This document shows, piece after piece, positions 1 through 64,000 of a stretch of 64,000 bases of DNA. The stretch covers positions 2,336,001-2,400,000 of the forward strand of contig NZ_JAIVFP010000001.1 in NCBI RefSeq assembly GCF_022760755.1, written 5' to 3'. The translations under genes and the position numbers were made by a program. Within the stretch, counting starts at the first letter, position 1, and each line of letters opens with the position of its first letter. The DNA comes from Candidatus Rhodoblastus alkanivorans. Its GTDB lineage: Bacteria > Pseudomonadota > Alphaproteobacteria > Rhizobiales > Beijerinckiaceae. The notes under the pieces were generated by a model, which saw nothing but the letters and a program-made list of their open reading frames with translations, did no database searches and was not told the DNA's origin.

Positions 1-1149
1 ATTGACGTTGAGGATCTGCCAGACATTGTCGAAGGAACTGCCGCAGATCAGCGCCTGATAGGAGCCGGCGCCCGGGCCGCAGCTCACGCTGTCGAGTGCG
101 GTATGACAGAAATGCAGGCGCGAATTTTCGATATTGTTGCAGCGGGCATCGGCGTGGCCGTCGGCGACGCTGATGCAATTGAACTGGAAGGCGCAATCGC
201 GCAGGGTGACGAAATCGCCGTTCGAGGCGTCGGGAACCTGGCCGGGCTGCACCGCGAGGGCGACGTAAAAGCCCTCGATCCGGCAGTTTTCCAGGATCGT
301 GTTCGAACTGAAGTTCTTGTCATATGGCATTGTGTTAGAAACATATTCAGGAAACGTTGGCGCCGGATAAGCCGGGTCGGGCCTAGGACCGGCGAAGGCG
401 TCGATCGTGACTCCGGCATAAGGCGCATGGCGGCTCGAACTCGACGCGGCCAGTTGCGGCCCGAGCCAGGCTTCGCGACGCCCCCGGTCCTTGAGACGGT
501 CGTAATTGCGTTTCAGATGGTCGCGATTGACGCCGAAAAGCGAAATTCCGCGCAAGCGCACCCCACGTCCGCCCTGGATGTTGAGGCCGGGCCGGTCGTT
601 GAAGGCCGGATAGAGCCCCGCGGGCTCGCCGTTGGGGCAAAGGCCGGGCTCGCCGCAGAATTCGAGCGTGACGTAACGCTCGCCATAGCCGATCTGGAGG
701 GCGTCGGCGATGCGATAGCGGCGAGCGGGCAGAAAGACCTTTTTTGGCGCGCCCTCGCCGTAAAGGGCATAGTCGATCGCCGCCTGGATCGCGGGCGCGT
801 CATCGGCGAGGCCATCGCCCACGGCGCCGAACTGGGCGACGGAAACGGTCTCGCCGGGCAGGATTTCCCACCAGCCGCCCCGCCTGTCGCGGATCTTGCC
901 GGCGTGCAACGGCTCATGTCCGACTCGGCGATAGAGGGCCTCGCCGAAGCCGGCGACGAAGGCGCCGAGGACGAGGGCGTAAGAGACCGAAGCCGGCGGC
1001 GGATTGGCGGCGAGCGCCGCGCGGATCGGAAAAACGCTGGTATCGCCTTGGTCGGGCGCGGCGGCGGCTTTGTCGAGCGCCATGGAAGCGAAGGCGGCGC
1101 CCGCCAGCGAAGCCCGGCGCGAAAGGATAGGCGGGGGGCGATCCTTCAT
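1..1149 (-). CDS. Right-handed beta-helix (pectate-lyase-like) protein, 3' end beyond the window
   Basis: The reading frame opens at an ATG (1149-1147) and stays open for 383 codons to the window edge, so the C-terminus is missing. The N-terminus has a twin-arginine stretch followed by a hydrophobic, alanine-rich segment (SRRASLAGAAFASMA), which resembles a Tat export signal. Around residue 100 lies FGAVGDGLADDAPAIQAAI, the typical opening of the Pectate_lyase_3 beta-helix family. Short helix-rung-like stretches follow (NTILENCRIEGFYVAL, NGDFVTLRDCAFQFNC). Its ATG overlaps the TGA of the Wzy-like polymerase gene (ATGA, 1146-1149), so it belongs to the exopolysaccharide operon. In such loci beta-helix proteins usually cleave or modify the polymer. 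Lyase, hydrolase and epimerase cannot be told apart here because the catalytic rungs are not visible. Confidence 0.8.
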   Translation of the reverse strand, partial: MKDRPPPILSRRASLAGAAFASMALDKAAAAPDQGDTSVFPIRAALAANPPPASVSYALVLGAFVAGFGEALYRRVGHEPLHAGKIRDRRGGWWEILPGETVSVAQFGAVGDGLADDAPAIQAAIDYALYGEGAPKKVFLPARRYRIADALQIGYGERYVTLEFCGEPGLCPNGEPAGLYPAFNDRPGLNIQGGRGVRLRGISLFGVNRDHLKRNYDRLKDRGRREAWLGPQLAASSSSRHAPYAGVTIDAFAGPRPDPAYPAPTFPEYVSNTMPYDKNFSSNTILENCRIEGFYVALAVQPGQVPDASNGDFVTLRDCAFQFNCISVADGHADARCNNIENSRLHFCHTALDSVSCGPGAGSYQALICGSSFDNVWQILNVN

Positions 1150-2507
1150 GATGCGCGCTCCGCCGCCGGCGCAACCCCACGGGGCGGAAGCCGGGTGAAT
1201 ATCGGCGTCAGCGCCACGATCAGCAGCGCAAGGATGAGCGGCGCATGGCCGAGCAGGCCCGCTAGAGCCTCGAAAAAGTCCGGTGGGACTTTTTGGACCG
1301 CGAACAGCAGGAAGAAATTGATATAAAAGACCCGCGCCAGAAAACTGCCTTCGCCCAGCCAGCGCGCCAGCAGCGAGAACAGCAGGCCGAGCGCCAGTCC
1401 GTCGAGGATCACGCCGATCCAGCCGCCCTCGCGATAGGCCGTGAGGCCGCCGAAAGCGGTCAGGCTCCCGAGCGAGCCGAACGCCAGCCGCCACGCCTGG
1501 ACCGAAATCTCGCCGTCGATCGCGCCGTCGGTACTGAGCACATAGGGTTTGTCCGGAAAGATGAGGCGGGGGACCGGCGAGACGAGGACGGAATAATAAT
1601 AGAGCCAGTTGGCGTAGCCGGTGCGGTCGATATAGTCCTTCATGAACACGGTATTGAAGATCAGATCGCTGCGGTCGATGATCGACTGAAAACTCTGGAA
1701 AGCCGGATTGCTGGAAACCTGATAATGGCCGGCGACTTGGGGCGCCGAGAGAAATTCGCCGGATTTGTCGCGCCGCGCCTCGCGCAGATAGACGGCGAAA
1801 GGGCTTACCGCCATCAGGAAGATCACGGCGGCGGCGAGGATGCGCAAGGCGCGGCCGGTCTGGCGGGTGACGGCCATCGCGGCGAACAGCATCATGATCG
1901 GTGCGATCGCCGCCAGGCGTTGCCCCAAAGGCAAGGCGAGCGCGACCAGCAGGACGATCATCGCGCCATAAGTGAACTGGGCGCGTCGCCGCCCGTGGGC
2001 CGAAGCGATCGCATAAGCGATGCAGATGAAGCCCGAGGCGAAGACTGCGACCGCAGAGACGAGCGAGCGGAAATTCGATTTCTGCTCGAAAAAGGCGTCG
2101 AAATTTTCCGTGCCGTAAGAGGTGCGCGGGGTGGTTGCGATATAGGCGAGATAGAGGCCGAAGGCCGCCCAGGCGAGCCTATAAAGGTGGCGCAGGGCGA
2201 TATGGTCGAGGGCGCCGAAATTCATCACCGGGACGGCGCGGGTGAGTTTCGCGCATCCCAGGCAGGAAATAACCAGCGCGCAGAGGAAAAGATAATGGAT
2301 GAGCAAGGCGTAAAAGACCTTCTCGTCCGGGATCGGCGCGAGCGACGATAAAGGCTTGAACAACACCGGAAGGGGATAATAGCCCAGCGAAAACAGGGCG
2401 ATTGTTCCCAGATGGACGGAAATTACGGTGCGGCGCCTGGCCATGAGCGTCATCAGCCAGAGGCAGGTGACGACATAGGCCAAAGCGAGGATGAAAGAAT
2501 TCGTCAT
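1146..2507 (-). CDS. Wzy-like polysaccharide polymerase, multi-spanning membrane protein
   Basis: This 453-residue protein is almost entirely hydrophobic, with roughly 11-12 predicted membrane segments and a larger polar loop in the second half (about residues 225-330). It starts MTNSFILALAYVVTCLWL at 2507; the open frame runs further upstream, but only inside the preceding gene. Topology, length and position among glycosyltransferases and a flippase fit an O-antigen/exopolysaccharide polymerase, which joins lipid-linked repeat units on the periplasmic face of the inner membrane. Wzy proteins diverge strongly, so the call rests on topology and context rather than a signature. An O-antigen-ligase-type protein is the alternative. 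Both ends overlap neighbours by ATGA (2504-2507 and 1146-1149), indicating translational coupling. Confidence 0.7.
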   Translation of the reverse strand: MTNSFILALAYVVTCLWLMTLMARRRTVISVHLGTIALFSLGYYPLPVLFKPLSSLAPIPDEKVFYALLIHYLFLCALVISCLGCAKLTRAVPVMNFGALDHIALRHLYRLAWAAFGLYLAYIATTPRTSYGTENFDAFFEQKSNFRSLVSAVAVFASGFICIAYAIASAHGRRRAQFTYGAMIVLLVALALPLGQRLAAIAPIMMLFAAMAVTRQTGRALRILAAAVIFLMAVSPFAVYLREARRDKSGEFLSAPQVAGHYQVSSNPAFQSFQSIIDRSDLIFNTVFMKDYIDRTGYANWLYYYSVLVSPVPRLIFPDKPYVLSTDGAIDGEISVQAWRLAFGSLGSLTAFGGLTAYREGGWIGVILDGLALGLLFSLLARWLGEGSFLARVFYINFFLLFAVQKVPPDFFEALAGLLGHAPLILALLIVALTPIFTRLPPRGVAPAAERAS

Positions 2508-3553
2508 CGGCGCGCCCGCTCGGAACGCGCGGAACCGTGCGCCGCGCTTGCGGCTTTTTCGTTCGGAATGGACAGGAAATCGCTTTCGATCCGCTCGGCC
2601 GTCGATTGGACGAGCGATTCCAGAAATCTCAGCCGGTTCGAGGCGAGAATCCTGGGGCCGTGGCGCAGGGCGCCGCGCATGAGCGCTAAGCCGCCCCGCA
2701 GACGCTCGCCCGCAACAATCCGCCACTTGGCGTCGGTGAAGGCGTATTCGACCGGAAAATATTCGCTTTCAAGCCTGCGGCGGACGGATTCACGATGGCG
2801 GCTGAAAAGTTCGGGCCGTTTGGCGAAAATATCAATATTCGTGTGAGACCGGACGAGGTGGGCGGCGGCGCTCATGACGCTGTTCGACGCCTGGATAGGG
2901 CGTTTCGACCGGGAAACACCACCCCAGTGCCGGCGGTAATGGATGAGTTCCCGGTTGATGTGGCCGAATTTCGCGCCGGTTTCAAGAGCGCGCAGCCAGA
3001 AGTCATGATCTTCGGCGAAAGAATAATCGCGATAGCCGCCGAGCCGCTCGAAAATCTCGCGCCGCATCATCACGCTCGGATGAATGATCGGCATGGCCCG
3101 CCGCCGGTAGAGAAGGAATTGGAGGAGAATGTCGCTGTTCCATGCGTCGCCCATGAGATGAGGGCCGGTGACCCGCCCGCCTTCGTCGATCAGCGTGGCG
3201 TTGGAACAGACGAGCGAAATCTCCGGGTGGGCGTCGAGCCACGCGGCCTGAAGGGCGAAGCGCTCCGGACTAGCGATGTCGTCGGCGTCCATGCGCGCGA
3301 TCAATTCGCCGCGGCAGAGCGCGCCGCCGCGATTGAGCGAGGCGGTCAGGCCGGCATGCTCGGCCTCGATCAGCCGGATGCGGGGGTCCGCGTAAGATCG
3401 AACGATCGCCCCTGTCGCGTCGGCGCTGCCGTCGTCGACGATCAGGAATTCGAAATCGCCAAAAGTCTGCGACAGGATGCTTTCCATCGCCGGCCGCAGA
3501 AATTTTTCGCCATTATCGACCGCCATGAGGACGCTGACTTTGGGGCTGTTCAT
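2504..3553 (-). CDS. Family 2 glycosyltransferase
   Basis: The 349-residue protein begins with a GT-A fold signature: KVSVLMAVDNGEKFLRPAMESILSQTF, then FLIVDDGSADAT. The nucleotide-sugar/metal motif ARMDADDIASPERF lies near residue 90. These are typical GT2 features, so the enzyme probably adds one sugar to the undecaprenyl-linked repeat unit on the cytoplasmic side of the membrane. Donor and acceptor cannot be read from the sequence. The C-terminal third is basic and lacks a clear membrane anchor. The start overlaps the acyltransferase stop (3550-3553) and the stop overlaps the polymerase start (2504-2507), placing it inside the tightly coupled exopolysaccharide operon. Confidence 0.9.
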   Translation of the reverse strand: MNSPKVSVLMAVDNGEKFLRPAMESILSQTFGDFEFLIVDDGSADATGAIVRSYADPRIRLIEAEHAGLTASLNRGGALCRGELIARMDADDIASPERFALQAAWLDAHPEISLVCSNATLIDEGGRVTGPHLMGDAWNSDILLQFLLYRRRAMPIIHPSVMMRREIFERLGGYRDYSFAEDHDFWLRALETGAKFGHINRELIHYRRHWGGVSRSKRPIQASNSVMSAAAHLVRSHTNIDIFAKRPELFSRHRESVRRRLESEYFPVEYAFTDAKWRIVAGERLRGGLALMRGALRHGPRILASNRLRFLESLVQSTAERIESDFLSIPNEKAASAAHGSARSERARR

Positions 3554-4638
3554 GCCGGTGTTCCCGCGGGTCCGAGGCGCAACGTCGCGGGGCTGAGGCG
3601 CCGGACCAGCAGCGCGGCGCCGGAAATCGCCGCGATCGTGAGGACGAGGAAGGCGAGGAACAGCCCGGATGCCTGCGCTTTCGTCTTGACCAGCGACGCG
3701 AAAATGAAAAAGGCGATCGGGTAATGGACGGCGTAGACCTCAAAGCTCAGGCTGGCGAGTCCTTGCGTGGCGCGGCGGGCGCCTCCGGCAAGGCCCTGCT
3801 TCGCGCCCTGGGCGGCGGTGACGAGAAAGATTCCGGCAAAACCGCAGGTCAGGATCGAGGGGAGGACCGGCAAGCGGTTTGCAAGAACGATAAGAGCAGC
3901 GCCGAGGACGAGCGCGCTTGCAAGGGAAGCCGGGCGATTTGGGGAAACCCGCGCCGCCGCGCCCAGGGTCCAGATCAGGAAAAGGCACAGCCATTCGGGG
4001 CGCAGCCAGGCGGCGAGCAGCAGAGCGAAGGCGAAGGGCGCGGCGTTGCGGCGCGAAAGCCAGCGGATCGCGGCGAAACCGGCGAAATAGAACTGGACGA
4101 TATAGCCGAGCGTCCACAGCGGGCCGTTGGAGCCGAACACGCCGACGAGGGTTGGCTGGAGGCTGAGGAGATTGCCGAGGAAACGGACGGGCGTGATCGC
4201 CGCGAAATAATCGTAATTCTGCCGGCGGTAGAGATCCGCGCCGTGGAGCAGAAAAGCGCCGGTCAGGTCGAGCACGGCTGAAAGGACCAACGCGCCGGCC
4301 AGAACGGGCATGATTTTCGTCATCCGCCGGGCGGCGAAGGAGCGGAAGTTCAGGCGCCGCCCGTCGAGGCGGTCGCGGAGCAGCGCGCCGCCGACCAGGA
4401 AGCCGCTCAAAAAGACGAAGAGATAGGCCGCCTGCGGCCCGAACCGCGTCGTCAGGCGAAAGGCGACGGCGCAAACAGCGAAGGGCGACCAGCCCGCGAG
4501 TTCGGGAAGGGTCGGCAGGGCGATCGCCGCCAGATGGCCGAGGACGACCTGCGCAACGAGAAAGGCGCGCAGGGCGTCGAGCCAGGTCGAGGCGGCCGAC
4601 GAGATCAGCGACGGGGGGCTGGGGACGGCGCGGTTCAT
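3550..4638 (-). CDS. Acyltransferase 3 family membrane protein (exopolysaccharide O-acyl modification)
   Basis: The 362-residue protein opens with the acyltransferase-3 pattern: a first membrane helix with WLDALRAFLVAQVVLGH, where the R..H pair matches the conserved R-x10-H of the family, then FVFLSGFLVGGALLRDRL. About ten membrane segments follow. Members transfer acetyl or other acyl groups across the inner membrane to polysaccharides. In this operon the likely target is the repeat unit. I chose the ATG at 4638 because it overlaps the upstream stop (ATGA, 4635-4638) and precedes the family-like N-terminus; the frame is open for about 110 more codons upstream, but that part reads as out-of-frame sequence of the preceding gene. 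Confidence 0.85.
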   Translation of the reverse strand: MNRAVPSPPSLISSAASTWLDALRAFLVAQVVLGHLAAIALPTLPELAGWSPFAVCAVAFRLTTRFGPQAAYLFVFLSGFLVGGALLRDRLDGRRLNFRSFAARRMTKIMPVLAGALVLSAVLDLTGAFLLHGADLYRRQNYDYFAAITPVRFLGNLLSLQPTLVGVFGSNGPLWTLGYIVQFYFAGFAAIRWLSRRNAAPFAFALLLAAWLRPEWLCLFLIWTLGAAARVSPNRPASLASALVLGAALIVLANRLPVLPSILTCGFAGIFLVTAAQGAKQGLAGGARRATQGLASLSFEVYAVHYPIAFFIFASLVKTKAQASGLFLAFLVLTIAAISGAALLVRRLSPATLRLGPAGTPA

Positions 4639-5615
4639 CGTGCGGCGGCCCTCAAATCGCGGACCAGGCCGCGCCGGCGCCGGAAGGCGCGGAAGGCGCG
4701 GCGCCAGCGGTGCAGCGCGTCCCTTCCGCTCGGCCGCCACGGATTGAGCCGGCGCGCCAGTTCGGGGGTCAGTTCGCTCTCCGTGCAGGCGAAAAAGCCG
4801 TCCGGCGCGAGGACATAATTTTCGGTCCCGGCCGGAACGAAAGCGGCGAAAGTCCTGCGCTTCTGGAAATGGATGTAGAGGAATTCCTCGAAGGCGATTT
4901 GGCCGCGCCGCCAGAAGACGCGAAAGACCCGGCCCCGGTCGTAAAAAAACAACTGGTCGCGGTCGTTGCGACACGGCGCCGTCCGCTCGAAACGCGCGAG
5001 CGCCGGGTCGATGTCGGCAACGAGCGATTCGTCCTTGAAAAGGCGCGCGCGGAAGGCGCCCCAGATCAGGCCGACGCCGATATGTTCGTCGAAGCCGCGA
5101 GGACGCGGGTCGGACAGGATGGCCCGCCAGTCGAGCGCCGGATGCGGCCGACGGAACATTTGGTTGGCGAAGTCGCCATTACGGTAGAGCGTCAGGTGGC
5201 CGAAGGTGAAGATCTTGTCGTGCCGGGCCAGGATTTCTGGCGTGATGAAACGGCGCAGGTCGCCGAAGATCATGTCCAGATCGCAATGGCCCCAGAAATC
5301 GCATTTCTGGGCGTCGTCGAGCAGGGCCCAGAAGGCTGGACGGAAATCACAGACTTTATAGGGTGTGAGCGCCGGCGCCTCGACGCCGAGGACGGCGCTC
5401 ATCTTTGCGCCGAACGCGGCAAGCGTCATCGGCCGGACCTGCACATTGGGCGGCAGATCGCAGGTTGAGCAATCGGCGTCGGCGATGACCAGCCAGTCGA
5501 AATCGGGATTGCGGCGGCAGGAGTCGAGCCAGAGCGGGAACCAGGCGGGCAGCTTTCCGAAATAGACGGCGAGGATGACGACGAAGGGGAAGTCGCTGCG
5601 CATCGCCCCGCTCAC
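4635..5615 (-). CDS. DUF6625-like probable glycosyltransferase
   Basis: The 326-residue soluble protein resembles DUF6625: an N-terminal FVVILAVYFGKLPAWFPLWL, then DFDWLVIADAD, then FWGHCDLDMIFGDLRRF with a DxD motif (DLD) of the kind that binds a metal-nucleotide sugar. A C-terminal region rich in Arg follows. The DxD motif and the location between a GT4 enzyme and an acyltransferase suggest a glycosyltransferase for the repeat unit; this is inference, because the family is poorly characterised. It starts with GTG at 5615, overlapping the GT4 stop by GTGA (5612-5615). An in-frame ATG at 5603 is an alternative start. The stop overlaps the acyltransferase start. Confidence 0.7.
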   Translation of the reverse strand: MSGAMRSDFPFVVILAVYFGKLPAWFPLWLDSCRRNPDFDWLVIADADCSTCDLPPNVQVRPMTLAAFGAKMSAVLGVEAPALTPYKVCDFRPAFWALLDDAQKCDFWGHCDLDMIFGDLRRFITPEILARHDKIFTFGHLTLYRNGDFANQMFRRPHPALDWRAILSDPRPRGFDEHIGVGLIWGAFRARLFKDESLVADIDPALARFERTAPCRNDRDQLFFYDRGRVFRVFWRRGQIAFEEFLYIHFQKRRTFAAFVPAGTENYVLAPDGFFACTESELTPELARRLNPWRPSGRDALHRWRRAFRAFRRRRGLVRDLRAAAR

Positions 5616-6727
5616 ACAATGGCGTGGAGGAAGGCGCTGTAGCGGCGCGCATAGGCCGCCCAGCTCAGGTTGGACTTGTCCTTTTCCGTCAGGATCGCGC
5701 GGTCCTCCGGCTGGCGCGCAATGAAATTCTCCATGCGGCGGATGGCGGTGGCGAGCGCCCCGGCGTCGGCGGGCGGAACCACGATGACGCTCTCTCTATT
5801 CGCGATCAGTTCGCGAAGGTCCGGCGCGCCGGTGCGCGTCGAGCCGATCACCGGCAGGCCGGTGGCCAGCGCTTCGGTCAGAACCATCCCGAAACCGTCC
5901 TCGCGCGAGGGCAGCAGCAGCATGTGGCGGCGGGCCATTTCGGCGTGGAGTTCGGGATGGGGCTTGTGCCCGAGCGTCGTGAAATTGGGCAGGGCGGGGA
6001 AGGACAGGTCGTGGGCCGTGCCGATATGGGTCAGGTGGAGGTCGGGGTTGCGGCGCAAGACCTCGGCGAGGACGTCGCAGCCCTTGCGATGCGACCATTG
6101 CCCGACAAAGAGCAGGCGGGCAGGGCCGGGCGGACGAGGGGTCGGCGCAAAGCGCGCGAGATCGACGCCATAAGAATTTTTGAACAGTCTTTGCCGCGCG
6201 AAGCCGCGTTCCACAAAACTTTCGACGGCGTGATCCGAGGGCAAAGCGATGTAATCGGCGCGTTCATAGCTCGTCAGTTCACGCGCGACATAATGGGCGC
6301 TCAAGCGTTGGCCGCCGCCGGCGACGAGCAGTTCGTTCTGGCTTGCCACATGGCGGGAGCCCCGTTCGATCACGATTTTGGCGCGATATTTTTCGCGGGC
6401 GGCGCGGGCCGAAGCATCGGCCAGGGCCGACAGACCGATGAAAATGTCGCAGGGCGGCAGATCGACGGCGTAAAGCGCGTCGGCGCGGCGGAACAGTTTT
6501 TGGACGCCTCGGGCCTGGAGCCTGTGGGCGTGGCGGAACAAAGCGGCGGCGGACCAGGGCAGCAGGCGCCAGAAATAGCTGCGCGCATGGACTGCGGGAA
6601 TGCCGTCGCGCCGGTTCCGGAACGGCGGCAGATAGGTCAGATAGGCGACCTCATGGCCTGACGCGATCAGCTCCCGCGCCAGATGGCGCAGGTGAAAGCC
6701 GGAGGTGGTGGCGATCGCGATTCTCAT
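5612..6727 (-). CDS. Family 4 (GT-B) glycosyltransferase
   Basis: The 371-residue protein has GT-B organisation. The N-terminal Rossmann half starts MRIAIATTSGFHLRHLARELIASGHEVAYL in pieces typical of Glyco_transf_4, and the C-terminal half carries ARLLFVGQWSHRKGCDVLAE near residue 205. The nucleotide-binding E-x7-E region appears as SREDGFGMVLTEALATGLP, a canonical Glycos_transf_1 motif. It probably adds a sugar to the growing lipid-linked oligosaccharide. The specific donor is unknown; gmd in the same operon makes a GDP-deoxysugar precursor possible. It is coupled by a 4-bp ATGA overlap to the flippase gene (6724-6727) and by GTGA to the DUF6625-like gene. Confidence 0.9.
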   Translation of the reverse strand: MRIAIATTSGFHLRHLARELIASGHEVAYLTYLPPFRNRRDGIPAVHARSYFWRLLPWSAAALFRHAHRLQARGVQKLFRRADALYAVDLPPCDIFIGLSALADASARAAREKYRAKIVIERGSRHVASQNELLVAGGGQRLSAHYVARELTSYERADYIALPSDHAVESFVERGFARQRLFKNSYGVDLARFAPTPRPPGPARLLFVGQWSHRKGCDVLAEVLRRNPDLHLTHIGTAHDLSFPALPNFTTLGHKPHPELHAEMARRHMLLLPSREDGFGMVLTEALATGLPVIGSTRTGAPDLRELIANRESVIVVPPADAGALATAIRRMENFIARQPEDRAILTEKDKSNLSWAAYARRYSAFLHAIV

Positions 6728-8040
6728 TGAGCGGGCGCGAGAACTGCCGCCGCGGGGGCGAGCGCGCGGCGGGACAGAGCGAAGGCCGCGGCGAATTTGA
6801 CCGCTTCGACGGCCGCGCGGCCCAAAGCCGCGCCGAAGCCGCCGCCCCAGAAGGCGCCGGCGGGGACCAGCGCCAGGGCGACGGCCCCGATCCCGGCCTG
6901 CGTCTTGAGCAGGCTGGCGCTGGCGCCGGTCGCCAGGATGGCGTTATCGACGGCGTGGGTCATGATCGCAAAGGTTTGCGCCAAGGCGAGGATGGTCATG
7001 ATCGGCGCGGCGCCGTCGCGAAAGGCGGGCGCGAGCGCGACCAGGGCGATGGTTTTGGCGAGCAGCGCGATGGCGACGGCGCCGGCCGTTCCGATCGCGG
7101 CCGCCGTCGCCAGCCATTGGGCCAGGCGCCGGCGCGCGTGCGTCAAAAAATCTTCCGCGTCGCGGCGATGAAACAGCAGCGGCCGGAAATAATTGGTCAG
7201 GATCGCGGTTGTGATCGAATAGGGGCGGCTGAGGAGGCCGCCGGCCGCGCTATAGGCGCCGGAGCCGGCGAGGCCGGCGAACAGGCTGACCGCATAGCGG
7301 TCGAGATAGGCGCCGATCCAGCCGAGCGGCGCCATGGCGCTGACGGCAAGGCCGTATTCGAGCGCCTGGGCGACCTCCCGCGGCGCTGGCTTTGCCGTCG
7401 CGCCGTCGAAATAGCCGAAGCCGCACATCAGGGCGGTGAAAGCGAGGGTGGTCGTCAGCCGCCCGGCGACGAGGCCGGTCAGGAAGCCGAGCGCGTCGGC
7501 GCGGAGAAAGGTGAGCGTCGCGGCGGTGAAGGCGAGGGTGATCATCGCCTCGGCCCCGGTCCAGAACGAAAAGCGCGAAAATTCCCGCCGCGCCATCATC
7601 GGGCTCAGCATCGTGGTCTTGGCGATCTCTTCGGCGAGATAGGCGAGGGCGAGCCAGGGCGCGGCGAGGATGAGCGTTTGGACAGGATGGAAAAGGTCGA
7701 GGGCGGCAAGCGCAAGCGCGAGCAGGACCAGGGCGGCGGCGATGGGACGGAACAGAAGCCAGCCCAGACGGGTCGCGATTTCGCGCTGCTGCGCGCAATC
7801 GCTCAAGGGGACGCACAGCGAGAGCAGGGTCTGGTTCAGGGCCATGACGACGAGGCCGTCGAGCAAGGCGACGACGCCCATCGCCACCATGGCGAGGCCG
7901 AATTCGGCCCTGTCGAGCAATTCGGTATAGATCCGCACGCTCGCCAACGCCGTGGCGGCGACGACGATCTGGCCGGAGGCGGAAAAGGCCAGAGCCTTGA
8001 AGCCGGCCGCGCTGTTCGTTGTCCTGCCCCGGGGCGTCAT
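6724..8040 (-). CDS. Wzx-like polysaccharide flippase (MATE/MOP superfamily)
   Basis: The 438-residue protein has about 12 hydrophobic segments throughout. Its N-terminus (GFKALAFSASGQIVVAATALASVRIYTELLDRAEFG, split here by family logic) is typical of polysaccharide biosynthesis proteins of the MOP flippase group. The expected role is to move undecaprenyl-linked repeat units across the inner membrane to the polymerase. The ATG at 8040 lies 8 bp after the gmd stop; upstream codons of the same frame fall inside gmd and are unlikely. There is no strong ribosome-binding site, so coupling to gmd translation is plausible. The downstream gene overlaps by ATGA. Confidence 0.85.
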   Translation of the reverse strand: MTPRGRTTNSAAGFKALAFSASGQIVVAATALASVRIYTELLDRAEFGLAMVAMGVVALLDGLVVMALNQTLLSLCVPLSDCAQQREIATRLGWLLFRPIAAALVLLALALAALDLFHPVQTLILAAPWLALAYLAEEIAKTTMLSPMMARREFSRFSFWTGAEAMITLAFTAATLTFLRADALGFLTGLVAGRLTTTLAFTALMCGFGYFDGATAKPAPREVAQALEYGLAVSAMAPLGWIGAYLDRYAVSLFAGLAGSGAYSAAGGLLSRPYSITTAILTNYFRPLLFHRRDAEDFLTHARRRLAQWLATAAAIGTAGAVAIALLAKTIALVALAPAFRDGAAPIMTILALAQTFAIMTHAVDNAILATGASASLLKTQAGIGAVALALVPAGAFWGGGFGAALGRAAVEAVKFAAAFALSRRALAPAAAVLAPAQ

Positions 8041-8048
8041 GGAGCGAT

Positions 8049-9143
8049 TCAACCGACGGCGTGAAAGGCCCGCGCCGGGGCCGGGGGGCTCGCGCCCCTC
8101 ATCTCGTCGAGGTCGTTGCGCACCATTTCGACGATCATGTCCTCGAGTCCGGTCTTCGCCTCCCAGCCAAGTTTTCTCTTCGCCTTGCTTGGGTCGCCCA
8201 TCAGCAGATCGACTTCGGTGGGACGGAAATAATGGGGGTCCACTTCGACGAGGACGCGGCCGGTGTCGGCGCAGAGGCCCTGCTCCCGCGCGCCCGATCC
8301 GCGCCACTCGATCACGGCGCCGGTCGCGGCGAAGGCCAGTTCGGCGAAATAGCGCACGCTTTCCGTGCGCCCGGTGGCGAGCACGTAATCGTCGGGCTCG
8401 GACTGTTGCAACATGCGCCACATGCCTTCGACATAATCGCGGGCGTGGCCCCAGTCGCGCCGGGCTTCGAGATTGCCGATATAGAGGCGGTCCTGAAGGC
8501 CGAGCTTGATCGCAGCGGCCGCGCGGGTGATTTTTCTGGTGACGAAAGTCTCGCCGCGCAGGGGGCTTTCGTGGTTGAACAATATGCCGTTGGAGGCATG
8601 GAGCCCGTAAGCCTCGCGGTAATTCACCGTCATCCAGTAGGCGTAGAGCTTGGCCGCCGCATAGGGCGAGCGGGGATTGAACGGCGTCCCCTCGTTCTGA
8701 GGCGTCTGCCGAACCTTGCCGTAAAGCTCCGAGGTCGAGGCCTGGTAGAATCGGGTTTTTTGCGAGAGGCCCAGGAGCCTGATCGCCTCCAGGAGCCGCA
8801 GCGTTCCGATTCCGTCGGCGTTGGCGGTATATTCGGCGGTTTCGAAACTCACCTGGACGTGCGACTGGGCGGCGAGATTGTAGATTTCGTCGGGCTGAAT
8901 TTCCTGGACGATGCGGATGAGATTGGTCGCGTCGGTCAGATCGCCGTAATGCAGCACGAAGCGCCGGTTGCTTTCGTGCGGATCCTGGTAGAGATGCTCG
9001 ATTCGCTCGGTATTGAAGGATGAGGACCGCCGTTTGAGGCCGTGAACGACGTAGCCCTTGTCGAGGAGCAGTTCCGCGAGATAGGCGCCGTCCTGCCCCG
9101 TGACGCCCGTGATGAGCGCGACTTTTTCGTGAGATTTTGGCAT
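8049..9143 (-). CDS. gmd: GDP-mannose 4,6-dehydratase
   Basis: The 364-residue protein matches GMD closely. The NAD(P)-binding motif [15 protein letters not shown] is at residues 13-27, and catalytic STSELYG at about 136-142 is followed by SPYAAAKLY with Tyr161 and Lys165. The conserved NILFNHESP-type stretch appears as [15 protein letters not shown]. The enzyme converts GDP-D-mannose to GDP-4-keto-6-deoxy-D-mannose, precursor of GDP-L-fucose, GDP-D-rhamnose or related sugars. No reductase or epimerase (rmd, fcl) lies in the window, so the final sugar is not defined here. The gene is followed 8 bp later by the flippase gene and is separated from wzc by a 294-bp AT-richer gap that may hold its own promoter. 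Confidence 0.95.
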
Positions 9144-9437
9144 GAGCGGCGTTCTGCCCGGTAATTTTCGTTAAATTATTTCAGCTGGCGTTTTGCCTGG
9201 CGGGCGCAGCCCCAAATTCGCGATCCGCAGGCTGGATCGATTTGAAGACAAATATTTGTCGGCAGGCAACGTACTCGCCGGTTGCATTTTCGTAACCTGC
9301 TGGCGTTCATCCGAGATGACGATCGCGTATCCTGCGCCGAAGAAACGAAACGCGCTGATGGCCTTTGCCTCCGACTGTCGAAAGCGGGAATGCTCCGTCA
9401 AGTTTTCGACTATCGCCGTTATTTTTCCGACCGCCGC

Positions 9438-11666
9438 TCAGCTCTCGTAATAATTATGGTAGCCCTTGCTCGAAAAATGCGCGTAGCGACCTGATTGCGG
9501 GGCTTTGCTTTCTTCGATGCGGTTCAGCAGCACGCCGGCGATCTTGCCGTCGCCGCGGATGGCGTCCACGCAATGGGCGACGATTTCGCGTTGGGTTGTG
9601 CGCCAGCGCACGACATAGACGATTTTTTCGACCAGCTGCGCCAGCACTTTAGCGTCGATCACCGGGGCGACCGGGGCGGAATCAAGAAAGACGCAATCGA
9701 AATTTTCGCGCAGGCCGGCAAGATATCGCCGCATCCGCTCGGAGCCGAGCAGGTCGGGGGATGCGGTTGTTTTCGTTCCCGCCGGGATCACAGTCACGCC
9801 GTCGATGTCATGCGCGATTTCGTCTTCGCTCGCCTTGCCGAGCAGGAAGTCGGCGAGGCCGGGGCGGTCGGCGAGCTGGAAAAATCTGGTCACGACGGGA
9901 TGGCGGAGATCGGCGTCCACCAGCGCGACCTTCAGGCCGGCGCGCTGGGCGGAAAAGGCCAGCGACAAAGCCGCCGTCGTCTTGCCTTCGCGCGGGATGG
10001 TCGAGGTGACGAGAATGACTTTCGGCGGATTGTCCAGATCGACCATGCGCAGGCCGACCCGCACGGCGCGAAGCGCTTCCGCATAGCGCGACGAAGGTTT
10101 CTGGACGCCATAGGCGGCGGGTTCGAGCGCCTTGCCGCCGATGACGCGCTCGCGCGCCTTGAGCGCCGGCGCCGCGCCCAGCACCGGAAGGCCGAGCTTG
10201 TCCTCGATTTCGCCTGGCGTGAGGAAGCCTTTCTCGAGCATGTCGCGCGCGACGCCCGCGCCGATTCCGAGCAGGGCGCCGACGATCATCGCCAAGACCT
10301 CGGATGAGGTCTTTTTGGGGAAGGAGGGGACGACCGGGTCGACTGCGGGCGAGATCACGCGCGCCTCGGGCTGTTCGAAATTGGACTGTTCCTGCGCGAT
10401 CCGCGAACGGGTCAGAAAATCGTCGTACATCGCCTTGTTGGCGGCGTTGATGCGCTCGAGTTCGTGGAGGCGGAGGCCGACGGAATCGTCGAGGCCGTTG
10501 GCGGCCGCGGCTTTCTGGATGCTCAGTCGCAGCGAGGCTTCGCGGGCCGCGGCTATGTCGAAATCGTTCTTGAGATCGGTGACGATGCGCTTGATTTCGC
10601 GCCCGATCGAGAGCCGGATCGCGCCGCGTTCGGCCACCACTTTGACAACCTCCGGATTGCCCCCGGAATAGCGGGCGCGCAGATCCGCCTCGCGCCGGGC
10701 GACGTCGGCTTCCTGGCTGCGCAATTGCGTAATCAGGGTCGAACTCACGACGTCGGGAATCGTGTCGGGATCGCCGCCTTCCTTCATAATCGCCGCCGCC
10801 TGATTATATTTGGCGCGCGCTTCGGCGGTCTCCGTGTGCAATTCGGCGAGCTTCGCGTTCATTTCGGCGAGCTGCTGTTCGCCGATGGTGAGCTTGCCGT
10901 CGCTGGAGGCCGAGATCAGATTGTGTTTGCGCCGGAAGTCGGAAACGGCCTGGTCGGACGCGCGGACCTGTTGCGAAATCGCCTCCAGGCGCTCGGAAAG
11001 CCAGGCCGAAGCCTTGCGCGCGCCTTCGTAGCGGGCGGCCAATTGGTCCGAAATATAGACATTGGCGATGGCGTTGGCGACGCGTACAGCGCGATCGGGC
11101 GTCGCGGCCGTGACCGAAACGATGAGGACATAAGTGTGGTTGAAGCGCCGAACGTCGAGGGCTTCCGACAGATTGCCGATCGCGATCAGCTCCTCGGGCG
11201 GAATTTTGTCCGCCCCGTCCGCCACCCCCGGCGCGGCGCCCCCAAGGTCGGGGCCGCGAAGGAAATTGATCATTCGCGACAGGATATTGGGCTTGTGCGG
11301 CCGGCCGAATTCCGGGTCCCTCGTCAGGTCGGCGGCCGCCACCACGTGACGCAGCAAGGTGACGGAGCGCAGGACGCTGATCTGGCTGTCGATATTGGCC
11401 GTCTCCAGGCTGAACTCCGGCAGGATCGACTCGCCGAAAGCCTTGTGGCCGGCGGGATCGAGCAGAATCTGGGCGGTCGCGGTATAGAGCGGCTTGACCG
11501 TGAGCAGCCCGACCAGGGTCGCGGCCATGGTCATGAACGTAACAGCGACGATCGTCGTCCAGCGGCGTTTGAGAAAATCCTGAATACGGCGCAAATCGAG
11601 CGCGTCCTCCGCCGACGGCGCGCCGGCAGGGCTTTGATCCAGGAACTGGAGATCGAGCATGTTCAT
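9438..11666 (-). CDS. Wzc/ExoP-like chain-length regulator and bacterial tyrosine autokinase
   Basis: The 742-residue protein fuses a Wzz domain to a BY-kinase. Membrane helix 1 lies near residues 37-58, followed by a long periplasmic coiled-coil-rich region (about 200-430). Helix 2 lies near 460-480. The cytoplasmic kinase carries Walker A (STIPREGKTTAAL), Walker A' (VALVDADLRHP) and Walker B (FDCVFLDSAPV). The C-terminus is tyrosine-rich (GRYAHFSSKGYHNYYES), the usual autophosphorylation cluster. Such proteins control chain length and export together with a Wza-type outer-membrane channel, and two genes upstream encodes such a partner. The start at 11666 (ATGAACATG) lies 42 bp after the barrel gene; a second ATG two codons on is possible. 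Confidence 0.93.
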   Translation of the reverse strand: MNMLDLQFLDQSPAGAPSAEDALDLRRIQDFLKRRWTTIVAVTFMTMAATLVGLLTVKPLYTATAQILLDPAGHKAFGESILPEFSLETANIDSQISVLRSVTLLRHVVAAADLTRDPEFGRPHKPNILSRMINFLRGPDLGGAAPGVADGADKIPPEELIAIGNLSEALDVRRFNHTYVLIVSVTAATPDRAVRVANAIANVYISDQLAARYEGARKASAWLSERLEAISQQVRASDQAVSDFRRKHNLISASSDGKLTIGEQQLAEMNAKLAELHTETAEARAKYNQAAAIMKEGGDPDTIPDVVSSTLITQLRSQEADVARREADLRARYSGGNPEVVKVVAERGAIRLSIGREIKRIVTDLKNDFDIAAAREASLRLSIQKAAAANGLDDSVGLRLHELERINAANKAMYDDFLTRSRIAQEQSNFEQPEARVISPAVDPVVPSFPKKTSSEVLAMIVGALLGIGAGVARDMLEKGFLTPGEIEDKLGLPVLGAAPALKARERVIGGKALEPAAYGVQKPSSRYAEALRAVRVGLRMVDLDNPPKVILVTSTIPREGKTTAALSLAFSAQRAGLKVALVDADLRHPVVTRFFQLADRPGLADFLLGKASEDEIAHDIDGVTVIPAGTKTTASPDLLGSERMRRYLAGLRENFDCVFLDSAPVAPVIDAKVLAQLVEKIVYVVRWRTTQREIVAHCVDAIRGDGKIAGVLLNRIEESKAPQSGRYAHFSSKGYHNYYES

Positions 11667-11708
11667 GGGACTTCGTACGCGAAGCTTAACGCATGTGTAG
11701 CGCTAAGA

Positions 11709-13043
11709 TCAATAACGATATCTAAGGCCGATCGACGTGATATTGCTTGCATAGGACGCGGGCGTATAGGATGAGTTGAGTACAACCTGCCGCGTGCAGA
11801 GCGAGGCGACCAGTTTGCTGCTGATGTAATAATTAAGCGTCGCGCCGAGGTTGAAACTGTCGTCGCGTCTCGTGCTGTTGGAAAAAGCGTCATGGCCATA
11901 GCCGGCGTTGAGGGAAAGGCTCCAGCGGTGGTTCGGGGCGTAATGGACGCCGAGCGTCGCCGTCAGCGTCTTGACCGCGGAGGGAAGGGGATTTGCCGGC
12001 GTGACGAAGTCCTGGGTCGCGATCGTCTCGTCGAGCGTTCCCGAAAAGCTCAAATAAGCGCGCGGCGACCAGACGAGCCGCCCGCCGATCACCGGGTCGG
12101 ATACGTCGCCGATCAATCGGCTTTTGTAATCCTGCGCCTGATAACCGGCGAAGATTTCGCCCATCGTCAGGCCGAAGCGCAGGCTGCCGAGGCCGATGGT
12201 CTGGCGGTAGCCCTGCGAGGCGCTTTCGGGCGAGTTATAGGTGTTCCGCCAGTTCACGGACGTGTCCGAGAAAAGATAGAACACCGGGCCGATGTCGAAC
12301 CCGAACCTCTGCCGGACCAGCGTTTCCGCATAATCGCGATAGGACTGGGGAAGACTCGCGCCATCGGTCAAGGTCGCGTTGTCATATTGCCTGTTCGATA
12401 AGGCGACGGTGGTATTGGAGAAGACGCGATCGAAGGATTTGAACGCCGCCGCGCTGATTTTGTAGGTATTGTCGTAGATGGGAAGAAAGGTGACGGTGTT
12501 GAGCGCGCCGCCGCCATTCGACAGATCCTCGCTGCGCGTGATTCCGCCGGCGAAATTGAAGACGAGGTCACGCCGCGCCTCCCATAAATGCTGAAAACCC
12601 AAGCGCCCGACGACGAAATCTGCGTCAGGATGCTGGAAATAGTTTGTCGTCGTCAGGGTTCCGTAAATCGCGGTGTTCTGGACGCCTTGATCGCGGGTGG
12701 CCACGATGGTCGGCGTGACGTTCCAGGCGCCGTCGGCGATTTTTTGATTATTCGTGTTGAGCAGGTTGTCGTTGAAGGAAAATCCCGAATAGAGCATCGG
12801 GTAGAGCCGCCACTCGCCGACCGGCAGGCCTTGATAATCCTGCGCGGCGGGCAGGAAGGGGTTTCCCGGCAGGCTGGCCTGCCTTGCCAGAAAGACGTTG
12901 GCGTCTGGAACGGAAACGCTGAGCGGCAGGGGCGTCGGAATTTCCTGGGCGTTTGCCGCGCGGCCGGCGAGGGCCAGCAATGCGACGGCGAGGAGCGCGG
13001 CGCGGGCGCTTTTCATCGCTTCGATTTTGGGAGGAGCGGGCAT
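11709..13043 (-). CDS. Outer-membrane beta-barrel protein (putative porin-2/BBP2_2 type)
   Basis: The 444-residue product has an N-terminal signal peptide (MKSARAALLAVALLALAGRAANA, cleavage after about residue 32 of the longer form) and then alternating aromatic and polar strands characteristic of a barrel. It ends IGLRYRY, with a C-terminal aromatic residue as expected for BAM-dependent assembly. It resembles the beta-barrel proteins often found beside Wza/Wzc genes in alphaproteobacterial exopolysaccharide loci (PF10082-like). It may assist polymer secretion or anchoring; this is inferred from context. Start choice is uncertain: ATG at 13043 or the ATG nine codons later that directly precedes the signal peptide. 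It lies 17 bp after the Wza-like gene. Confidence 0.8.
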   Translation of the reverse strand: MPAPPKIEAMKSARAALLAVALLALAGRAANAQEIPTPLPLSVSVPDANVFLARQASLPGNPFLPAAQDYQGLPVGEWRLYPMLYSGFSFNDNLLNTNNQKIADGAWNVTPTIVATRDQGVQNTAIYGTLTTTNYFQHPDADFVVGRLGFQHLWEARRDLVFNFAGGITRSEDLSNGGGALNTVTFLPIYDNTYKISAAAFKSFDRVFSNTTVALSNRQYDNATLTDGASLPQSYRDYAETLVRQRFGFDIGPVFYLFSDTSVNWRNTYNSPESASQGYRQTIGLGSLRFGLTMGEIFAGYQAQDYKSRLIGDVSDPVIGGRLVWSPRAYLSFSGTLDETIATQDFVTPANPLPSAVKTLTATLGVHYAPNHRWSLSLNAGYGHDAFSNSTRRDDSFNLGATLNYYISSKLVASLCTRQVVLNSSYTPASYASNITSIGLRYRY

Positions 13044-13060
13044 GGCCGGCGCGGGCTTTT

Positions 13061-13633
13061 TCAGAAATAGCGTTCCGGCACGCGAATGAGATCGCCCGGA
13101 TAGACCGGGATGTCCGCCGACAGGGGATAGGATTTCTGCTGCTTTTCTCCCGCGCGCTGGATGATGATCGTGTTGTCGCTGGCGCGATAGGTCTGGCCGC
13201 CGGCGACCGCGATCGCCCGCAGCACGTTCAGGCCGCTCACATAAGGATAATCGCCGGGTTTCTGGACCTCGCCGAGAATGTAAAACGGCCGGTAGGACAG
13301 GACATCCACCGTCACCCTCGGGTCGATCAGCGACGTGGAGCGCAGCCGGGCGGTCAACGCGCGCTGCAATTCGGCGGGCGACTTGCCTGCCGCCTTGATC
13401 GCGCCCGCGAGCGGCAGGGCGACGTCGCCCGAGGGTTCGATGACATATTCGCCGGAAATCTTGTCCTCGCCATAGACATTGATCCGCAGCTTGTCGCCGG
13501 ACTGGAGCGTGAGGCGCGCGTGCGCCTGCGTCGCGGCCGCGGGATCGCCGGGAATGACATCGTCATTGGCGCATCCGGCCAAGAGCGCGGCGAACAGGGA
13601 AAACGCGACAAGAACTCGTAACTTCTGAAACAT
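13061..13633 (-). CDS. Wza-like polysaccharide export (OPX) lipoprotein
   Basis: The 190-residue protein starts MFQKLRVLVAFSLFAALLAGC, a lipoprotein signal with lipobox LAGC (Cys21). It then shows the polysaccharide export domain (LQSGDKLRINVYGEDKISGEY) and a SLBB-type segment (YILGEVQKPGDYPYV). This is a short OPX protein lacking the extra SLBB repeats and the C-terminal membrane-spanning helix of E. coli Wza, as is common in Rhizobiales. It probably forms, or helps form, the outer-membrane exit with the beta-barrel protein encoded next, and couples to the Wzc-like kinase. I preferred the ATG at 13633 because it directly precedes the signal peptide. Confidence 0.9.
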   Translation of the reverse strand: MFQKLRVLVAFSLFAALLAGCANDDVIPGDPAAATQAHARLTLQSGDKLRINVYGEDKISGEYVIEPSGDVALPLAGAIKAAGKSPAELQRALTARLRSTSLIDPRVTVDVLSYRPFYILGEVQKPGDYPYVSGLNVLRAIAVAGGQTYRASDNTIIIQRAGEKQQKSYPLSADIPVYPGDLIRVPERYF

Positions 13634-13725
13634 GTGACGCACGCTTTGACGCGGATTCTTGTGATTGGCGCGGGGAAGCCGACGCTTCCCTTGCGTATAG
13701 CCAGAGACCCCTGCGCCGGTTTGGT

Positions 13726-15132
13726 TCATTCGGGCATTGTCTGGAACTCGGTCTGCAGCGGGCGGGCCTCCGGACGCGGCGGCCCGCCGCGGATCGCCGC
13801 CTCGAATTCGGCAAGGATGGTTTCCGCGCTGAAGAGCTTCGCCAGTTCCCGGCTGCGCTCCGAAAGCGCGCGCAAATCCTGGCGCATGGCCGTCTTGATC
13901 GCGTCGGCGAGCGCGGGGGCGTCCTCGGGCGGGGTGAGGAAGGCGGCGTCGCGTAAAATTTCGCCCAGTTCCGAATCCGGTTCGGCGGTGGCGGCCACCG
14001 GCCGGCCGCTTGCCAACATTCCCGCCAGTTTCGACGGCAGCACGAGATCGGCGGACGACCTGAGTTGCGGCAGCACATGAAGATTGGCGAGATTGAGCAG
14101 GTCGTTGAGAAACTCGGCCGGCTGGAGCGGCAGGAAGGAGACGTTGTCGAGGCCGCGGCACCGTTCGACCATGCGCGCTTTTTCCGGCCCCTCGCCGGCG
14201 ATGACGAAATGCAGTTTTTCCTCGTTGCGGCAGAGCCGCGCCGCCTCGATGACGACATCGAGCGCCTGTTTCTTGCCGATATGGCCGCTATAGAGCGTGA
14301 CGAAAGTCCCGGGCGCCAGTCCCAGCGCCGCGCGGTAGGGGTTGGGGGCGTCGTCGGGCAGGGGACGGACGGCGTCAAGATCGACCCAATTGCGGAAAAC
14401 GACGCATTTGGCGCCGGCGACGCCCTTGCGCAGCAGGGCGTCCCGCATTTTATGCGAGATGGTCGCCGTCAGGTCGAAGGCGCGCAACAGCCGGCTTTCC
14501 AGCGCCAGCGCGATTTTGCGCAGGAACTCGCCGCGCAGGTGAATGGCGAAGGCGGCGTCGATTTCGAGATCCTGGACATGGGCGATGGCGCGGGCGCCGG
14601 TCAGCTTCGCCGCCGCCAGCGCGGCGGGGAACGAGGCCATGGCAGGCTCGACGCAGAAGACGACGTCCGGCCGCGTCCAGAGAATCCGGAAGAACACGAG
14701 GGGCGCGGCGAACAAGGCGAAAGTGAGCGGAGCAGCCACGCGCCAGAACACGCCGCCCCGGGCCCTGGTGAGAATCGGGCAGCGCCAGACATCGACGCCC
14801 CGGATGTTTTCCCTCTGATATTTCAGCGCGTGATAAGGCGCGGCGACCGTCCAGCCGGGATAATGCGGCGGCGCCGCGACCACCTCGACCGTGTGGCCCT
14901 GGCCGGCGAGGGAGAAGGCCAGTTCCCCGGCATATTTGCCGACGCCGATCGTTTCCGGATAAAAATTCGCGACATGGATGAAAATCTTCGAGGCGCCGGC
15001 CGGCGGGGCGGCGCCTTGCGCCTTTGCCGGCAAGGGACGCGCGCTGAAATTTCGAGAATTGGGAAACCACATGCGCGCCAAGGGTATGCCTCTGATTTTC
15101 GTTTCCGCCCACCGCGCAGCAGGCTTCCCCAT
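13726..15132 (-). CDS. WcaI-family glycosyltransferase (GT4)
   Basis: The C-terminal 400 residues are a GT-B enzyme of the colanic-acid WcaI type. Visible are IFIHVANFYPETIGVGKYAGEL, AIAHVQDLEIDAAFAI, TLYSGHIGKKQALDVVIEAA and LPSKLAGMLASGRPVAAT, spread over the expected spacing. It would transfer a sugar to the lipid-linked exopolysaccharide intermediate. The start is uncertain: ATG at 15132 gives 468 residues, while ATG at 15072 removes 20 residues and begins nearer the family's usual N-terminus; neither has a good ribosome-binding site. It is the first minus-strand gene of the locus, divergent from surE, so the 115 bp between them should carry a promoter. A 92-bp gap separates it from the Wza-like gene. 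Confidence 0.85.
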   Translation of the reverse strand: MGKPAARWAETKIRGIPLARMWFPNSRNFSARPLPAKAQGAAPPAGASKIFIHVANFYPETIGVGKYAGELAFSLAGQGHTVEVVAAPPHYPGWTVAAPYHALKYQRENIRGVDVWRCPILTRARGGVFWRVAAPLTFALFAAPLVFFRILWTRPDVVFCVEPAMASFPAALAAAKLTGARAIAHVQDLEIDAAFAIHLRGEFLRKIALALESRLLRAFDLTATISHKMRDALLRKGVAGAKCVVFRNWVDLDAVRPLPDDAPNPYRAALGLAPGTFVTLYSGHIGKKQALDVVIEAARLCRNEEKLHFVIAGEGPEKARMVERCRGLDNVSFLPLQPAEFLNDLLNLANLHVLPQLRSSADLVLPSKLAGMLASGRPVAATAEPDSELGEILRDAAFLTPPEDAPALADAIKTAMRQDLRALSERSRELAKLFSAETILAEFEAAIRGGPPRPEARPLQTEFQTMPE

Positions 15133-15247
15133 GGCGTGATTTTTTTCTACGTCATCGCGGGTTGTATTTCGGCCCCAAAAAAGCTGTTTCACGTCGAGGC
15201 CCGCGCTATAAGGCGACGCGGGCGGACTTCGAATCGGACAGGCGGCG

Positions 15248-16000
15248 ATGCGCATTCTCATCACCAATGACGACGGCATTCACGCGCCGGGCCTTAAAGT
15301 GCTGGAGCGAATCGCCAAGGCGCTGGCCGAAGACGTGATGGTGGTGGCGCCGGAATCCGACCAGTCGGGCGTGGCCCATTCGCTTTCGCTGTCCGACCCT
15401 CTGCGCCTGCGCAAGATCACCGACCGCCATTTTGCGGTGAAGGGCACGCCGACCGATTGCGTGATCATGGGCGTGCGCAAGCTGATGATCGACGCGCCGC
15501 CGGATCTGATCCTCTCCGGCGTCAACAGGGGCCAGAACGTCGCCGAGGACGTCACTTATTCCGGCACCATCGCCGGGGCGATGGAAGGCACGCTGCTGGG
15601 CATTCCCTCCATGGCGCTGTCGCAATGCTATTCGCAGGCGGGCGCCTTCTTTGAATGTGCTGAGGCTCACGCGCCGGGCCTGATCCGCAACGTGGTTGCG
15701 CGCGGCCTGCCGCCGGGCGTGCTGGTGAACATCAATTTCCCCGCCTGCGAACCTTCGGCGGTGCAGGGCGTCACGCTGGCGCGGCAGGGAAGGCGCGAAC
15801 AGGAGTTGATGAAGATCGAAGCGCGTTTCGACGGGCGCGGCAATCCTTATTACTGGATCGCCTTCGAGCGCCCGCAGTTCACAGCGGGCGAGGGCACTGA
15901 TCTCGAAGCCGTGGCGCAGAACCGCATTTCCGTCACGCCGCTGCGGCTCGACCTGACCGACGAACCGGCGCTCGCCCATTTCGCCGGCGCGTTCGGCTGA
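15248..16000 (+). CDS. surE: 5'/3'-nucleotidase SurE (survival protein E)
   Basis: The 250-residue protein has all SurE hallmarks: the N-terminal MRILITNDDG with the metal-binding Asp8-Asp9, DQSGVAHSLS with Ser40, and ILSGVNRGQNVAEDVTYSGT carrying the conserved Asn residues (93 and 98). SurE is a divalent-metal-dependent phosphatase acting on nucleoside monophosphates and is linked to stationary-phase survival. It is followed 7 bp later by pcm and then by a LytM-type gene, an arrangement also known from other proteobacteria (surE-pcm-nlpD). Length matches the family. Confidence 0.97.
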   Translation: MRILITNDDGIHAPGLKVLERIAKALAEDVMVVAPESDQSGVAHSLSLSDPLRLRKITDRHFAVKGTPTDCVIMGVRKLMIDAPPDLILSGVNRGQNVAEDVTYSGTIAGAMEGTLLGIPSMALSQCYSQAGAFFECAEAHAPGLIRNVVARGLPPGVLVNINFPACEPSAVQGVTLARQGRREQELMKIEARFDGRGNPYYWIAFERPQFTAGEGTDLEAVAQNRISVTPLRLDLTDEPALAHFAGAFG

Positions 16001-16007
16001 GGTTTGC

Positions 16008-16700
16008 ATGGAGCCGCCCCAGAGCGCATTTCCCACGGTTGGGGTTTCGGCGCAGTCGCGGGCGGAAGCCAAGGCCCAATTGCTGATGCGGCTGCGCGCG
16101 CGGAGCGACGTCGATCTCGCCTTGCTGCGGGCGATGGAGGCCGCGCCGCGCGAGAATTTCGTCGACCTGGCCTATGCCGATCTTGCCCTGCGCGACGTCG
16201 CCGTGCCCTTGCCCTTCGGCCAGACGATGGAGGCGCCCTCGGCGCTGGCGCGGATGATCGCGGCCCTCAACCCCCGCCCTGACAGCCGCGTCCTCGAAAT
16301 CGGCGCGGGCTCCGGCTATTCCGCCAAGGTCCTGTCTCTGCTCGCGCGCGAAGTGGTCAGCGTCGATTGTTTCGAGCGGCTGGCGCTCGACGCGCGCGGC
16401 CGGCTGGAATTGCTGGGCGTCGCCAACGTGGCCGTGGTCTGGGCCGATTGTTTCGAGATTTCTCCAGCTTACGGGCTCTTCGACCGCATTCTCATCCATG
16501 GCGCGATCGACGAGGTCCCGGCGAATATTGCGGGCGCCCTCGGGGAGGGCGGGGTGATGGCGGCGGCGAGCCGGCGCGCCGGCGAGGAGGCCTGTGAACT
16601 CATGCGATTCACCTGGTCCGTAACGGGCGGACTCGATGCGCAAAGCCTCGGGCCGTGGCGCGCCCAGCGCCTGCTGCGCGGCCTGTTCAGCGAACGTTAA
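16008..16700 (+). CDS. pcm: Protein-L-isoaspartate O-methyltransferase family protein
   Basis: The 230-residue protein carries the SAM-binding motif VLEIGAGSGYSAKVLS (residues 95-110) and a PCMT-type N-terminus with ENFVD and FGQTMEAPSALARM. PCMT repairs isoaspartyl damage by methylating the alpha-carboxyl. Canonical enzymes read GQTISQP at the substrate loop; here the segment reads GQTMEAP (residues 71-77), so the conserved Ser is missing. The post-motif region FDRILIHGAIDEVPANI is recognisable but also diverged from the usual DRIIVTAA. The fold is secure from sequence and from the surE-pcm neighbourhood. Isoaspartyl specificity is less secure. Confidence 0.85.
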   Translation: MEPPQSAFPTVGVSAQSRAEAKAQLLMRLRARSDVDLALLRAMEAAPRENFVDLAYADLALRDVAVPLPFGQTMEAPSALARMIAALNPRPDSRVLEIGAGSGYSAKVLSLLAREVVSVDCFERLALDARGRLELLGVANVAVVWADCFEISPAYGLFDRILIHGAIDEVPANIAGALGEGGVMAAASRRAGEEACELMRFTWSVTGGLDAQSLGPWRAQRLLRGLFSER

Positions 16701-16812
16701 GGCTAATAGATTGCTAATGAGCGTGTTTTGCTGAACAACGATTCATCTTAAACGCTCCTTTAACCCCGTTCCGCTTAAATCGACGCTGTTGGTTAAAGCG
16801 TGGGTGGGCGTG

Positions 16813-18402
16813 ATGAAGGATAGGGTGAAGAATTCCGGAGGCGCAATCCGGGTGGCCCTGATCGGCGTGGCCACGATCCTGTTGGGCGGATGTTCCGAGA
16901 CCGGCCAGTTCGGCAATTCATTCGGGGCGCCATACGCCAGCGCCAGGGTCGATCGGACGCCGACAGGTTCGGTAAACGAACCGCAGTCGCCAACGTCGCA
17001 AGTTTCGAGCTTCTTCAAGGAAGCCTTCCGGCCCTTCGGCGACAAGCCCGCCGCGCCGCCGCCTCCTGAGCGGCGCCATTACGCCGCTCGGCATCCAGCG
17101 CAAGCCTATGATCATCCAATCCCGCCGGCTCCCATCGCCAGCGCGCCTCTTGCTCCGCCGTCGCAGGTCGCGAGCTATCCCGCGCCTGCTCCGACCTATG
17201 CGCCGGCGCCGCGCCCGACCTATGCCTTGCGCACCAATCCCAACGCTATCGGCGGCTGGAGCGCCGACGGCGGGACGCCGATCGTCGTCGCCCAGGGCGA
17301 GAGCGCCGAAATCCTCGCCCAGCGCTATGGCGTGCCGGTCTCGACTTTGCTCACGCTCAACGGCTACGCCCCCCGCGCCCGCCTGGAGCCGGGATCGCGG
17401 TTGACGATTCCGGTTTATCAGGCCCGCGGCGCGCGAGTTGCGGAGGCGCCGGCGCCCTATCGTGCGCCTGAACCGGCGCGGTCCACCGAATCCCATCGTT
17501 TTGGCGCGCATTCGCTCGTCGGCGAGGAACTGGCGCAGACGAGGCGCGCCGATCGCATGGATTGGAGCAAGGGCAAGGCGCCCGCCCGGACTGCCACGCG
17601 GTCTGCCGCCGACGCCCGAAATTTGGACGAAGCGGCCCGCCGCGCCGACAAGAAGGCCAAGCTCGCCGAGGAAAAGGCGGCTCAGGCGCATCTGGCTCAG
17701 ATGAAGGCCGAGAAGGAAAAGGCTCGCTTCGCCAGGACCGGGGGGGGCATGCACGCCGCCGAAGCCGAGAAAAAGGTGGCTGAGGCGAAGGCGGCGCGCG
17801 AGGCTGCGCGTCTTGCGGCGAAGGAAGCGCGGGCCGCGCGCGAGGCGCAAGTGCGCGAAGCCAAAGCGAAAGCCGCCGAGGCGGCCAAGGTCGCGCAGGC
17901 GCGGCAGACTCCGGCCGGAATCAAGGAGACCACCAAAGTCGCCAAAAGCGAAAATTTGCCGGCGCCGAAGGCCGACAGGAACCCGACGGCGAGCCTGCCG
18001 CCGCAGAGCGCTTCCGCTTCGGCGGATTCCGCCAATCCCGAATTCCGCTGGCCGGCCCGCGGCCGCGTGATCCAAGCCTTCGGCACGGGCGGCAATGACG
18101 GCATCAATATCGCCGTGCCCGAAGGCACCCAGGTCAAGGCGGCGGAAAATGGCGTGGTCGCCTATGCCGGCAGCGAACTCAAGGGCTATGGCAATCTCGT
18201 GCTGATCCGCCACCCCAATGGCTTCGTCACCGCCTATGCCAACAATGGCTCGCTGGAGGTGCATCGCGGAGAGACGGTCAAGCGCGGACAGGTCATCGCG
18301 CTCTCCGGCCAGAGCGGCAATGTCGCCTCGCCCCAGCTCCATTTCGAGCTGCGCAAGGGCTCCAAGCCGGTCGATCCCTCGAAATATCTGGCCGGATTGT
18401 AA
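16813..18402 (+). CDS. NlpD-like lipoprotein: LysM plus degenerate M23 (LytM) domain, likely amidase activator
   Basis: The 529-residue protein starts at an ATG (16813) preceded by GGTGGG; a TTG eight codons upstream is an alternative. Residues 16-27 form a lipoprotein signal ending LLGGC (Cys27). A Pro-rich linker leads to a LysM domain (about 155-205, VVAQGESAEILAQRYGVPVS), then a long Ala/Lys/Glu-rich coiled coil (about 270-380), then a C-terminal LytM domain (about 415-525). The metal-binding residues of active M23 peptidases are replaced: HxGxD reads NDGIN and the HxH pair reads YANN, although the final LHFELR remains. This matches E. coli NlpD/EnvC, which do not cut peptidoglycan but activate amidases. 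An AmiC-type amidase is encoded at 33117-34439. Confidence 0.85.
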   Translation: MKDRVKNSGGAIRVALIGVATILLGGCSETGQFGNSFGAPYASARVDRTPTGSVNEPQSPTSQVSSFFKEAFRPFGDKPAAPPPPERRHYAARHPAQAYDHPIPPAPIASAPLAPPSQVASYPAPAPTYAPAPRPTYALRTNPNAIGGWSADGGTPIVVAQGESAEILAQRYGVPVSTLLTLNGYAPRARLEPGSRLTIPVYQARGARVAEAPAPYRAPEPARSTESHRFGAHSLVGEELAQTRRADRMDWSKGKAPARTATRSAADARNLDEAARRADKKAKLAEEKAAQAHLAQMKAEKEKARFARTGGGMHAAEAEKKVAEAKAAREAARLAAKEARAAREAQVREAKAKAAEAAKVAQARQTPAGIKETTKVAKSENLPAPKADRNPTASLPPQSASASADSANPEFRWPARGRVIQAFGTGGNDGINIAVPEGTQVKAAENGVVAYAGSELKGYGNLVLIRHPNGFVTAYANNGSLEVHRGETVKRGQVIALSGQSGNVASPQLHFELRKGSKPVDPSKYLAGL

Positions 18403-18442
18403 GTTCCTCCCCTCAACCGCGAGACACGGAAGGGAAGGCGAT

Positions 18443-18478
18443 GGGGCGGCGGGGTCCAATGAAAGGCCCTGCCGCCCC
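18443..18478. terminator. GC-rich convergent hairpin between the LytM gene and moeA
   Basis: An inverted repeat with arms GGGGCGGC and GCCGCCCC, extended inward by further G-C pairs with small bulges, lies in the 93 bp between the convergent NlpD-like gene and moeA. No T-tract follows on either strand, so it may be a weak or Rho-assisted terminator, or a transcript-stabilising hairpin. Confidence 0.5.
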
Positions 18479-18495
18479 GACATCGTTCCGGAATG

Positions 18496-19716
18496 TCAGG
18501 CTCCCAGGCGCAGGATGCGCAGGAGTTCGCCCGCCGCGCAGGGCGGCGCATGTTCGGCGCGGACGATCAGGGCCTGCGAATGAGCGAGAACGGAATTGAG
18601 GGACGAATCCTGATCCGGCTGGGGCGTCGCGACGAAGCGGCCGTCGGCGTTCTGAGCCAAAGTCGCGCGCACATATTCGCGGCGGGGGCCGCCAGCCGGC
18701 AGCGCGGCGCCGGCGAGAGCCGGCTCGCTGCGGTCGGCGCCGGCCAGCGAGTCGCCGCATAGGGCGCGGATCAGGGGCCTCAAGAATAATTCCCCGCACA
18801 CGGCGGCGGAAACCGGATTGCCCGGCAGGCCAAGCACGCGCATCGGGCCGATAAGGCCATGGATCAGCGGCTTGCCGGGCTTCATGTTGACCTTCCAGAA
18901 TTGGAGATCCATGCCTTCGCGGGCCAGCGCCCCGCGCACGAGATCGCGGTCGCCGACCGAAGCGCCGCCGATGGTGACAAGAATGTCGGCGGCCTGAACC
19001 CGGGCGCGGCCGATCGCGGCCTCGATGTCGTCGAGATGGTCGGTGGCGATGCCGAGATCGATCGCCTCGCCGCCAGCCGCGGCGACGAGGCCGAGAACGG
19101 CGAAGGCGTTGGAGGCGACGATCTGGTCCGGCCCGCGCTCCTCGCCCGGCGGGGTGAGTTCGTCGCCGGTTGAGAGCACGGCGACGCGCGGCTTGCGCGT
19201 CAGCGGCAGATGGGCGTGGTCGGCCGAGGCGGCGAGGGCGACATCGGCGGGGCTGAGGCGCCGACCGGCGCGCAGAATGATCTCGCCATCGCGGAAATCG
19301 ATGCCGGCGGCGCGAATGTTGCGGCCCTGCCTGACGGGCGCCCTGGCGACGACATGATCGCCGGCGCGTTCGGCCTCTTCCTGGATCAGCACGCTGTCGG
19401 CGCCCTGAGGAATCGGCGCGCCGGTGAAGATCCGCACAGCCTCGCCTGGGTCGCAGCGGCGTTCGAAGCCGCGCCCGGCGGCGGATTCGCCGATCACTTT
19501 GAGAGGCCCCTTGGCGGCGTCTTCGGCGCGAAGGGCATAGCCGTCCATGGCGGAGAGCGGTTTGGGCGGCTGGGTGCGCCGCGCGGCGACGTCGCGCGCG
19601 AGAGTGCGCCCGAAACAAAGCGCGAGCGGAGTGTCTTCAATCTCCAGCGGCGCCACGCCGGCGAGAATGGCGGCGAGGGCCTCTTCGACGGAGAGGGGCG
19701 GCTTTTTTTCGCTCAT
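18496..19716 (-). CDS. moeA: Molybdopterin molybdotransferase MoeA
   Basis: The 406-residue protein shows the MoeA layout. An N-terminal region has PLSAMDGYAL (about 53-62), a conserved IFTGAPIPQGADSV segment sits near residue 97, and the central MoCF domain has AVLSTGDEL and TIGGASVGDRDL. A final domain carries KPGKPL and LPGNPVSA. It inserts molybdate into adenylylated molybdopterin, the last step of molybdenum cofactor synthesis. It follows moaC on the same strand after 146 bp that contain a palindromic repeat. The trpC-moaC-moeA order is a common Rhizobiales arrangement; the lexA often found next is replaced here by the convergent LytM gene. Confidence 0.96.
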   Translation of the reverse strand: MSEKKPPLSVEEALAAILAGVAPLEIEDTPLALCFGRTLARDVAARRTQPPKPLSAMDGYALRAEDAAKGPLKVIGESAAGRGFERRCDPGEAVRIFTGAPIPQGADSVLIQEEAERAGDHVVARAPVRQGRNIRAAGIDFRDGEIILRAGRRLSPADVALAASADHAHLPLTRKPRVAVLSTGDELTPPGEERGPDQIVASNAFAVLGLVAAAGGEAIDLGIATDHLDDIEAAIGRARVQAADILVTIGGASVGDRDLVRGALAREGMDLQFWKVNMKPGKPLIHGLIGPMRVLGLPGNPVSAAVCGELFLRPLIRALCGDSLAGADRSEPALAGAALPAGGPRREYVRATLAQNADGRFVATPQPDQDSSLNSVLAHSQALIVRAEHAPPCAAGELLRILRLGA

Positions 19717-19763
19717 GGCGGATAGGTCTCACGGGTTCTCTGCGCAGGAACGCCGCCTGCGCC

Positions 19764-19844
19764 GTCATTGCGCGCGAAGGGAAGCAATCCATGCAATCCT
19801 TCGCCAGTTTGATAGGCGGATTGGTTCGCGACGTCCGCAATGAC
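19764..19844. repeat. REP-like intergenic palindromic element between moaC and moeA
   Basis: Ends are inverted copies of each other: GTCATTGCGCGCGAAGG near the left and CCGCAATGAC at the right, with matching CAATCC/GGATTG blocks inside. The GTCATTGCG...GAAGCAATCC pattern resembles dispersed palindromic repeats common in Rhizobiales genomes. It fills most of the 146-bp gap between moaC and moeA, so in the transcript it would form a long imperfect stem. Confidence 0.6.
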
Positions 19845-19862
19845 AGAGTGTAACGGTTCTTA

Positions 19863-20351
19863 TTATTCTCGAAAATAATCGCCGGATTTGCCGCCGGTTT
19901 TCTCGGCGAGGACGACGCCTTCGATCCGCATGGCGCGATCGGCGGCTTTCAGCATGTCGTAGATGGTCAGGCAGGCGACCGAGACGGCGGTCAAGGCCTC
20001 CATTTCGACTCCCGTTTCGCCGACGACCTTGGCCCGCGCCGCGACCCTAAGGCCGGGCAGGGAAGGGTCAGGCGAAATCTCCACCTCGATCTTGGTCAGA
20101 TTGAGCGGATGGCAGAGCGGAATGAGTTCATGGGTGCGCTTCGCGGCCATGATCCCGGCGATGCGCGCCGTTGCGAAGACGTCGCCCTTCTTCGCTTGCC
20201 CGGAAAGGCAGAGAGCCAAGGTTTCGGGCGCCATGGCCACCGCGCCGCGCGCCAATGCCTCGCGCGCCGTGCGCGGCTTGGCCGAGACATCGACCATATG
20301 CGCCTCGCCCGCCTCGTTGATGTGGGTGAGGCGGGGCTCGTCCGCGGTCAT
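19863..20351 (-). CDS. moaC: Cyclic pyranopterin monophosphate synthase MoaC
   Basis: The 162-residue protein begins [25 protein letters not shown], then shows the MoaC core [19 protein letters not shown] and LIPLCHPL near residue 75, and [20 protein letters not shown] near 115. It ends with the catalytic [10 protein letters not shown] and the typical [12 protein letters not shown] tail. With MoaA it makes cyclic pyranopterin monophosphate, the first molybdopterin precursor. The start ATG at 20351 overlaps the trpC stop by ATGA (20348-20351), so it is translationally coupled to the tryptophan genes. Confidence 0.96.
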
Positions 20352-21160
20352 GCCGGCTGGGCGGCGGCGACGCCGGTGAGCAGGCGGCGCGTGGCTTCGG
20401 TCAGATCGGTTTGTCGCATCAAGGATTCGCCGACCAGGAAGGTGTGGACGCCGGCCTTTTGCAGGCGCGCAATGTCCATATGGGTGGAAATTCCGCTCTC
20501 GGCGACGATGAGACGGTCTTTGGGCGTGCGCGCCGCGAGGCGTTCGCAATTTTCGAGCGAAACGGTGAAATCGCGCAGGTTGCGGTTGTTGATGCCGACG
20601 AGTCGCGTCTCCAGCGCCAAAGCGCGGTCGAGTTCGGCCTCGTCATGGGCCTCGACCAGCACGTCCATATGGAGGTCGTGGGCGGCGGCGTTGAGCGCCT
20701 TGGCTTCCGCGTCCTTGACGCAGGCCATGATGATGAGGATGCAATCGGCGCCGGCGGCGCGCGCCTCATAGACCTGATAGGGGTCGAACAGGAAGTCCTT
20801 GCGCAGGGCGGGCAGATGGGTCGCGGCGCGGGCCTCGGTGAGATCGTCGAGCTTGCCCTGGAACGAGGGGCCGTCAGTGAGGACCGAAAGGCAGGTCGCG
20901 CCGCCCGCCTCATAGGCGCGGGCAAGCGCCGGCGGGTCGAAATCCGCCCGGATCAGGCCCTTGGACGGGCTGGCCTTCTTGACCTCGGCGATCAGCGCCG
21001 GCAGGCCGGCCTCGACCCTGGCTTCGATCGCGCGAAGGAAGCCGCGCGGAGGGTCGCGGTCATGAACCTTGCGCTCCAAAGTCGCCAAGGGCATGCGAAC
21101 CTTGGCCTCGGAGATTTCCGTCCGCTTGTAAGCTTCGATTTTTCGCAATATGTCCGACAT
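20348..21160 (-). CDS. trpC: Indole-3-glycerol phosphate synthase
   Basis: The 270-residue TIM-barrel protein carries the IGPS signature [13 protein letters not shown] (about 56-68), then [21 protein letters not shown] and [10 protein letters not shown], and AESGI near the C-terminus. It converts 1-(2-carboxyphenylamino)-1-deoxyribulose 5-phosphate to indole-3-glycerol phosphate. It is not fused to TrpF. It lies 16 bp after trpD and overlaps moaC by 4 bp. AAGG lies a few bases before the ATG. Confidence 0.97.
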
Positions 21161-21176
21161 TTTTCGACCTTAGCGC

Positions 21177-22220
21177 CTATTTCGCCGGCTGTGTACTTGG
21201 GTTTTCGTCCTCGTTGGAAATTCTTATCAGATTCTCCAGGGTTGCGCGCGCCCTGCCGCTGTCCAGCGCCTCCCCGGCGAGACGAAAGCCCGTCGCGAGG
21301 TCCGCGGCCTTGCCCGCCACGACCAGGGCGGCGGCGGCGTTGAGCGCGGCGATGTCGCGATAGGCGTTCCTGGCGCCGTCGAGCACAGCGCGCAAGGCGG
21401 CGGCGTTATGGGCGGGATCTCCGCCGCGCAAATCATTGAGGGTAGCGTGCTTTACGCCGACTTCCTCAGGCGTGATCTCAAATCGCCGCAGCGCGCCATG
21501 TTCGAGCGCCAGAACCTTGGTCGGGCCGGTGGTCGTGACCTCGTCGAGCCCATCCGAACCGTGGACGATCCACACCACCTCGGCGCCGAGCGCGTCGAGG
21601 ACTTGCGCGATCGGCTCCATCCAGCTTTCCGAAAAGACGCCGATCAAGGCGCGCCGGACCCCGGCGGGGTTGGACAAGGGCCCGAGCAGGTTGAACAAGG
21701 TGCGGGCGCCGAGTTCGCGCCGCACCGGCGCGACATGGGCCATGGCGGCGTGATGGGCCTGCGCCGTCATGAAGCCGATCTGAGCCTCGCGCAGGCTGCG
21801 CTCGATGATGTTCGGCGCGATGCCGATGCGCACGCCGAGTTCGGACAGAACGTCGCTCGCCCCGGAAAGAGAAGAGGCGGCGCGATTGCCGTGCTTGGCG
21901 ACGGGCACGCCGCAGGCCGCGACGATCAGCGAGGCGAGGGTGGAAATATTATAGGTCTGGGCGCCGTCGCCGCCGGTCCCCACAATATCGATGGCGCCTT
22001 CCGGCGCCTGGACCTTCAGCATTTTGGCGCGCATGGTCGCGACCGCGCCGGTCATTTCGTCCAAGGTCTCGCCGCGCGCGCGCAGGCCCATGAGGAAGGC
22101 GCCCGTCTGCGCCGGGGTCGATTGGCCGGACAGCAGCAGGTCGAAGGCGGCCTCGGCCTCCTCCCGGCTGAGCCGGGCGCCGGAGGCGAGCTTGGCGAGG
22201 AAGGGCTTGAAGGCGTCCAT
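21177..22220 (-). CDS. trpD: Anthranilate phosphoribosyltransferase
   Basis: The 347-residue protein shows the TrpD PRPP-binding site [17 protein letters not shown] (about 78-94), [16 protein letters not shown], and the conserved [15 protein letters not shown]. It transfers the phosphoribosyl group of PRPP to anthranilate. I took the ATG at 22220 ([14 protein letters not shown]), which matches the family start; codons upstream would translate a repeat element. The gap to trpG is 95 bp and contains a two-hairpin repeat element. No AT-rich attenuator with Trp codons is visible. Confidence 0.96.
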
Positions 22221-22238
22221 AGCTATAAAACCAACGGT

Positions 22239-22311
22239 ATCCGCGCCGACCAGCGCGGCGCCGGCTGACGCCGGCTGACGCCTTTGCTTCTGCGCCAGAA
22301 GCAAAGGCAAA
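22239..22311. repeat. Two-hairpin intergenic repeat element, copy 1 (trpG-trpD gap)
   Basis: The element begins ATCCGCGCCGACCAGCGCGG, with CCGCGC/GCGCGG arms, passes through CCGGCTGACGCCGGC, and ends in a perfect 13-bp hairpin: GCCTTTGCTTCTG (22280-22292), loop CGC, CAGAAGCAAAGGC (22296-22308). A second copy lies at 26306-26381 between bioF and bioB. The 13-bp stems differ at two pairs, and both changes are compensated, so stem pairing rather than sequence has been kept. No T-tract follows on the trp strand. Confidence 0.75.
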
Positions 22312-22315
22312 TGAT

Positions 22316-22915
22316 TCACTTTCGCTTGGCGGCGTTCCACGCTTTCGCCAGATCGAGGAAATTGCGCAGCATGGCGTGGCCGTGCTCCGAGGCGATGCTT
22401 TCAGGGTGGAACTGCACGCCATGGGTCGGCCGGGTGAGATGGCTCAGGCCCATGATCAGCCCGTCGCCGGTCTGGGCGGTGACGGCCAGTTCGGTCGGCA
22501 GCGAGTCGCGGCGCACGACGAGCGAATGATAGCGCGTGGCCTTGAACGGGGTGGGCAGGCCGTGGAAGACCATCTCGCGCTCATGGAAAATATCGGCGAC
22601 CTTGCCGTGGACGGGCTGGGGCGCGCGCACGACGTCGCCGCCGAAGGCTTCGCCGATCGCCTGATGGCCGAGACAGACGCCGAAGATCGGGATGCGCGCG
22701 CTGGCCGCGCGGATCAGGTCTAGGCAGACGCCAGCCTCATGCGGCGTGCATGGACCGGGCGAGAGCACGATGCAATCCGGCTCCTCGCCCGCGATCTCCT
22801 CGACGCTCGCCTGATCGTTGCGCAACACCTTCACCCTGGCGCCGAGTTCGCCGAGGTAATGCACCAGATTGAAGGTGAAGGAATCGTAATTGTCGATCAG
22901 CGTGACGGATGTCAT
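22316..22915 (-). CDS. trpG: Anthranilate/aminodeoxychorismate synthase glutamine amidotransferase subunit
   Basis: The 199-residue class I glutamine amidotransferase begins [20 protein letters not shown] and carries [13 protein letters not shown], the nucleophile loop [15 protein letters not shown] (Cys near residue 80), and the His-Glu pair in [13 protein letters not shown]. It supplies ammonia for anthranilate synthesis with TrpE, or for 4-amino-4-deoxychorismate with PabB; its neighbours trpD and trpC favour the first, and dual use is common. A GAGGG ribosome-binding site lies close to the ATG. It is the first gene of this minus-strand operon, and its upstream region contains the 37-bp tandem repeat array. 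Confidence 0.95.
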
Positions 22916-22988
22916 GGAACCCTCGGCCCGGGCGGGGCAGTTGAACCTCTATTGAGCGTAAGGCCCGGCGAAGTCAACGATGGCAAGC

Positions 22989-23173
22989 CATGAGAGCGGT
23001 TGGCGTACGCCAGAGCAACCGCAGCCATGAGAGCGGTTGGCGTACGCCAGAGCAACCGCAGCCATGAGAGCGGTTGGCGTACGCCGGAGCAACTAAAGCC
23101 ATGAGAGCGGTTGGCGTACGCCAGAGCAAACGCAATCATGAGAGCGGTTGGCGTATGCCGGAGCGACCGCGCC
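22989..23173. repeat. Five tandem 37-bp repeats between trpG and the Fe-S carrier gene
   Basis: Copies begin at 22989, 23026, 23063, 23100 and 23137, exactly 37 bp apart. The unit starts CATGAGAGCGGTTGGCGTAC and continues GCCAGAGCAACCGCAGC. Copies 1 and 2 are identical; copies 3-5 differ mainly in the last third. Each unit contains the palindrome GGCGTACGCC (copy 5: GGCGTATGCC), flanked in most copies by GCGGTT and AACCGC, so every unit can fold into a hairpin. There are no spacers, so this is not CRISPR. It occupies most of the divergent region between trpG (start 22915) and the Fe-S carrier gene (start 23254). Confidence 0.93.
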
Positions 23174-23210
23174 TTTAATCCGCGCCGGAGCGATGTTATA
23201 TTCGCAAAAT

Positions 23211-23222
23211 CGAAATATTTCG
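23211..23222. promoter_or_regulatory. 12-bp palindrome upstream of the Fe-S carrier gene
   Basis: The perfect palindrome CGAAATATTTCG lies 31 bp before the ATG of the SufA/ErpA-type gene and about 15 bp downstream of a TATATT that could be a -10 box. Its position suits an operator for the iron-sulfur gene, but it matches no regulator site I can name with confidence. Confidence 0.35.
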
Positions 23223-23253
23223 CCGGAGCTTGAACCGGTTGAAAGGGAGCAAG

Positions 23254-23631
23254 ATGTCGGGTCGCGCAATCATGGAACTGACGGACGCCGCCGCCGAGCG
23301 CGTCCGCAAACTGGTCGAAAACGCCGACGGCAAGGCGGTGGGCCTGCGTATCGGGGTCAAGAACGGCGGCTGCGCCGGCATGTCCTATACGGTGGAAATG
23401 GCGGAGGACGTGCGGCCGGGAGAAACCCTGGTCGAGGACAAGGGCGCGAAAGTGCTGATCGACCCCAAGGCGCTGCTGTTCCTGATCGGGGCCAGGATGG
23501 ATTTCGCCGTCACCAAATTGTCCGCGACCTTCACTTTCGACAATCCCAACGAAACCGCATCCTGCGGCTGCGGCGAATCGGTGTCATTGACGCCGGTCGA
23601 TGAAAGCGTCCTCAAGGCGTTTGCGAACTGA
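23254..23631 (+). CDS. A-type iron-sulfur cluster carrier (SufA/IscA/ErpA family)
   Basis: The 125-residue protein has the A-type carrier pattern: ITDAAAERVRKLV-like start (here LTDAAAERVRKLVENA), the first cluster cysteine in GVKNGGCAGMSYTV and the C-terminal CGCGES pair. These three Cys hold a 2Fe-2S or 4Fe-4S cluster for transfer to apoproteins. The start ATG at 23254 follows GGGAGCAAG, a good ribosome-binding site; the longer in-frame extension is not family-like. In Rhizobiales the related sufA closes the suf operon, but here the gene stands alone beside the bio genes. Delivery of clusters to the Fe-S enzyme BioB nearby is an attractive but unproven link. Confidence 0.92.
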   Translation: MSGRAIMELTDAAAERVRKLVENADGKAVGLRIGVKNGGCAGMSYTVEMAEDVRPGETLVEDKGAKVLIDPKALLFLIGARMDFAVTKLSATFTFDNPNETASCGCGESVSLTPVDESVLKAFAN

Positions 23632-23691
23632 CGCTCGAGGACTTCACGAAATTCCGACTCCGGCTCTCGCCAAACCTCGTCCAGGTTGGTT

Positions 23692-24435
23692 TCAGGAGTC
23701 GCCCAGCGCAATAAAGCCTATCCGATAGGTCACGTTGAAGTTCCTGTTAGCCTTCGTCAGGATGCGTCGCATCGCGCTCGCGGGCGCGGGTTTCACGCCA
23801 GGTCGGTGCTTTTGCGCGCCAGCGTCCTTGAGCGCACGGAGAAAGGCCCGCGCATCCGGATAAGACGCGGAAAAATCGGACAAATGAATTTCCGCGCCTA
23901 ACCCTTCGGCGAAATCCTGCGGTGGAAAGGCCCAGACCGCATCTTCCATGCCCGCCGCGCGAGTCAGTTCGCGCCATTCGCGCAGACTGCCCTCGACCGG
24001 CGCCGCCACGCAGAGCAGGCCGCCGGGCGCGAGATGCGCCCGCCACGCGATCAGCGCCGCGCGCGGATCGTCGAGCCAATGCAACATCATGCTCGACAGG
24101 ATCAGGTCGTAGCGCGGCAGGTCTTCCAACTGGCGCGCGTCGCGCGCGATCGTCGTGACGCCCGGGAATTTGGCCCGCAGCCGGCGCAGCATGGCGGGCG
24201 CGGCGTCGAGCGCTGTCAGCTCCACTTCGGGCCATTGGGTCCGCGCGAAGCCGATGACATGGCCGGCCCCGGCGCCGAGGTCGAGAATGCTGCGCGGCGG
24301 CCCCGTCAGCAGGCTGGCGGCGCGGGAGACCAGGGCGCGCGCGACCTCGCGCTGGACGGGCGTGGCCGAATCATAGGTTTCGGCCGCCGCGTCGAAGGCC
24401 GCGACGATCGCATTCCGGGGGACGTCAGAAGTCAT
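23692..24435 (-). CDS. bioC: Malonyl-ACP O-methyltransferase BioC
   Basis: The 247-residue SAM-dependent methyltransferase starts MTSDVPRNAIVAAFDAAAET (family-like RxxIAxAFDxAAxxYD), then shows motif I ILDLGAGAGHVIGFA (50-64) and ILSSMMLHWLDDP, the BioC-type post-motif (usually SNLALQW). It methylates the free carboxyl of malonyl-ACP so that fatty acid synthase can build the pimeloyl chain for biotin. The start at 24435 lies 11 bp inside the upstream hydrolase gene. It is the last gene of the minus-strand bioF-hydrolase-bioC unit. Confidence 0.88.
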   Translation of the reverse strand: MTSDVPRNAIVAAFDAAAETYDSATPVQREVARALVSRAASLLTGPPRSILDLGAGAGHVIGFARTQWPEVELTALDAAPAMLRRLRAKFPGVTTIARDARQLEDLPRYDLILSSMMLHWLDDPRAALIAWRAHLAPGGLLCVAAPVEGSLREWRELTRAAGMEDAVWAFPPQDFAEGLGAEIHLSDFSASYPDARAFLRALKDAGAQKHRPGVKPAPASAMRRILTKANRNFNVTYRIGFIALGDS

Positions 24436-25051
24436 GAGCGCGCAGGAAGGCGGCAATCTGTCCGGCGCAGAATTCCGGCGCGGTCCAGGGCAGGCCGTGG
24501 CCGCCGGTTTCATGCAGCGCCAGCGCGCCACCCGAGATTTCCGCCAGCCGACGGGACGCGGCGGCCGGCGCGAGCGTGTCATTCTCGGCGCCGAGCACGA
24601 GAACCGGCCTGCCGCCGACGAGCGGTGTGGCGTCGAAGTCGCGCAGCAGGTCGAGCCCGTCCATGAGGCGCTCCTCCTGCGCCTCTCCCGGCGCGGGCGC
24701 GAGGCCAAGGGCAGCGCGAAAATTGTCGGCGCAGGCTTTGGCGTCGCGCTCCAGGGCCTGGCGCATCGCGCGCAGCGCGGCGGGCTCGACGCAGCCCTCG
24801 CCGGCGGCGTCGAGGCAGAAACGGGCGAAGGAATTGATCGCGACGAGGCCCGCCCAGTCGCCTCTTTGCCTCAAGCCCCAGAGCAGGCCGGCGGAATGGC
24901 CGACGAGAATGTCGCCGCTCGGCAAAGGCGGAATGTCCGGCGCGCCGAAATAGCCGAGATCGACGCGGATCTGCGGCGCCGGCAGCAGCGGCGCCAGCGC
25001 GTCCCAGCTTTCCGGGCCAAGGGCCCAGCCATGGATGAAGACCAGCCTCAT
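24425..25051 (-). CDS. Alpha/beta hydrolase, probable pimeloyl-ACP methyl ester esterase (BioH/BioG role)
   Basis: This compact 208-residue alpha/beta hydrolase starts [19 protein letters not shown], with an oxyanion-type HGW. The nucleophile elbow is GHSAG (Ser53); a plausible triad is completed by Asp158 in GAENDTL and His185 in ETGGHGLP. Being placed between bioF (ATGA overlap 25048-25051) and bioC (11-bp overlap), it very likely removes the methyl group from pimeloyl-ACP methyl ester, the job done by BioH, BioG, BioK, BioJ or BioV elsewhere. Its GHSAG elbow differs from the GWSLGG-like elbow typical of BioH. It is also shorter than E. coli BioH (256 residues). The role is inferred from context. 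Confidence 0.75.
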   Translation of the reverse strand: MRLVFIHGWALGPESWDALAPLLPAPQIRVDLGYFGAPDIPPLPSGDILVGHSAGLLWGLRQRGDWAGLVAINSFARFCLDAAGEGCVEPAALRAMRQALERDAKACADNFRAALGLAPAPGEAQEERLMDGLDLLRDFDATPLVGGRPVLVLGAENDTLAPAAASRRLAEISGGALALHETGGHGLPWTAPEFCAGQIAAFLRAHDF

Positions 25052-26241
25052 GCCGCCGCTCCTCCATATTGGGGCGCGAATTCAGCCAGAGCCGCGATGA
25101 GCGCGTCAATTTCCTCCAAGGCGTGGGCGGCGCTCAATGAAATGCGCAAGCGGCTCGCGCCCTGCGGCACGGTCGGCGGGCGAATGGCGGCGACCAGCAG
25201 GCCGCGCCGCTCCAATTCGCCGCCGAGCGCAAGAGTCTCTTCCTCGGCGCCGACGATCACCGGCACGATCTGGCTCGCGCTCGCCCCGCAGTTCCAGCCC
25301 TGCGCCCGCAGCGCCGCGCGCAGCTTTCGCCCGCGCGCCAGAAGATCCTGGCGCTCCCGCTCCATTTGCGGGACAAGGGTCAGGGCGGCGTCGATCGCGC
25401 CGAGCGTGGCGGGCGGCAGGCCAGTGCTATAGACGAGGCCGCCGCAGCGCTGGATCAGAAAGTCGCGGATGTCTTCGCCGCAGGCGAGATAGGAGCCGAA
25501 GCCGCCTAGCGCCTTGCCGAAGGTGCCCATGGCGACATCGACCAGATCGGCGAAATCTTCGCATAGCCCATAGCCGCGCGCGCCGAAAACGCCGGTGGCG
25601 TGGGCTTCGTCCACATAGAGCAGGGCCGCGAATTCCCGCGCCAAAGCGCCGATGCGGGCGAGGTCGGCGATGTCGCCGTCCATGCCGAACACGCTTTCGG
25701 TGACGATGACGCAATATTCGCCCTTGGCCGTGCGGGCGCGCAGAAGTTTTTCGAGATGGTCGCAATCATTGTGCTGGAAGCGCATCAGCCGCGCGCCGGA
25801 CAGCAATGCGCCTTGCAGCAGGGAATGATGGGCGAGGCGGTCGGCCAGAATGGTTGTCGGGCGGCCCGTGATCTCCGGGTCGGCCAGGGCCGCGAGCGCC
25901 GTCAGGTTGGTCTGGTAGCCGGCGGCCATGACCAGAGCCGCGGGCTGGTTCTTGGCGGCGGCGATTCGCGCCTCCAGCGCGGCGAATTCGGGGTTCTCGC
26001 CGGTCACCAGCCGCGAGGCGGCGACGCCCGCGCCATATTTTTTCGCATAAGCGCAAGCGGCCTCGATCAGGGCCGGATGCTGGCTCAGGCCCAGATAATC
26101 GTTGCTCGCGAAATTGACCAGTTCGCGTCCGTCGCGGACGATGCGGCCCGCGGGCGCGAGGGCGGCCGTGCGCAAAGCGCGCAGGCGGTTCTGCGCCGTT
26201 CGGGCGTCGCAATAAGCGCGGTAAACAGGAGTTTTTGCCAT
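25048..26241 (-). CDS. bioF: 8-amino-7-oxononanoate synthase
   Basis: The 397-residue PLP enzyme has the BioF layout: [14 protein letters not shown] (43-56), [13 protein letters not shown] (69-81), AHHSLLQGA, the PLP-binding [12 protein letters not shown] (209-220), and the Schiff-base lysine in [12 protein letters not shown] (Lys243). It condenses pimeloyl-ACP (or -CoA) with L-alanine. It heads a three-gene minus-strand unit, bioF-hydrolase-bioC. Upstream, 161 bp separate it from divergent bioB, and that gap contains the second copy of the two-hairpin repeat. Confidence 0.95.
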
Positions 26242-26305
26242 TTGCGGTCATTCTGATAAGACAGCGGGATGACGAATGCCAGCGGCCTATGAAAAGGGCG
26301 ATGGC

Positions 26306-26381
26306 ATCCGCGCCGACTGGCGCGGCGCCGGCTGACGCCGGCGGGCGCCTTTTCTTCCGGCGGGTCGGAAGAAAAGGCAAA
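26306..26381. repeat. Two-hairpin intergenic repeat element, copy 2 (bioF-bioB gap)
   Basis: This matches the element at 22239-22311. It opens ATCCGCGCCGACTGGCGCGG, passes through CCGGCTGACGCCGGC and ends in a perfect 13-bp stem: GCCTTTTCTTCCG (26347-26359), a 6-nt loop and CGGAAGAAAAGGC (26366-26378). Compared with copy 1, two stem pairs are changed on both sides (G-C to T-A and T-A to C-G) and the loop is longer. It ends 22 bp before the bioB ATG, so it lies in the bioB 5' leader if transcription starts upstream. Confidence 0.75.
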
Positions 26382-26402
26382 ATTATAAGTCACGGGAACG
26401 TC

Positions 26403-27464
26403 ATGACGATCAATCCGCAGATTTCCGGGAAGACTCCGGTCCGCCACGACTGGACGCAGGAAGAGATCGAGGCCCTTTTCGCCCTGCCGCTGCTCGACCT
26501 CGTGCATCGCGCGCAAAATGTTCACCGTCAATATCACGACGACACCATCCAACTCGCGAGCCTGCTGTCGATCAAGACCGGCGGCTGCGCGGAGGATTGC
26601 GGCTATTGCCCGCAGAGCGCCCATCACGCCAAAAAGACAGGGCAGACCAAGGAGACCATGTTCGACGTCGAGGACGTGCTCGCCCGCGCCCGTGTCGCCC
26701 GGGAAGCCGGCGCCTCGCGTTTCTGCATGGGCGCGGCATGGCGCTCGGTGCGCGACGGCAAGGAATTCGATTCCGTGGTCGATATGGTCAAGGGCGTGCG
26801 GGCTCTGGGCATGGAGGCCTGCGTGACGCTCGGCATGTTGCAGCCGCATCAGGCCCAAAAACTCGCCGAGGCCGGCCTTACCGCCTATAACCACAATCTC
26901 GACACCAGCCCGGAATTTTACGGCGAGATCGTCTCGACCCGCACCTATCGGGAACGGCTGGAGACATTGGGCCATGTCCGCGCCGCCGGAATCGAAATCT
27001 GCTGCGGCGGCATTATCGGCATGGGTGAAAAGGAATTCGACCGCGCCTCACTGCTGCGTGTGCTCTCCGAAATGAATCCGCATCCCGAAAGCGTGCCGGT
27101 CAATGCGCTCGTCGCAGTGCGCGGCACGCCGATGGAGGGCCGCGCGCAGGTGGACGCCTTCGACATGGTGCGGATGATCGCGGTGGCGCGCATCGTCATG
27201 CCGAAATCGCGGGTGCGGCTTTCCGCCGGCCGCGCCGAAATGAGCGCCGAGGCTCAAGCTTTGTGCTTCATGGCCGGGGCCAATTCGATCTTCTATGGCG
27301 AGAAGCTTTTGACCACGGCCAATAACGACGCCGAGGCCGACCGCGCGCTAATCGACCGCTTAGGGCTCAAAGTCCAGGAGATTCAGGAGCGCAACGCCCA
27401 TTACGATCTCGACAGCCATCCCGGCAGCGTCGAACAAATGCCTGAGGTCAGGGCGGCGAGCTGA
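26403..27464 (+). CDS. bioB: Biotin synthase
   Basis: The 353-residue radical-SAM enzyme carries the CxxxCxxC cluster motif in [17 protein letters not shown] (Cys62, Cys66, Cys69). It has further family blocks: [36 protein letters not shown] and the arginine-containing [10 protein letters not shown] that contacts the auxiliary 2Fe-2S cluster. It inserts sulfur into dethiobiotin. The ATG at 26403 gives the family N-terminus; the open frame upstream translates a repeat. The last 64 bp overlap the end of bioA on the opposite strand. Confidence 0.97.
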
Positions 27465-28660
27465 ACTTCCGCAATGGTGAAGGCGGGCGTCAGATAGACG
27501 ATGTCGCCGAACGGGCGGATCCAGAGGCCCTGTTCGGCGAATGTCGCTCTTAAGCTCGCCGCATCGCCGAGCGTGGCGCATTGCACGGCGCCAATCGCGC
27601 CTTTGACCCGCACATCGAGCACGCCGGGGATTTTGGCGCAGGGCGCGAGCCCCTCGCGCAGAAGCGACTCGATTCGCGCGACCTGTTCCAGGCGTGGTTC
27701 GATCTCGAACAGGTCGAGCGAGGCGTTGGCGGCGGCGCAGGCCAAAGGATTGGCCATGAAGGTCGGGCCGTGCATCAGGGCGCGAGCCGGATCGTCGGAG
27801 AGAAACGCCTCGTAAACATGGGGCCGCGCAAGCGTCGCCGCGAGCGACAGCGCGCCCCCGGTCAGGCCCTTGCCGAGACAGAGAATGTCCGGCGTCACGC
27901 CAGCCTGTTCGCAGGCGAAAAGCGTGCCGGTGCGGCCGAAGCCGACAAAAATTTCGTCCGCGATCAGCAGCACGCCTTGGCGGGCGCAGGCGTCGGCCAC
28001 GCGGCGCAGGGTTTCGGGCGCATGGAATTTCATTCCGCCCGCGCCCTGGACAAGAGGCTCGATCAGCACCGCTGCGATTTTTTCTTTTTCCCGCGCAAGC
28101 AGGTCGTCGAAGGCCTGTTCGGACGCTTCATCGACCGGCAGTTCGGCGAGAATCTGCTTCGGCAGATAATCCTTGAACAGGCTGTGCATCGATTCGTCGG
28201 GATCGCAGACCGACATGCAGGCCATGGTGTCGCCGTGATAGCCGTAGCGGAACGAAACCATGCGCGGGCGGCTCCGGCCCTGGTTGAGCCAATATTGCAC
28301 CGCCATTTTCATCGCTACTTCGACCGCCACCGAGCCGCTGTCGACGAAAAAAACGTGATTCAGGTCGCCGGGTGTCTTTTCCGCCAGCCGTGCGGCTAGT
28401 TTGAGCGCCGGTTCGTGGACCAACCCGCCGAACATCACATGCGGCATGCGTTCTAGTTGCTCGCGGAGCGCCGCCAGAATATGGGGATGGTTGTAGCCGT
28501 GGCAGGCGGTCCACCAGCTGGCGATCCCGTCTATCAGTTCGTGGCCGTCGGCGATGCGGATCAGCGCGCCTTGGGTCGAGACCGCCTTTAAGGGCTGGCG
28601 GGCGGTCTTCATCTGGGTATAAGGCAGCCAAAGATGTTCGAGCAGGTCGTTCGCGGGCAT
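27401..28660 (-). CDS. bioA: Adenosylmethionine-8-amino-7-oxononanoate aminotransferase
   Basis: The 419-residue class III aminotransferase matches BioA throughout: LWLPYTQM near the start, [15 protein letters not shown] (45-59), [38 protein letters not shown] and the PLP lysine in [11 protein letters not shown] (Lys264). It makes 7,8-diaminononanoate using SAM as amino donor. I prefer the ATG at 28660; an ATG at 28666 adds Met-Ala. Either way the start lies on top of the bioD start: in CATG at 28658-28661 both strands read ATG. At the other end, the gene runs 64 bp into the 3' end of bioB. It therefore has no non-coding flank on either side. Confidence 0.95.
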
Positions 28661-29321
28661 GGCCATAAAATATTTCATCACTTCGACCGGCACCGGGATC
28701 GGCAAGACCTATGTCACCACGGCGCTGATCCGGCTGGCGCGTTCGAAAAACATGAGCGTCGCCGCCTATAAGCCCGTCATCTCGGGCTTCGACAAGCAGG
28801 AAATCGCGGGGTCGGATACGGGAGAAATCCTCGCCGCGCTCGGCGAGGCGCCGACGGAGGAAAATGTCGCGCGCGTCTCTCCCTGGCGCTTTGCCGCGCC
28901 ACTCGCGCCGAACATGGCGGCGCGGGCGGAGGGGAAAACACTTGATTGTGACGCTATTTTGTCCCTTTCACTCAGTGCCTTACAGGAAAACGCCGATCTC
29001 GTTCTGATCGAAGGCGTCGGCGGGGTGATGGTCCCGCTGGACGACAAAAAAACCGTGCTCGACTGGATCGTCGCCGCCGGCGCCCCGGTCGTTCTGGTAG
29101 TCGGCGATTATCTCGGCACGATCAGCCACACGCTCACGGCAGTCGAGGCCTTGCGCGCAAGGGGCGTGAAGATTGCCGCCCTTGTCGTCAGCGAGAGCGG
29201 CGAGGCGACCGTCTCGTTCGACGACACATTGGCGGAAATCGCGCGCTGGACCGCGCCGTTACGCGTGCTTGGCCTGCGGCGTGACGCCGGCGGCGATGCT
29301 TTGGCGCCGTTGCTGGCTTGA
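28659..29321 (+). CDS. bioD: Dethiobiotin synthetase
   Basis: The 220-residue protein starts [20 protein letters not shown] with the P-loop at residues 9-17 (STGTGIGKT). It also shows AAYKPVISG with the conserved Lys, DLVLIEGVGGVMVPL and VVLVVGDYLGTISHTL. It closes the ureido ring of dethiobiotin with CO2 and ATP. Its ATG (28659) shares the palindrome CATG with the divergent bioA start, so its promoter and ribosome-binding site must lie inside bioA coding sequence. The stop is 41 bp from the end of convergent prfB. Confidence 0.95.
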   Translation: MAIKYFITSTGTGIGKTYVTTALIRLARSKNMSVAAYKPVISGFDKQEIAGSDTGEILAALGEAPTEENVARVSPWRFAAPLAPNMAARAEGKTLDCDAILSLSLSALQENADLVLIEGVGGVMVPLDDKKTVLDWIVAAGAPVVLVVGDYLGTISHTLTAVEALRARGVKIAALVVSESGEATVSFDDTLAEIARWTAPLRVLGLRRDAGGDALAPLLA

Positions 29322-29362
29322 GCAGGCCTCAAGAACCGTCATCTATGGACGGCTGGCTGAGC

Positions 29363-30494
29363 TTATTCCACATCCTCGACCTTCTCCGGGCCGCCGCCAT
29401 GGACGCGCTGGGCCAGCGCCGCCTCCATGAAGGCGTCGAGGTCGCCGTCGAGAACTTCGTCCGGGGTGCCGGAGACCACGCCGGTGCGCAGGTCCTTCAC
29501 CATCTGGTAGGGCTGCAGCACATAGGAGCGGATCTGGTGGCCCCAGCCGATCTCCGATTTGGTCGCATTGATCTTGTTCGCCTCGGCCTCGCGGCGCTCC
29601 AGTTCCTGCTCGTAGAGGCGGGCGCGCAGCATGTTCCAGGCCGTGGCGCGGTTCTTGTGCTGCGAGCGCTCCATCTGGCACGCGACCACGATGCCCGACG
29701 GGATATGGGTGATGCGGATCGCCGAATCGGTCGTGTTGACGTGCTGGCCGCCAGCACCCGACGAGCGATAGGTGTCGATGCGGCAGTCGGCTTCGTTGAT
29801 CTGGATGTCGATCTTGTCGTCGATCACCGGATAGATCCAGGCCGAGGCGAAGCTGGTGTGGCGCCTTGCGTTGGAATCGAAGGGCGAGATACGCACCAGG
29901 CGGTGTACGCCGGATTCGGTCTTGGCCCAGCCATGGGCGTTGTGGCCCTTGACCAGAATAGTCGCCGATTTGATGCCGGCCTCGTCGCCCGCCGTCTCTT
30001 CGATCAGTTCGACCTTGAACTTGTGGCGTTCGGCCCAGCGCGTGTACATGCGCAAGAGCATCCGCGCCCAGTCGCAGCTCTCGGTGCCGCCGGCCCCGGA
30101 ATGGACTTCGATGAAGGTGTCATTGGCGTCGGCCTCGCCCGAGAGCAAAGCCTCGACCTGACGGCGGTCGGCCTCGGTCTTGATGGCCTTGAGCTGGTCG
30201 AGTCCCTCCTGCTCGGCGGCGGTGTCGCCTTCCATCTCGCCCAGTTCGACCAGGGTGATGGCGTCTTCCAGCTCGCTCTCGAACCGGGCGAGCGAGCCCA
30301 GCCGGTCCTCAAGCTCGGTGCGCTCGCGCATCAGCTTCTGCGCCGTTTCGGCGTCGTTCCAGAAATCGGGCTCTTCGGATTTGGCGTTCAGTTCGGCGAG
30401 GCGGCGCGTCGAGGTTTCGACGTCAAAGATGCCTCCTCAGCAGCCCGACCGACTGCTTGATCTGCTCTACAAGTGACACGGCTTCCGCGCGCAT
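29363..30494 (-). CDS. prfB: Peptide chain release factor 2, with programmed +1 frameshift
   Basis: The gene starts at ATG 30494 with 23 codons ending ...LLRRHL, then an in-frame TGA (30425-30423). The main frame continues one base on (from 30424) for 353 codons, giving a 376-residue RF2. The main part has RF2 hallmarks: the stop-recognition motif SPFDSN (VRISPFDSNARRHTSF), the catalytic GGQ (SSGAGGQHVNTTDSA), and an acidic coiled N-terminal domain. Full expression needs the autoregulatory frameshift: low RF2 makes the ribosome pause at TGA and slip forward. An in-frame Met at 30331 would give a protein missing the first domain and is not the real start. A 51-bp gap separates it from upstream mrcA. 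Confidence 0.95.
30422..30437 (-). promoter_or_regulatory. prfB: prfB programmed frameshift site
   Basis: On the minus strand the site reads AGGAGG, CAT, CTT, TGA, C. This has the same architecture as the classic RF2 site: an internal Shine-Dalgarno three nucleotides before the CTT slippery codon, then the weak stop context TGAC. Slippage of the Leu-tRNA from CTT to TTT moves reading to GAC, in frame with the release factor. Confidence 0.95.
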
Positions 30495-30545
30495 GACGAT
30501 TCCTGATTCGAGAAAGGAAAGGCACAGATAAGGGGCAACTGCCCG

Positions 30546-32942
30546 TCAGTAAAGCCCGCCCGTTCCCGAGCCGACCTGCTGGTCCGTGCCGGCCGCGCCT
30601 CCGCCGCCGCCGCCGCCGCCGCTGTACGATTCGGGCGGCGCGGTGCCGGGCTTGAAGGCCTCAAGGATCGAGCCGGGGCCGGACGAGCGCATGCCGGTGC
30701 GGAGATCGACCGAGATCAGCTTGATGCCTGGCGGCACGCGGAACGGCGTGTCCGGCTTGCCGGTGAGCGCCATTTTCATGAAGTCGCGGAAGATGGGCGC
30801 GGCATAGAGCGCGGCCTGAGCGGATGCGCCCGTCGAGCGCGGCTTGTCATAGCCGAGATAGACGCCGACCGTGAGGTCCGGCGAATAGCCCACGAACCAG
30901 AGATCCTTGGCGTCGTTGGTCGTGCCCGTCTTACCGGCGAGATGGCGGTTGAGGACCTTGATCGAAACGCCGGTGCCGCGCTGGATCACGCCTTCCATGA
31001 TCGAGGTCATCTGATAAGCGGTGAGCGGGTCGATCACCTGCTCGCTGTGGTCCACGAGCTTTGGCAGGTTGCCGGGCTCGTATTTCTGCGCGTCGCAGCC
31101 GAGGCATTCGCGGTCGTCGTGACGGTAGATCGTATGGCCCCAGCGGTCCTGGATGCGATCGATCAGGGTCGGCTTGAGGCGCTTGCCGCCATTGTCGAGC
31201 ATGGAATAGGCGGTGACCATGCGCATCAGCGTGGTTTCGCCGGCGCCGAGCGACATGGAGAGAACCGGCAGCATGTCGTCGTAAACGCCGAAGCGGCGGG
31301 CATATTCGGCGATCAGCGGCATGCCGATGTCGCGCGCGAGCCGCACGGTCATCAGATTCTTGGAATGCTCGACGCCGTAGCGCAGGGTGTGCGGGCCGTA
31401 ATGGCCGGATTCGAAATTCTCCGGCCGCCAGACGTCGCCATTGGGCTGGACGATCTCGATCGGCTCGTCGAGGATGATCGAGGAGGGGGTATAGCCATTG
31501 TCCAGCGCCGCCGAATAGACGATCGGCTTGAAGGACGAGCCCGGCTGGCGCAGCGCCTGGGTGGCGCGGTTGAACGACGATTGATCGAAGGAGAAGCCGC
31601 CGACCATGGCGAAGACGCGGCCAGTATAGGGGTCCATTGCGATCAGGGCGCCGGAAATCTCGGGGACCTGGCGCAGGCGGTACATGCCGGGCTTGTCGTC
31701 CATCGGCTCGACATAGACGACGTCGCCGGACGTCAGCGCCTGACGCAGACGCTTGCGGGTCCAGCGGGCGCCTTCCGGCGGAATCACTCCGGTCACGCGC
31801 TGCGGCGAAAGATCGCCTGATTTCTCGCGCGGCGGCTGGAGGCCGATGCGCGCGCCCGAATCGTTGACGTCGAGCACGACGGCGAGACGCCAGGGCGCGA
31901 CGTCGCCCAGCGCGGGAACCTGCCCTAGCGCCTGGCCCCAGTCAGCCCCGATGTCGATCTGCTTGATCGGGCCGCGATAGCCATGGGCCTCGTCGAAGCG
32001 AACCAGACCGTCGACCAGCGCCTTGCGCGCCATCAGCTGCATCTTGGGATCGAGGGTGGTGCGCACCGAGAGGCCGCCCTCGTAGAGCTTCTTGTCGCCG
32101 TAGCGTTCGTTGAGCTCGCGGCGGACCTCCTCGGCGAAATAGCCGGCCTCCATCGAATCGGGCGAGAGCACGCGCGGATTGACATTCAGGGGCTCGGCCA
32201 TGGCGGCGTCGCCCTCCTTGCGCGTGACATAGCCGTTTTCGACCATGCGTTCGATCACGTAATTGCGGCGGGCGATCGCGGCCTCGCGGTTGCGGAAGGG
32301 ATTGTAATTGTTCGGACCCTTGGGCAGGCCGGCGAGATAGGCGGCCTCGGCGAGCGTCAGCTCGTTGACCGATTTGTCGAAATAATTCAGGGCGGCCGCG
32401 GCGATGCCGTAATTGCCGAGGCCGAGATAGATTTCATTGAGATAGAGTTCGAGGATGCGGTCCTTGGAATAGGCCTGCTCGATGCGCAAGCTGAGCAGCG
32501 CCTCCTTGATCTTGCGGTTGAAGGAACGCTCGTTGGTCAGGAGGAAGTTCTTGGCGACCTGCTGGGTGATGGTCGAGGCGCCCTGCACATGGCGGGTGCC
32601 CTGGAGCAAAACCATGACGGCGCGCACGACGCCTTCCGGGTCGATGCCGTGGTGATGATAGAAATTCTTGTCCTCGGCCGAGACGAAGGCTTCCTTCACC
32701 AGTTTGGGAATGGCGTAGGAGGGCAGGTAGAGCCGCCGTTCATGAGCGTATTCGGCGAGAATAGAGCCGTCCCCCGCATGGATGCGGGTCATGATCGGCG
32801 GCTCGTAATTCTTGAGCTGGGTATAGTCCGGCAGGTCTTTGGAATAAACATAGATGAGGCCGCCGGCCGCCGCCGCGCCCAGGACGAAAAGGATCGTGCC
32901 CGTTGCGAAGAGAAAGCCGAGGAACCGGGCGATAAAACGCAT
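30546..32942 (-). CDS. mrcA: Penicillin-binding protein 1A (bifunctional transglycosylase/transpeptidase)
   Basis: The 798-residue protein has one N-terminal membrane helix (about 8-31) and a GT51 transglycosylase domain (AEDKNFYHHHGID with the catalytic Glu, GASTITQQVAKNFLL, LYLNEIYLGLGNYGI). An OB-like insert follows, then a transpeptidase domain with SSFK (Ser469, Lys472), SKN and KTGTTN. It polymerises and cross-links peptidoglycan at the periplasmic face. The C-terminal tail ends in a run of eight glycines, with a matching run of GCC-type repeats in the DNA near 30600, a possible slippage site. It lies downstream of the amidase gene on the same strand. Confidence 0.95.
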   Translation of the reverse strand: MRFIARFLGFLFATGTILFVLGAAAAGGLIYVYSKDLPDYTQLKNYEPPIMTRIHAGDGSILAEYAHERRLYLPSYAIPKLVKEAFVSAEDKNFYHHHGIDPEGVVRAVMVLLQGTRHVQGASTITQQVAKNFLLTNERSFNRKIKEALLSLRIEQAYSKDRILELYLNEIYLGLGNYGIAAAALNYFDKSVNELTLAEAAYLAGLPKGPNNYNPFRNREAAIARRNYVIERMVENGYVTRKEGDAAMAEPLNVNPRVLSPDSMEAGYFAEEVRRELNERYGDKKLYEGGLSVRTTLDPKMQLMARKALVDGLVRFDEAHGYRGPIKQIDIGADWGQALGQVPALGDVAPWRLAVVLDVNDSGARIGLQPPREKSGDLSPQRVTGVIPPEGARWTRKRLRQALTSGDVVYVEPMDDKPGMYRLRQVPEISGALIAMDPYTGRVFAMVGGFSFDQSSFNRATQALRQPGSSFKPIVYSAALDNGYTPSSIILDEPIEIVQPNGDVWRPENFESGHYGPHTLRYGVEHSKNLMTVRLARDIGMPLIAEYARRFGVYDDMLPVLSMSLGAGETTLMRMVTAYSMLDNGGKRLKPTLIDRIQDRWGHTIYRHDDRECLGCDAQKYEPGNLPKLVDHSEQVIDPLTAYQMTSIMEGVIQRGTGVSIKVLNRHLAGKTGTTNDAKDLWFVGYSPDLTVGVYLGYDKPRSTGASAQAALYAAPIFRDFMKMALTGKPDTPFRVPPGIKLISVDLRTGMRSSGPGSILEAFKPGTAPPESYSGGGGGGGGAAGTDQQVGSGTGGLY

Positions 32943-33116
32943 TCATTCACCTTTCGCGGCGTCACTCCGGCGCGCCGCCTGCCATGCGCTGAATCTGATC
33001 GCGTAGCCGAGCCCGGCTATAGCACCGAATTTGCCGGCGGGCCAGAAATACGCCGGCCAAACCCGCAGGCGCGACGCCGCGGAAATCGCGGCGGCCCGGC
33101 TCGATTCTCAGGCCAG

Positions 33117-34439
33117 TTAGTTGCCGCCGCTTTGTGTCGCTTTAAGGGCGGCGTCGGCCGAGGCCGCGGGAAGGCCGGCTGGCTGGCGCATCGCGAAATA
33201 ATTGTCGATGGCCTTGGCGACCTGGGTCGTGGCCTTGTCCCGCCAGGCCGGCGAGGTCAGGTCGGAGACGTCGCGCGCATTGGAAAGATAACCGAGCTCC
33301 AGCAGAACCGAGGGCACGTCGGGCGACTTGAGGACCACGAAACCGGCGGAGCGCCTGGGGTTTTTGTTGAGCCGCGCCGCGACCTTGAAATATTGGGCGA
33401 GGGAGCGCGCGAAGACGCTGGAATAGGCGCGGGTCTCGCGCCGGGTGAGATCGAACAGGATGTCGTTGACGTCGCCGGCGTCTTCTTTCGTCTCTTCGCC
33501 CGCGGCGGAATCGGCCATGTTCTCATGTTCGGCGATCTTCGCGGCCTCGGCGTCTGAAGCACGGTCGGAAACGGTGTAAATGGTGGCGCCGGAGACCTCG
33601 TCGCCATCGCTTGGCAGCGAGTCGGCGTGGACCGAAACGAAAAGCGCGGCATTGAGCCGGCGGGCGATGCGCACCCTTTCGCCGAGGGAGACGAAGGTGT
33701 CGTCGGTGCGGGTGAACACGATGTGATAATGGCCGCTCGCGGTCAATTTCGCGCCGAGCGCCTTGGCGAAATCGAGCACGATGAATTTCTCGATGGCATG
33801 ATGCTTGCTAAGCGCGCCGGTGTCCACGCCGCCATGGCCCGGATCGATGACGACGACCGGCTTTTCCGACGGCGGCTGCGCTGGCGGAAGCGGAGGCGGG
33901 GCGTCGGCGAGGGCTTGACGTCGCGCGCCCGCCCGGGCCGCGGCCTTGAAATCGGCGTCGGACGCGGGGGCGAGGACGAGCGTCAGTTCGTCTGCGCCCG
34001 GAACCGGCGCGCAGGACGAGGAAACGATGGCGGCGGGGCCGGTGAGGTCGGCGACGATGCGCGATTTGCCGGGCGCGAGTCGCCCGAAACGATAAGAGGC
34101 GATGAGGCCGGCTTTCGGCGCGGGCTCAGCATGATGGCGGTGACGCCGCTTCTTGGCGGGCTGCGCTTCGCCCTGGGCCGGATCGATCTGAAAATTGACC
34201 TCGGGCAGATCGACAATCGCCCGCGCCGGATTGCCCAGCAGATAGGCCTCAGTCGGGAGGCAGGATTGCAGGGTGAAGGACAGGCGGGTTTCGCGGCCTC
34301 GAACGTCCGTGTGGGCAGCGATCGCGATCGGCAGGGCGGTTTCGGCGCGCGCCGCAGTCGGCTGCGCGGCGCAGACGAGCGCCGCCGCGGCGGCAAAAGC
34401 GGCCCGCTTCAGGAGATTGATGGCCATGACCAGGCGCAT
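33117..34439 (-). CDS. amiC: N-acetylmuramoyl-L-alanine amidase, AmiC type (AMIN + Amidase_3)
   Basis: The 440-residue protein has a signal peptide (about residues 5-32, ending AARA), an AMIN domain (about 40-160) and a His/Lys-rich linker inside it. The C-terminal Amidase_3 domain (about 200-420) carries VVIDPGHGGVDTGA, a metal-binding Glu in HAIEKFIVL, FVSVHADS and LELGYLSN. It splits peptidoglycan side chains from glycan strands, mainly during daughter-cell separation. These enzymes need activation by LytM proteins, and an NlpD-like one is encoded at 16813-18402. Start is ATG 34439; a second ATG (34427) fits the signal peptide equally well. It is followed by mrcA after 174 bp, a pairing common in Alphaproteobacteria. 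Confidence 0.93.
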   Translation of the reverse strand: MRLVMAINLLKRAAFAAAAALVCAAQPTAARAETALPIAIAAHTDVRGRETRLSFTLQSCLPTEAYLLGNPARAIVDLPEVNFQIDPAQGEAQPAKKRRHRHHAEPAPKAGLIASYRFGRLAPGKSRIVADLTGPAAIVSSSCAPVPGADELTLVLAPASDADFKAAARAGARRQALADAPPPLPPAQPPSEKPVVVIDPGHGGVDTGALSKHHAIEKFIVLDFAKALGAKLTASGHYHIVFTRTDDTFVSLGERVRIARRLNAALFVSVHADSLPSDGDEVSGATIYTVSDRASDAEAAKIAEHENMADSAAGEETKEDAGDVNDILFDLTRRETRAYSSVFARSLAQYFKVAARLNKNPRRSAGFVVLKSPDVPSVLLELGYLSNARDVSDLTSPAWRDKATTQVAKAIDNYFAMRQPAGLPAASADAALKATQSGGN

Positions 34440-35250
34440 GTCGCGATCCAGGGACGTTGCTGTTCGATCCGCGAGGCGGCGGCAGCCGAGTCAGATCATG
34501 AAAATATTAAGAACCGTTTACCTTGATAAGCCGTTCCCGGAGCCCTAGCTGTTGCTCGACGGCCACAGGCGTGGGAAACTTGCCAAAGTGGCTTTCTGTC
34601 GTTTACAAGGGAGGTGTTCCGGTTCGGGCGAGACGATTCGCGCCGAACGATGAGGAAACGGCCTTCCCGCCACGGCGCACCCCGGAAATCGTGGGCCCAT
34701 TCGCACGGACGGGGTTTGCGCCGCGCCCTGCTCGTCAGCCGTTTCGGATCTTGTCCGGCGTCGCTGACGCGCTGGAGGATGGGTGGAAATTTGTTCGTGC
34801 TCGCAAAAAGACTTCACGCCGGTGTCTTGGCCCGCGTGAAGGCCGGCATCGAGGATATTTTCGGCGCTCTCGCGCGCCGTGGGGGGGCGCGTCCCCCAAG
34901 GATGCCGTCAGACGTCCGTCGTCAGTTCATCAAAAGGATGGCTCCCGACGCCGGTCGCTTCGCGATCCAGAGCACGAACGCCCATCTTCGGGCGGAACAT
35001 GATCTAGCGAGCCCCTGTTTGCCGGCCTCCGGCGTTCCGAGGCGCCGGCAGGGCCTCGCGTCCGTCATTTCGCGCCGCGCTTTCGCGCGGTCCATCTGCA
35101 ATCCACAATCATCCGCAACCACACATCGCAAGGCGCGCCCGAACGGGCGCGTCGCGGCGCGCGTTCTCCTGCCGGAGCATATTCCGCCGGCGGGAGCGCG
35201 CGCGAAGGCCGACGCGGCCCTTTGCCGCGCCTTGCCCAAAAGAGTTCGCA
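34440..35250 (+). promoter_or_regulatory. Long non-coding leader of rne, divergent from amiC
   Basis: This 811-bp stretch separates the amidase and rne starts. Open frames here are short and arginine-rich and have no recognisable product. Near rne there are two strong hairpins on the plus strand: CGCGCCC/GGGCGCG with a GAAC loop (35134-35151), and CTCCTGCCGG/CCGGCGGGAG with an 11-nt loop (35166-35196, one T-G pair). The ribosome-binding site before ATG 35251 is weak. RNase E genes elsewhere have long structured 5' leaders that the enzyme itself cleaves, so an autoregulatory leader is plausible. The transcription start is not known. Confidence 0.5.
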
Positions 35251-38200
35251 ATGGCCAACAAAATGCTTATCGACGCCTCCCACCCCGAAGAGACGCGGGT
35301 GGTGGTGCTGCGTGGAAATAGGGTCGAGGAGTTCGATTTCGAGTCCGCTTCCAAGAAACAGCTGCGCGGCAATATCTATCTGGCGAAAGTCACCCGTGTC
35401 GAACCGTCTCTGCAGGCGGCTTTCGTCGAATATGGTGGGAATCGCCACGGCTTTCTCGCCTTTTCCGAAATCCATCCCGATTATTACCAGATTCCCCACG
35501 CCGACCGGGCTGCTCTGCTCGAGGAGGAGATCCGCGCGCATCGCGAGGAGGACGAGGAAGATTCAAGCCGCCGCCGCAGCCGCCGCAGCCGGCGCGGCGC
35601 CGAGCGCCGCCGCAATCACGACGACGAGCGGGTGACCGGCGAATTCGCCGCCGAGGACGAACAGGCCGGCGCGGTCGAAACGGACGAGGAGACCGTCGAA
35701 ACGGCCGCGGAAGTGGGCGAGCCCGTCCCGGCCGAGGCGGTCGCGGCCGAAGCGCCCGTCGCCGAGGCTCCGGCCGACGAGGCGCGAGCCCAGCAATCCG
35801 CGACCGGGGAATCCGCGGCGGAGGAGGCTCCGGCCGGGGAAGCGCCGGCCGAAAAGGCGCCGGAATGGCTGCCCGAGGATCATGAACTGGCCAGCGATCC
35901 CGAAGGCTTCGCCGTGGTCGAATCCGGCGAAGAGAGCGCGGAAGCCGCGCTCGCGCCCCAGGCCGCCGCCGACCGCGTGGAGAACGGCGAGGAGAACGGC
36001 GAGTCGCAGGACGAGGCCGCCGAGGACGACGAGGCGCGCGCCCGCGATTTCCTCGATCTCGTGCAGCAGAATGGCTCCGAAGCAGGCCGGGAGCGCGAAA
36101 CCCGCGCAAGGAAAAGGAGCCAGGGCGAGAACGAAAACGAGCGCGAAAACGAAGGCGAGAACGGCGAGCACGAGGAAGAAGAGTCGGTCGAACTGCTTGG
36201 CGGCGACGCCATGGACGAGACACATTACCGCGCGCCCCGCCTGCGCCGCCAATATAAGATCCAGGAAGTCATCAAGCGTCGGCAGGTGCTGCTGATCCAG
36301 GTCGTCAAGGAGGAGCGCGGCAACAAGGGCGCGGCATTGACGACTTATCTGTCGCTCGCCGGCCGCTATTCCGTCCTGATGCCCAACACCGCGCGCGGCG
36401 GCGGCATTTCGCGCAAGATCACCGACGTGGGCGACCGCAAGCGCCTCAAGGAGATCGCGCAGGACCTCGACGTTCCGGAAGGGATGGGCGTCATCCTGCG
36501 CACCGCGGGGGCCTCGCGCACCAAGCAGGAAATTCAGCGCGATTTCGAATATCTTATGCGCATGTGGGAACAGGTCCGGGAACTGACCCTGACCTCCAGC
36601 GCCCCCGCCCTGGTCTATGAGGAGGGCTCGCTGATCAAGCGCGCCATCCGCGACCTCTACAACAAGGACATAGACGAGGTCGTGGTCGCGGGCGAGAACG
36701 GCCATCGCGAGGCGCGCGACTTCATGCGCCTGCTGATGCCCTCGCACGTCAAGAACGTGCATCATTATCGCGATCCCCAGCCGATCTTCGCCAAATGGGG
36801 CGCGGAATCGCAGCTCGACGCCCTGTTCCACAACCAGGTGACGCTGAAATCCGGCGGCTATCTGGTCATCAACCAGACCGAGGCCCTCGTCGCGATCGAC
36901 GTCAATTCAGGCCGTTCCACCCGCGAGCACAATATCGAGGACACGGCGCTTCGCACCAATCTCGAAGCCTCGGACGAGGTGGCGCGCCAGCTCCGGCTGC
37001 GCGATCTCGCCGGCCTCATCGTCGTCGATTTCATTGACATGGAGGAGAGCCGGAACAATCGGGCGGTCGAGCGCCGGCTCAAGGAAGCGCTGAAGGACGA
37101 TCGCGCCCGCATCCAGGTCGGCCGCATTTCCCATTTCGGCCTGCTGGAAATGTCGCGCCAGCGCATCCGCACCGGCGTGCTGGAAGGTTCGTCGGTCGTC
37201 TGCCCGCATTGCGCGGGGGCGGGAACCGTGCGCTCGACAGCCTCCGTCGCCGTCCATGTGATGCGCGTTCTGGAGGACGCGCTGATCAAGAGTGCGTCGC
37301 ATAACATCGTCCTGCGCACCCGCACGGACATCGCCCTCTATATACTGAACCACAAGCGCTCATTGTTGCGGCTGATCGAGGAGCGCTTCGGCGTTTCTGT
37401 GACCATCGCCGCCGACGATTCGCTGACCGGCGGCGCTTATCACACCCTGGAGCGCGGCGAACCCGCCGTCGGCCCGTCCGATCCGGCGCGGCGCTTCGAT
37501 CCGCGCCGGCCTATCGAGGATATCGAACCGATCGGCGACGCCGAGCTTGAAGCGGAATTCGAAGAGGAAGCCGAAATCGAGGCTCAAGAGTTCCAGGAGG
37601 CTCAAGAGGCGGAAAATGCCGATGAGCGGGGCGAAGACACGCGCCGCCGCCGTCGTCGCCGCCGCGGGCGTGGGCGCGGTTTCGAACGCGAATCGGTGGG
37701 CGTGGACGCGAATGCGCCGCAGCCCTCGGATGAAGGGCTGGAGACGGTCGCTGAAATCGCCGGCGACCTCGTTACGGCCGTGGCGGAAGAGGACGGCGCC
37801 GAGAATAGCGCGCGTGAGGGCGGCGAAGAACGCCGCCGCGGACGCGGCGCGTGGCGTCGCCGCAACCGCAGCCGGTCGGGCGCGGAAATCGTCGAATTCG
37901 CGGGCGACTGGCGCAAGAGCGCGGAATCCGGCGAGGGGACGTCGGACGAGGCCGCGGCGGCGGATGAAGGCGGCGACGCGCTGATCGAGACCCTGGCGGA
38001 GACGCGGGATTTCCCGCCGCTTCCCACCTGGAACGCCGAGCCGCATCCTGTCGCCGAGACGCCCGAAGCAGTTGCGCCGGCGGACGAGGCGGTAGCCCCG
38101 GCCGAAAGGGAAGCGAAGGCCGAGACGCCTGTCCAAGAGACGCCTGTCCAAGAGGCGCTTGTCCGAGAGACGCCTGCCCGAGAGACGCCTGCCCAAGAGG

Positions 38201-38373
38201 CGGAGGCCCCGAGCCCGCTTTCGGTCGTTCCGTCGGCGCCCAACCCCGACGAGCCCGCTCACGCGGCGGAGCCGGCCCAGCCGGAACTGCCGGTCATTAC
38301 CGCGGCCGATCCCAACATGCCGAAGCGTTCCGGCTGGTGGGCGCGGGCCAAGGCCAATCTGACGGGGCGCTGA
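35251..38373 (+). CDS. rne: Ribonuclease E
   Basis: The 1040-residue protein is RNase E. The S1 domain starts LRGNIYLAKVTRVEPSLQAA (about 38-57) but is interrupted at about residues 97-325 by an acidic, low-complexity insert rich in Glu/Ala; S1-type sequence resumes at about 326. Catalytic Asp550 (AIDVNSGRST) and Asp593 (VVDFIDM) have the same 43-residue spacing as E. coli Asp303/Asp346, and the zinc-link CPHC (651-654) is conserved. The C-terminal 300 residues are disordered, with Arg-rich RNA-binding blocks (RRRRRRRGRGRG) and a five-fold pentapeptide repeat (ETPVQ type, about 958-982, DNA 38122-38196). The enzyme starts mRNA decay and processes rRNA. A terminator follows. Confidence 0.96.
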   Translation: MANKMLIDASHPEETRVVVLRGNRVEEFDFESASKKQLRGNIYLAKVTRVEPSLQAAFVEYGGNRHGFLAFSEIHPDYYQIPHADRAALLEEEIRAHREEDEEDSSRRRSRRSRRGAERRRNHDDERVTGEFAAEDEQAGAVETDEETVETAAEVGEPVPAEAVAAEAPVAEAPADEARAQQSATGESAAEEAPAGEAPAEKAPEWLPEDHELASDPEGFAVVESGEESAEAALAPQAAADRVENGEENGESQDEAAEDDEARARDFLDLVQQNGSEAGRERETRARKRSQGENENERENEGENGEHEEEESVELLGGDAMDETHYRAPRLRRQYKIQEVIKRRQVLLIQVVKEERGNKGAALTTYLSLAGRYSVLMPNTARGGGISRKITDVGDRKRLKEIAQDLDVPEGMGVILRTAGASRTKQEIQRDFEYLMRMWEQVRELTLTSSAPALVYEEGSLIKRAIRDLYNKDIDEVVVAGENGHREARDFMRLLMPSHVKNVHHYRDPQPIFAKWGAESQLDALFHNQVTLKSGGYLVINQTEALVAIDVNSGRSTREHNIEDTALRTNLEASDEVARQLRLRDLAGLIVVDFIDMEESRNNRAVERRLKEALKDDRARIQVGRISHFGLLEMSRQRIRTGVLEGSSVVCPHCAGAGTVRSTASVAVHVMRVLEDALIKSASHNIVLRTRTDIALYILNHKRSLLRLIEERFGVSVTIAADDSLTGGAYHTLERGEPAVGPSDPARRFDPRRPIEDIEPIGDAELEAEFEEEAEIEAQEFQEAQEAENADERGEDTRRRRRRRRGRGRGFERESVGVDANAPQPSDEGLETVAEIAGDLVTAVAEEDGAENSAREGGEERRRGRGAWRRRNRSRSGAEIVEFAGDWRKSAESGEGTSDEAAAADEGGDALIETLAETRDFPPLPTWNAEPHPVAETPEAVAPADEAVAPAEREAKAETPVQETPVQEALVRETPARETPAQEAEAPSPLSVVPSAPNPDEPAHAAEPAQPELPVITAADPNMPKRSGWWARAKANLTGR

Positions 38374-38399
38374 GCCCCGTTTGTGCGGGAATTTGAACT

Positions 38400-38425
38400 G
38401 GACCGCGCCAGCGCGGTCCTTTTCC
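38400..38425 (+). terminator. Rho-independent terminator of rne
   Basis: A perfect 8-bp stem GGACCGCG/CGCGGTCC with loop CCAG is followed directly by TTTTCC. It lies 26 bp after the rne stop and is the best intrinsic terminator in the central part of the window. Confidence 0.85.
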
Positions 38426-38481
38426 TGTGGTTTCCGTGAGTCGCCGAGCGTTTCACGGAGACGCCGTTCGGAAATTCCGTG

Positions 38482-39147
38482 TCAATCGATACGGCGGTTG
38501 AGCGCCTTGACGGCGAGTTCGGTGCGGCTTCGCGCGTTCAGCTTTTCGAGAATCCGGCTGACGTAATTCTTCACGGTGCCTTCGGCGAGCCGGAGTTGCG
38601 TGGCGATCTCTCGATTGCCCTTGCCCGCGACGATGAGTTGGAGGATCGCGTTCTCCCGGTCGGTCAGCGGCTCTTCCGGGGCGATCCCGTCGGCGAGGTT
38701 CGGGGCGCGCCGGACGCGGCGGAATTCGTCGAGCAATTTGCGCGCGACATTGGGCGCGAGACGGGACTGGCCGCGCGAGACGGCGCGGATGGTGTCGAGA
38801 ATTTCGTTCTCGTCGGCGTCCTTGAGCAGATAGGCCTGGGCGCCGGCGCAGATCGAGTCGAAGATCAGGTCGTCGGTGTCGTAAGTGGTCAGGATGATCA
38901 CCTGCGCTTCGGGGCAGTCGCACAGGATTTGGCGCGTCGCGGCGATGCCGTTGAGGCGCGGCATCTGGATGTCGAGCAGCACGACGTCGGGCAGGTAGCG
39001 GCGCGCCGCCTGAACCGCCTCCACGCCGTCGGCGGCCTGAGCGACGATTTCGAAATCCGCCTCCAGCGCCAGCATGGAGGCGAAAGCCCTCCGGATCATC
39101 GGCTGATCCTCGGCGATCAGAATGCGAATGCGTTCGTCCGGCCGCAA
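38482..39147 (-). CDS. NarL/LuxR-type response regulator
   Basis: The 221-residue protein has a receiver domain with the acidic pair in IAEDQPM (Glu13, Asp14), phospho-acceptor Asp59 in VVLLDIQMP and the Lys in YLLKDAD. A C-terminal LuxR helix-turn-helix has LTDRENAILQLIVAGKGNREIA and LAEGTVKNYVSRILEKL. It should bind DNA when phosphorylated. The start is a TTG at 39147 preceded by GGCGGGGG; no family-consistent ATG lies nearby. Its probable partner kinase is the next gene upstream on the same strand, separated by 432 bp. Confidence 0.92.
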   Translation of the reverse strand: MRPDERIRILIAEDQPMIRRAFASMLALEADFEIVAQAADGVEAVQAARRYLPDVVLLDIQMPRLNGIAATRQILCDCPEAQVIILTTYDTDDLIFDSICAGAQAYLLKDADENEILDTIRAVSRGQSRLAPNVARKLLDEFRRVRRAPNLADGIAPEEPLTDRENAILQLIVAGKGNREIATQLRLAEGTVKNYVSRILEKLNARSRTELAVKALNRRID

Positions 39148-39579
39148 TGAATTTCCCCCGCCGCGAAAAGGCGCGACGCCTCGTTGTCAATCCCCATGAG
39201 AGGAAAACAGTTTTGCGAAAACTTCATGGCCGTGCGATTCAACAGCATGTTTTAATTTCGTAAACAGTTTCGTCCGCACGGGCGAGCGACGCCAGGCGTC
39301 TGACGCGAAAAACCGCAACGGCCGGCGAAAAGGCCCGTATTTTGGCCCCGGACGCAAGCCGCGATCGATCGGAACGGCGCGCCGGGCCAGAAAGGGCGTA
39401 AGAGCTTGAGCCAAGCCAGATGAAGTTTCCGCGAAATCTTTTAACGGCTTTTTTAGAAAATTGCAATTTCATTTAAAAACAATAAATTATAATCTAATTG
39501 GGCTAAATGAGGCGCGGCGGCGATGAATTCGCCACGCGCTTGAAGCTGAATCGGCTTCCATTAAACAGAATAGTCTTCG
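39148..39579 (-). promoter_or_regulatory. 432-bp gap with AT-rich island between kinase and response regulator genes
   Basis: No convincing gene is present. The part from about 39425 to 39530 is strikingly AT-rich for this genome and contains TATAAT readable on both strands (39486-39491 minus, 39488-39493 plus) but no good -35 partner at standard spacing. A promoter here would give the response regulator a leader of over 300 nt, separate from the kinase transcript. Confidence 0.4.
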
Positions 39580-41028
39580 TTAAGACTTATGGCTGAAAGG
39601 CGTTTCCGTCCCTGCGCTTCGCGGGCCGGGGAGCGTGACTTCGATCCGGACGCCGCCGCCTTTTTCGGCGCGCAGATCGAAAGACGCGCCGATCATGTCG
39701 GCCTGCTCGCGCATCCCCATCAGGCCGAAATGGCCGGGTTGGACCTCGACCGGCTCGAAGCCTTGTCCGTCATCGGCGACGATCAGCGCGACGGCGCGTG
39801 ACGGGTCGGCGGAAAGCCGCAAACTCACGCCTCGCGCATTGGCGTGCAATTCCACGTTGCGCAATGCTTCTTCCGCGATCCGGTAAAGGGCCGCGGCCGC
39901 CGCGCCGCTGACGGGCCGCGCGTGCTCGTCGATTTCGGCGAGGGTATGGACGCCGGTGCGCGAGGAGAAGCGCGCGGCCAAAGCCTCCAGCGCCGCGCCC
40001 AGGCCCTGGCTTTCGACGGTCTGGCCTCGCAGGTCGGAGAGCGCGGCGCGGGCCCGAGCCAAGCCGTCGCGCACGGCGGTGTCGGCGTGGGTCAGTTCTT
40101 CGAGCAGGCGCGGCGACGCGTCAGGCCCGGCGACCTTTCGGATCAGCCGCAATTGCGGCGCGAGCGCCACCAACGACTGGACCAAAGTGTCGTGCAGGTC
40201 GTGGGCGATGCGCAGGCGCTCGCGCATGACGGCGGCGCGGCGGGCCTCGTCGGCGCCGCGCGCGGCCTCCGCGCGCAAACGGCGAAGATCCGTGACGTCG
40301 CGGCCCAAAGCCTGGAATTCGCCGGGGCCGTTCTTGTCCCCGACCCAGTGCACGCTCCACCAGATCCATACCGAAGCGCCGCCGGGGAGTTGCAATTCCT
40401 GTTCGAAGGAGGCGTCGTCGGCCGGCCCCAGCAGGGCGCGCCAGCCGTCCTGGGGCGAATGGCCCAATACGTCGTCGATCGCACGGCCGAGCAGGAAGCG
40501 CTCGTCCTCGCGTAGCACGGCGCAGGCGAAGGCGTTGACGAAAGTGACCCGCAGATCGGTCGAGAGGCGGAACACGAGATCGTTGGCGCTTTCGACGATG
40601 TCGCAATAAAGCGCCGCCTGTTCGCGGATCAGCCGTCCGGCGGCGGCGGCCTGATCGGCAAGCAGGAGCGCCTCGCGCCTTTCCTGGGCGAACTGACGCT
40701 CGACTTCCAGCGCGCCGCAATCAGAGTTGACGAAAACCAGGAAGCGTTCAGGTCGGGGCGCGTACAGGACCGAAACCGAAAACGGCGTTGAGTCTTCGGG
40801 CGGAAGCCGCACGCCGGGCAGGTCGAGGGCGACGCGGCGCCCCTCGCGCAGAGCGTCGAATTCCAGCTCCATTGCGAAAAAAACGGGTGATTCCGTAATG
40901 AGGGCGCCGGGCGGGGGCGCCCAATCCATGAGCGCACCGACCCGGTCGATCACCTTGAGCCCGGGGTCGAGGCGGGCGTAGCCGAAAATGCGGCGGGACA
41001 GGGCGAGGGCGAGGTCTGAATCGTTCAT
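39580..41028 (-). CDS. PAS-containing sensor histidine kinase, NarX/HisKA_3 type
   Basis: The 482-residue protein has no obvious membrane helix, so it is probably a cytosolic sensor. An N-terminal region of unclear type is followed by a short coiled segment (EVERQFAQERREALLLADQ). A PAS domain comes next (DIVESANDLVFRLSTDLRVTFVN), then the HisKA_3 H-box RLRIAHDLHDTLVQSLVAL. The HATPase domain ends with VADDGQGFEP and HFGLMGMREQADMIGA. This class pairs with LuxR-type regulators such as the one encoded downstream. The ATG at 41028 is chosen because the longer frame would begin in the malic enzyme intergenic region. The signal sensed cannot be read. Confidence 0.88.
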   Translation of the reverse strand: MNDSDLALALSRRIFGYARLDPGLKVIDRVGALMDWAPPPGALITESPVFFAMELEFDALREGRRVALDLPGVRLPPEDSTPFSVSVLYAPRPERFLVFVNSDCGALEVERQFAQERREALLLADQAAAAGRLIREQAALYCDIVESANDLVFRLSTDLRVTFVNAFACAVLREDERFLLGRAIDDVLGHSPQDGWRALLGPADDASFEQELQLPGGASVWIWWSVHWVGDKNGPGEFQALGRDVTDLRRLRAEAARGADEARRAAVMRERLRIAHDLHDTLVQSLVALAPQLRLIRKVAGPDASPRLLEELTHADTAVRDGLARARAALSDLRGQTVESQGLGAALEALAARFSSRTGVHTLAEIDEHARPVSGAAAAALYRIAEEALRNVELHANARGVSLRLSADPSRAVALIVADDGQGFEPVEVQPGHFGLMGMREQADMIGASFDLRAEKGGGVRIEVTLPGPRSAGTETPFSHKS

Positions 41029-41080
41029 GCCCTGGAACTTAATGATTTTTAACGTCTTTGTCCCGCCCTTTTGCGTTGCG

Positions 41081-43384
41081 TCAAGCCATGTCGTCCTCAT
41101 CGTCCCGGCGTTGCGCCTCGCCGACCGCGACCGCGGTCATGTTCACCACGCCGCGCGCGGTGATCGAAGGCGTCAGGACATGGGCGGGTTTCGCCGCGCC
41201 GAGCAGAATCGGGCCGACGGGCAAGGCGTCGGTCAGGGTTTTCGTCATCTGATAGGCGATATTGGCGGAGGACAGATCCGGCATGATCAGCACATTGGCC
41301 TCGCCTTTGAGCAGCGATCCGGGCAGGACGAGGTTGCGCACATCCTGCGAGAGGGCAGTGTCGGCCGCCATTTCGCCGTCGACTTCGAGATCGGGCGCGC
41401 GCTGGCGGATGATCTCCATGGCTTCGCGCATCTTCGCCGCCGCTGGCGAAAAACTGTCCGATCCGAAATCCGAATGGGACAGCAAAGCGATCTTGGGCTC
41501 GACGCCGAAGCGGCGAACATGGACCGCGCAGAGCAGGGCGGTCTCGGCGACCTCTGCCGCGGTCGGATCGCGCCGGACATGGGTGTCCGCCATGAAGAAA
41601 GCGCCCTTGCCGGTAATGAGCATGCTCATCGACGAATAATCGCTGATCCCCGGCGCGACGCCGACGATGTCGCGCAGATAGGCGAGGCGCGCGCCGAACC
41701 GCCCTTCCAGCCCGCACAGCAAGGCGTCGGCCTCGCCACGGACCAGCGCCAGCGCGCCGATGACGGTGGCGTTGGTGCGCACCAAAGTGCGCGCGGTTGC
41801 GGGGTTGACGCCACGCCGCCCGGCGACCGACAGCAATGTAGCGACATAATCGTTGTAGCGCGGGTCGTCCTGCGGATCGATCAGCTCGAAATCGCGGTCG
41901 GGGGCGATCGACAGGCCGAAGGTTTTGAGCCTCTTCTCGACCACGCCGCGCCGGCCGATCAGGATCGGCTTGGCGATGCCTTCCTCGATCACCGATTGCA
42001 CCGCGCGCAGCACGCGCTCGTCCTCGCCTTCGCTATAGACCACGCGCTTGGGATGGGCCTTGGCCGCATGCATCAGCGGCTTCATGATGAAGCCGGAGCG
42101 ATAGACGGTGCGCTCCAGCTTTTCCTGATAGGCGTCGAAATCCTCGATCGGCTTTTTGGCGACGCCGCTGTCCATCGCGGCGCGGGCGACGGCCGGCGCG
42201 ATGCGCAGGATCAGACGCGGGTCGAAGGGCGACGGGATCAGCGAATTCTTGCCATAGACCGGGGCGACGCCGCTATAGGCGCGGGCCACCACGTCGGAGG
42301 GCGCCTCGCGCGCCAGCGCTGAAATGGCCTCGACGGAAGCGAGTTTCATCGCTTCGTTGATGGTGGTGGCGTGGACGTCGAGCGCGCCGCGGAAAATATA
42401 GGGGAAACAGAGGACGTTGTTGACCTGGTTGGGATAATCCGAACGGCCGGTGCACAGCATCGCGTCGGGCCGGACGGCGAGCGCGTCCTCGGGCAGGATT
42501 TCGGGATTGGGATTGGCCAAAGCCAGGATCAGCGGCGTCGGCGCCATGGTCTTGACCATGGCGGGCTTGAGCACGCCGCCGGCGGAAAGGCCCAGGAAGA
42601 CGTCGGCTCCGGGGATGATTTCGGCGAGCGTACGCGCGGCGGTGTCCTGCGCGAAAGTTTCCTTGATCGGGTCCATGAGCTTGTTGCGGCCTTTATAGAC
42701 CACGCCCTCGATGTCCGAGACGAAGATGTTTTCCCGCCGCGCGCCGAGCGCGACCAGCAGTTCGAGGCAGGCCAGCGCCGCCGCGCCGGCGCCCGAGGCG
42801 ACGATTTTCGCCTCCGCCATCTTCTTGCCGGCGAGATCGAGGCCGTTGCGCACGGCGGCGCCGACGATGATCGCGGTGCCGTGCTGGTCGTCATGGAAGA
42901 CCGGGATCGTCAGGCGCTCGCGCAGGCGCTTCTCCACCTCGAAGCACTCAGGCGCCTTGATGTCTTCGAGATTGATCCCGCCGAAGGTCGGCTCCAGGGC
43001 CGCGATCACATCCACCAGCATGTCAACGTCATGGGCGGCGATTTCGATATCGAAAACGTCGATGCCGGCGAATTTCTTGAACAGGACGGCCTTGCCCTCC
43101 ATGACCGGCTTGGCGGCGAGGGGGCCTATATCGCCCAGCCCCAGCACGGCGGTGCCATTGGTGACCACGGCGACGAGGTTCTGGCGGACGGTGTATTCGG
43201 CGGCCTTGGCGGGGTCGGCGGCGATTTCGAGGCAGGGCGCGGCGACGCCTGGCGAATAGGCCAGCGCCAGGTCGCGCTGGTTGCCGAGCGGCTTGGTGGC
43301 GCGGATCTCCATTTTGCCCGGGCGCGGATGGGCATGGTAGACCAGCGCGCCCGATTGCAGATCGGACGAAATCTTTTCAGTCAT
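41081..43384 (-). CDS. maeB: NADP-dependent malic enzyme with C-terminal phosphotransacetylase-like domain
   Basis: The 767-residue protein has the two-part MaeB layout. The malic enzyme half (about 1-430) shows [29 protein letters not shown]-type sequence, [12 protein letters not shown] and [13 protein letters not shown], plus nucleotide-binding [17 protein letters not shown]. The second half (about 430-767) resembles phosphate acetyltransferase ([42 protein letters not shown]) and is usually regulatory in these fusions. The enzyme oxidatively decarboxylates malate to pyruvate, making NADPH. ATG 43384 ([12 protein letters not shown]) matches family starts; upstream in-frame codons are unlikely. 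Confidence 0.95.
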
Positions 43385-43483
43385 CGCGGAATCCCCGAGG
43401 GCGTGAACAGCCCGAAGGTTGTTCGCGCGGTCTGCAGATTTTTGCAAGTTACATTGCAGGACGGCGGGCGCCGTTCTCCCGGA

Positions 43484-44755
43484 TCAGAGGCGGGTTCCGG
43501 GCGCCGGCTTGGCGGAGTTGGACGTTCCTTGCGAGCCGGTGACCTCCAATTTGTCGAGAAAGGACGCCGTATTGGAAATATGGACCAATTCGCCCAGTTT
43601 GAGCGGCGCGCCCTTGCCCTTGATCCGGAGCGTCAGCACTTTCGGATCGGCGATGAAACGGTCCAACTCCTTGGCGACGGCGTCCACTGCGGAGGCGCCG
43701 GAGAACAGCATCGGCGCCTGTGCGATGATCGCGCGCCATTCGCTCTTGACCGCTTCGGGCGTTTTGCCCTGGCTGAGCGAGAAAAAGGCCACGATCTTTT
43801 CGAACAGGCCGGAATTGGTCACGTCGATCTGCGCCCAATCGAGGGTGGAATCAAGCAGCGCCTGCTGGCGCGCCGCCTTTTCGCCGACGAAGGCGGTCTC
43901 GCCTACGCCGGAAATCCTGGCGCTCAGCGCGATCCGGCCGATCTTCTTGAGGTCGAGCGCATAGGTCTTGAGAGAATAGACCTTGGTTGCGGGGTCATAG
44001 GCGCCAGCGACTTCGAAATCGGCGTCGAGTTGGGAATAGCCGAAGGCGGCGAGGTTCGAGCCCATGCGCGAAGTCGGCGGCATTTTCAGCGTGATGCCGG
44101 TCAGCGACGCCGCCCCGTCGAGCGGCGCGCCGTCGGCGTTGAAATTCTGGTCGATCTTCGCCGCGCCGACGTGCAGCAGAATCCGGTTGCCGCCCGGCGC
44201 GCCGGCGGGGGTGGCCTTGTCCACGGCGGAGAGTTCGCCGCCTTCCCACGCCAGATGTGAAAAGCGAAATGCGGCGCCGCCGGGATCGCCCGCGCGCAGC
44301 GCCGCCGCGAGACCGGGCATGGAGATTTTCTCGACCCGCAGCGCGCCGAGATGAAGGGTCGCGTCGCCGGCGTCGTCGGGCAGCACGCCGTCGGTCGAGC
44401 CGATGGACAGAACCTGCGCGCCGCCCTGGGCGATGTTCTGGGCGACGATGTCCTTGACCGTAAAATTATCGCCATTGACGGTCTCGACGTCGGCCTCGGG
44501 AATTCGCAGCTCCCTCGCGGTCATCCGCCCCAGCATGGCCCCGGCGTCCTCGCGCGACAGGGCCCCGGAGAACAGGCGGGTCGCCTCGTCTTCGGTGAGG
44601 TTGCAATCCTTCAGGGTGATGTTCTTGAAGGTGATTTTTTCGCCCGTGCGCCCATTGAGCACAGTCTGGCCGATAGCGAGATCGGCCGCCGCCGCCGGCG
44701 CGGCGGCGAGGACCAGGCCTAGAAAGAGAAAAGCGGCGCGAAAAAATTGCGGCAT
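43484..44755 (-). CDS. Secreted/periplasmic protein of unknown function
   Basis: The 423-residue protein starts MPQFFRAAFLFLGLVLAAAPAAA, a clear signal peptide with cleavage near residue 23. The start at 44755 has a strong ribosome-binding site (GGAGG seven bases before the ATG). The mature part shows repeated beta-strand-like blocks that begin with short Val/Leu-rich runs and no catalytic motif I recognise. One stretch (FNADGAPLDGAASLTGITLKMPP) hints at an AsmA/DUF-like periplasmic beta structure, but I would not assign a family. It follows after 99 bp upstream of maeB on the same strand and is divergent from the rhodanese gene. Confidence 0.75.
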   Translation of the reverse strand: MPQFFRAAFLFLGLVLAAAPAAAADLAIGQTVLNGRTGEKITFKNITLKDCNLTEDEATRLFSGALSREDAGAMLGRMTARELRIPEADVETVNGDNFTVKDIVAQNIAQGGAQVLSIGSTDGVLPDDAGDATLHLGALRVEKISMPGLAAALRAGDPGGAAFRFSHLAWEGGELSAVDKATPAGAPGGNRILLHVGAAKIDQNFNADGAPLDGAASLTGITLKMPPTSRMGSNLAAFGYSQLDADFEVAGAYDPATKVYSLKTYALDLKKIGRIALSARISGVGETAFVGEKAARQQALLDSTLDWAQIDVTNSGLFEKIVAFFSLSQGKTPEAVKSEWRAIIAQAPMLFSGASAVDAVAKELDRFIADPKVLTLRIKGKGAPLKLGELVHISNTASFLDKLEVTGSQGTSNSAKPAPGTRL

Positions 44756-44937
44756 CAAGCGGCCTCCGGCAGGCAGTTTCAGCGGATTCGCGGGATTTGC
44801 CAAGCCGTTGGCGGCGGTTGGCTGGAACGACGCTTGCTAGTGAGTTACACACTCGCGTCAAAAGTCTGGCGACAAGTTGGAAATGTCGGCGCCGACGGCT
44901 ATTTAAGCCGGGAATGGAATTTGCTGGAGCAAGTGGA

Positions 44938-45252
44938 ATGGTGGACGTGGTCACCCGGGATGAGGTCAAGGCGGGGCTGGCGGACGGATCGATCACGCTG
45001 ATCGACGTGCGCGAGCCGAACGAATTTGCGGCGGGTCATATCGCAGGCGCGACTCTTATGCCGCTGTCGCGGTTCGATCCCTCGAAATTACCGCGCGACC
45101 CTGGCAAACGCATTGTTTTCTGCTGCCGCTCCGGCCAGCGCACCCTCCAGGCGATCGAAATGTCGCGCCTGTTCGGCCGCGGCGACGCCTGCGCCCATTA
45201 CGCCGGCTCGATGCTGGATTGGGTTCGCGCCGGCGAGCCGGTCGAGGTCTGA
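44938..45252 (+). CDS. Single-domain rhodanese-like sulfurtransferase
   Basis: The 104-residue protein is one rhodanese domain: TLIDVREPNEFAAGHIAGA with the conserved DVRE, and the active loop CRSGQRT with nucleophile Cys63. A six-residue loop of this kind fits sulfur transfer rather than Cdc25-type phosphatases. Its substrate is unknown. I chose the ATG at 44938, which begins just before the domain; an in-frame ATG about eight codons upstream is possible. Confidence 0.9.
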   Translation: MVDVVTRDEVKAGLADGSITLIDVREPNEFAAGHIAGATLMPLSRFDPSKLPRDPGKRIVFCCRSGQRTLQAIEMSRLFGRGDACAHYAGSMLDWVRAGEPVEV

Positions 45253-45332
45253 GGCGCGCTTCGGGCCGGCGCTGAAAGCAGTTCGCAATGTCGGATCGGC
45301 GTTGCGGACCTCAGGTTTGCCCCTCACCTGAC

Positions 45333-45358
45333 CCTTGTCCCGCTGAAGCGGGGCGAGG
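45333..45358. terminator. Hairpin between rhodanese and LpxH-like genes
   Basis: CCTTGTCCCGC and GCGGGGCGAGG form an 11-bp stem (with G-T pairs) around a TGAA loop, in the 176-bp convergent gap. There is no T-tract on either strand, so termination strength is uncertain. The CCCTCAC...GAGGGG pattern resembles dispersed proteobacterial intergenic hairpins. Confidence 0.4.
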
Positions 45359-45428
45359 GGCAGGCCCGTTCGTTCATTTCCACAGTCAGGAAGCCTGTTT
45401 GATGTTCGTTTGAGTCGATGACCGACGC

Positions 45429-46322
45429 TCAGCCCTGCGCGACGGCGCGTTCGGCGATCGCGGGCTCGGGCTCCGGCAGGGTCATCGGGCCGGGCAGGTT
45501 CAGGGTGACGATCGGGGCCACGATCCGCTCGTTTTCGAGCAGGCTCCAATGGATCAGCTCCAGCCTTCCATCGAAATGTTCGGCGATGGCCGTGCAAGAT
45601 TCGACGAAATCCCCGGTATTCACATAGGTAATCCCGTCGATGTCGCGAATCACCGCATGGTGGATGTGGCCGCAGATCACGCCGTCCACGCTGCGCTTGC
45701 GGGCCTCGGCGGCGAGTGTGTCCTCGAAATCGCCGATGAAATTGACGGCGTTCTTGACCTTGAGCTTGGCCCATTTCGAGAAGGACCAATAGGGCAGGCC
45801 CATCTTGCGGCGGGCGAGATTGAACCAGGTGTTGGTCCAGATGGCGAAATCATACGCCCAGTCGCCGAGATGGGCGAGCCAGCGGGCGTGATTGACGACA
45901 ATGTCGAACTGGTCGCCATGAACCACCAGCATCTTCCGGCCGTCCGCCGTCTCGTGGACGACATGGTCGAGCACCTCGACGCCCCCGAACTCCATCCCTA
46001 TGAAATCCCGGGCGAATTCGTCATGATTGCCGGGAACGAACACCACCCGCGCGCCCTTGCGGACCTTGCGGAGCAGCTTCTGCACCACGTCATTATGGGC
46101 CTGGGGCCAATACCAGGCGGTTTTGAGCCGCCAGCCGTCGATGATGTCGCCGACGAGGAACAACTCCTCGGATTCGTTATATTTCAGAAAATCGAGCAGC
46201 AGCTCGGCCTGACAGCCCCGGGTGCCGAGATGAACGTCCGAAATGAACAATGTGCGGTATTTTTGCGTCGTGTGTGTCTCGACATTGACGTCTGACTTGG
46301 TGAAGTCTGACTGGGCGTTCAT
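45429..46322 (-). CDS. UDP-2,3-diacylglucosamine diphosphatase-like metallophosphoesterase
   Basis: The 297-residue calcineurin-type phosphoesterase has all metal motifs: FISDVHLG (Asp29, His31), VGDIIDG, VPGNHDEF, VVHGDQFD and CGHIHHAV. It resembles the LpxH-related COG2908 family, which hydrolyses UDP-2,3-diacylglucosamine in lipid A synthesis. Alphaproteobacteria commonly use LpxI for that step, so this LpxH-like paralogue may act on another phosphodiester or pyrophosphate, perhaps in the envelope. It is divergent from the EamA transporter gene with 84 bp between the starts. Confidence 0.82.
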   Translation of the reverse strand: MNAQSDFTKSDVNVETHTTQKYRTLFISDVHLGTRGCQAELLLDFLKYNESEELFLVGDIIDGWRLKTAWYWPQAHNDVVQKLLRKVRKGARVVFVPGNHDEFARDFIGMEFGGVEVLDHVVHETADGRKMLVVHGDQFDIVVNHARWLAHLGDWAYDFAIWTNTWFNLARRKMGLPYWSFSKWAKLKVKNAVNFIGDFEDTLAAEARKRSVDGVICGHIHHAVIRDIDGITYVNTGDFVESCTAIAEHFDGRLELIHWSLLENERIVAPIVTLNLPGPMTLPEPEPAIAERAVAQG

Positions 46323-46406
46323 GGGCGTGCCTGCTGATGCGTCCTTAAATATGTTGCTGCCATCTTATTGTTGCGGGACGATGACGATACTGCTCTTAGT
46401 CCCAGG

Positions 46407-47387
46407 ATGACGCCTGGAATTCTACTCAAGATTCTCTCGACCTTGGCCTTTACCGCGATGGCCGTGGGCGTGCGCGTCGCGGCGCCACGCATTCCGCTAG
46501 CGGAAATCGTGTTTTTCCGCTCAATTGTGGCGCTTGTGTTGCTGTTTTTGTGGTTGGTGTGGACAGGTGGCTTTCCCCGCCATCTCACGACCCGGCGCCC
46601 GCTCGGCCATCTGGGGCGCGGGCTCACCGGCGCGGCGGGCATGTTCGCCAATTTCGGCAGCCTCACGCTTCTGCCGCTCGCCGACGCCACCGCCTATTTT
46701 TACGCCTCGCCGATCTTCGTCACCCTGATCGCGGCGCGGGGCTTGCGCGAAAATGTTCATGTGATCCGCTGGCTGGCGGTGCTGATCGGCTTTGGCGGCG
46801 TCCTCGCCATGCTCACGGAGCATGTCGGCCTCGGCCATCTGGCGAAAAATATCGGCGCCCAGGGGCTTGGAGCGGGCGTCGCCCTGGCCGGGGCGGCTTT
46901 TGCGGCGGTTTCGATCATCCAGACCCGGCGTCTGACCGCGTCCGAACATACGGCTGCCATCGTCTTCTATTTCACCTGCCTCACGACGCTCGCCGGCGCG
47001 GCGGCGCTGATTCTCGCGCATTTCGCGCCTTCGCTCATCGCCTCGCAGGCCTTTGTCACGCCCGATGCGCGGGACCTGGCGGCTTTGATCGGGGCCGGGC
47101 TGATGGGAGGCTGCGCTCAGATTTTTGTCACCACCTCCTATCGCTATGCCGACGCCTCGCTGCTCGCGTCCTATGATTATTTCGCCATGGTCTGGGCGGT
47201 GATCGCCAGCGTGGTCTTTTTCGGCCAATGGCCTTCGACGCCGGTTATGTTCGGCGCGGCGGCCATCGCCGGATCAGGCCTGCTCGCGCTGCTCGGCGAG
47301 CGCGCCTTCGCCGGCCGCGTGACAATTCGTTCGATATTTCAAACGATTTCGAATTTTATGCCAAACGCTGGGAGACCGGATAGGTGA
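46407..47387 (+). CDS. EamA/DMT-family transporter (intact copy of a duplicated pair)
   Basis: The 326-residue protein has about ten membrane segments in two EamA repeats. Typical landmarks are FTAMAVGVRVAAPRIPLAEIVFFRS early and GLMGGCAQIFVTTSYRYADASLLASYDYFAMVWAV late. Such carriers export or import small metabolites; the substrate is unknown. It is followed one base later (TGA-A-ATG) by a degenerate XRE/cupin regulator remnant. An almost identical junction occurs at 49055-49061, where the transporter is the degenerate part and the regulator intact. This copy therefore preserves the transporter half of a duplicated operon. Confidence 0.92.
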   Translation: MTPGILLKILSTLAFTAMAVGVRVAAPRIPLAEIVFFRSIVALVLLFLWLVWTGGFPRHLTTRRPLGHLGRGLTGAAGMFANFGSLTLLPLADATAYFYASPIFVTLIAARGLRENVHVIRWLAVLIGFGGVLAMLTEHVGLGHLAKNIGAQGLGAGVALAGAAFAAVSIIQTRRLTASEHTAAIVFYFTCLTTLAGAAALILAHFAPSLIASQAFVTPDARDLAALIGAGLMGGCAQIFVTTSYRYADASLLASYDYFAMVWAVIASVVFFGQWPSTPVMFGAAAIAGSGLLALLGERAFAGRVTIRSIFQTISNFMPNAGRPDR

Positions 47388-47388
47388 A

Positions 47389-47638
47389 ATGGGCGTCGAG
47401 GGATGGGACAAACAGAAGCGTTTGAGGCCGGAGCCATAGCGCTTTCAGGGCAGTTGGGCAGGACGGTCGAATGGCTGCAATGTTACGATTTCTTCGCCGA
47501 ATCCGGCGGCGCAAAGGAATTGTCCGCGCCGGCGAGACCTTGCGCTAGCGCGCCGACCGCAGCGACATCATCCGCAACCTGACGAAGATGCCAGCCCGCG
47601 CGGAAATGATTTGCATTTTGAAGGCAGCGGCGATGGAG
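47389..47638 (+). pseudogene. Degenerate XRE/cupin regulator remnant (partner of the intact transporter)
   Basis: The start MGVEG and following sequence match the intact regulator at 49059-49676. A one-base loss early (AAGCG against AAGGCG) shifts the frame and gives a stop after 16 codons. Compared with the intact gene it lacks bases equivalent to 49133-49411 (279 bp, the whole helix-turn-helix) and to about 49454-49537 (84 bp of the cupin). A second one-base loss lies in GGAATTG, and a TAG occurs where the intact copy has TAC. Both large deletions are multiples of three and join at short direct repeats (GACGGTC and CGGCGGCGC). It cannot encode a working regulator. Confidence 0.9.
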
Positions 47639-47688
47639 CGACGCGCCCGATCGCGAGCCGACGCTGTCTCTTGGCGGATCAGGACCCG

Positions 47689-47790
47689 GAGCATTTTCCG
47701 TTCGTTCCGAATCGGAAGAATGCTCTAGTTCATTGTTTTAACGCATATTCTTATCCAAAAAGTCTGCAACTTTTTGGGAACATGCTCTGG
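47689..47790. repeat. Rhizobial-type dispersed intergenic repeat with two hairpins
   Basis: GAGCATTTTCCG and CGGAAGAATGCTC form an imperfect stem, followed by TTGTTTTAACGCATATTC, then a second stem CCAAAAAGT/ACTTTTTGG (47755-47763 and 47769-47777), and finally CATGCTCTGG. This order of blocks is what I know from abundant intergenic repeats in Rhizobiales genomes. It lies 10 bp after the PAP2 gene stop on the minus strand, so the second hairpin may also help end that transcript. Confidence 0.65.
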
Positions 47791-47799
47791 ACGGCGCGT

Positions 47800-48462
47800 T
47801 CAACCCCACAAATGGACGATCCAGGCGGTCGTCGGGTAGCCGATGCCGATTCCGAGCAAGGCGCCGGCCAAGACGTCGCTCGGGTAATGATGGGCTGTCG
47901 CCACCCGCGACCAGGCAATGCCGAGAGCCATAGCCGCGGCCGACACGGTCGCCGCGGGCCACAGCATGACGATCGGCGTCAGCACGCCGAAAATCGTCAT
48001 CGTATGTCCGCTCGGGAACGAATGGGCGTCCAAGGTCGCCAGCAGGCTTGGCAATTCCGGGGCGGTCTGGAACGGACGGCGCCGTCCGCACCAACGTTTC
48101 ATGAAGGGATAAATGCTGTGGAGCAGGATAGCGCTGAGCGCCGCTGGTGCGATGATGCGAAGGCCGGAAAGCCCCCATTTCGCCAGAACGGCGGCGCCCA
48201 GAAGAGGATAGATCCAGCCGTTGCCGAGCTTGGATAAAGCGATCGCCAACGTCCTGAGCAACGGCGGCTGCGCCATCCGCGACGCTTTGTGGACCGCTCG
48301 CAGTTCCGCAGCCACGAACCGTTCGGCGAAGGTGGAAACGGCCCTGGTAACGCTGGTTGGCAGGGGTTTCTCGGTCGTCGACGCTGTTCGAACCGCGCCA
48401 CGACCTCCTGGGAAGGTCTCAAGGGAGCGCTTCTGTGGACACGCAGGTGCTACCATCGCCAT
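47800..48462 (-). CDS. PAP2-family membrane phosphatase
   Basis: The 220-residue protein carries the three PAP2 phosphatase motifs: KRWCGRRRPF (K-x6-RP type), FPSGHTM, and SRVATAHHYPSDVLAG (SR-x5-H-x3-D). Four or five hydrophobic segments follow a polar N-terminal 70 residues. Family members dephosphorylate undecaprenyl pyrophosphate, phosphatidate or similar lipid phosphates at the periplasmic side. Given the envelope-rich window, an undecaprenyl or lipid A role is possible, but the substrate is not determined. The gene lies between the two copies of the transporter-regulator pair, on the opposite strand. Confidence 0.88.
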   Translation of the reverse strand: MAMVAPACPQKRSLETFPGGRGAVRTASTTEKPLPTSVTRAVSTFAERFVAAELRAVHKASRMAQPPLLRTLAIALSKLGNGWIYPLLGAAVLAKWGLSGLRIIAPAALSAILLHSIYPFMKRWCGRRRPFQTAPELPSLLATLDAHSFPSGHTMTIFGVLTPIVMLWPAATVSAAAMALGIAWSRVATAHHYPSDVLAGALLGIGIGYPTTAWIVHLWG

Positions 48463-48847
48463 CCCTTTGCATTTCGGAGCGCAGCTTGCCGCTCAGCGCC
48501 CAGCCGCGCCCGGAATCGGGCGCCACGCGACGAAGGCCATCGACGATTCGCTCCGGAAGGCGTCGAGATTGTGGCGCAACCACGACTCAGCGTAGCTTAA
48601 GAATTTTGCAAATTTTGTCATGCGGGCAATGATCGCGGCAAGGCAGGCGCGCCGGAGCCGAACCGACTCGGCTGTTGGAGCAGCGGAGCTAGGCAGGATT
48701 TTTGTCCGAAAGGCATTCGCCGGCTTTCGGAAAAAATCGTGTTAAGATAGGAGAATCAAAGCATTAATTGGTTGGCGAGCCACCGAATTCATGCTTGGAC
48801 GCAGTCCTCGTTGACCGCCCGCCTTATCGACGCCGCACTTTTGGGAC
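48463..48847. other. Intergenic region upstream of the PAP2 gene and the second duplicate
   Basis: No gene is supported in these 385 bp. One inverted repeat, CCGAAAG (48706-48712) and CTTTCGG (48724-48730), is flanked by TTTTT on the left and AAAAAA on the right; it lies about 330 bp before the intact regulator and could be an operator or a relic terminator. Homology to the intact transporter begins right after this region, at 48848. Confidence 0.4.
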
Positions 48848-49057
48848 CAGAACCAGCGCCTGGCCGTGTCGGAACATACCGCGGCCATCGTCTTCTATTT
48901 CACCTGCCTCACGACGTTCGTCGGCGCGGCGGCCATCGCCGGCTCTGGCCTGCTTGCTCCGCTGGGCGAACGCGCCTTCAGCGGCCGCCCGACAATCCGT
49001 TCGATATTCCAAACGATTTCGGATATTATGCCAAACGCTGGGAGACCGGACAGGTGA
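48848..49057 (+). pseudogene. EamA transporter remnant (second copy, 3' part only)
   Basis: From 48848 the sequence matches the intact transporter from about residue 172 on (QNQRLAVSEHTAAIVFYF against QTRRLTASEHTAAIVFYF). After the LTTFVGAA region it jumps to AAIAGSGLLAPLGERAF, missing 258 bp (86 codons, equivalent to 46994-47251). The ends of the missing piece in the intact copy are direct repeats of CGGCGCGGCGG, so deletion by short-repeat recombination is likely. The frame is still open to the same TGA as in the intact copy, one base before the regulator ATG. Without its first five helices it cannot work as a transporter. Confidence 0.9.
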
Positions 49058-49058
49058 A

Positions 49059-49676
49059 ATGGGCGTCGAGGGAAAGGACAAACAAAAGGCGCTCGAGGCC
49101 GGAGCCATAGCGCTTTCGGGGCAGTTGGGAAGGACGGTCCAGCGCCTTCGCAAATCCTATAACCTTTCCCTTTCCGAACTTTCCGAACAATCTGGCGTCG
49201 CCAAGTCAATTATCAGCCAGATCGAGCGCAACGACACCAATCCGACGCTCGCAACGATCTGGCGGCTCGCTCAGGCGCTCGATGTGCCGATCGAGCGCGT
49301 GCTGCAGGACCGCGACGATTCGCCCTTCATCGAGAAAGTGTCGCGGGGCGACACGCCGATCCTCGTCTCCGACGACGGCAAGTGCAAGCTCGCGGTCACC
49401 GGCTGGATCAAGACGGTCGAATGGCTGCAATGTTACGATTTCTTCGCCGAATCCGGCGGCGCGCTGGAGTCGGAGGCCCACCAGCGCGGCGCGGTGGAAA
49501 GCCTTTCGGTGATTCAGGGGGAATTGCAGGTCGAAGTCGGCGGCGCAAAGGAAATTGTCCGCGCCGGCGAGACCTTGCGCTACCGCGCCGACCGGCGGCA
49601 TGTGATCCGCAACTGCACGAAAATGCCGGCGCGGGCCGAGATGATCTGCATCTTGAAGGCGGCGGCGATGGAGTAA
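49059..49676 (+). CDS. XRE-family regulator with C-terminal cupin domain (intact copy)
   Basis: The 205-residue protein has an XRE helix-turn-helix (about 27-82: LSLSELSEQSGVAKSIISQIER, broken at family motifs) and a cupin_2 domain (about 118-200: EVGGAKEIVRAGETLRYRAD). Regulators of this layout sense a small ligand through the cupin and often control an adjacent transporter or amine/amino-acid pathway. Its start lies one base after the stop of the decayed transporter remnant, so any promoter must lie in that remnant or upstream of it. The intact transporter of the sister copy (46407-47387) is its most likely target. Confidence 0.92.
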   Translation: MGVEGKDKQKALEAGAIALSGQLGRTVQRLRKSYNLSLSELSEQSGVAKSIISQIERNDTNPTLATIWRLAQALDVPIERVLQDRDDSPFIEKVSRGDTPILVSDDGKCKLAVTGWIKTVEWLQCYDFFAESGGALESEAHQRGAVESLSVIQGELQVEVGGAKEIVRAGETLRYRADRRHVIRNCTKMPARAEMICILKAAAME

Positions 49677-49732
49677 GCGGCTTTTTCCATGATCGATTGC
49701 CGTCCCGATCATTGAGCCGTGTCAATGTGAAG

Positions 49733-49782
49733 CGCTCTCATTTCACCTAGACTATAGTTTCTGTCCTTTTTTCCTGAGAGCG
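49733..49782. promoter_or_regulatory. Inverted repeat in the leader of the cysteine-rich operon
   Basis: CGCTCTCA (49733-49740) and TGAGAGCG (49775-49782) are perfect 8-bp inverted arms 34 bp apart. The interval contains TATAGT and a T-tract. It lies 44 bp before the ATG of the first cysteine-rich gene. It may be an operator pair or a leader stem; no standard -35 is seen. Confidence 0.35.
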
Positions 49783-49825
49783 GGCTCGCCGTTCGCAGGA
49801 GACTGCCGAGCGAGGGGCGGCGATC

Positions 49826-50995
49826 ATGGCGCGTTCGCGAAGCTGGCGCACATGGGGCGCGGTCGCTGTGACCGCGATGGTTCTGTTGGCGTCGCCGGCG
49901 CGGGCAGGGTGCAATGCCAGCGATATCTTCGACGCCGCCAAAGGGACGGTGAGCGGACTGGGGAGTTGTGCATCGGCCTGCGCGACGGGAGCGGGCTGTA
50001 GCGCCGCGAGCTTCATGACATCAGTCCTGACCGGCGTCGCCGCGGCAGCGGGGCAGAGCGCGGTCAACTCGTTTTGCAGCCAGGCGGAGGGAAAGACCGA
50101 CGTCAACAAGATCATCAGCATTCTGAAATCGGCCGGCGGATCGTCGGTGGATCAGCTCGCCGGCGTGCTGAACAGCGTCGGCTCGATTACGTCGGTCGTG
50201 AAATGCGCCTGTGAAACGGAGCAGGGCGCCGGCTCATTGGGCTCCAACATCGGCGCATGCATGGAGGACGCGCTGTGCTCGCTTCAAGAAGCGCTCGGAG
50301 GCGGCTCCTGCTATTGCACGCGGCCGCCGCCCGCCCTCGCGAGATGCGCGGCGGTCAACCAGAAATGCGAAAAGGTCATGTACACCGAATGGTGGAGGTA
50401 CCCGGAATGTCAAGGCATCGGCGCTTCCGGCTCCATCTTCAACACCAACCCGAACGGCCAAAATTCGGGCGGGTACATGCAGCCCTGGCAATCGACCCTG
50501 TCGGTGACGACCACGCCCGAGGGAACTCTTGTTCAACAATTGCCGCCAACCGCCGAAGGCACGGGTTGCGGAGGCGTTCACTATTGCTTTTGTCCCGCAC
50601 CGATGAAAATCAACTGGGTCCATGTCCCCAATCCTGGCTCCGACCGTGAATTCTACGTCTTGGCTTGCGATTGCCCGGAGGGCACGCATCCCGGCGACGT
50701 CATGCCGAACGGAATTTCCTCCTGCCTTTGCGACAATACGAACCAGCCCGCCATGCTCAGCGGCCTTGCCGTGCATGGCATTTGCCCGCCGCCGGCCTGT
50801 CCGGCCGGGCAGAGCCGCATGGGCGGGGACGGCCCCTGCGTGACGCCCTGCGCCGATCCGAAACAGGGGATGGCCTTCGACGGCAGTTGTTGCGACCCCA
50901 AGCAGATGAGTTCCTGCGGCAAATGCTGTCCGCTCGACACCTTTCCCAACTCGCAGACCGGCTCCTGCGAGCCGCGACCTCAACCACCGAAATGA
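49826..50995 (+). CDS. Secreted cysteine-rich protein, unknown function
   Basis: The 389-residue protein has a clear signal peptide (WGAVAVTAMVLLASPARA, cleavage before Gly-Cys near residue 28). By my count the chain has 31 Cys, many as CxC or CC pairs (CACETE, CYC, CFCPAP, CDCPEG, CLC, CCDPKQ, CGKCC). Residues 28-150 are Ala/Gly/Ser-rich with helices; the rest is loop-like and disulfide-rich. No family is recognised. GAGGGG lies before the ATG. The next gene starts 10 bp after its stop and carries the same CC and CxPG motifs, so the pair almost certainly works together outside the cytoplasm. Confidence 0.85.
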   Translation: MARSRSWRTWGAVAVTAMVLLASPARAGCNASDIFDAAKGTVSGLGSCASACATGAGCSAASFMTSVLTGVAAAAGQSAVNSFCSQAEGKTDVNKIISILKSAGGSSVDQLAGVLNSVGSITSVVKCACETEQGAGSLGSNIGACMEDALCSLQEALGGGSCYCTRPPPALARCAAVNQKCEKVMYTEWWRYPECQGIGASGSIFNTNPNGQNSGGYMQPWQSTLSVTTTPEGTLVQQLPPTAEGTGCGGVHYCFCPAPMKINWVHVPNPGSDREFYVLACDCPEGTHPGDVMPNGISSCLCDNTNQPAMLSGLAVHGICPPPACPAGQSRMGGDGPCVTPCADPKQGMAFDGSCCDPKQMSSCGKCCPLDTFPNSQTGSCEPRPQPPK

Positions 50996-51005
50996 GGCGG
51001 CCCCT

Positions 51006-53729
51006 ATGACGGCGCCTGGCCGATATCCCTCCCTGGCGACCGCCGCCCGCGCGATGCGGCGGCTCGTCGTCGCGCTGGCTTTGGCGCAAGGGTTCTGCAG
51101 CCCGGCGCCGGCGCAGGCGGCGCAGGGCGTTTACGCCGCCGGTCAGGCCGCCGTCACCGGTTTTTCCGGCGCGCTCCGCCCGGTCCAGATTGCGCCCGGA
51201 GAGGATCCCGACGCGCAGACGTTCGTCGACCCCGATGGTCCGTCGCTGCGCGTCGTCGATCTCAGACGCATGGGCGGTCCGCCAGAGGCGCAACTCGTCG
51301 GCGCGCCGAAAACCTTCACCGTCCCCGCGAAATGGATCGGCCAGGCGTTCGGCGTCGCGCTGGACGACCATGCGCCCGCCAATATCTATGTGGCGGCAAG
51401 TTCGGCCTATGGCTTGTCGATTGTCGCGCCGGGGCCGGACGGAAAAATCCGGCATGTGAGGTTTGGAGCCGGAGGCGCGCGGTTCATGGCGGCGCAATGG
51501 GGCCCGGGCGGCGGGCCGGGTTCGATCTGGAAAATTGATGGCGCCACCGGCCGCGTGTCCCTGTTCGCCAATGTTGCAACGAATGGAAAGCCCAATTCGG
51601 GCGCCGCCCTCGGCGGCCTGGCCTATGACGCGGCCACCAAATCTTTGTTCGTCGCCGACCGCGAGAGCGGCCTGATCCATCGGTTCGGCCTCAACGGCGC
51701 CGATCTTGGCGTCTATGATCACGGCGCCGTCGCGTTGGCCGCTGTCGGCCTTCCGCCGGCGCCCATGAACGCCGGGTCCGGAGTCGATATTTCAAGCCCG
51801 CGCTTCGACAGCGCGCGGCCCGAGACCTGGGGTTACGCCCCGCCGGAAAAGCGCATATTCGGCCTCGCGACGCACGACCATCGGCTTTATTACGGCGTCG
51901 CCGACGGCTTGCGGATCTGGTCCGTCGGCCTCAATGCCGACGGCTCCTTCGGCGCGGACCCCCGAATCGAAATCGCGGTCCCTCCCGCCGCCGGCCCCAC
52001 CGAAATTTCCGGGATCAAATTCGACGATCTTGGCCGCATCTATCTCGCGGAGCGTCCGGCGCCGACCGGCGCCCAGGATTTCGAGGCGCTCTCCACGCCC
52101 CCCATTGGCCGCGTGCTGCGCTACGCCGTCATCGGCGTCATGGAGTCGAAACAGCCGATCTGGCAGACCGCGCCGGACGAATATGCGATCGGATTCCCAG
52201 AGCGCTTCCGCAACGCCAATGGCGGCGTGGCGATCGGCTACAGCTACGATTTGGACGGCAATCTGAACCCCGCCTCCTGCGGCGGATTCCTCTGGGCCAC
52301 CGGCGAGCGGCTGCGCGACGCCTCCGATCCCAAGCTCGCCGCCATGCTTGGCCAAAAGGATGCGTCGGCGATCAACGGCTTGCAGGGCAATCCCGTGTGG
52401 CTCATCCGACGCGGCGACGAGCCGCCGCTGCATAGCTATTTCATGGATTACGCCGATGCATCCCCCGATCCTCTGGCGCGCGGCCATATGGGCGACGTCG
52501 CGATCCTGCGCTCCTGCGCGGAGAAAGCCGCGCTTCTCACCTCTGGCAGGCCTATCGCGGAAGCCCCGCCGCCGCCCGCCGCGGCGCCGCCCGCCGCCCC
52601 GCCGAAGCCGCTCGGACGTCTCCTTTGCCAATTCCGCGTTTGCGCGCCCGACCAGCCGGCCTGCCCGCCCAATTACGTCTGGAGCCTTGCCGCCCGCGCC
52701 TGCGCTCCGGGCTGCGCGCCGCAGGAAATCCTCATCAATGGCAGGTGCTGCGCGAAAGCCGATATGCGGCCGGGCGGCGCCTGCGCCAACAATACACCAT
52801 CAACCGGCATAGCCCAGCCGAAGTGTGGAACGACGCAGACGGCGATCGGCCCCAAGCATGAATGCTGCGACAACGACCATATCTATTCCGGCGCCGGCGG
52901 CGAGCAGCTGTGCTGCCCGACCGCGCTGAACAACGGCAAATGCAGCCCGCTCATTCCCAAGATACCGAAGCAGCCCTGCCCAGATTGCTGCGCCCCGGGC
53001 TATGTGTCTCTCAACGGATCATGTTGCCTTCAGAGTCAGGTCGCCAAATCGGGAAAATGCTGTCAGGCCGGACAGACGCCGGCTCCGGACGGCAGCCAGT
53101 GCCTGTCGCTTCATCGTTTGCCGAAGTTCTCGTTTTGCTGCGCCTCGGGCTATGTTCCGGCTGGCGGCGGGACCTGCTGCGCCATCGCCAATCTGACGTC
53201 GAGCGGCCTATGCTGCGCGGCGCCGGTCGATCCGAACGATCGCGGACATTGTCCGGGGAAAGCGGAGAAAAAGTCTCTCACTCCTCCGCCCGCGATCGTT
53301 CCATTGACGCCGCTCGCGCCAAAAGCCTGCGGTCCCAACGAGCGCCGCACCAAGGCGGGCGCATGCGTCCCGCGCAAACAGCGGCGCATAAGCCGCCCGC
53401 CTGTCGAACCGCCACCCGCGATCGTTCCACATGCGCCGGCTGCGCCGAAGGCCTGCGGACCGGGCGAGCGCCGCAACAGGGCGGGCGCATGCATTCCGCA
53501 CGGACGGCGGCATATGCGCGAACCGGCTTCCGGGCCGCCGTCTGCCGGCGCGCGCCCGATGGTCTGCCCTCCCGGCTGGACTGTCGGTCCGCTCGGCAGG
53601 CGCTGCTGGCCGCCCCGGCGCGCTCCGGTCGCGCCCCAATTCCACGGCGGCGGGCGCCATATTTCATGTCCGCCCGGCATGACGCCCGGGCCGATGGGAA
53701 TGCGTTGCTTCCCCATTCGCGGGCGGTGA
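51006..53729 (+). CDS. Secreted beta-propeller protein with cysteine-rich C-terminal region
   Basis: The 907-residue protein has a signal peptide (MRRLVVALALAQGF..., ending PAQA); the ATG at 51006 follows GAGGCGG, and an ATG 16 codons later is an alternative. Residues about 60-510 look like a beta-propeller (repeats such as GLAYDAATKSLFVADRESG, ISGIKFDDLGRIYLAERPA). After a Pro/Ala linker, residues about 535-907 hold most of about 40 Cys in repeated CC blocks (GRCCAKAD, HECCDND, GSCCLQS, GKCCQAG, GTCCAIA). The end contains two copies of a unit with PKACGPxERRxxAGAC, then two CPPGxTxGPxGxRC motifs. No enzyme family is recognised. It may be an adhesive or surface-binding protein; that is speculation. 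Confidence 0.85.
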   Translation: MTAPGRYPSLATAARAMRRLVVALALAQGFCSPAPAQAAQGVYAAGQAAVTGFSGALRPVQIAPGEDPDAQTFVDPDGPSLRVVDLRRMGGPPEAQLVGAPKTFTVPAKWIGQAFGVALDDHAPANIYVAASSAYGLSIVAPGPDGKIRHVRFGAGGARFMAAQWGPGGGPGSIWKIDGATGRVSLFANVATNGKPNSGAALGGLAYDAATKSLFVADRESGLIHRFGLNGADLGVYDHGAVALAAVGLPPAPMNAGSGVDISSPRFDSARPETWGYAPPEKRIFGLATHDHRLYYGVADGLRIWSVGLNADGSFGADPRIEIAVPPAAGPTEISGIKFDDLGRIYLAERPAPTGAQDFEALSTPPIGRVLRYAVIGVMESKQPIWQTAPDEYAIGFPERFRNANGGVAIGYSYDLDGNLNPASCGGFLWATGERLRDASDPKLAAMLGQKDASAINGLQGNPVWLIRRGDEPPLHSYFMDYADASPDPLARGHMGDVAILRSCAEKAALLTSGRPIAEAPPPPAAAPPAAPPKPLGRLLCQFRVCAPDQPACPPNYVWSLAARACAPGCAPQEILINGRCCAKADMRPGGACANNTPSTGIAQPKCGTTQTAIGPKHECCDNDHIYSGAGGEQLCCPTALNNGKCSPLIPKIPKQPCPDCCAPGYVSLNGSCCLQSQVAKSGKCCQAGQTPAPDGSQCLSLHRLPKFSFCCASGYVPAGGGTCCAIANLTSSGLCCAAPVDPNDRGHCPGKAEKKSLTPPPAIVPLTPLAPKACGPNERRTKAGACVPRKQRRISRPPVEPPPAIVPHAPAAPKACGPGERRNRAGACIPHGRRHMREPASGPPSAGARPMVCPPGWTVGPLGRRCWPPRRAPVAPQFHGGGRHISCPPGMTPGPMGMRCFPIRGR

Positions 53730-53944
53730 GGGCTCAGGCCAAGGTTCGCCGTCGCGGCGGACCGAGCCGGGCATTCCCCAGAATTGTCGCAATGGCGCTC
53801 ATTCTGTTCTTTGCCCCGATTGGCGACCCACAAACGCCCGCAGGACGCGAACGCGCGCCCAATTCGCGCGGGAGCCAGGCTCTGGCCAGGGTGAGAGCCA
53901 GACTGTACAAACGAGGCTGCAGCACGCCGTTCAAGGAGCGTCGA

Positions 53945-54277
53945 ATGAAATTTCCCCGGCGCGCCGTGCGCAAAACCTTCGCCCTTTTGAGCCTCGGCCT
54001 GTCGGCGTTCGCGATGCCTGACGCCGCATCGGCGCAAGCGTCCCGCGCGCCCTATGTGATGTTCTGGCGCCAGCTTGGCGGGAACTGGTCGGCGGGTCCC
54101 TATCCGGTTCAGACAGAGACTTGCGTGCACGCCAGCCCCCGGGCCGCCTGCAACGGCCAGAATTTCAAGGGCGTCTATAGCAACGGACAATATGCCCTGT
54201 TCTGGATCAACGGATGCCGGCAGCCGCCGATAACGATCGAGTGCGAAGTCCATCCCGCCGCTCCGGCGGCGAAGTGA
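53945..54277 (+). CDS. Small secreted protein, unknown function
   Basis: The 110-residue protein has a signal peptide (TFALLSLGLSAFAMPDAASA, cleavage near residue 31) and a mature part of about 80 residues with four Cys, likely two disulfides (ETCVHAS, RAACNGQ, INGCRQP, IECEVH), and several aromatics (YVMFWRQLGGNW). The start at 53945 has a good ribosome-binding site (AAGGAG). It lies 215 bp after the propeller gene on the same strand and is probably part of the same secreted set. No family is recognised. Confidence 0.78.
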   Translation: MKFPRRAVRKTFALLSLGLSAFAMPDAASAQASRAPYVMFWRQLGGNWSAGPYPVQTETCVHASPRAACNGQNFKGVYSNGQYALFWINGCRQPPITIECEVHPAAPAAK

Positions 54278-54322
54278 ACGCGTGACACCGCTGACGCTGC
54301 TGGCGCATATAGAGCGGGGTGC

Positions 54323-54349
54323 AAAAAAACGGTCGCCGTTTGGACCGTT
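54323..54349 (-). terminator. Intrinsic terminator facing the minus strand
   Basis: Read on the minus strand, AACGGTC and GACCGTT form a 7-bp stem, followed at once by a run of T (A-tract 54323-54329 on the plus strand). No minus-strand gene is seen immediately to the right, so it may end antisense or small-RNA transcription. On the plus strand it would only be a hairpin after an A-tract. Confidence 0.5.
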
Positions 54350-54530
54350 GAGATCAATCAAGCGGGCGCGGCCCGTTCGTCCGCGACGATTTGCGGTTCT
54401 CGGGCGAAAAGGGGCGTAAATTGAATGAAATTACTCTATCCTTCGCCATCCGAATTGCCCTGAGAATGCGTTCCGCGAAGCGGCGTCATTTCTGCGCTGT
54501 CAGCGCGACGGATGGGATGCCTGGCCGGCC

Positions 54531-56873
54531 GTGACAAATGTTCCCTCCAAGCCGATCGGTTCCGGCGCTCATGATCAGGCCGGATTATCATCGGAGGCCG
54601 CCCGCCGTCTCCTCGCGGAGTATGGCTTCAACGAAGTGGCCGAAGCGAAGCGCAATGCGGCCGCCGCACTGCTCAGCCATTTCTGGGCGCCGGTGCCGTG
54701 GATGCTCGAAGCCGCGGTTCTGCTCCAAGTCCTGATCCGAGAATATCTTGAAGCCGCGGTGATCGGGGGTCTCCTGGCGTTCAATGCTTTGCTTTCCTTC
54801 CTGCAAGGGAAGCGGGCCGAAGCCGCATTGGCCGCCCTCAAGTCGCGACTCGCGCTTACCGCGTCGGTTCGGCGCGACGGTGCCTGGGTCATGCTGCCGG
54901 CGCGGGAGATCGTTCCCGGCGATGTGGTGAAGCTGTCTCTCGGCGCCATTGTCCCCGCGGACGTGCGCTTGGTTTCCGGCAGCGTGCTTCTCGACCAGTC
55001 GATGATCACCGGCGAATCGCTCCCGGCGGAGGCAGGCGTCAATGACGCGACCTACGCCGGTGCAATGGTCAGGCGCGGCGAGGCGGAGGCAGTGGTGACC
55101 GCGACCGGCCCTCGCACTTACTCCGGTAGGGCCGCCGAACTTGTGCGTATCGCGCATGGACCCAGCGCCGAGCAATCGGCAATCCTCAGGGTGGTCCGCA
55201 ATCTTGCGATGTTCAACGGCCTCGTGCTCCTGTTGATGGCTGCATATGCGCGCGCCCACGACATGTCCGGCACCCATCTTATTGCGCTCACGCTGACCGT
55301 CATTCTCGCCTCGGTTCCGGTGGCGCTGCCAGCGACTTTCACGCTGGCTAGCGCGCTCGGCGCCCAGCGCCTGATTCGTCATGGGGTGTTGCCGACCCGG
55401 CTTTCCGCTGTGCATGACGCGGCGGCGATGGATGTCCTTTGTTCGGATAAAACCGGAACGCTGACGCAAAATACGCTCAAGGTGGCCGCAGTGCGCGCTT
55501 TTTCTGGCTTCAGCGAGCAGGAGGTTCTGGCCTTGGCCGCGGCAGCCAGCAGCGAGGGCGGCAAGGACCCGGTCGACTCTGCGGTTCGGGCCGCGGCCGA
55601 GGAGCGCGGAGCGGCGCCCGAGCAGGCGCTCAACTTCGTTCCCTTCGATCCCGCGACCAAATTTTCGGAGGCGCTGATCGCCCGCGATGGAACGACATGG
55701 CGCGTGGTCAAGGGCGCTTTTGCGACGGTTGCGGCGCTCGCCGCCACGTCTGCCGAGGCGACGGGCAGCGCCAATGAACTTGCCACGCGCGGCAGTCGCG
55801 TGCTCGCGATCGGTTGTGGGCCCGCGCAAAATTTCCGCGTCGCGGGACTGATCGCGCTGAGCGATCCGCCGCGCGCCGACGCCGCTCCGTTGATCAGTGA
55901 GCTTGCTTCACTTGGGGTGGCGACTGTCATGGTCACGGGTGACGCGGCGCCGACGGCGGGCGCCGTCGCCCGCGCTATCGGCCTCAGTGGGCCGATTTGC
56001 CCCGCCCCGCGCATCCCGGACCGCGTTGCGCCTGCCGACTTCGGAGTTTTCGCCGGCGTGTTCCCGGAAGACAAGTTCCGACTGGTGAAGGCTTTCCAGA
56101 CAAGCGGCCACACGGTTGGCATGTGCGGCGATGGAGCCAACGATGCGCCGGCATTGCGGCAGGCGCAGATCGGGATCGCGGTGTCCACGGCGACGGATGT
56201 CGCAAAATCGGCGGCGGGGCTGGTGCTGACCGAACCAGGCCTTGGCGGGATCGTGGCAGCGGTCAAGGAAGGACGCGCCACCTTCCAACGCATTCTGACC
56301 TATACGATTAATGCGCTTCTCAAAAAAATCGAGATGGTGTTGTTTCTCGGCGGCGGCCTCGTGATGACCGGCGACGCGGTGCTGACGCCGATCCTCATGG
56401 CGCTGTTGCTTGTCACCAATGATTTTCTAACCATGTCCCTGACGACGGATCGGGCCCGTCCGTCGCCGCGGCCCGAAGTCTGGCTGATCGGCCCGATCAC
56501 CGCGGTGGCGGTGGCGCTCGGGCTGGTCAAGCTCGCCTTCTCGACCGCTGTGCTGGCGGTTGGGCGTTTCGGCCTCGGTCTGTCGATCGGCCCGCTGCGA
56601 ACTCTGGCTTTTTTCACCATGGTGGTCGACGCCCAGGCGACCGTCTATGTGATCCGCGAACGCCGGCGGCTATGGTCGTCGTGGCCGGGCGCCTGGGTTG
56701 TCCTTTCGAGCGCCGTCGATCTCGGCATCGGCTCTTTTGTTTCGCTGAGCGGCTGGCTGACGCCGGCGCTCCCGGTCGGCGCCCTGATTGGGCTCATTGC
56801 AGCGGCGGCGGCGTTCGCGCTGCTGCTGGACGCCGTGAAGGCGCCAGTATTGCGCCGACTCGGGATCGTTTGA
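54531..56873 (+). CDS. P-type ATPase, P3A (plasma-membrane proton pump) type
   Basis: The 780-residue protein has the P-type motifs TGES (MITGESLPAEAG), phosphorylation site DKTGTLTQN (Asp306), MVTGD and GDGANDAPALRQAQIGIAVS. It has no N-terminal metal-binding domain and no CPx motif; helix 4 reads ILASVPVALPATFTLA, as in P3A proton pumps of fungi, plants and some prokaryotes (shorter than the ~900 residues of fungal pumps). It would pump H+ out of the cytoplasm using ATP. The start is GTG at 54531. The convergent ClC gene suggests a pH or ion homeostasis theme. Calcium or magnesium transport is less likely. Confidence 0.88.
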   Translation: MTNVPSKPIGSGAHDQAGLSSEAARRLLAEYGFNEVAEAKRNAAAALLSHFWAPVPWMLEAAVLLQVLIREYLEAAVIGGLLAFNALLSFLQGKRAEAALAALKSRLALTASVRRDGAWVMLPAREIVPGDVVKLSLGAIVPADVRLVSGSVLLDQSMITGESLPAEAGVNDATYAGAMVRRGEAEAVVTATGPRTYSGRAAELVRIAHGPSAEQSAILRVVRNLAMFNGLVLLLMAAYARAHDMSGTHLIALTLTVILASVPVALPATFTLASALGAQRLIRHGVLPTRLSAVHDAAAMDVLCSDKTGTLTQNTLKVAAVRAFSGFSEQEVLALAAAASSEGGKDPVDSAVRAAAEERGAAPEQALNFVPFDPATKFSEALIARDGTTWRVVKGAFATVAALAATSAEATGSANELATRGSRVLAIGCGPAQNFRVAGLIALSDPPRADAAPLISELASLGVATVMVTGDAAPTAGAVARAIGLSGPICPAPRIPDRVAPADFGVFAGVFPEDKFRLVKAFQTSGHTVGMCGDGANDAPALRQAQIGIAVSTATDVAKSAAGLVLTEPGLGGIVAAVKEGRATFQRILTYTINALLKKIEMVLFLGGGLVMTGDAVLTPILMALLLVTNDFLTMSLTTDRARPSPRPEVWLIGPITAVAVALGLVKLAFSTAVLAVGRFGLGLSIGPLRTLAFFTMVVDAQATVYVIRERRRLWSSWPGAWVVLSSAVDLGIGSFVSLSGWLTPALPVGALIGLIAAAAAFALLLDAVKAPVLRRLGIV

Positions 56874-57078
56874 TCGGCGCAGAATTTCGCCGCCAATCGA
56901 CATCCGCATTTTTTGATTTCCTGTTGAACGGCCGAGTCTTTTTCCGGACGTTGAAATGGCGTACTGAACGGCGAACGCCGATCTTCCGAAAAAAGCCGCC
57001 GAAGCAAGGCGCTCCAGGCACGAAGCCGTTGGCCGCCCGACGAATTCACGCCTTTTCGTCGCCGGCGCCGACCACCGG

Positions 57079-58467
57079 TCAGATCGCTCGCCGCGGCCGC
57101 GCGGGAGTCGGACGCGCGCCGCGCACTCTGAAACGCTCGGCGACCTGCTGGTCGGAAAGGCGCGCCTCGTAGATCGAACGCGGTTCGATGGTGCGGGCGA
57201 TCGCCGTCGCGATGATGATGGCGACGAGCATCGGCAAAGTAAAAAAGCGGGCGTGGCCGGTCAGCTCCATCATCATGACGAGCGAGGAGATCGGGCCCTG
57301 GGTCGTCGCCGCCAGCATCGCGCCCGCGCAGATGATCGCGTAAAGGCTCAGATCGCCCTGCGGATCGATATGCAGCCACAAAACGCCCAATGCGGCGCCC
57401 ATCAGCGCGCCCGCGGAGAGCGAGGGGGTGAACAGGCCGCCCGGCGCGCCGCTCGCCACCGACGCGACTGTGCACAAGGGCCTGACGGGGACGAGCACGA
57501 GAAGCGCGAAGAGCGGCAGGGGCTGGCGGAACAGCTCCTGGGCCACGTCCTGCCCATTGCCCAGAACCTGCGGGAGCGGAATCGAAACCAGTCCGACCGC
57601 GGCGAAAACCAGGAAAGGCGCCAGGATCCTTCGCCAGCCGGACGGGCGGCTGCGGTCGGCCCAGGCGATCAGGCGGACGAAGGCGACCGACCAGAGGCCG
57701 ATGATGGGCGCGGCCAGCGCGGCGAATGCGAAATCGGCGAGCCCGACGTGATAGACCGGAACCGTATAGATCGGCGCGTCGGGAATGACGAACATCGCGA
57801 CCTTGGTGGCGATCGTCGTCGCCGTCAGCGCGGGCAGGAGGAGCCGAAGCGCCAGTTGCCCGCGCACCACTTCGAGCGCGAAGAGTGCGCCGCCGAGCGG
57901 CACGCTATAGACGGCGGCCATGCCGGCGCCCGCGCCGATCGCCACCAGCAGGCGGCGCTGCTCGTCCGAGAGCTTTTGCAGGCCCGACGCGAGATTGCCG
58001 AAGGCGGCGCCGGCGTGCTTGGGGGCTCCCTCGCGACCGAGCGCCGCGCCCATGGCGACGATGACGGTCGACAGCGCGGCGGAGCCAAGCGTCTTGATCG
58101 TCGGCAGGCGTCCGGCCCGGAACCAGATCGCCTCGGTGATGTCGGTTTCGCCGCCAGGGACGAACCGGGCCAGCAGCCACCCGCCCGCGCCCGTCAGAAG
58201 GCCCGCGGCAAGGAGCAGCAGAACATGCCGCCCGGGGGCGGCGCGTCGCGCGGCCTCGGTCAGCGCCGCGGGATCGGAGGCGCCCCAGGAAAGGTCCTGG
58301 ACCTTCATGAGAAGCGCCGTCAGCAGCGCCGCGCCGACGCCAGCGGCGACGCCGGTGAGAACGACCGCGATCCAGAACGGCATCGCGCCCGGCTCGAACA
58401 AGGTCCGGGGAACGTCCCCTTCGCGCTCAGGACTTGCAGCGTTCGCGTCCGTCGTTCCGGCGGTCAA
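57079..58467 (-). CDS. ClC-family chloride channel/transporter
   Basis: The 462-residue protein has about 11 hydrophobic segments and the ClC ion-pathway motifs in diverged form: GREGA in place of GREGP, keeping the gating Glu; GGLFTPSLSAGALMG in place of GIFAP; and SVPLGGALFALEV near the middle. A gating Glu fits proton-coupled exchange, though the second proton-relay Glu cannot be assigned with confidence. The start is TTG at 58467, directly after a small membrane-protein gene (13-bp gap). A cytoplasmic CBS domain is absent. Confidence 0.9.
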   Translation of the reverse strand: MTAGTTDANAASPEREGDVPRTLFEPGAMPFWIAVVLTGVAAGVGAALLTALLMKVQDLSWGASDPAALTEAARRAAPGRHVLLLLAAGLLTGAGGWLLARFVPGGETDITEAIWFRAGRLPTIKTLGSAALSTVIVAMGAALGREGAPKHAGAAFGNLASGLQKLSDEQRRLLVAIGAGAGMAAVYSVPLGGALFALEVVRGQLALRLLLPALTATTIATKVAMFVIPDAPIYTVPVYHVGLADFAFAALAAPIIGLWSVAFVRLIAWADRSRPSGWRRILAPFLVFAAVGLVSIPLPQVLGNGQDVAQELFRQPLPLFALLVLVPVRPLCTVASVASGAPGGLFTPSLSAGALMGAALGVLWLHIDPQGDLSLYAIICAGAMLAATTQGPISSLVMMMELTGHARFFTLPMLVAIIIATAIARTIEPRSIYEARLSDQQVAERFRVRGARPTPARPRRAI

Positions 58468-58480
58468 GGCCGATCCCCTG

Positions 58481-59035
58481 TCAGCGGCTGGACGCCCTGT
58501 TCCCCGAGAGATGCAGCCAGATCAGAATGGCTACACTGGCGACGCCGGTGACGGTAAGCGTAAGGAGGAGGGTCGAGCGCTGCATCCAGGCGACGGCCGG
58601 GACGGCGGCTCCAAGAAGAATCCCGACCAGTCCGATCCGCCACGATCCGATCAGATTTCCCGATGTGAAAACGCCGAGCGCCAGCACCGTCAGCAGCATC
58701 AGCTGGGTCGCAAGCGTATCGACCAGTTGAAAAATCTGGGGCGACATCAGCAGGCGCATGGCCAGGAAAACGGCGACCCAATGCACCGCGTCCTGCCGGA
58801 TCGCTCTGAACCGGACTCTGCCGTCCTCATGCTCGCCGCGCGCGAAATAGCTGGCGATGGCGAAAATCGGCACGACCACCTCCCAATAGGGGCTCATGAG
58901 GTGGGGCGTCACGCTTTCCATGGCGACCCCGATCAGCGCCAGCAGCAGCATGACCAGGAAAGGCCAATTATTGAACAGGAATGCGCTCGCCCACCCCCGT
59001 TCTTCAGCCGGGCCGGGCTTTCCAACATCGGTCAT
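58481..59035 (-). CDS. Integral membrane protein of unknown function
   Basis: The 184-residue protein has about five hydrophobic helices with a polar central loop (YFARGEHEDGRVRFRAIRQD) and no motif I recognise. It ends 13 bp before the ClC gene on the same strand, so the two are probably cotranscribed and it may serve as an accessory subunit. The ATG at 59035 gives a natural N-terminus; no alternative is favoured. Confidence 0.75.
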   Translation of the reverse strand: MTDVGKPGPAEERGWASAFLFNNWPFLVMLLLALIGVAMESVTPHLMSPYWEVVVPIFAIASYFARGEHEDGRVRFRAIRQDAVHWVAVFLAMRLLMSPQIFQLVDTLATQLMLLTVLALGVFTSGNLIGSWRIGLVGILLGAAVPAVAWMQRSTLLLTLTVTGVASVAILIWLHLSGNRASSR

Positions 59036-59112
59036 CGCAAGCCTCGTCTCGATCGCGGGGATATTCAGAAGACCGGCTTATCAGAATTTTCACGCGCCGC
59101 CCATTGCCGCGC

Positions 59113-60108
59113 TCACCCCCACAGCACCCGCTCCGGCGGAAAAACGGTCGAGCCTTCGTAGCGCAGGCCGTGCGGGTGGTCCTCGGCCAGCAAGAGGGGG
59201 CCGTCGAGATCGACGAAGCGGGCGCGGCTGGCGAGAAGCATGGCCGGGGCCATGGCGAGCGACGAGGCGACCATGCACCCAATGAGAAGGCCGAAGCCGA
59301 GCTTTTCTGCCTCGTCAGCCAGGGCGAGGGCCTCGGTGAGGCCGCCGGTCTTGTCGAGCTTGATGTTGATGACGTCGTAGCGGTCGCGCAAATCGGCCAG
59401 TCCCTTGCGGTCGTGGACGCTTTCGTCGGCGCAGACCGAGACCGGCCAGCCTTTGCCGGCGAGGGCGGAATCGGCGCCAGCCGGCAGGGGCTGTTCGACC
59501 AAAGCGACGCCGGCGGCGGCGCAGGCGGCGAAATTTTCCTCAAGGTTTTCCGGGCGCCAGGCTTCGTTGGCGTCCACGATCAATTCGGATTCCGGCGCGG
59601 CGGCGCGGACGGCGGCGACGCGGGCGGCGTCGCCTTCGCCGGCCAGTTTCACTTTCAGCACCGGCCGGCTGGCGGCGGCTTCGGCCGCCCGCGCCATGTC
59701 TTCCGGCGTCCCCACCGACAAAGTGAAGGCCGTGACGCAGGGCGCGAGACGGTGCAGGCCCGCCATTTGAAAGGCCGGGACGCCGCAGATCTTGGCTTCA
59801 AGGTCCCACAGCGCGCAATCCAGCGCATTGCGCGCCGCGCCGGCGGGCAGGAGCTTCTGCAGCGCAGCGCGGTCGGCGCCCGCTTCGATCGCGTCGCGCG
59901 CCGATTCGATCGAGGCGGCCACGCTATCCACACTTTCGCCGTAACGCGAATAGGGCGTGCATTCGCCGCGCCCGGTCCGGGGTCCCTGCGAAACGGTCGC
60001 GACGACCGTCACCGCCTCGGTTTTGGCTCCGCGGGAGATGACGAAAGGGTTTTTAAGCGGGAATCGCACGACATCGAGCGACAGGCGGCGTTTTTCGGAT
60101 GAGGTCAT
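59113..60108 (-). CDS. Enolase-superfamily epimerase (DgcA/dipeptide epimerase type)
   Basis: The 331-residue protein follows the muconate-lactonizing subgroup of the enolase superfamily. It has the KxK base motif (VLKVKLAG), metal ligands in IVDANEAW, VEQPLP and ADESVHD, and the second acid/base lysine in NIKLDKTGGLTEA. This pattern matches N-acetyl-D-glutamate racemase DgcA and L-Ala-D/L-Glu epimerases, which act on peptidoglycan-derived dipeptides or N-acyl amino acids. No dgcN lies nearby, so the substrate is open. ATG 60108 is chosen; a start six codons upstream is possible. Confidence 0.9.
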   Translation of the reverse strand: MTSSEKRRLSLDVVRFPLKNPFVISRGAKTEAVTVVATVSQGPRTGRGECTPYSRYGESVDSVAASIESARDAIEAGADRAALQKLLPAGAARNALDCALWDLEAKICGVPAFQMAGLHRLAPCVTAFTLSVGTPEDMARAAEAAASRPVLKVKLAGEGDAARVAAVRAAAPESELIVDANEAWRPENLEENFAACAAAGVALVEQPLPAGADSALAGKGWPVSVCADESVHDRKGLADLRDRYDVINIKLDKTGGLTEALALADEAEKLGFGLLIGCMVASSLAMAPAMLLASRARFVDLDGPLLLAEDHPHGLRYEGSTVFPPERVLWG

Positions 60109-60252
60109 AATGTTGCGCCAATGCAATCCACAGCTTGGACGAAGATTCCGTCCGCATTTCGCTTTTGCGTAAACGGCCCGCCAATTGTATGCAAGATCAG
60201 GGATTCTCGTAAAACGTTCGGCCTTTGGCCGTCAGACAGCGGAAGCGCGTCG

Positions 60253-61398
60253 ATGCCGAGTTCGATTTCCGCCGAGCCGGCCTTTTCGGTTGAAAGGGAC
60301 GGCGAGACTGTTCGCCTCGTCCTGCGAGGGGCGTGGACGATCGCGGCGTCGCGGGCGTTGGAAAAGACGGCGAACGCGCTGGCCGCGGCGGGCAAGGGCG
60401 CGGCGCGGGTTGCGATCGACTTCGCCGGGGTGGCGCGGCTCGACACCGCCGGCGCCTGGCTGATCGACAAGGCGCGGGCGCAGATGGCCGCGGGCGGCGC
60501 CGCGACCGAATATCACAGCCTCGATTCGGATCAGAGCATCCTGCTGCGCGAGGCCGCCTATGCCCCGCCCGCGCGCGAACCGGGGCCAAGGACCAATTTG
60601 CTCGTCGATCTGCTGGTCCGGCTCGGTCAATGGGCCGCTATGATCGGCGGCAATGTGATGACCGGCGTGTCCTTTCTCGGCGAACTGGCGGCCGTGGCGC
60701 TGCGCGTGATGCTCAATCCGTCGCTCACCCGCCCGACGTCGATGATCTATCACATGGAAAACTTCGCCCTGCGCGCCGTGCCGATCGTCGCGACCATCAA
60801 TTTCCTGGTCGGTTGCATCGTTGAACAGCAGGGCATATTCCAATTGCGTCGCTTCGGCGCCTCGACCTATGCGATCGATCTGATCGGCGTGCTCGTCCTT
60901 CGCGAACTGGGCGTGCTGCTGACCTCCATCATGATCGCGGGCCGTTCCGGTTCGGCGATCACCGCCGAGCTCGGCTCGATGAAAATGCGCGAGGAAATCG
61001 ACGCCTTGCGCGTGATGGGCATGTCGCCGACGGAAGTGCTGGTCATGCCCCGCATGCTGGCGCTGATCTTTTCCCTGCCGCTTCTGACCTTCATCGCCGA
61101 CATGGCGGCCCTCGGCGGCGGCATGATTACCGCCTATCTTTACAGCGGCATCAGCGTCGAATCCTTCCTGGTGCGGCTGCAGGACGCCATCGGTCTCAAC
61201 ACTTTTCTCGTTGGCCTGATCAAATCGCCCTTCATGGCGCTGGTCATTGGCATCATCGCCTGCATCGAAGGCTTTCGCGTCGTCGGATCGGCCGAGTCGC
61301 TCGGCCGGCAGGTCACTGTTTCGGTCGTCAACGCAATCTTCATGGTGATTTTCGTCGATGGCCTGTTCGCTATCTTTTTCGCGGGCATCCATTACTGA
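60253..61398 (+). CDS. mlaE: MlaE-type lipid ABC transporter permease with N-terminal STAS domain
   Basis: The 381-residue protein combines a STAS-like domain (about 1-100: VRLVLRGAWTIAASRALEK, VAIDFAGVARLDTAGAWLI) with an MlaE permease (about 115-381). The permease includes RAVPIVATINFLVGCIVEQQ and the signature LRELGVLLTSIMIAGRSGSAITAELGSM (shown in pieces). In E. coli the STAS protein MlaB is separate; this fused form is common in Alphaproteobacteria. It moves phospholipids between the membranes. The ATG at 60253 begins just before the STAS domain. It is the first gene of the operon, divergent from the epimerase with 144 bp between. Confidence 0.93.
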   Translation: MPSSISAEPAFSVERDGETVRLVLRGAWTIAASRALEKTANALAAAGKGAARVAIDFAGVARLDTAGAWLIDKARAQMAAGGAATEYHSLDSDQSILLREAAYAPPAREPGPRTNLLVDLLVRLGQWAAMIGGNVMTGVSFLGELAAVALRVMLNPSLTRPTSMIYHMENFALRAVPIVATINFLVGCIVEQQGIFQLRRFGASTYAIDLIGVLVLRELGVLLTSIMIAGRSGSAITAELGSMKMREEIDALRVMGMSPTEVLVMPRMLALIFSLPLLTFIADMAALGGGMITAYLYSGISVESFLVRLQDAIGLNTFLVGLIKSPFMALVIGIIACIEGFRVVGSAESLGRQVTVSVVNAIFMVIFVDGLFAIFFAGIHY

Positions 61399-61406
61399 GG
61401 AATTCG

Positions 61407-62207
61407 ATGGGGTCGAACCGAGTAGAGCCGGTCATCCGGGTGCGTGGGCTGAAAGTCGGGTTCGGGACCAAGCTGGTCCTCAAGGGGCTCGACCTCGATG
61501 TCAATCCGGGCGAGGTGACCGGCTTCGTCGGCGGCTCCGGGCAAGGCAAATCCGTGCTGACCCGCGCCATTCTCGGGCTTGTTCCGAAACAGGCGGGGAC
61601 CATCGAGGTGTTTGGCGAGGATATCGGCCAGCTCTCTTCCGCCGAACACCGCGCGCTGGAGCGGCGCTGGGGCGTGATGTTCCAGGGCGGCGCTCTCTTT
61701 TCCGCCCTCACCGTGAAGCAGAACATCCAGATTTCGATGCGGGAACATCTCGCGCTCAGCCAGGCGGTGATGGACGAACTGGCTATGCTGAAAATCAAGC
61801 TGGTCGGCCTGCCGCCAGACGCCGCGGACAAATTCCCTTCAGAACTTTCCGGCGGCATGGTCAAGCGCGCCGCGCTCGCCCGCGCTTTGGCGCTCGATCC
61901 GGAGCTTCTCTTTCTGGACGAGCCGACTTCGGGACTCGATCCGATCGGCGCGGCGGATTTCGACGATCTGATCGCGACCCTGCGCGCGACGCTGGGCTTA
62001 AGCGTCTTCATGGTCACGCACGATCTCGACTCGCTCTATTCGATATGCGACACAATCGCGGCGCTTGCGGACGGCCAGGTGATCGCCTCCGGCCCGCTAG
62101 CGACCATGCTCGCTTCCGATCATCCGTGGCTGCGCTCCTATTTCCATGGCAAGCGCGCGCGGTCGATCGTCGCGCCGGGACACGCCGGCGCGGGCGAGCA
62201 GAGCTAG
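61407..62207 (+). CDS. mlaF: MlaF-type lipid ABC transporter ATPase
   Basis: The 266-residue ATPase has Walker A GGSGQGKSV (about 44-52), the Q-loop GVMFQGGALFSALTV, ABC signature LSGGMVKRAALARALAL and Walker B LLFLDEPTSGLDP, with the switch His in MVTHDLDSL. The Q-loop variant with FQGGALF is typical of MlaF. It powers MlaE. GAGG lies six bases before the ATG, and 8 bp separate it from mlaE. Confidence 0.95.
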   Translation: MGSNRVEPVIRVRGLKVGFGTKLVLKGLDLDVNPGEVTGFVGGSGQGKSVLTRAILGLVPKQAGTIEVFGEDIGQLSSAEHRALERRWGVMFQGGALFSALTVKQNIQISMREHLALSQAVMDELAMLKIKLVGLPPDAADKFPSELSGGMVKRAALARALALDPELLFLDEPTSGLDPIGAADFDDLIATLRATLGLSVFMVTHDLDSLYSICDTIAALADGQVIASGPLATMLASDHPWLRSYFHGKRARSIVAPGHAGAGEQS

Positions 62208-62220
62208 GAGGAGCCGAAAC

Positions 62221-63138
62221 ATGGAGACCCGCGCCAATTATGCGCTGATCGGCCTGTTCACTTTGGCGGTGATCATCGGCGCCTTCGGGTTCATCTATTG
62301 GTTCAAGACCTATGGCCAGCAGACGGCGCACACGAGCTATGTGATCCATTTCAACGGCTCCGTCTCCGGCCTGCTCAACGGCGCCGCGGTGCAGTTCAAT
62401 GGCCTCAAGGTCGGCGATGTCACCGAACTTGGACTCAATCCGGAAAATCCCAGTCAGGTCTACGCGCGCATCTCGATCAACGCCAATACGCCGGTGAAGA
62501 CCGACACCAAGGCCTCGCTCGAATTCGGTGGACTGACCGGCGTCGCCTGGGTGGCGCTGCAGGGCGGCAGCGCGAGCGCCGAGCCTTTGCCGCCGGGCGG
62601 CGTGCTCGAGGCCTCCGGATCGGCGCTTCAGTCCCTGTTGCAGAAGGCGGAGAAACTCTCGGTCAAGGCCGACAAGGTGCTGGGGGAGGTGGATAGCGCC
62701 CTGACCAGCCTGAACGGACTGCTGAAGGAAAGCGGGCCGGGGATTACCGCCTCGGTGAACAACATCCAGAAATTGACGGGGGCGCTCGCCGACAAGAGCG
62801 GCAATTTCCTCCAGTCGCTCGACAGCATCGAGCCGGGCAAGGTGCGCAACATCGTGAGAAATACCGATGAGGCGATGGCCAAGGTGAACAATCTGCTCGG
62901 CGGCCCCGGCGGCAAGAGCATGATCTCGGATATTTCCGACGCGGCGCGCTCGGTCAGGAAGCTGGCCGACAGCCTGAACCGCTTCGCCAATACCGGGCTG
63001 CGTCAATATGAGGGCCTTGCAGTTGACGGCCGCAAGACGCTCCAGGACGTCGATCACGCGGTCAAGACCATCGAGAGAGATCCGCAAAGCATCATCTTCG
63101 GCCGAAAGCCGGCGTTGCCGGAATATCGTGGGCGCTAA
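62221..63138 (+). CDS. mlaD: MlaD-type MCE-domain lipid-binding protein
   Basis: The 305-residue protein has an N-terminal membrane anchor (NYALIGLFTLAVIIGAFGFIYW) and one MCE domain (about 38-118: VQFNGLKVGDVTELGLNP, VKTDTKASLEFGGLTGVAWV). It then has a long helical tail (about 140-290) with repeated coiled segments. It binds lipid in the periplasm and docks on MlaE. The AGGAGGAG ribosome-binding site (62206-62213) overlaps the end of the mlaF stop codon, a coupled arrangement. The tail is longer than in E. coli MlaD (183 residues), as in many alphaproteobacterial members. Confidence 0.93.
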   Translation: METRANYALIGLFTLAVIIGAFGFIYWFKTYGQQTAHTSYVIHFNGSVSGLLNGAAVQFNGLKVGDVTELGLNPENPSQVYARISINANTPVKTDTKASLEFGGLTGVAWVALQGGSASAEPLPPGGVLEASGSALQSLLQKAEKLSVKADKVLGEVDSALTSLNGLLKESGPGITASVNNIQKLTGALADKSGNFLQSLDSIEPGKVRNIVRNTDEAMAKVNNLLGGPGGKSMISDISDAARSVRKLADSLNRFANTGLRQYEGLAVDGRKTLQDVDHAVKTIERDPQSIIFGRKPALPEYRGR

Positions 63139-63181
63139 GCGAAAAATCGGCGCCGGCCGGCCCTGAAGGGAAACAGACAGC

Positions 63182-63805
63182 GTGGTCAGCAATACCGGAA
63201 CCAAAACGCGGCGGGCGCGCGGGACGCGGCGGAAAACGGCGGCCGTTACGGCGCTTGGCGCGGCGTTCGCCTTCGGTCTGGCCGGCTGCGCGAGCCTGTC
63301 CCCGCCGCCGCAACGCTTCGACCTTCGCGCGGCGTCGGCGCGGGCGCGCCCTTCGAGCGCGACTTTCGCGGTTCCGACGCCGACCGCTTACGATCCTCTG
63401 GACAGCAATCTGATCGTGGTGCGCAGCGCCGACGGCGCGCTGAGCCGTTCGCCCGGCGCGGAATGGGCGGATCGCTTGCCTTCCCTGCTGCGGGGCCGCA
63501 TCGTCCAGACTTTCGAAAACGCCGGACTCGCCCGGCAGGTCGCGCCATTCGGCAATTCCGCGCAATATGCCCTGCCTGTCGAAGTGCGGCGCTTCGACAT
63601 TGACGCCGCCACCCACATGGCCGAAGTCGAACTGACCGCGCGTCTGATTGCCGAAGACGGCGGCCGGATCGTCGCCGCCAAGGTGTTTTCCGCCTCGGAG
63701 CCCGTCGCCGAAATCGGGGGCGCCGCGCCGCCTGTGGCGCTGGACCAGGCTCTCTCGATAGTGCTCGCCCGCATGATCCCCTGGGCCGCGTCCCTGGGGC
63801 GATAA
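63182..63805 (+). CDS. ABC transporter auxiliary lipoprotein (PqiC/DUF330-like)
   Basis: The 207-residue protein starts at GTG 63182 with a basic N-terminus, then a lipoprotein signal ending GLAGC (Cys35). The mature part (RFDLRAAS, LIVVRSADGALSRSPGAEWADRLPSLL, broken here) resembles the auxiliary lipoproteins found at the end of MCE-transporter operons. It probably links the inner-membrane MlaEFD complex to the outer membrane. It lies 43 bp after mlaD and is the last gene before a terminator. Confidence 0.85.
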   Translation: MVSNTGTKTRRARGTRRKTAAVTALGAAFAFGLAGCASLSPPPQRFDLRAASARARPSSATFAVPTPTAYDPLDSNLIVVRSADGALSRSPGAEWADRLPSLLRGRIVQTFENAGLARQVAPFGNSAQYALPVEVRRFDIDAATHMAEVELTARLIAEDGGRIVAAKVFSASEPVAEIGGAAPPVALDQALSIVLARMIPWAASLGR

Positions 63806-63847
63806 GACCGCACAACCCGCCGCGAAGCGCGGAAGCGCAAAAGAAAA

Positions 63848-63877
63848 CGCCCGGATCGCTCCGGGCGCTGATTTTTG
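63848..63877. terminator. Bidirectional intrinsic terminator after the Mla operon
   Basis: CGCCCGGA/TCCGGGCG forms a perfect 8-bp stem with loop TCGC. On the plus strand ATTTTT follows three bases after the stem; on the minus strand GTTTTCTTTT follows. It sits between the auxiliary lipoprotein gene and the end of a minus-strand gene, so it can serve both. Confidence 0.85.
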
Positions 63878-63891
63878 TCGTTGCCCTTTGC

Positions 63892-64000
63892 TCAGCCGAG
63901 ACGGCCGGAGGCGTGGGCGAGCAGGCTGTATACCTTGCCGGTTTCCGACGTGAGATAGGACCGCGTCAGCAGGCCGTCACGGTCCTGCCGGCTGACGTCG
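63892..64000 (-). CDS. 3' end of a gene running past the right edge, unknown product
   Basis: A minus-strand frame is open from the window end to TGA at 63894-63892. It encodes a C-terminus ending RSYLTSETGKVYSLLAHASG followed by RLG. Only 35 complete codons are visible, too few to name a family. The bidirectional terminator directly downstream supports its being a real gene end. Confidence 0.6.
   Translation of the reverse strand, partial: DVSRQDRDGLLTRSYLTSETGKVYSLLAHASGRLG

Follow-up and report, generated by a model that had tools for sequence, protein, structure and literature searches.

The region described here lies within a window of 64,000 nucleotides (the whole stretch of DNA that was analyzed) and holds three genes on the same strand, named p1, p2 and p3 (Table 1). 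A sequence-only reading had taken them for a secreted, cysteine-rich trio, and its figures were reproduced by ORF analysis and cysteine counting: 389 aa with 31 Cys for p1, 907 aa with 40 Cys for p2 and 110 aa with 4 Cys for p3. Both p1 and p2 are intact ORFs separated by 10 nt, the spacing given earlier. One of the 40 p2 cysteines falls in the signal sequence, leaving 39 in the mature protein. The proposed export of the three proteins was upheld by inspection, each beginning with a Sec-type signal sequence (hydrophobicity was scored for p1 and p2 only); in p1 this comprises a hydrophobic stretch followed by an AxA-like site.

Table 1. Genes and features of the p1-p2-p3 region (window positions).
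Feature	Position	Strand	Remarks
p1	49826..50995	+	ORF of 389 aa; exported and rich in Cys (31 in the mature protein)
p1 signal sequence, residues 1-27	49826..49906	+	Cut placed by inspection at ...SPARA/GC
p1 C-terminal 7-Cys repeat unit, residues 342-381, extra Cys364	50849..50968	+	Candidate interchain Cys, codon 50915-50917
p2	51006..53729	+	ORF; exported, 907 aa, 39 mature Cys, beta-propeller and Cys-rich tail
p2 beta-propeller domain, residues 40-508	51123..52529	+	Alignment A6, model, Foldseek
p2 Cys-rich tail, residues 541-901	52626..53708	+	CC repeats followed by simple C-x-C units
p2 last CC-repeat unit, residues 711-749, 7 Cys, begins Cys711-Cys712	53136..53252	+	Candidate interchain Cys
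p3	53945..54277	+	Exported, small (110 aa with 4 Cys); outside the module

The layout of p1, as judged from an alignment of 20 homologues and from a structure model (mean pLDDT 72.3, pTM 0.45), comprises an N-terminal alpha-helical Cys domain and a beta/Cys-rich C-terminal half. The best Foldseek match to the p1 fold reached an E of only 0.11. A lipobox typically has L at −3 and G, A or S at −1 ahead of the first Cys. It was not conserved across the p1 homologues, in which R-A-G, R-A-D or G-G-S, for example, precede the first Cys, and lipoprotein status of p1 was therefore rejected as the source of the odd cysteine parity described below. The likeness of the CC-repeat tail of p2 to that of p1, remarked on from the sequence, was recovered by tblastn of p1 homologues against p2 tails (E down to ~1e-13, with the low-complexity filter and the composition correction off).

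Residues 40-508 of p2 are well conserved (alignment A6), and the AlphaFold2 model predicts a beta-propeller over residues ~40-508, in agreement with the propeller-like N-terminal part that had been proposed. The pLDDT block means lie mostly at 61-94 over residues 41-430, with a dip at 241-260, and are lower in the tail. Foldseek aligned the predicted propeller with LRP2, DFPase, SMP-30-like and NHL propellers at a probability near 1, the TM-score normalized to the target being at most 0.57 among the matches listed. Its likeness to the SMP-30/DFPase/lactonase and NHL propellers is one of predicted fold; it differs from the SMP-30/DFPase/lactonase proteins in that the window p2 has no Pfam match and that a profile search of PDB sequences gave nothing significant (best E 0.08).

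None of p1, p2 and p3 matched a Pfam, PHROG or PADLOC family or any NCBIfam model above its cut-off, and the earlier statement that p1 and p2 belong to no known family stands for these four collections. Among the 20 p1 homologues only scattered weak family matches occurred, each in a single member. The PADLOC and PHROG searches thus gave no anti-phage defence or phage protein match for p1 or p2. Searches of viral contigs yielded no p2 relative and those of a plasmid collection no p1, and phage or plasmid cargo was rejected on these grounds; one distant propeller was located on a 1.4-Mb plasmid record.

The propeller domain was found in 114 of 397 genomes sampled from the order (59 of 142 genera), with up to 4 match rows per genome, and in 5 of 385 genomes of a whole-class draw, the window's own included. 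By the profile searches it constitutes an undescribed family of exported proteins without a Pfam or NCBIfam model. The tails of its members vary and include CC repeats, EB modules, DUF11 repeats, and peptidoglycan-binding or short domains. DUF11 repeats together with peptidoglycan-binding domains occur in L033 and L036, and peptidoglycan-binding domains form the tail in L120 and L125, giving 4 of the 14 propeller relatives scanned with Pfam. The tail of L031, a protein without p1, matches the EB module (PF01683) over 7 stretches at an E of 1.5e-16, and one of the 23 members of alignment A3 matches the MXAN_6577-like repeats (NF041328) at 1.1e-6, whereas p1 and p2 of the window match neither; the CC-repeat units of p1 and p2 differ from both kinds of repeat.

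A four-sequence p2 alignment (A1) searched against genomes gave 22 loci, and in 17 of these p1 immediately precedes p2, the exceptions being L030-L033 and L036. Rhodoblastus acidophilus DSM 142, which shares its genus with the window genome, is represented among the 22 (L016). When 60 relatives were searched, p1 occurred in four (the window's own genome, G001 of the same genus, G007 and G031), all of which have the p1-p2 pair. It is rarer than the propeller: five of the 397 order genomes matched, two of these matches were p2 tails, and the three true p1 genomes all have a propeller match. The genus of G146 (265 genomes) added 17 p1 matches, of which 10 include the N-terminal part of p1 and 7 cover the tail only. 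p1 is a rare protein that accompanies p2, with a single exception. This is L206 (genome G864), a fusion of a p1-like N-terminal domain with a long tail rich in Cys; a ScsC-like oxidoreductase gene follows it, and its 11-kb locus gave no propeller match of at least 300 positions.

The idea of a trio was borne out for p1 and p2 and fell for p3, which was rejected as a third module member. It was present at none of the 22 loci, and among the four p1 genomes of the 60 relatives only the window's own carried it, so that the co-occurrence check failed. A wider search placed p3 in 11 of 394 genomes, counting the window's own; G146 and G354, the other two true p1 genomes of the 397 sampled from the order, were not among these matches, although the draw of 394 may not include both. 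Two tandem p1 genes, both copies with odd Cys counts, precede one p2 in L017 (5556-7986) and L020 (3543-5982), and a 1:1 pairing is therefore not the whole story. Genome G920, from the genus of G146, carries two complete p1-p2-oxidoreductase modules (L203 and L023).

The recurrent third gene, lying after p2 on the same strand, emerged from neighbour clustering and is not p3; Pfam identified its product as a DSBA-domain protein. A ScsC/DsbA-like gene of this kind follows p2 at 16 of the 21 p1-p2 loci whose sequence extends beyond p2 (13 of the earlier set plus L200, L201 and L203) and is absent from five (the window, L019, L028, L107 and L205). Presence was scored by clustering of gene calls together with tblastn, four loci being found by tblastn alone. 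Among propeller rows without p1 the gene was found in 0 of 62, one of these rows being a duplicate and some stopping at the propeller gene or shortly beyond it, and later in 0 of 5. All six oxidoreductases tested contain PF01323 (DSBA; E 1e-22 to 1e-25), and four of the six match ScsC_N (PF18312), L022 and L025 above the cut-off and L026 and L029 below it. The CxxC is invariant in the nine aligned sequences (CGYC, CGFC or CAYC), and a TP motif stands as at the cis-Pro. After p2 of the window no remnant was detected, nothing falling below E 1 in 53701-54600. The window genome has oxidoreductase paralogues elsewhere; the best of these, L038, is 40-46% identical to the module copies and groups in the tree with copies common to all 13 genomes examined (89/56). 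A linked ScsC-type gene would fit the need for oxidative folding of some 70 cysteines.

Caulobacter ScsC is described in PMC8900818 as a trimeric disulfide isomerase. Wolbachia DsbA2 (WpDsbA2), the subject of PMC6450060, is grouped here with ScsC as an isomerase of this trimeric kind. The module oxidoreductases resemble these proteins in their DSBA domain, CxxC and TP motif; ScsC_N, matched above its cut-off in two of the six tested and below it in two more, is a candidate further likeness. They differ in forming a weakly supported group of their own (56/86), apart from the copies present in all 13 genomes, and in standing beside their presumed substrates.

The cysteine numbers of the two proteins follow a rule. 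The majority of extracytoplasmic bacterial proteins are described as having even numbers of Cys (PMC5403849), and odd numbers are said to be able to signal intermolecular disulfides or metal sites (PMC3177088). Mature p1 accompanying p2 has an odd count in all 25 homologues. The first 20 rows had 29, 31 or 33 Cys (33 in L028), and the p1 of G354 (L108) has 32, one of which lies in the signal sequence, leaving 31. In that genome the p1 stop codon lies ~200 bases from a contig end and p2 (L107) runs off the end of a different contig; p1-p2 adjacency was inferred from this arrangement and L107 was placed in the p1-accompanied group.

For p2, counts are odd in 20 of 21 proteins with p1 and in 3 of 59 without. 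The first rows gave 16 odd among 17 complete p1-accompanied proteins (35 to 65 Cys; 35 to 69 overall) and 3 odd among 54 p2-like proteins with no p1 on the locus (4 to 76 Cys). Here 'p1-less' means that no p1 lies on the fetched locus. Applied to these p2 counts, Fisher's test yields 1e-14, a value that ignores kinship. The only even p2 beside a p1 is that of L026 (38 Cys). In this metagenome-assembled locus the p2 ORF ends in TGA (10521-10523) ~70 codons before the homologous end, and the in-frame stretch after the TGA contains 7 Cys. The three odd proteins without p1 on the locus are L136, L147 and L162 (25, 45 and 7 Cys); other partners or sequence errors are possible causes.

The 60 propeller regions were hand-picked from the matches in the 397 order genomes and are mostly long-tailed, with more than one region from several genera; a propeller row was obtained from 59, whereas L108 contains p1 only. 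Rows dropped from the p2 parity table were the duplicates L109 and L158 and those cut by contig ends (L027, L127, L148, L150, L153, L154, L161 and L164), and L034 was left out because its p2 was too short for the table. Counts made after the rule had been noted comprised 4 p1 and 9 p2, all of which fit it. The new p1 loci, fetched from the genus of G146, were L200, L201, L203 and L205, with 33, 29, 33 and 33 Cys in p1 and 35, 35, 69 and 65 in p2, all of them odd. Five new propeller proteins with no p1 on the locus had 44, 48, 44, 44 and 44 Cys, all even. The later regions numbered 15, of which L202, L204, L208, L209 and L210 had already been counted and were left out. Two of the p1-less proteins, L207 (genome G901) and L213 (G888), are second copies in genomes where p1 stands beside another p2, and that other copy is odd (L205 and L017).

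Apart from the exceptions named above, each partner is thus odd where the two genes occur together and even where they stand apart, and from this we infer an interchain disulfide between p1 and p2. The two proteins are probably joined by that disulfide as the two subunits of an exported cell-envelope heterodimer. They would leave the cytosol via Sec, as their signal sequences indicate. In the periplasm nearly all Cys would pair within their own chain, often inside CC-repeat units, and the one left over in each chain would pair across p1 and p2. In most relatives the ScsC-type oxidoreductase encoded directly downstream would introduce or shuffle the disulfides of p1 and p2; in the window, which has no local gene for it, a paralogue encoded in another part of the genome would have to do this. 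The propeller is a likely ligand-binding or catalytic module.

It is less likely, though it deserves serious weight, that the unpaired Cys serve otherwise, as a redox thiol, a metal ligand or the link of p1-p1 or p2-p2 homodimers, with p1 and p2 associating non-covalently. Metal binding is given as another cause of odd Cys counts in PMC3177088, and two p1 genes accompany a single p2 in L017 and L020. Such uses do not, however, predict that the parities of p1 and p2 depend on each other: p2 is even in 56 of the 59 proteins without p1, and the lone p1-like protein without an adjacent p2 (L206, a single case) has 60 Cys, an even number.

Candidate residues for the heterodimer bond were sought in the repeat units. 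The last p2 unit starts with CC and has 7 Cys in 21 of 21 p1-accompanied p2 (17 of 17, and 4 of 4 later), the window p2 unit running from Cys711-712 to 749, whereas such a unit starts with a single C in 8 of the 9 p1-less proteins that have one. A six-Cys repeat of the form C..CC..CC..C occurs once in each of eight p1-less proteins (L105, L106, L111, L207 and L211-L214). In p1 the C-terminal unit carries an extra Cys before its second CC in all 25 proteins (20 of 20 in alignment A4, 4 of 4 later, and L108), which in the window is Cys364; L206 has no 7-Cys unit. The two 7-Cys units may thus be where p1 and p2 meet, with p1 Cys364 and p2 Cys711 or Cys712 as weak candidates for the bond. The assignment is weak because CC likewise opens the last-but-one p2 unit in 12 of 17 proteins, often after a further nearby Cys, and because a series of units beginning with CC is present in L030, which lacks p1; the model of the p2 tail is also of low confidence.

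An envelope location of the complex is suggested by the signal sequences and by the peptidoglycan-binding domains of some propeller relatives. A pair of surface adhesins, or an antagonism pair acting by contact or as a secreted toxin, along the lines suggested in the sequence-only reading, would likewise be exported, would suit the large, repetitive Cys-rich tails, and could be as patchily distributed as p1 is (3 true genomes of 397). We nevertheless regard it as unlikely, since p1 and p2 have no profile match in Pfam, NCBIfam, PADLOC or PHROGs, no p2 relative appeared in viral contigs and no p1 in the plasmid collection, and 4 of the 14 scanned propeller relatives have a peptidoglycan-binding domain.

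In the p2 tree the p1-accompanied proteins fall into a single clade nested among the others (99/94), and the switch to odd is therefore a single event. The weight of the parity rule, as read from these counts, lies in the later retention of the odd number and not in the one switch. Over 71 rows at least 48 changes of total count stand against 5 changes of parity (Fitch), and over the 54 p1-less rows 40 against 3. With coin-flip labels on the p1-less tips parity changes never fell below 11 in 1000 trials, and with such labels on the p1-accompanied tips zero changes occurred in 1 of 5000. That odd parity was merely inherited, functionless Cys gains in the p2 clade and at the origin of p1 letting kinship mimic a rule, agrees with the single clade but is quite improbable given that p1-accompanied p2 proteins contain between 35 and 69 Cys and remain odd through 6 count changes with no parity change (16 rows without L026), and in four later p2, and that p1 varies among 29, 31 and 33 with no even case in 25.

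The disulfide-linked heterodimer may be set beside several known systems. AssT, also called AstA, is itself a propeller. The nearest known arrangement is that of AssT/AstA with DsbL and DsbI, by analogy and not by family membership. As described in PMC4460558, AssT is an enzyme with a dedicated DsbA-like oxidase, operon-linked in some groups. The systems in question are AssT-DsbL-DsbI in E. coli CFT073 and Salmonella and dsbA2-dsbB-astA in Campylobacter. The likeness is that a DsbA-like gene adjoins the gene of its presumed substrate, at 16 of 21 p1-p2 loci and not in the window. The differences are that p2 has no arylsulfotransferase match, nor any other in Pfam or NCBIfam, that the p1-p2 oxidoreductase is of the ScsC type, and that a second Cys-rich subunit is present. 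The outer membrane complex of chlamydiae (OmcA, OmcB and MOMP) likewise consists of Cys-rich envelope proteins with interchain disulfides. No profile match links it to p1 and p2, and it forms a network, where a defined pair is proposed for p1 and p2. Within the open-licence literature searched no paper was recognized as treating the p1-p2 module.

A broader reading may be ventured, which we hold somewhat more doubtful than not. The module could represent a class of envelope complex not described before: a p1-p2 heterodimer, obligate and covalent, that was born when a fully paired propeller protein gained p1, one unpaired Cys and its own ScsC-type enzyme, and that is passed between Hyphomicrobiales as a unit of three genes. 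If so, Cys parity followed along a tree would be a general way to find covalent partners from sequence alone: counts that are even apart and odd together through dozens of gains and losses would be a signal of interchain disulfides that can be scanned for elsewhere. Two unannotated families would gain a concrete proposal of quaternary structure, along with a folding enzyme probably dedicated to them, one of the two being the propeller family, still without a Pfam or NCBIfam model.

The patchy spread of the module suggests horizontal transfer, because the p2 of G007 (L029), a genome of the window's own genus, groups with other lineages in the p2 tree. In G007 a tRNA-Phe gene (L011 16914-16989) lies directly upstream of p1 on the same strand and could mark an integration site. 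A promoter scan gave no sigma-70-like site. In the window, a regulator gene at 48768-49676 encodes HTH and cupin domains; the listed ORF has ~118 residues ahead of the HTH, and its true start probably lies further in.
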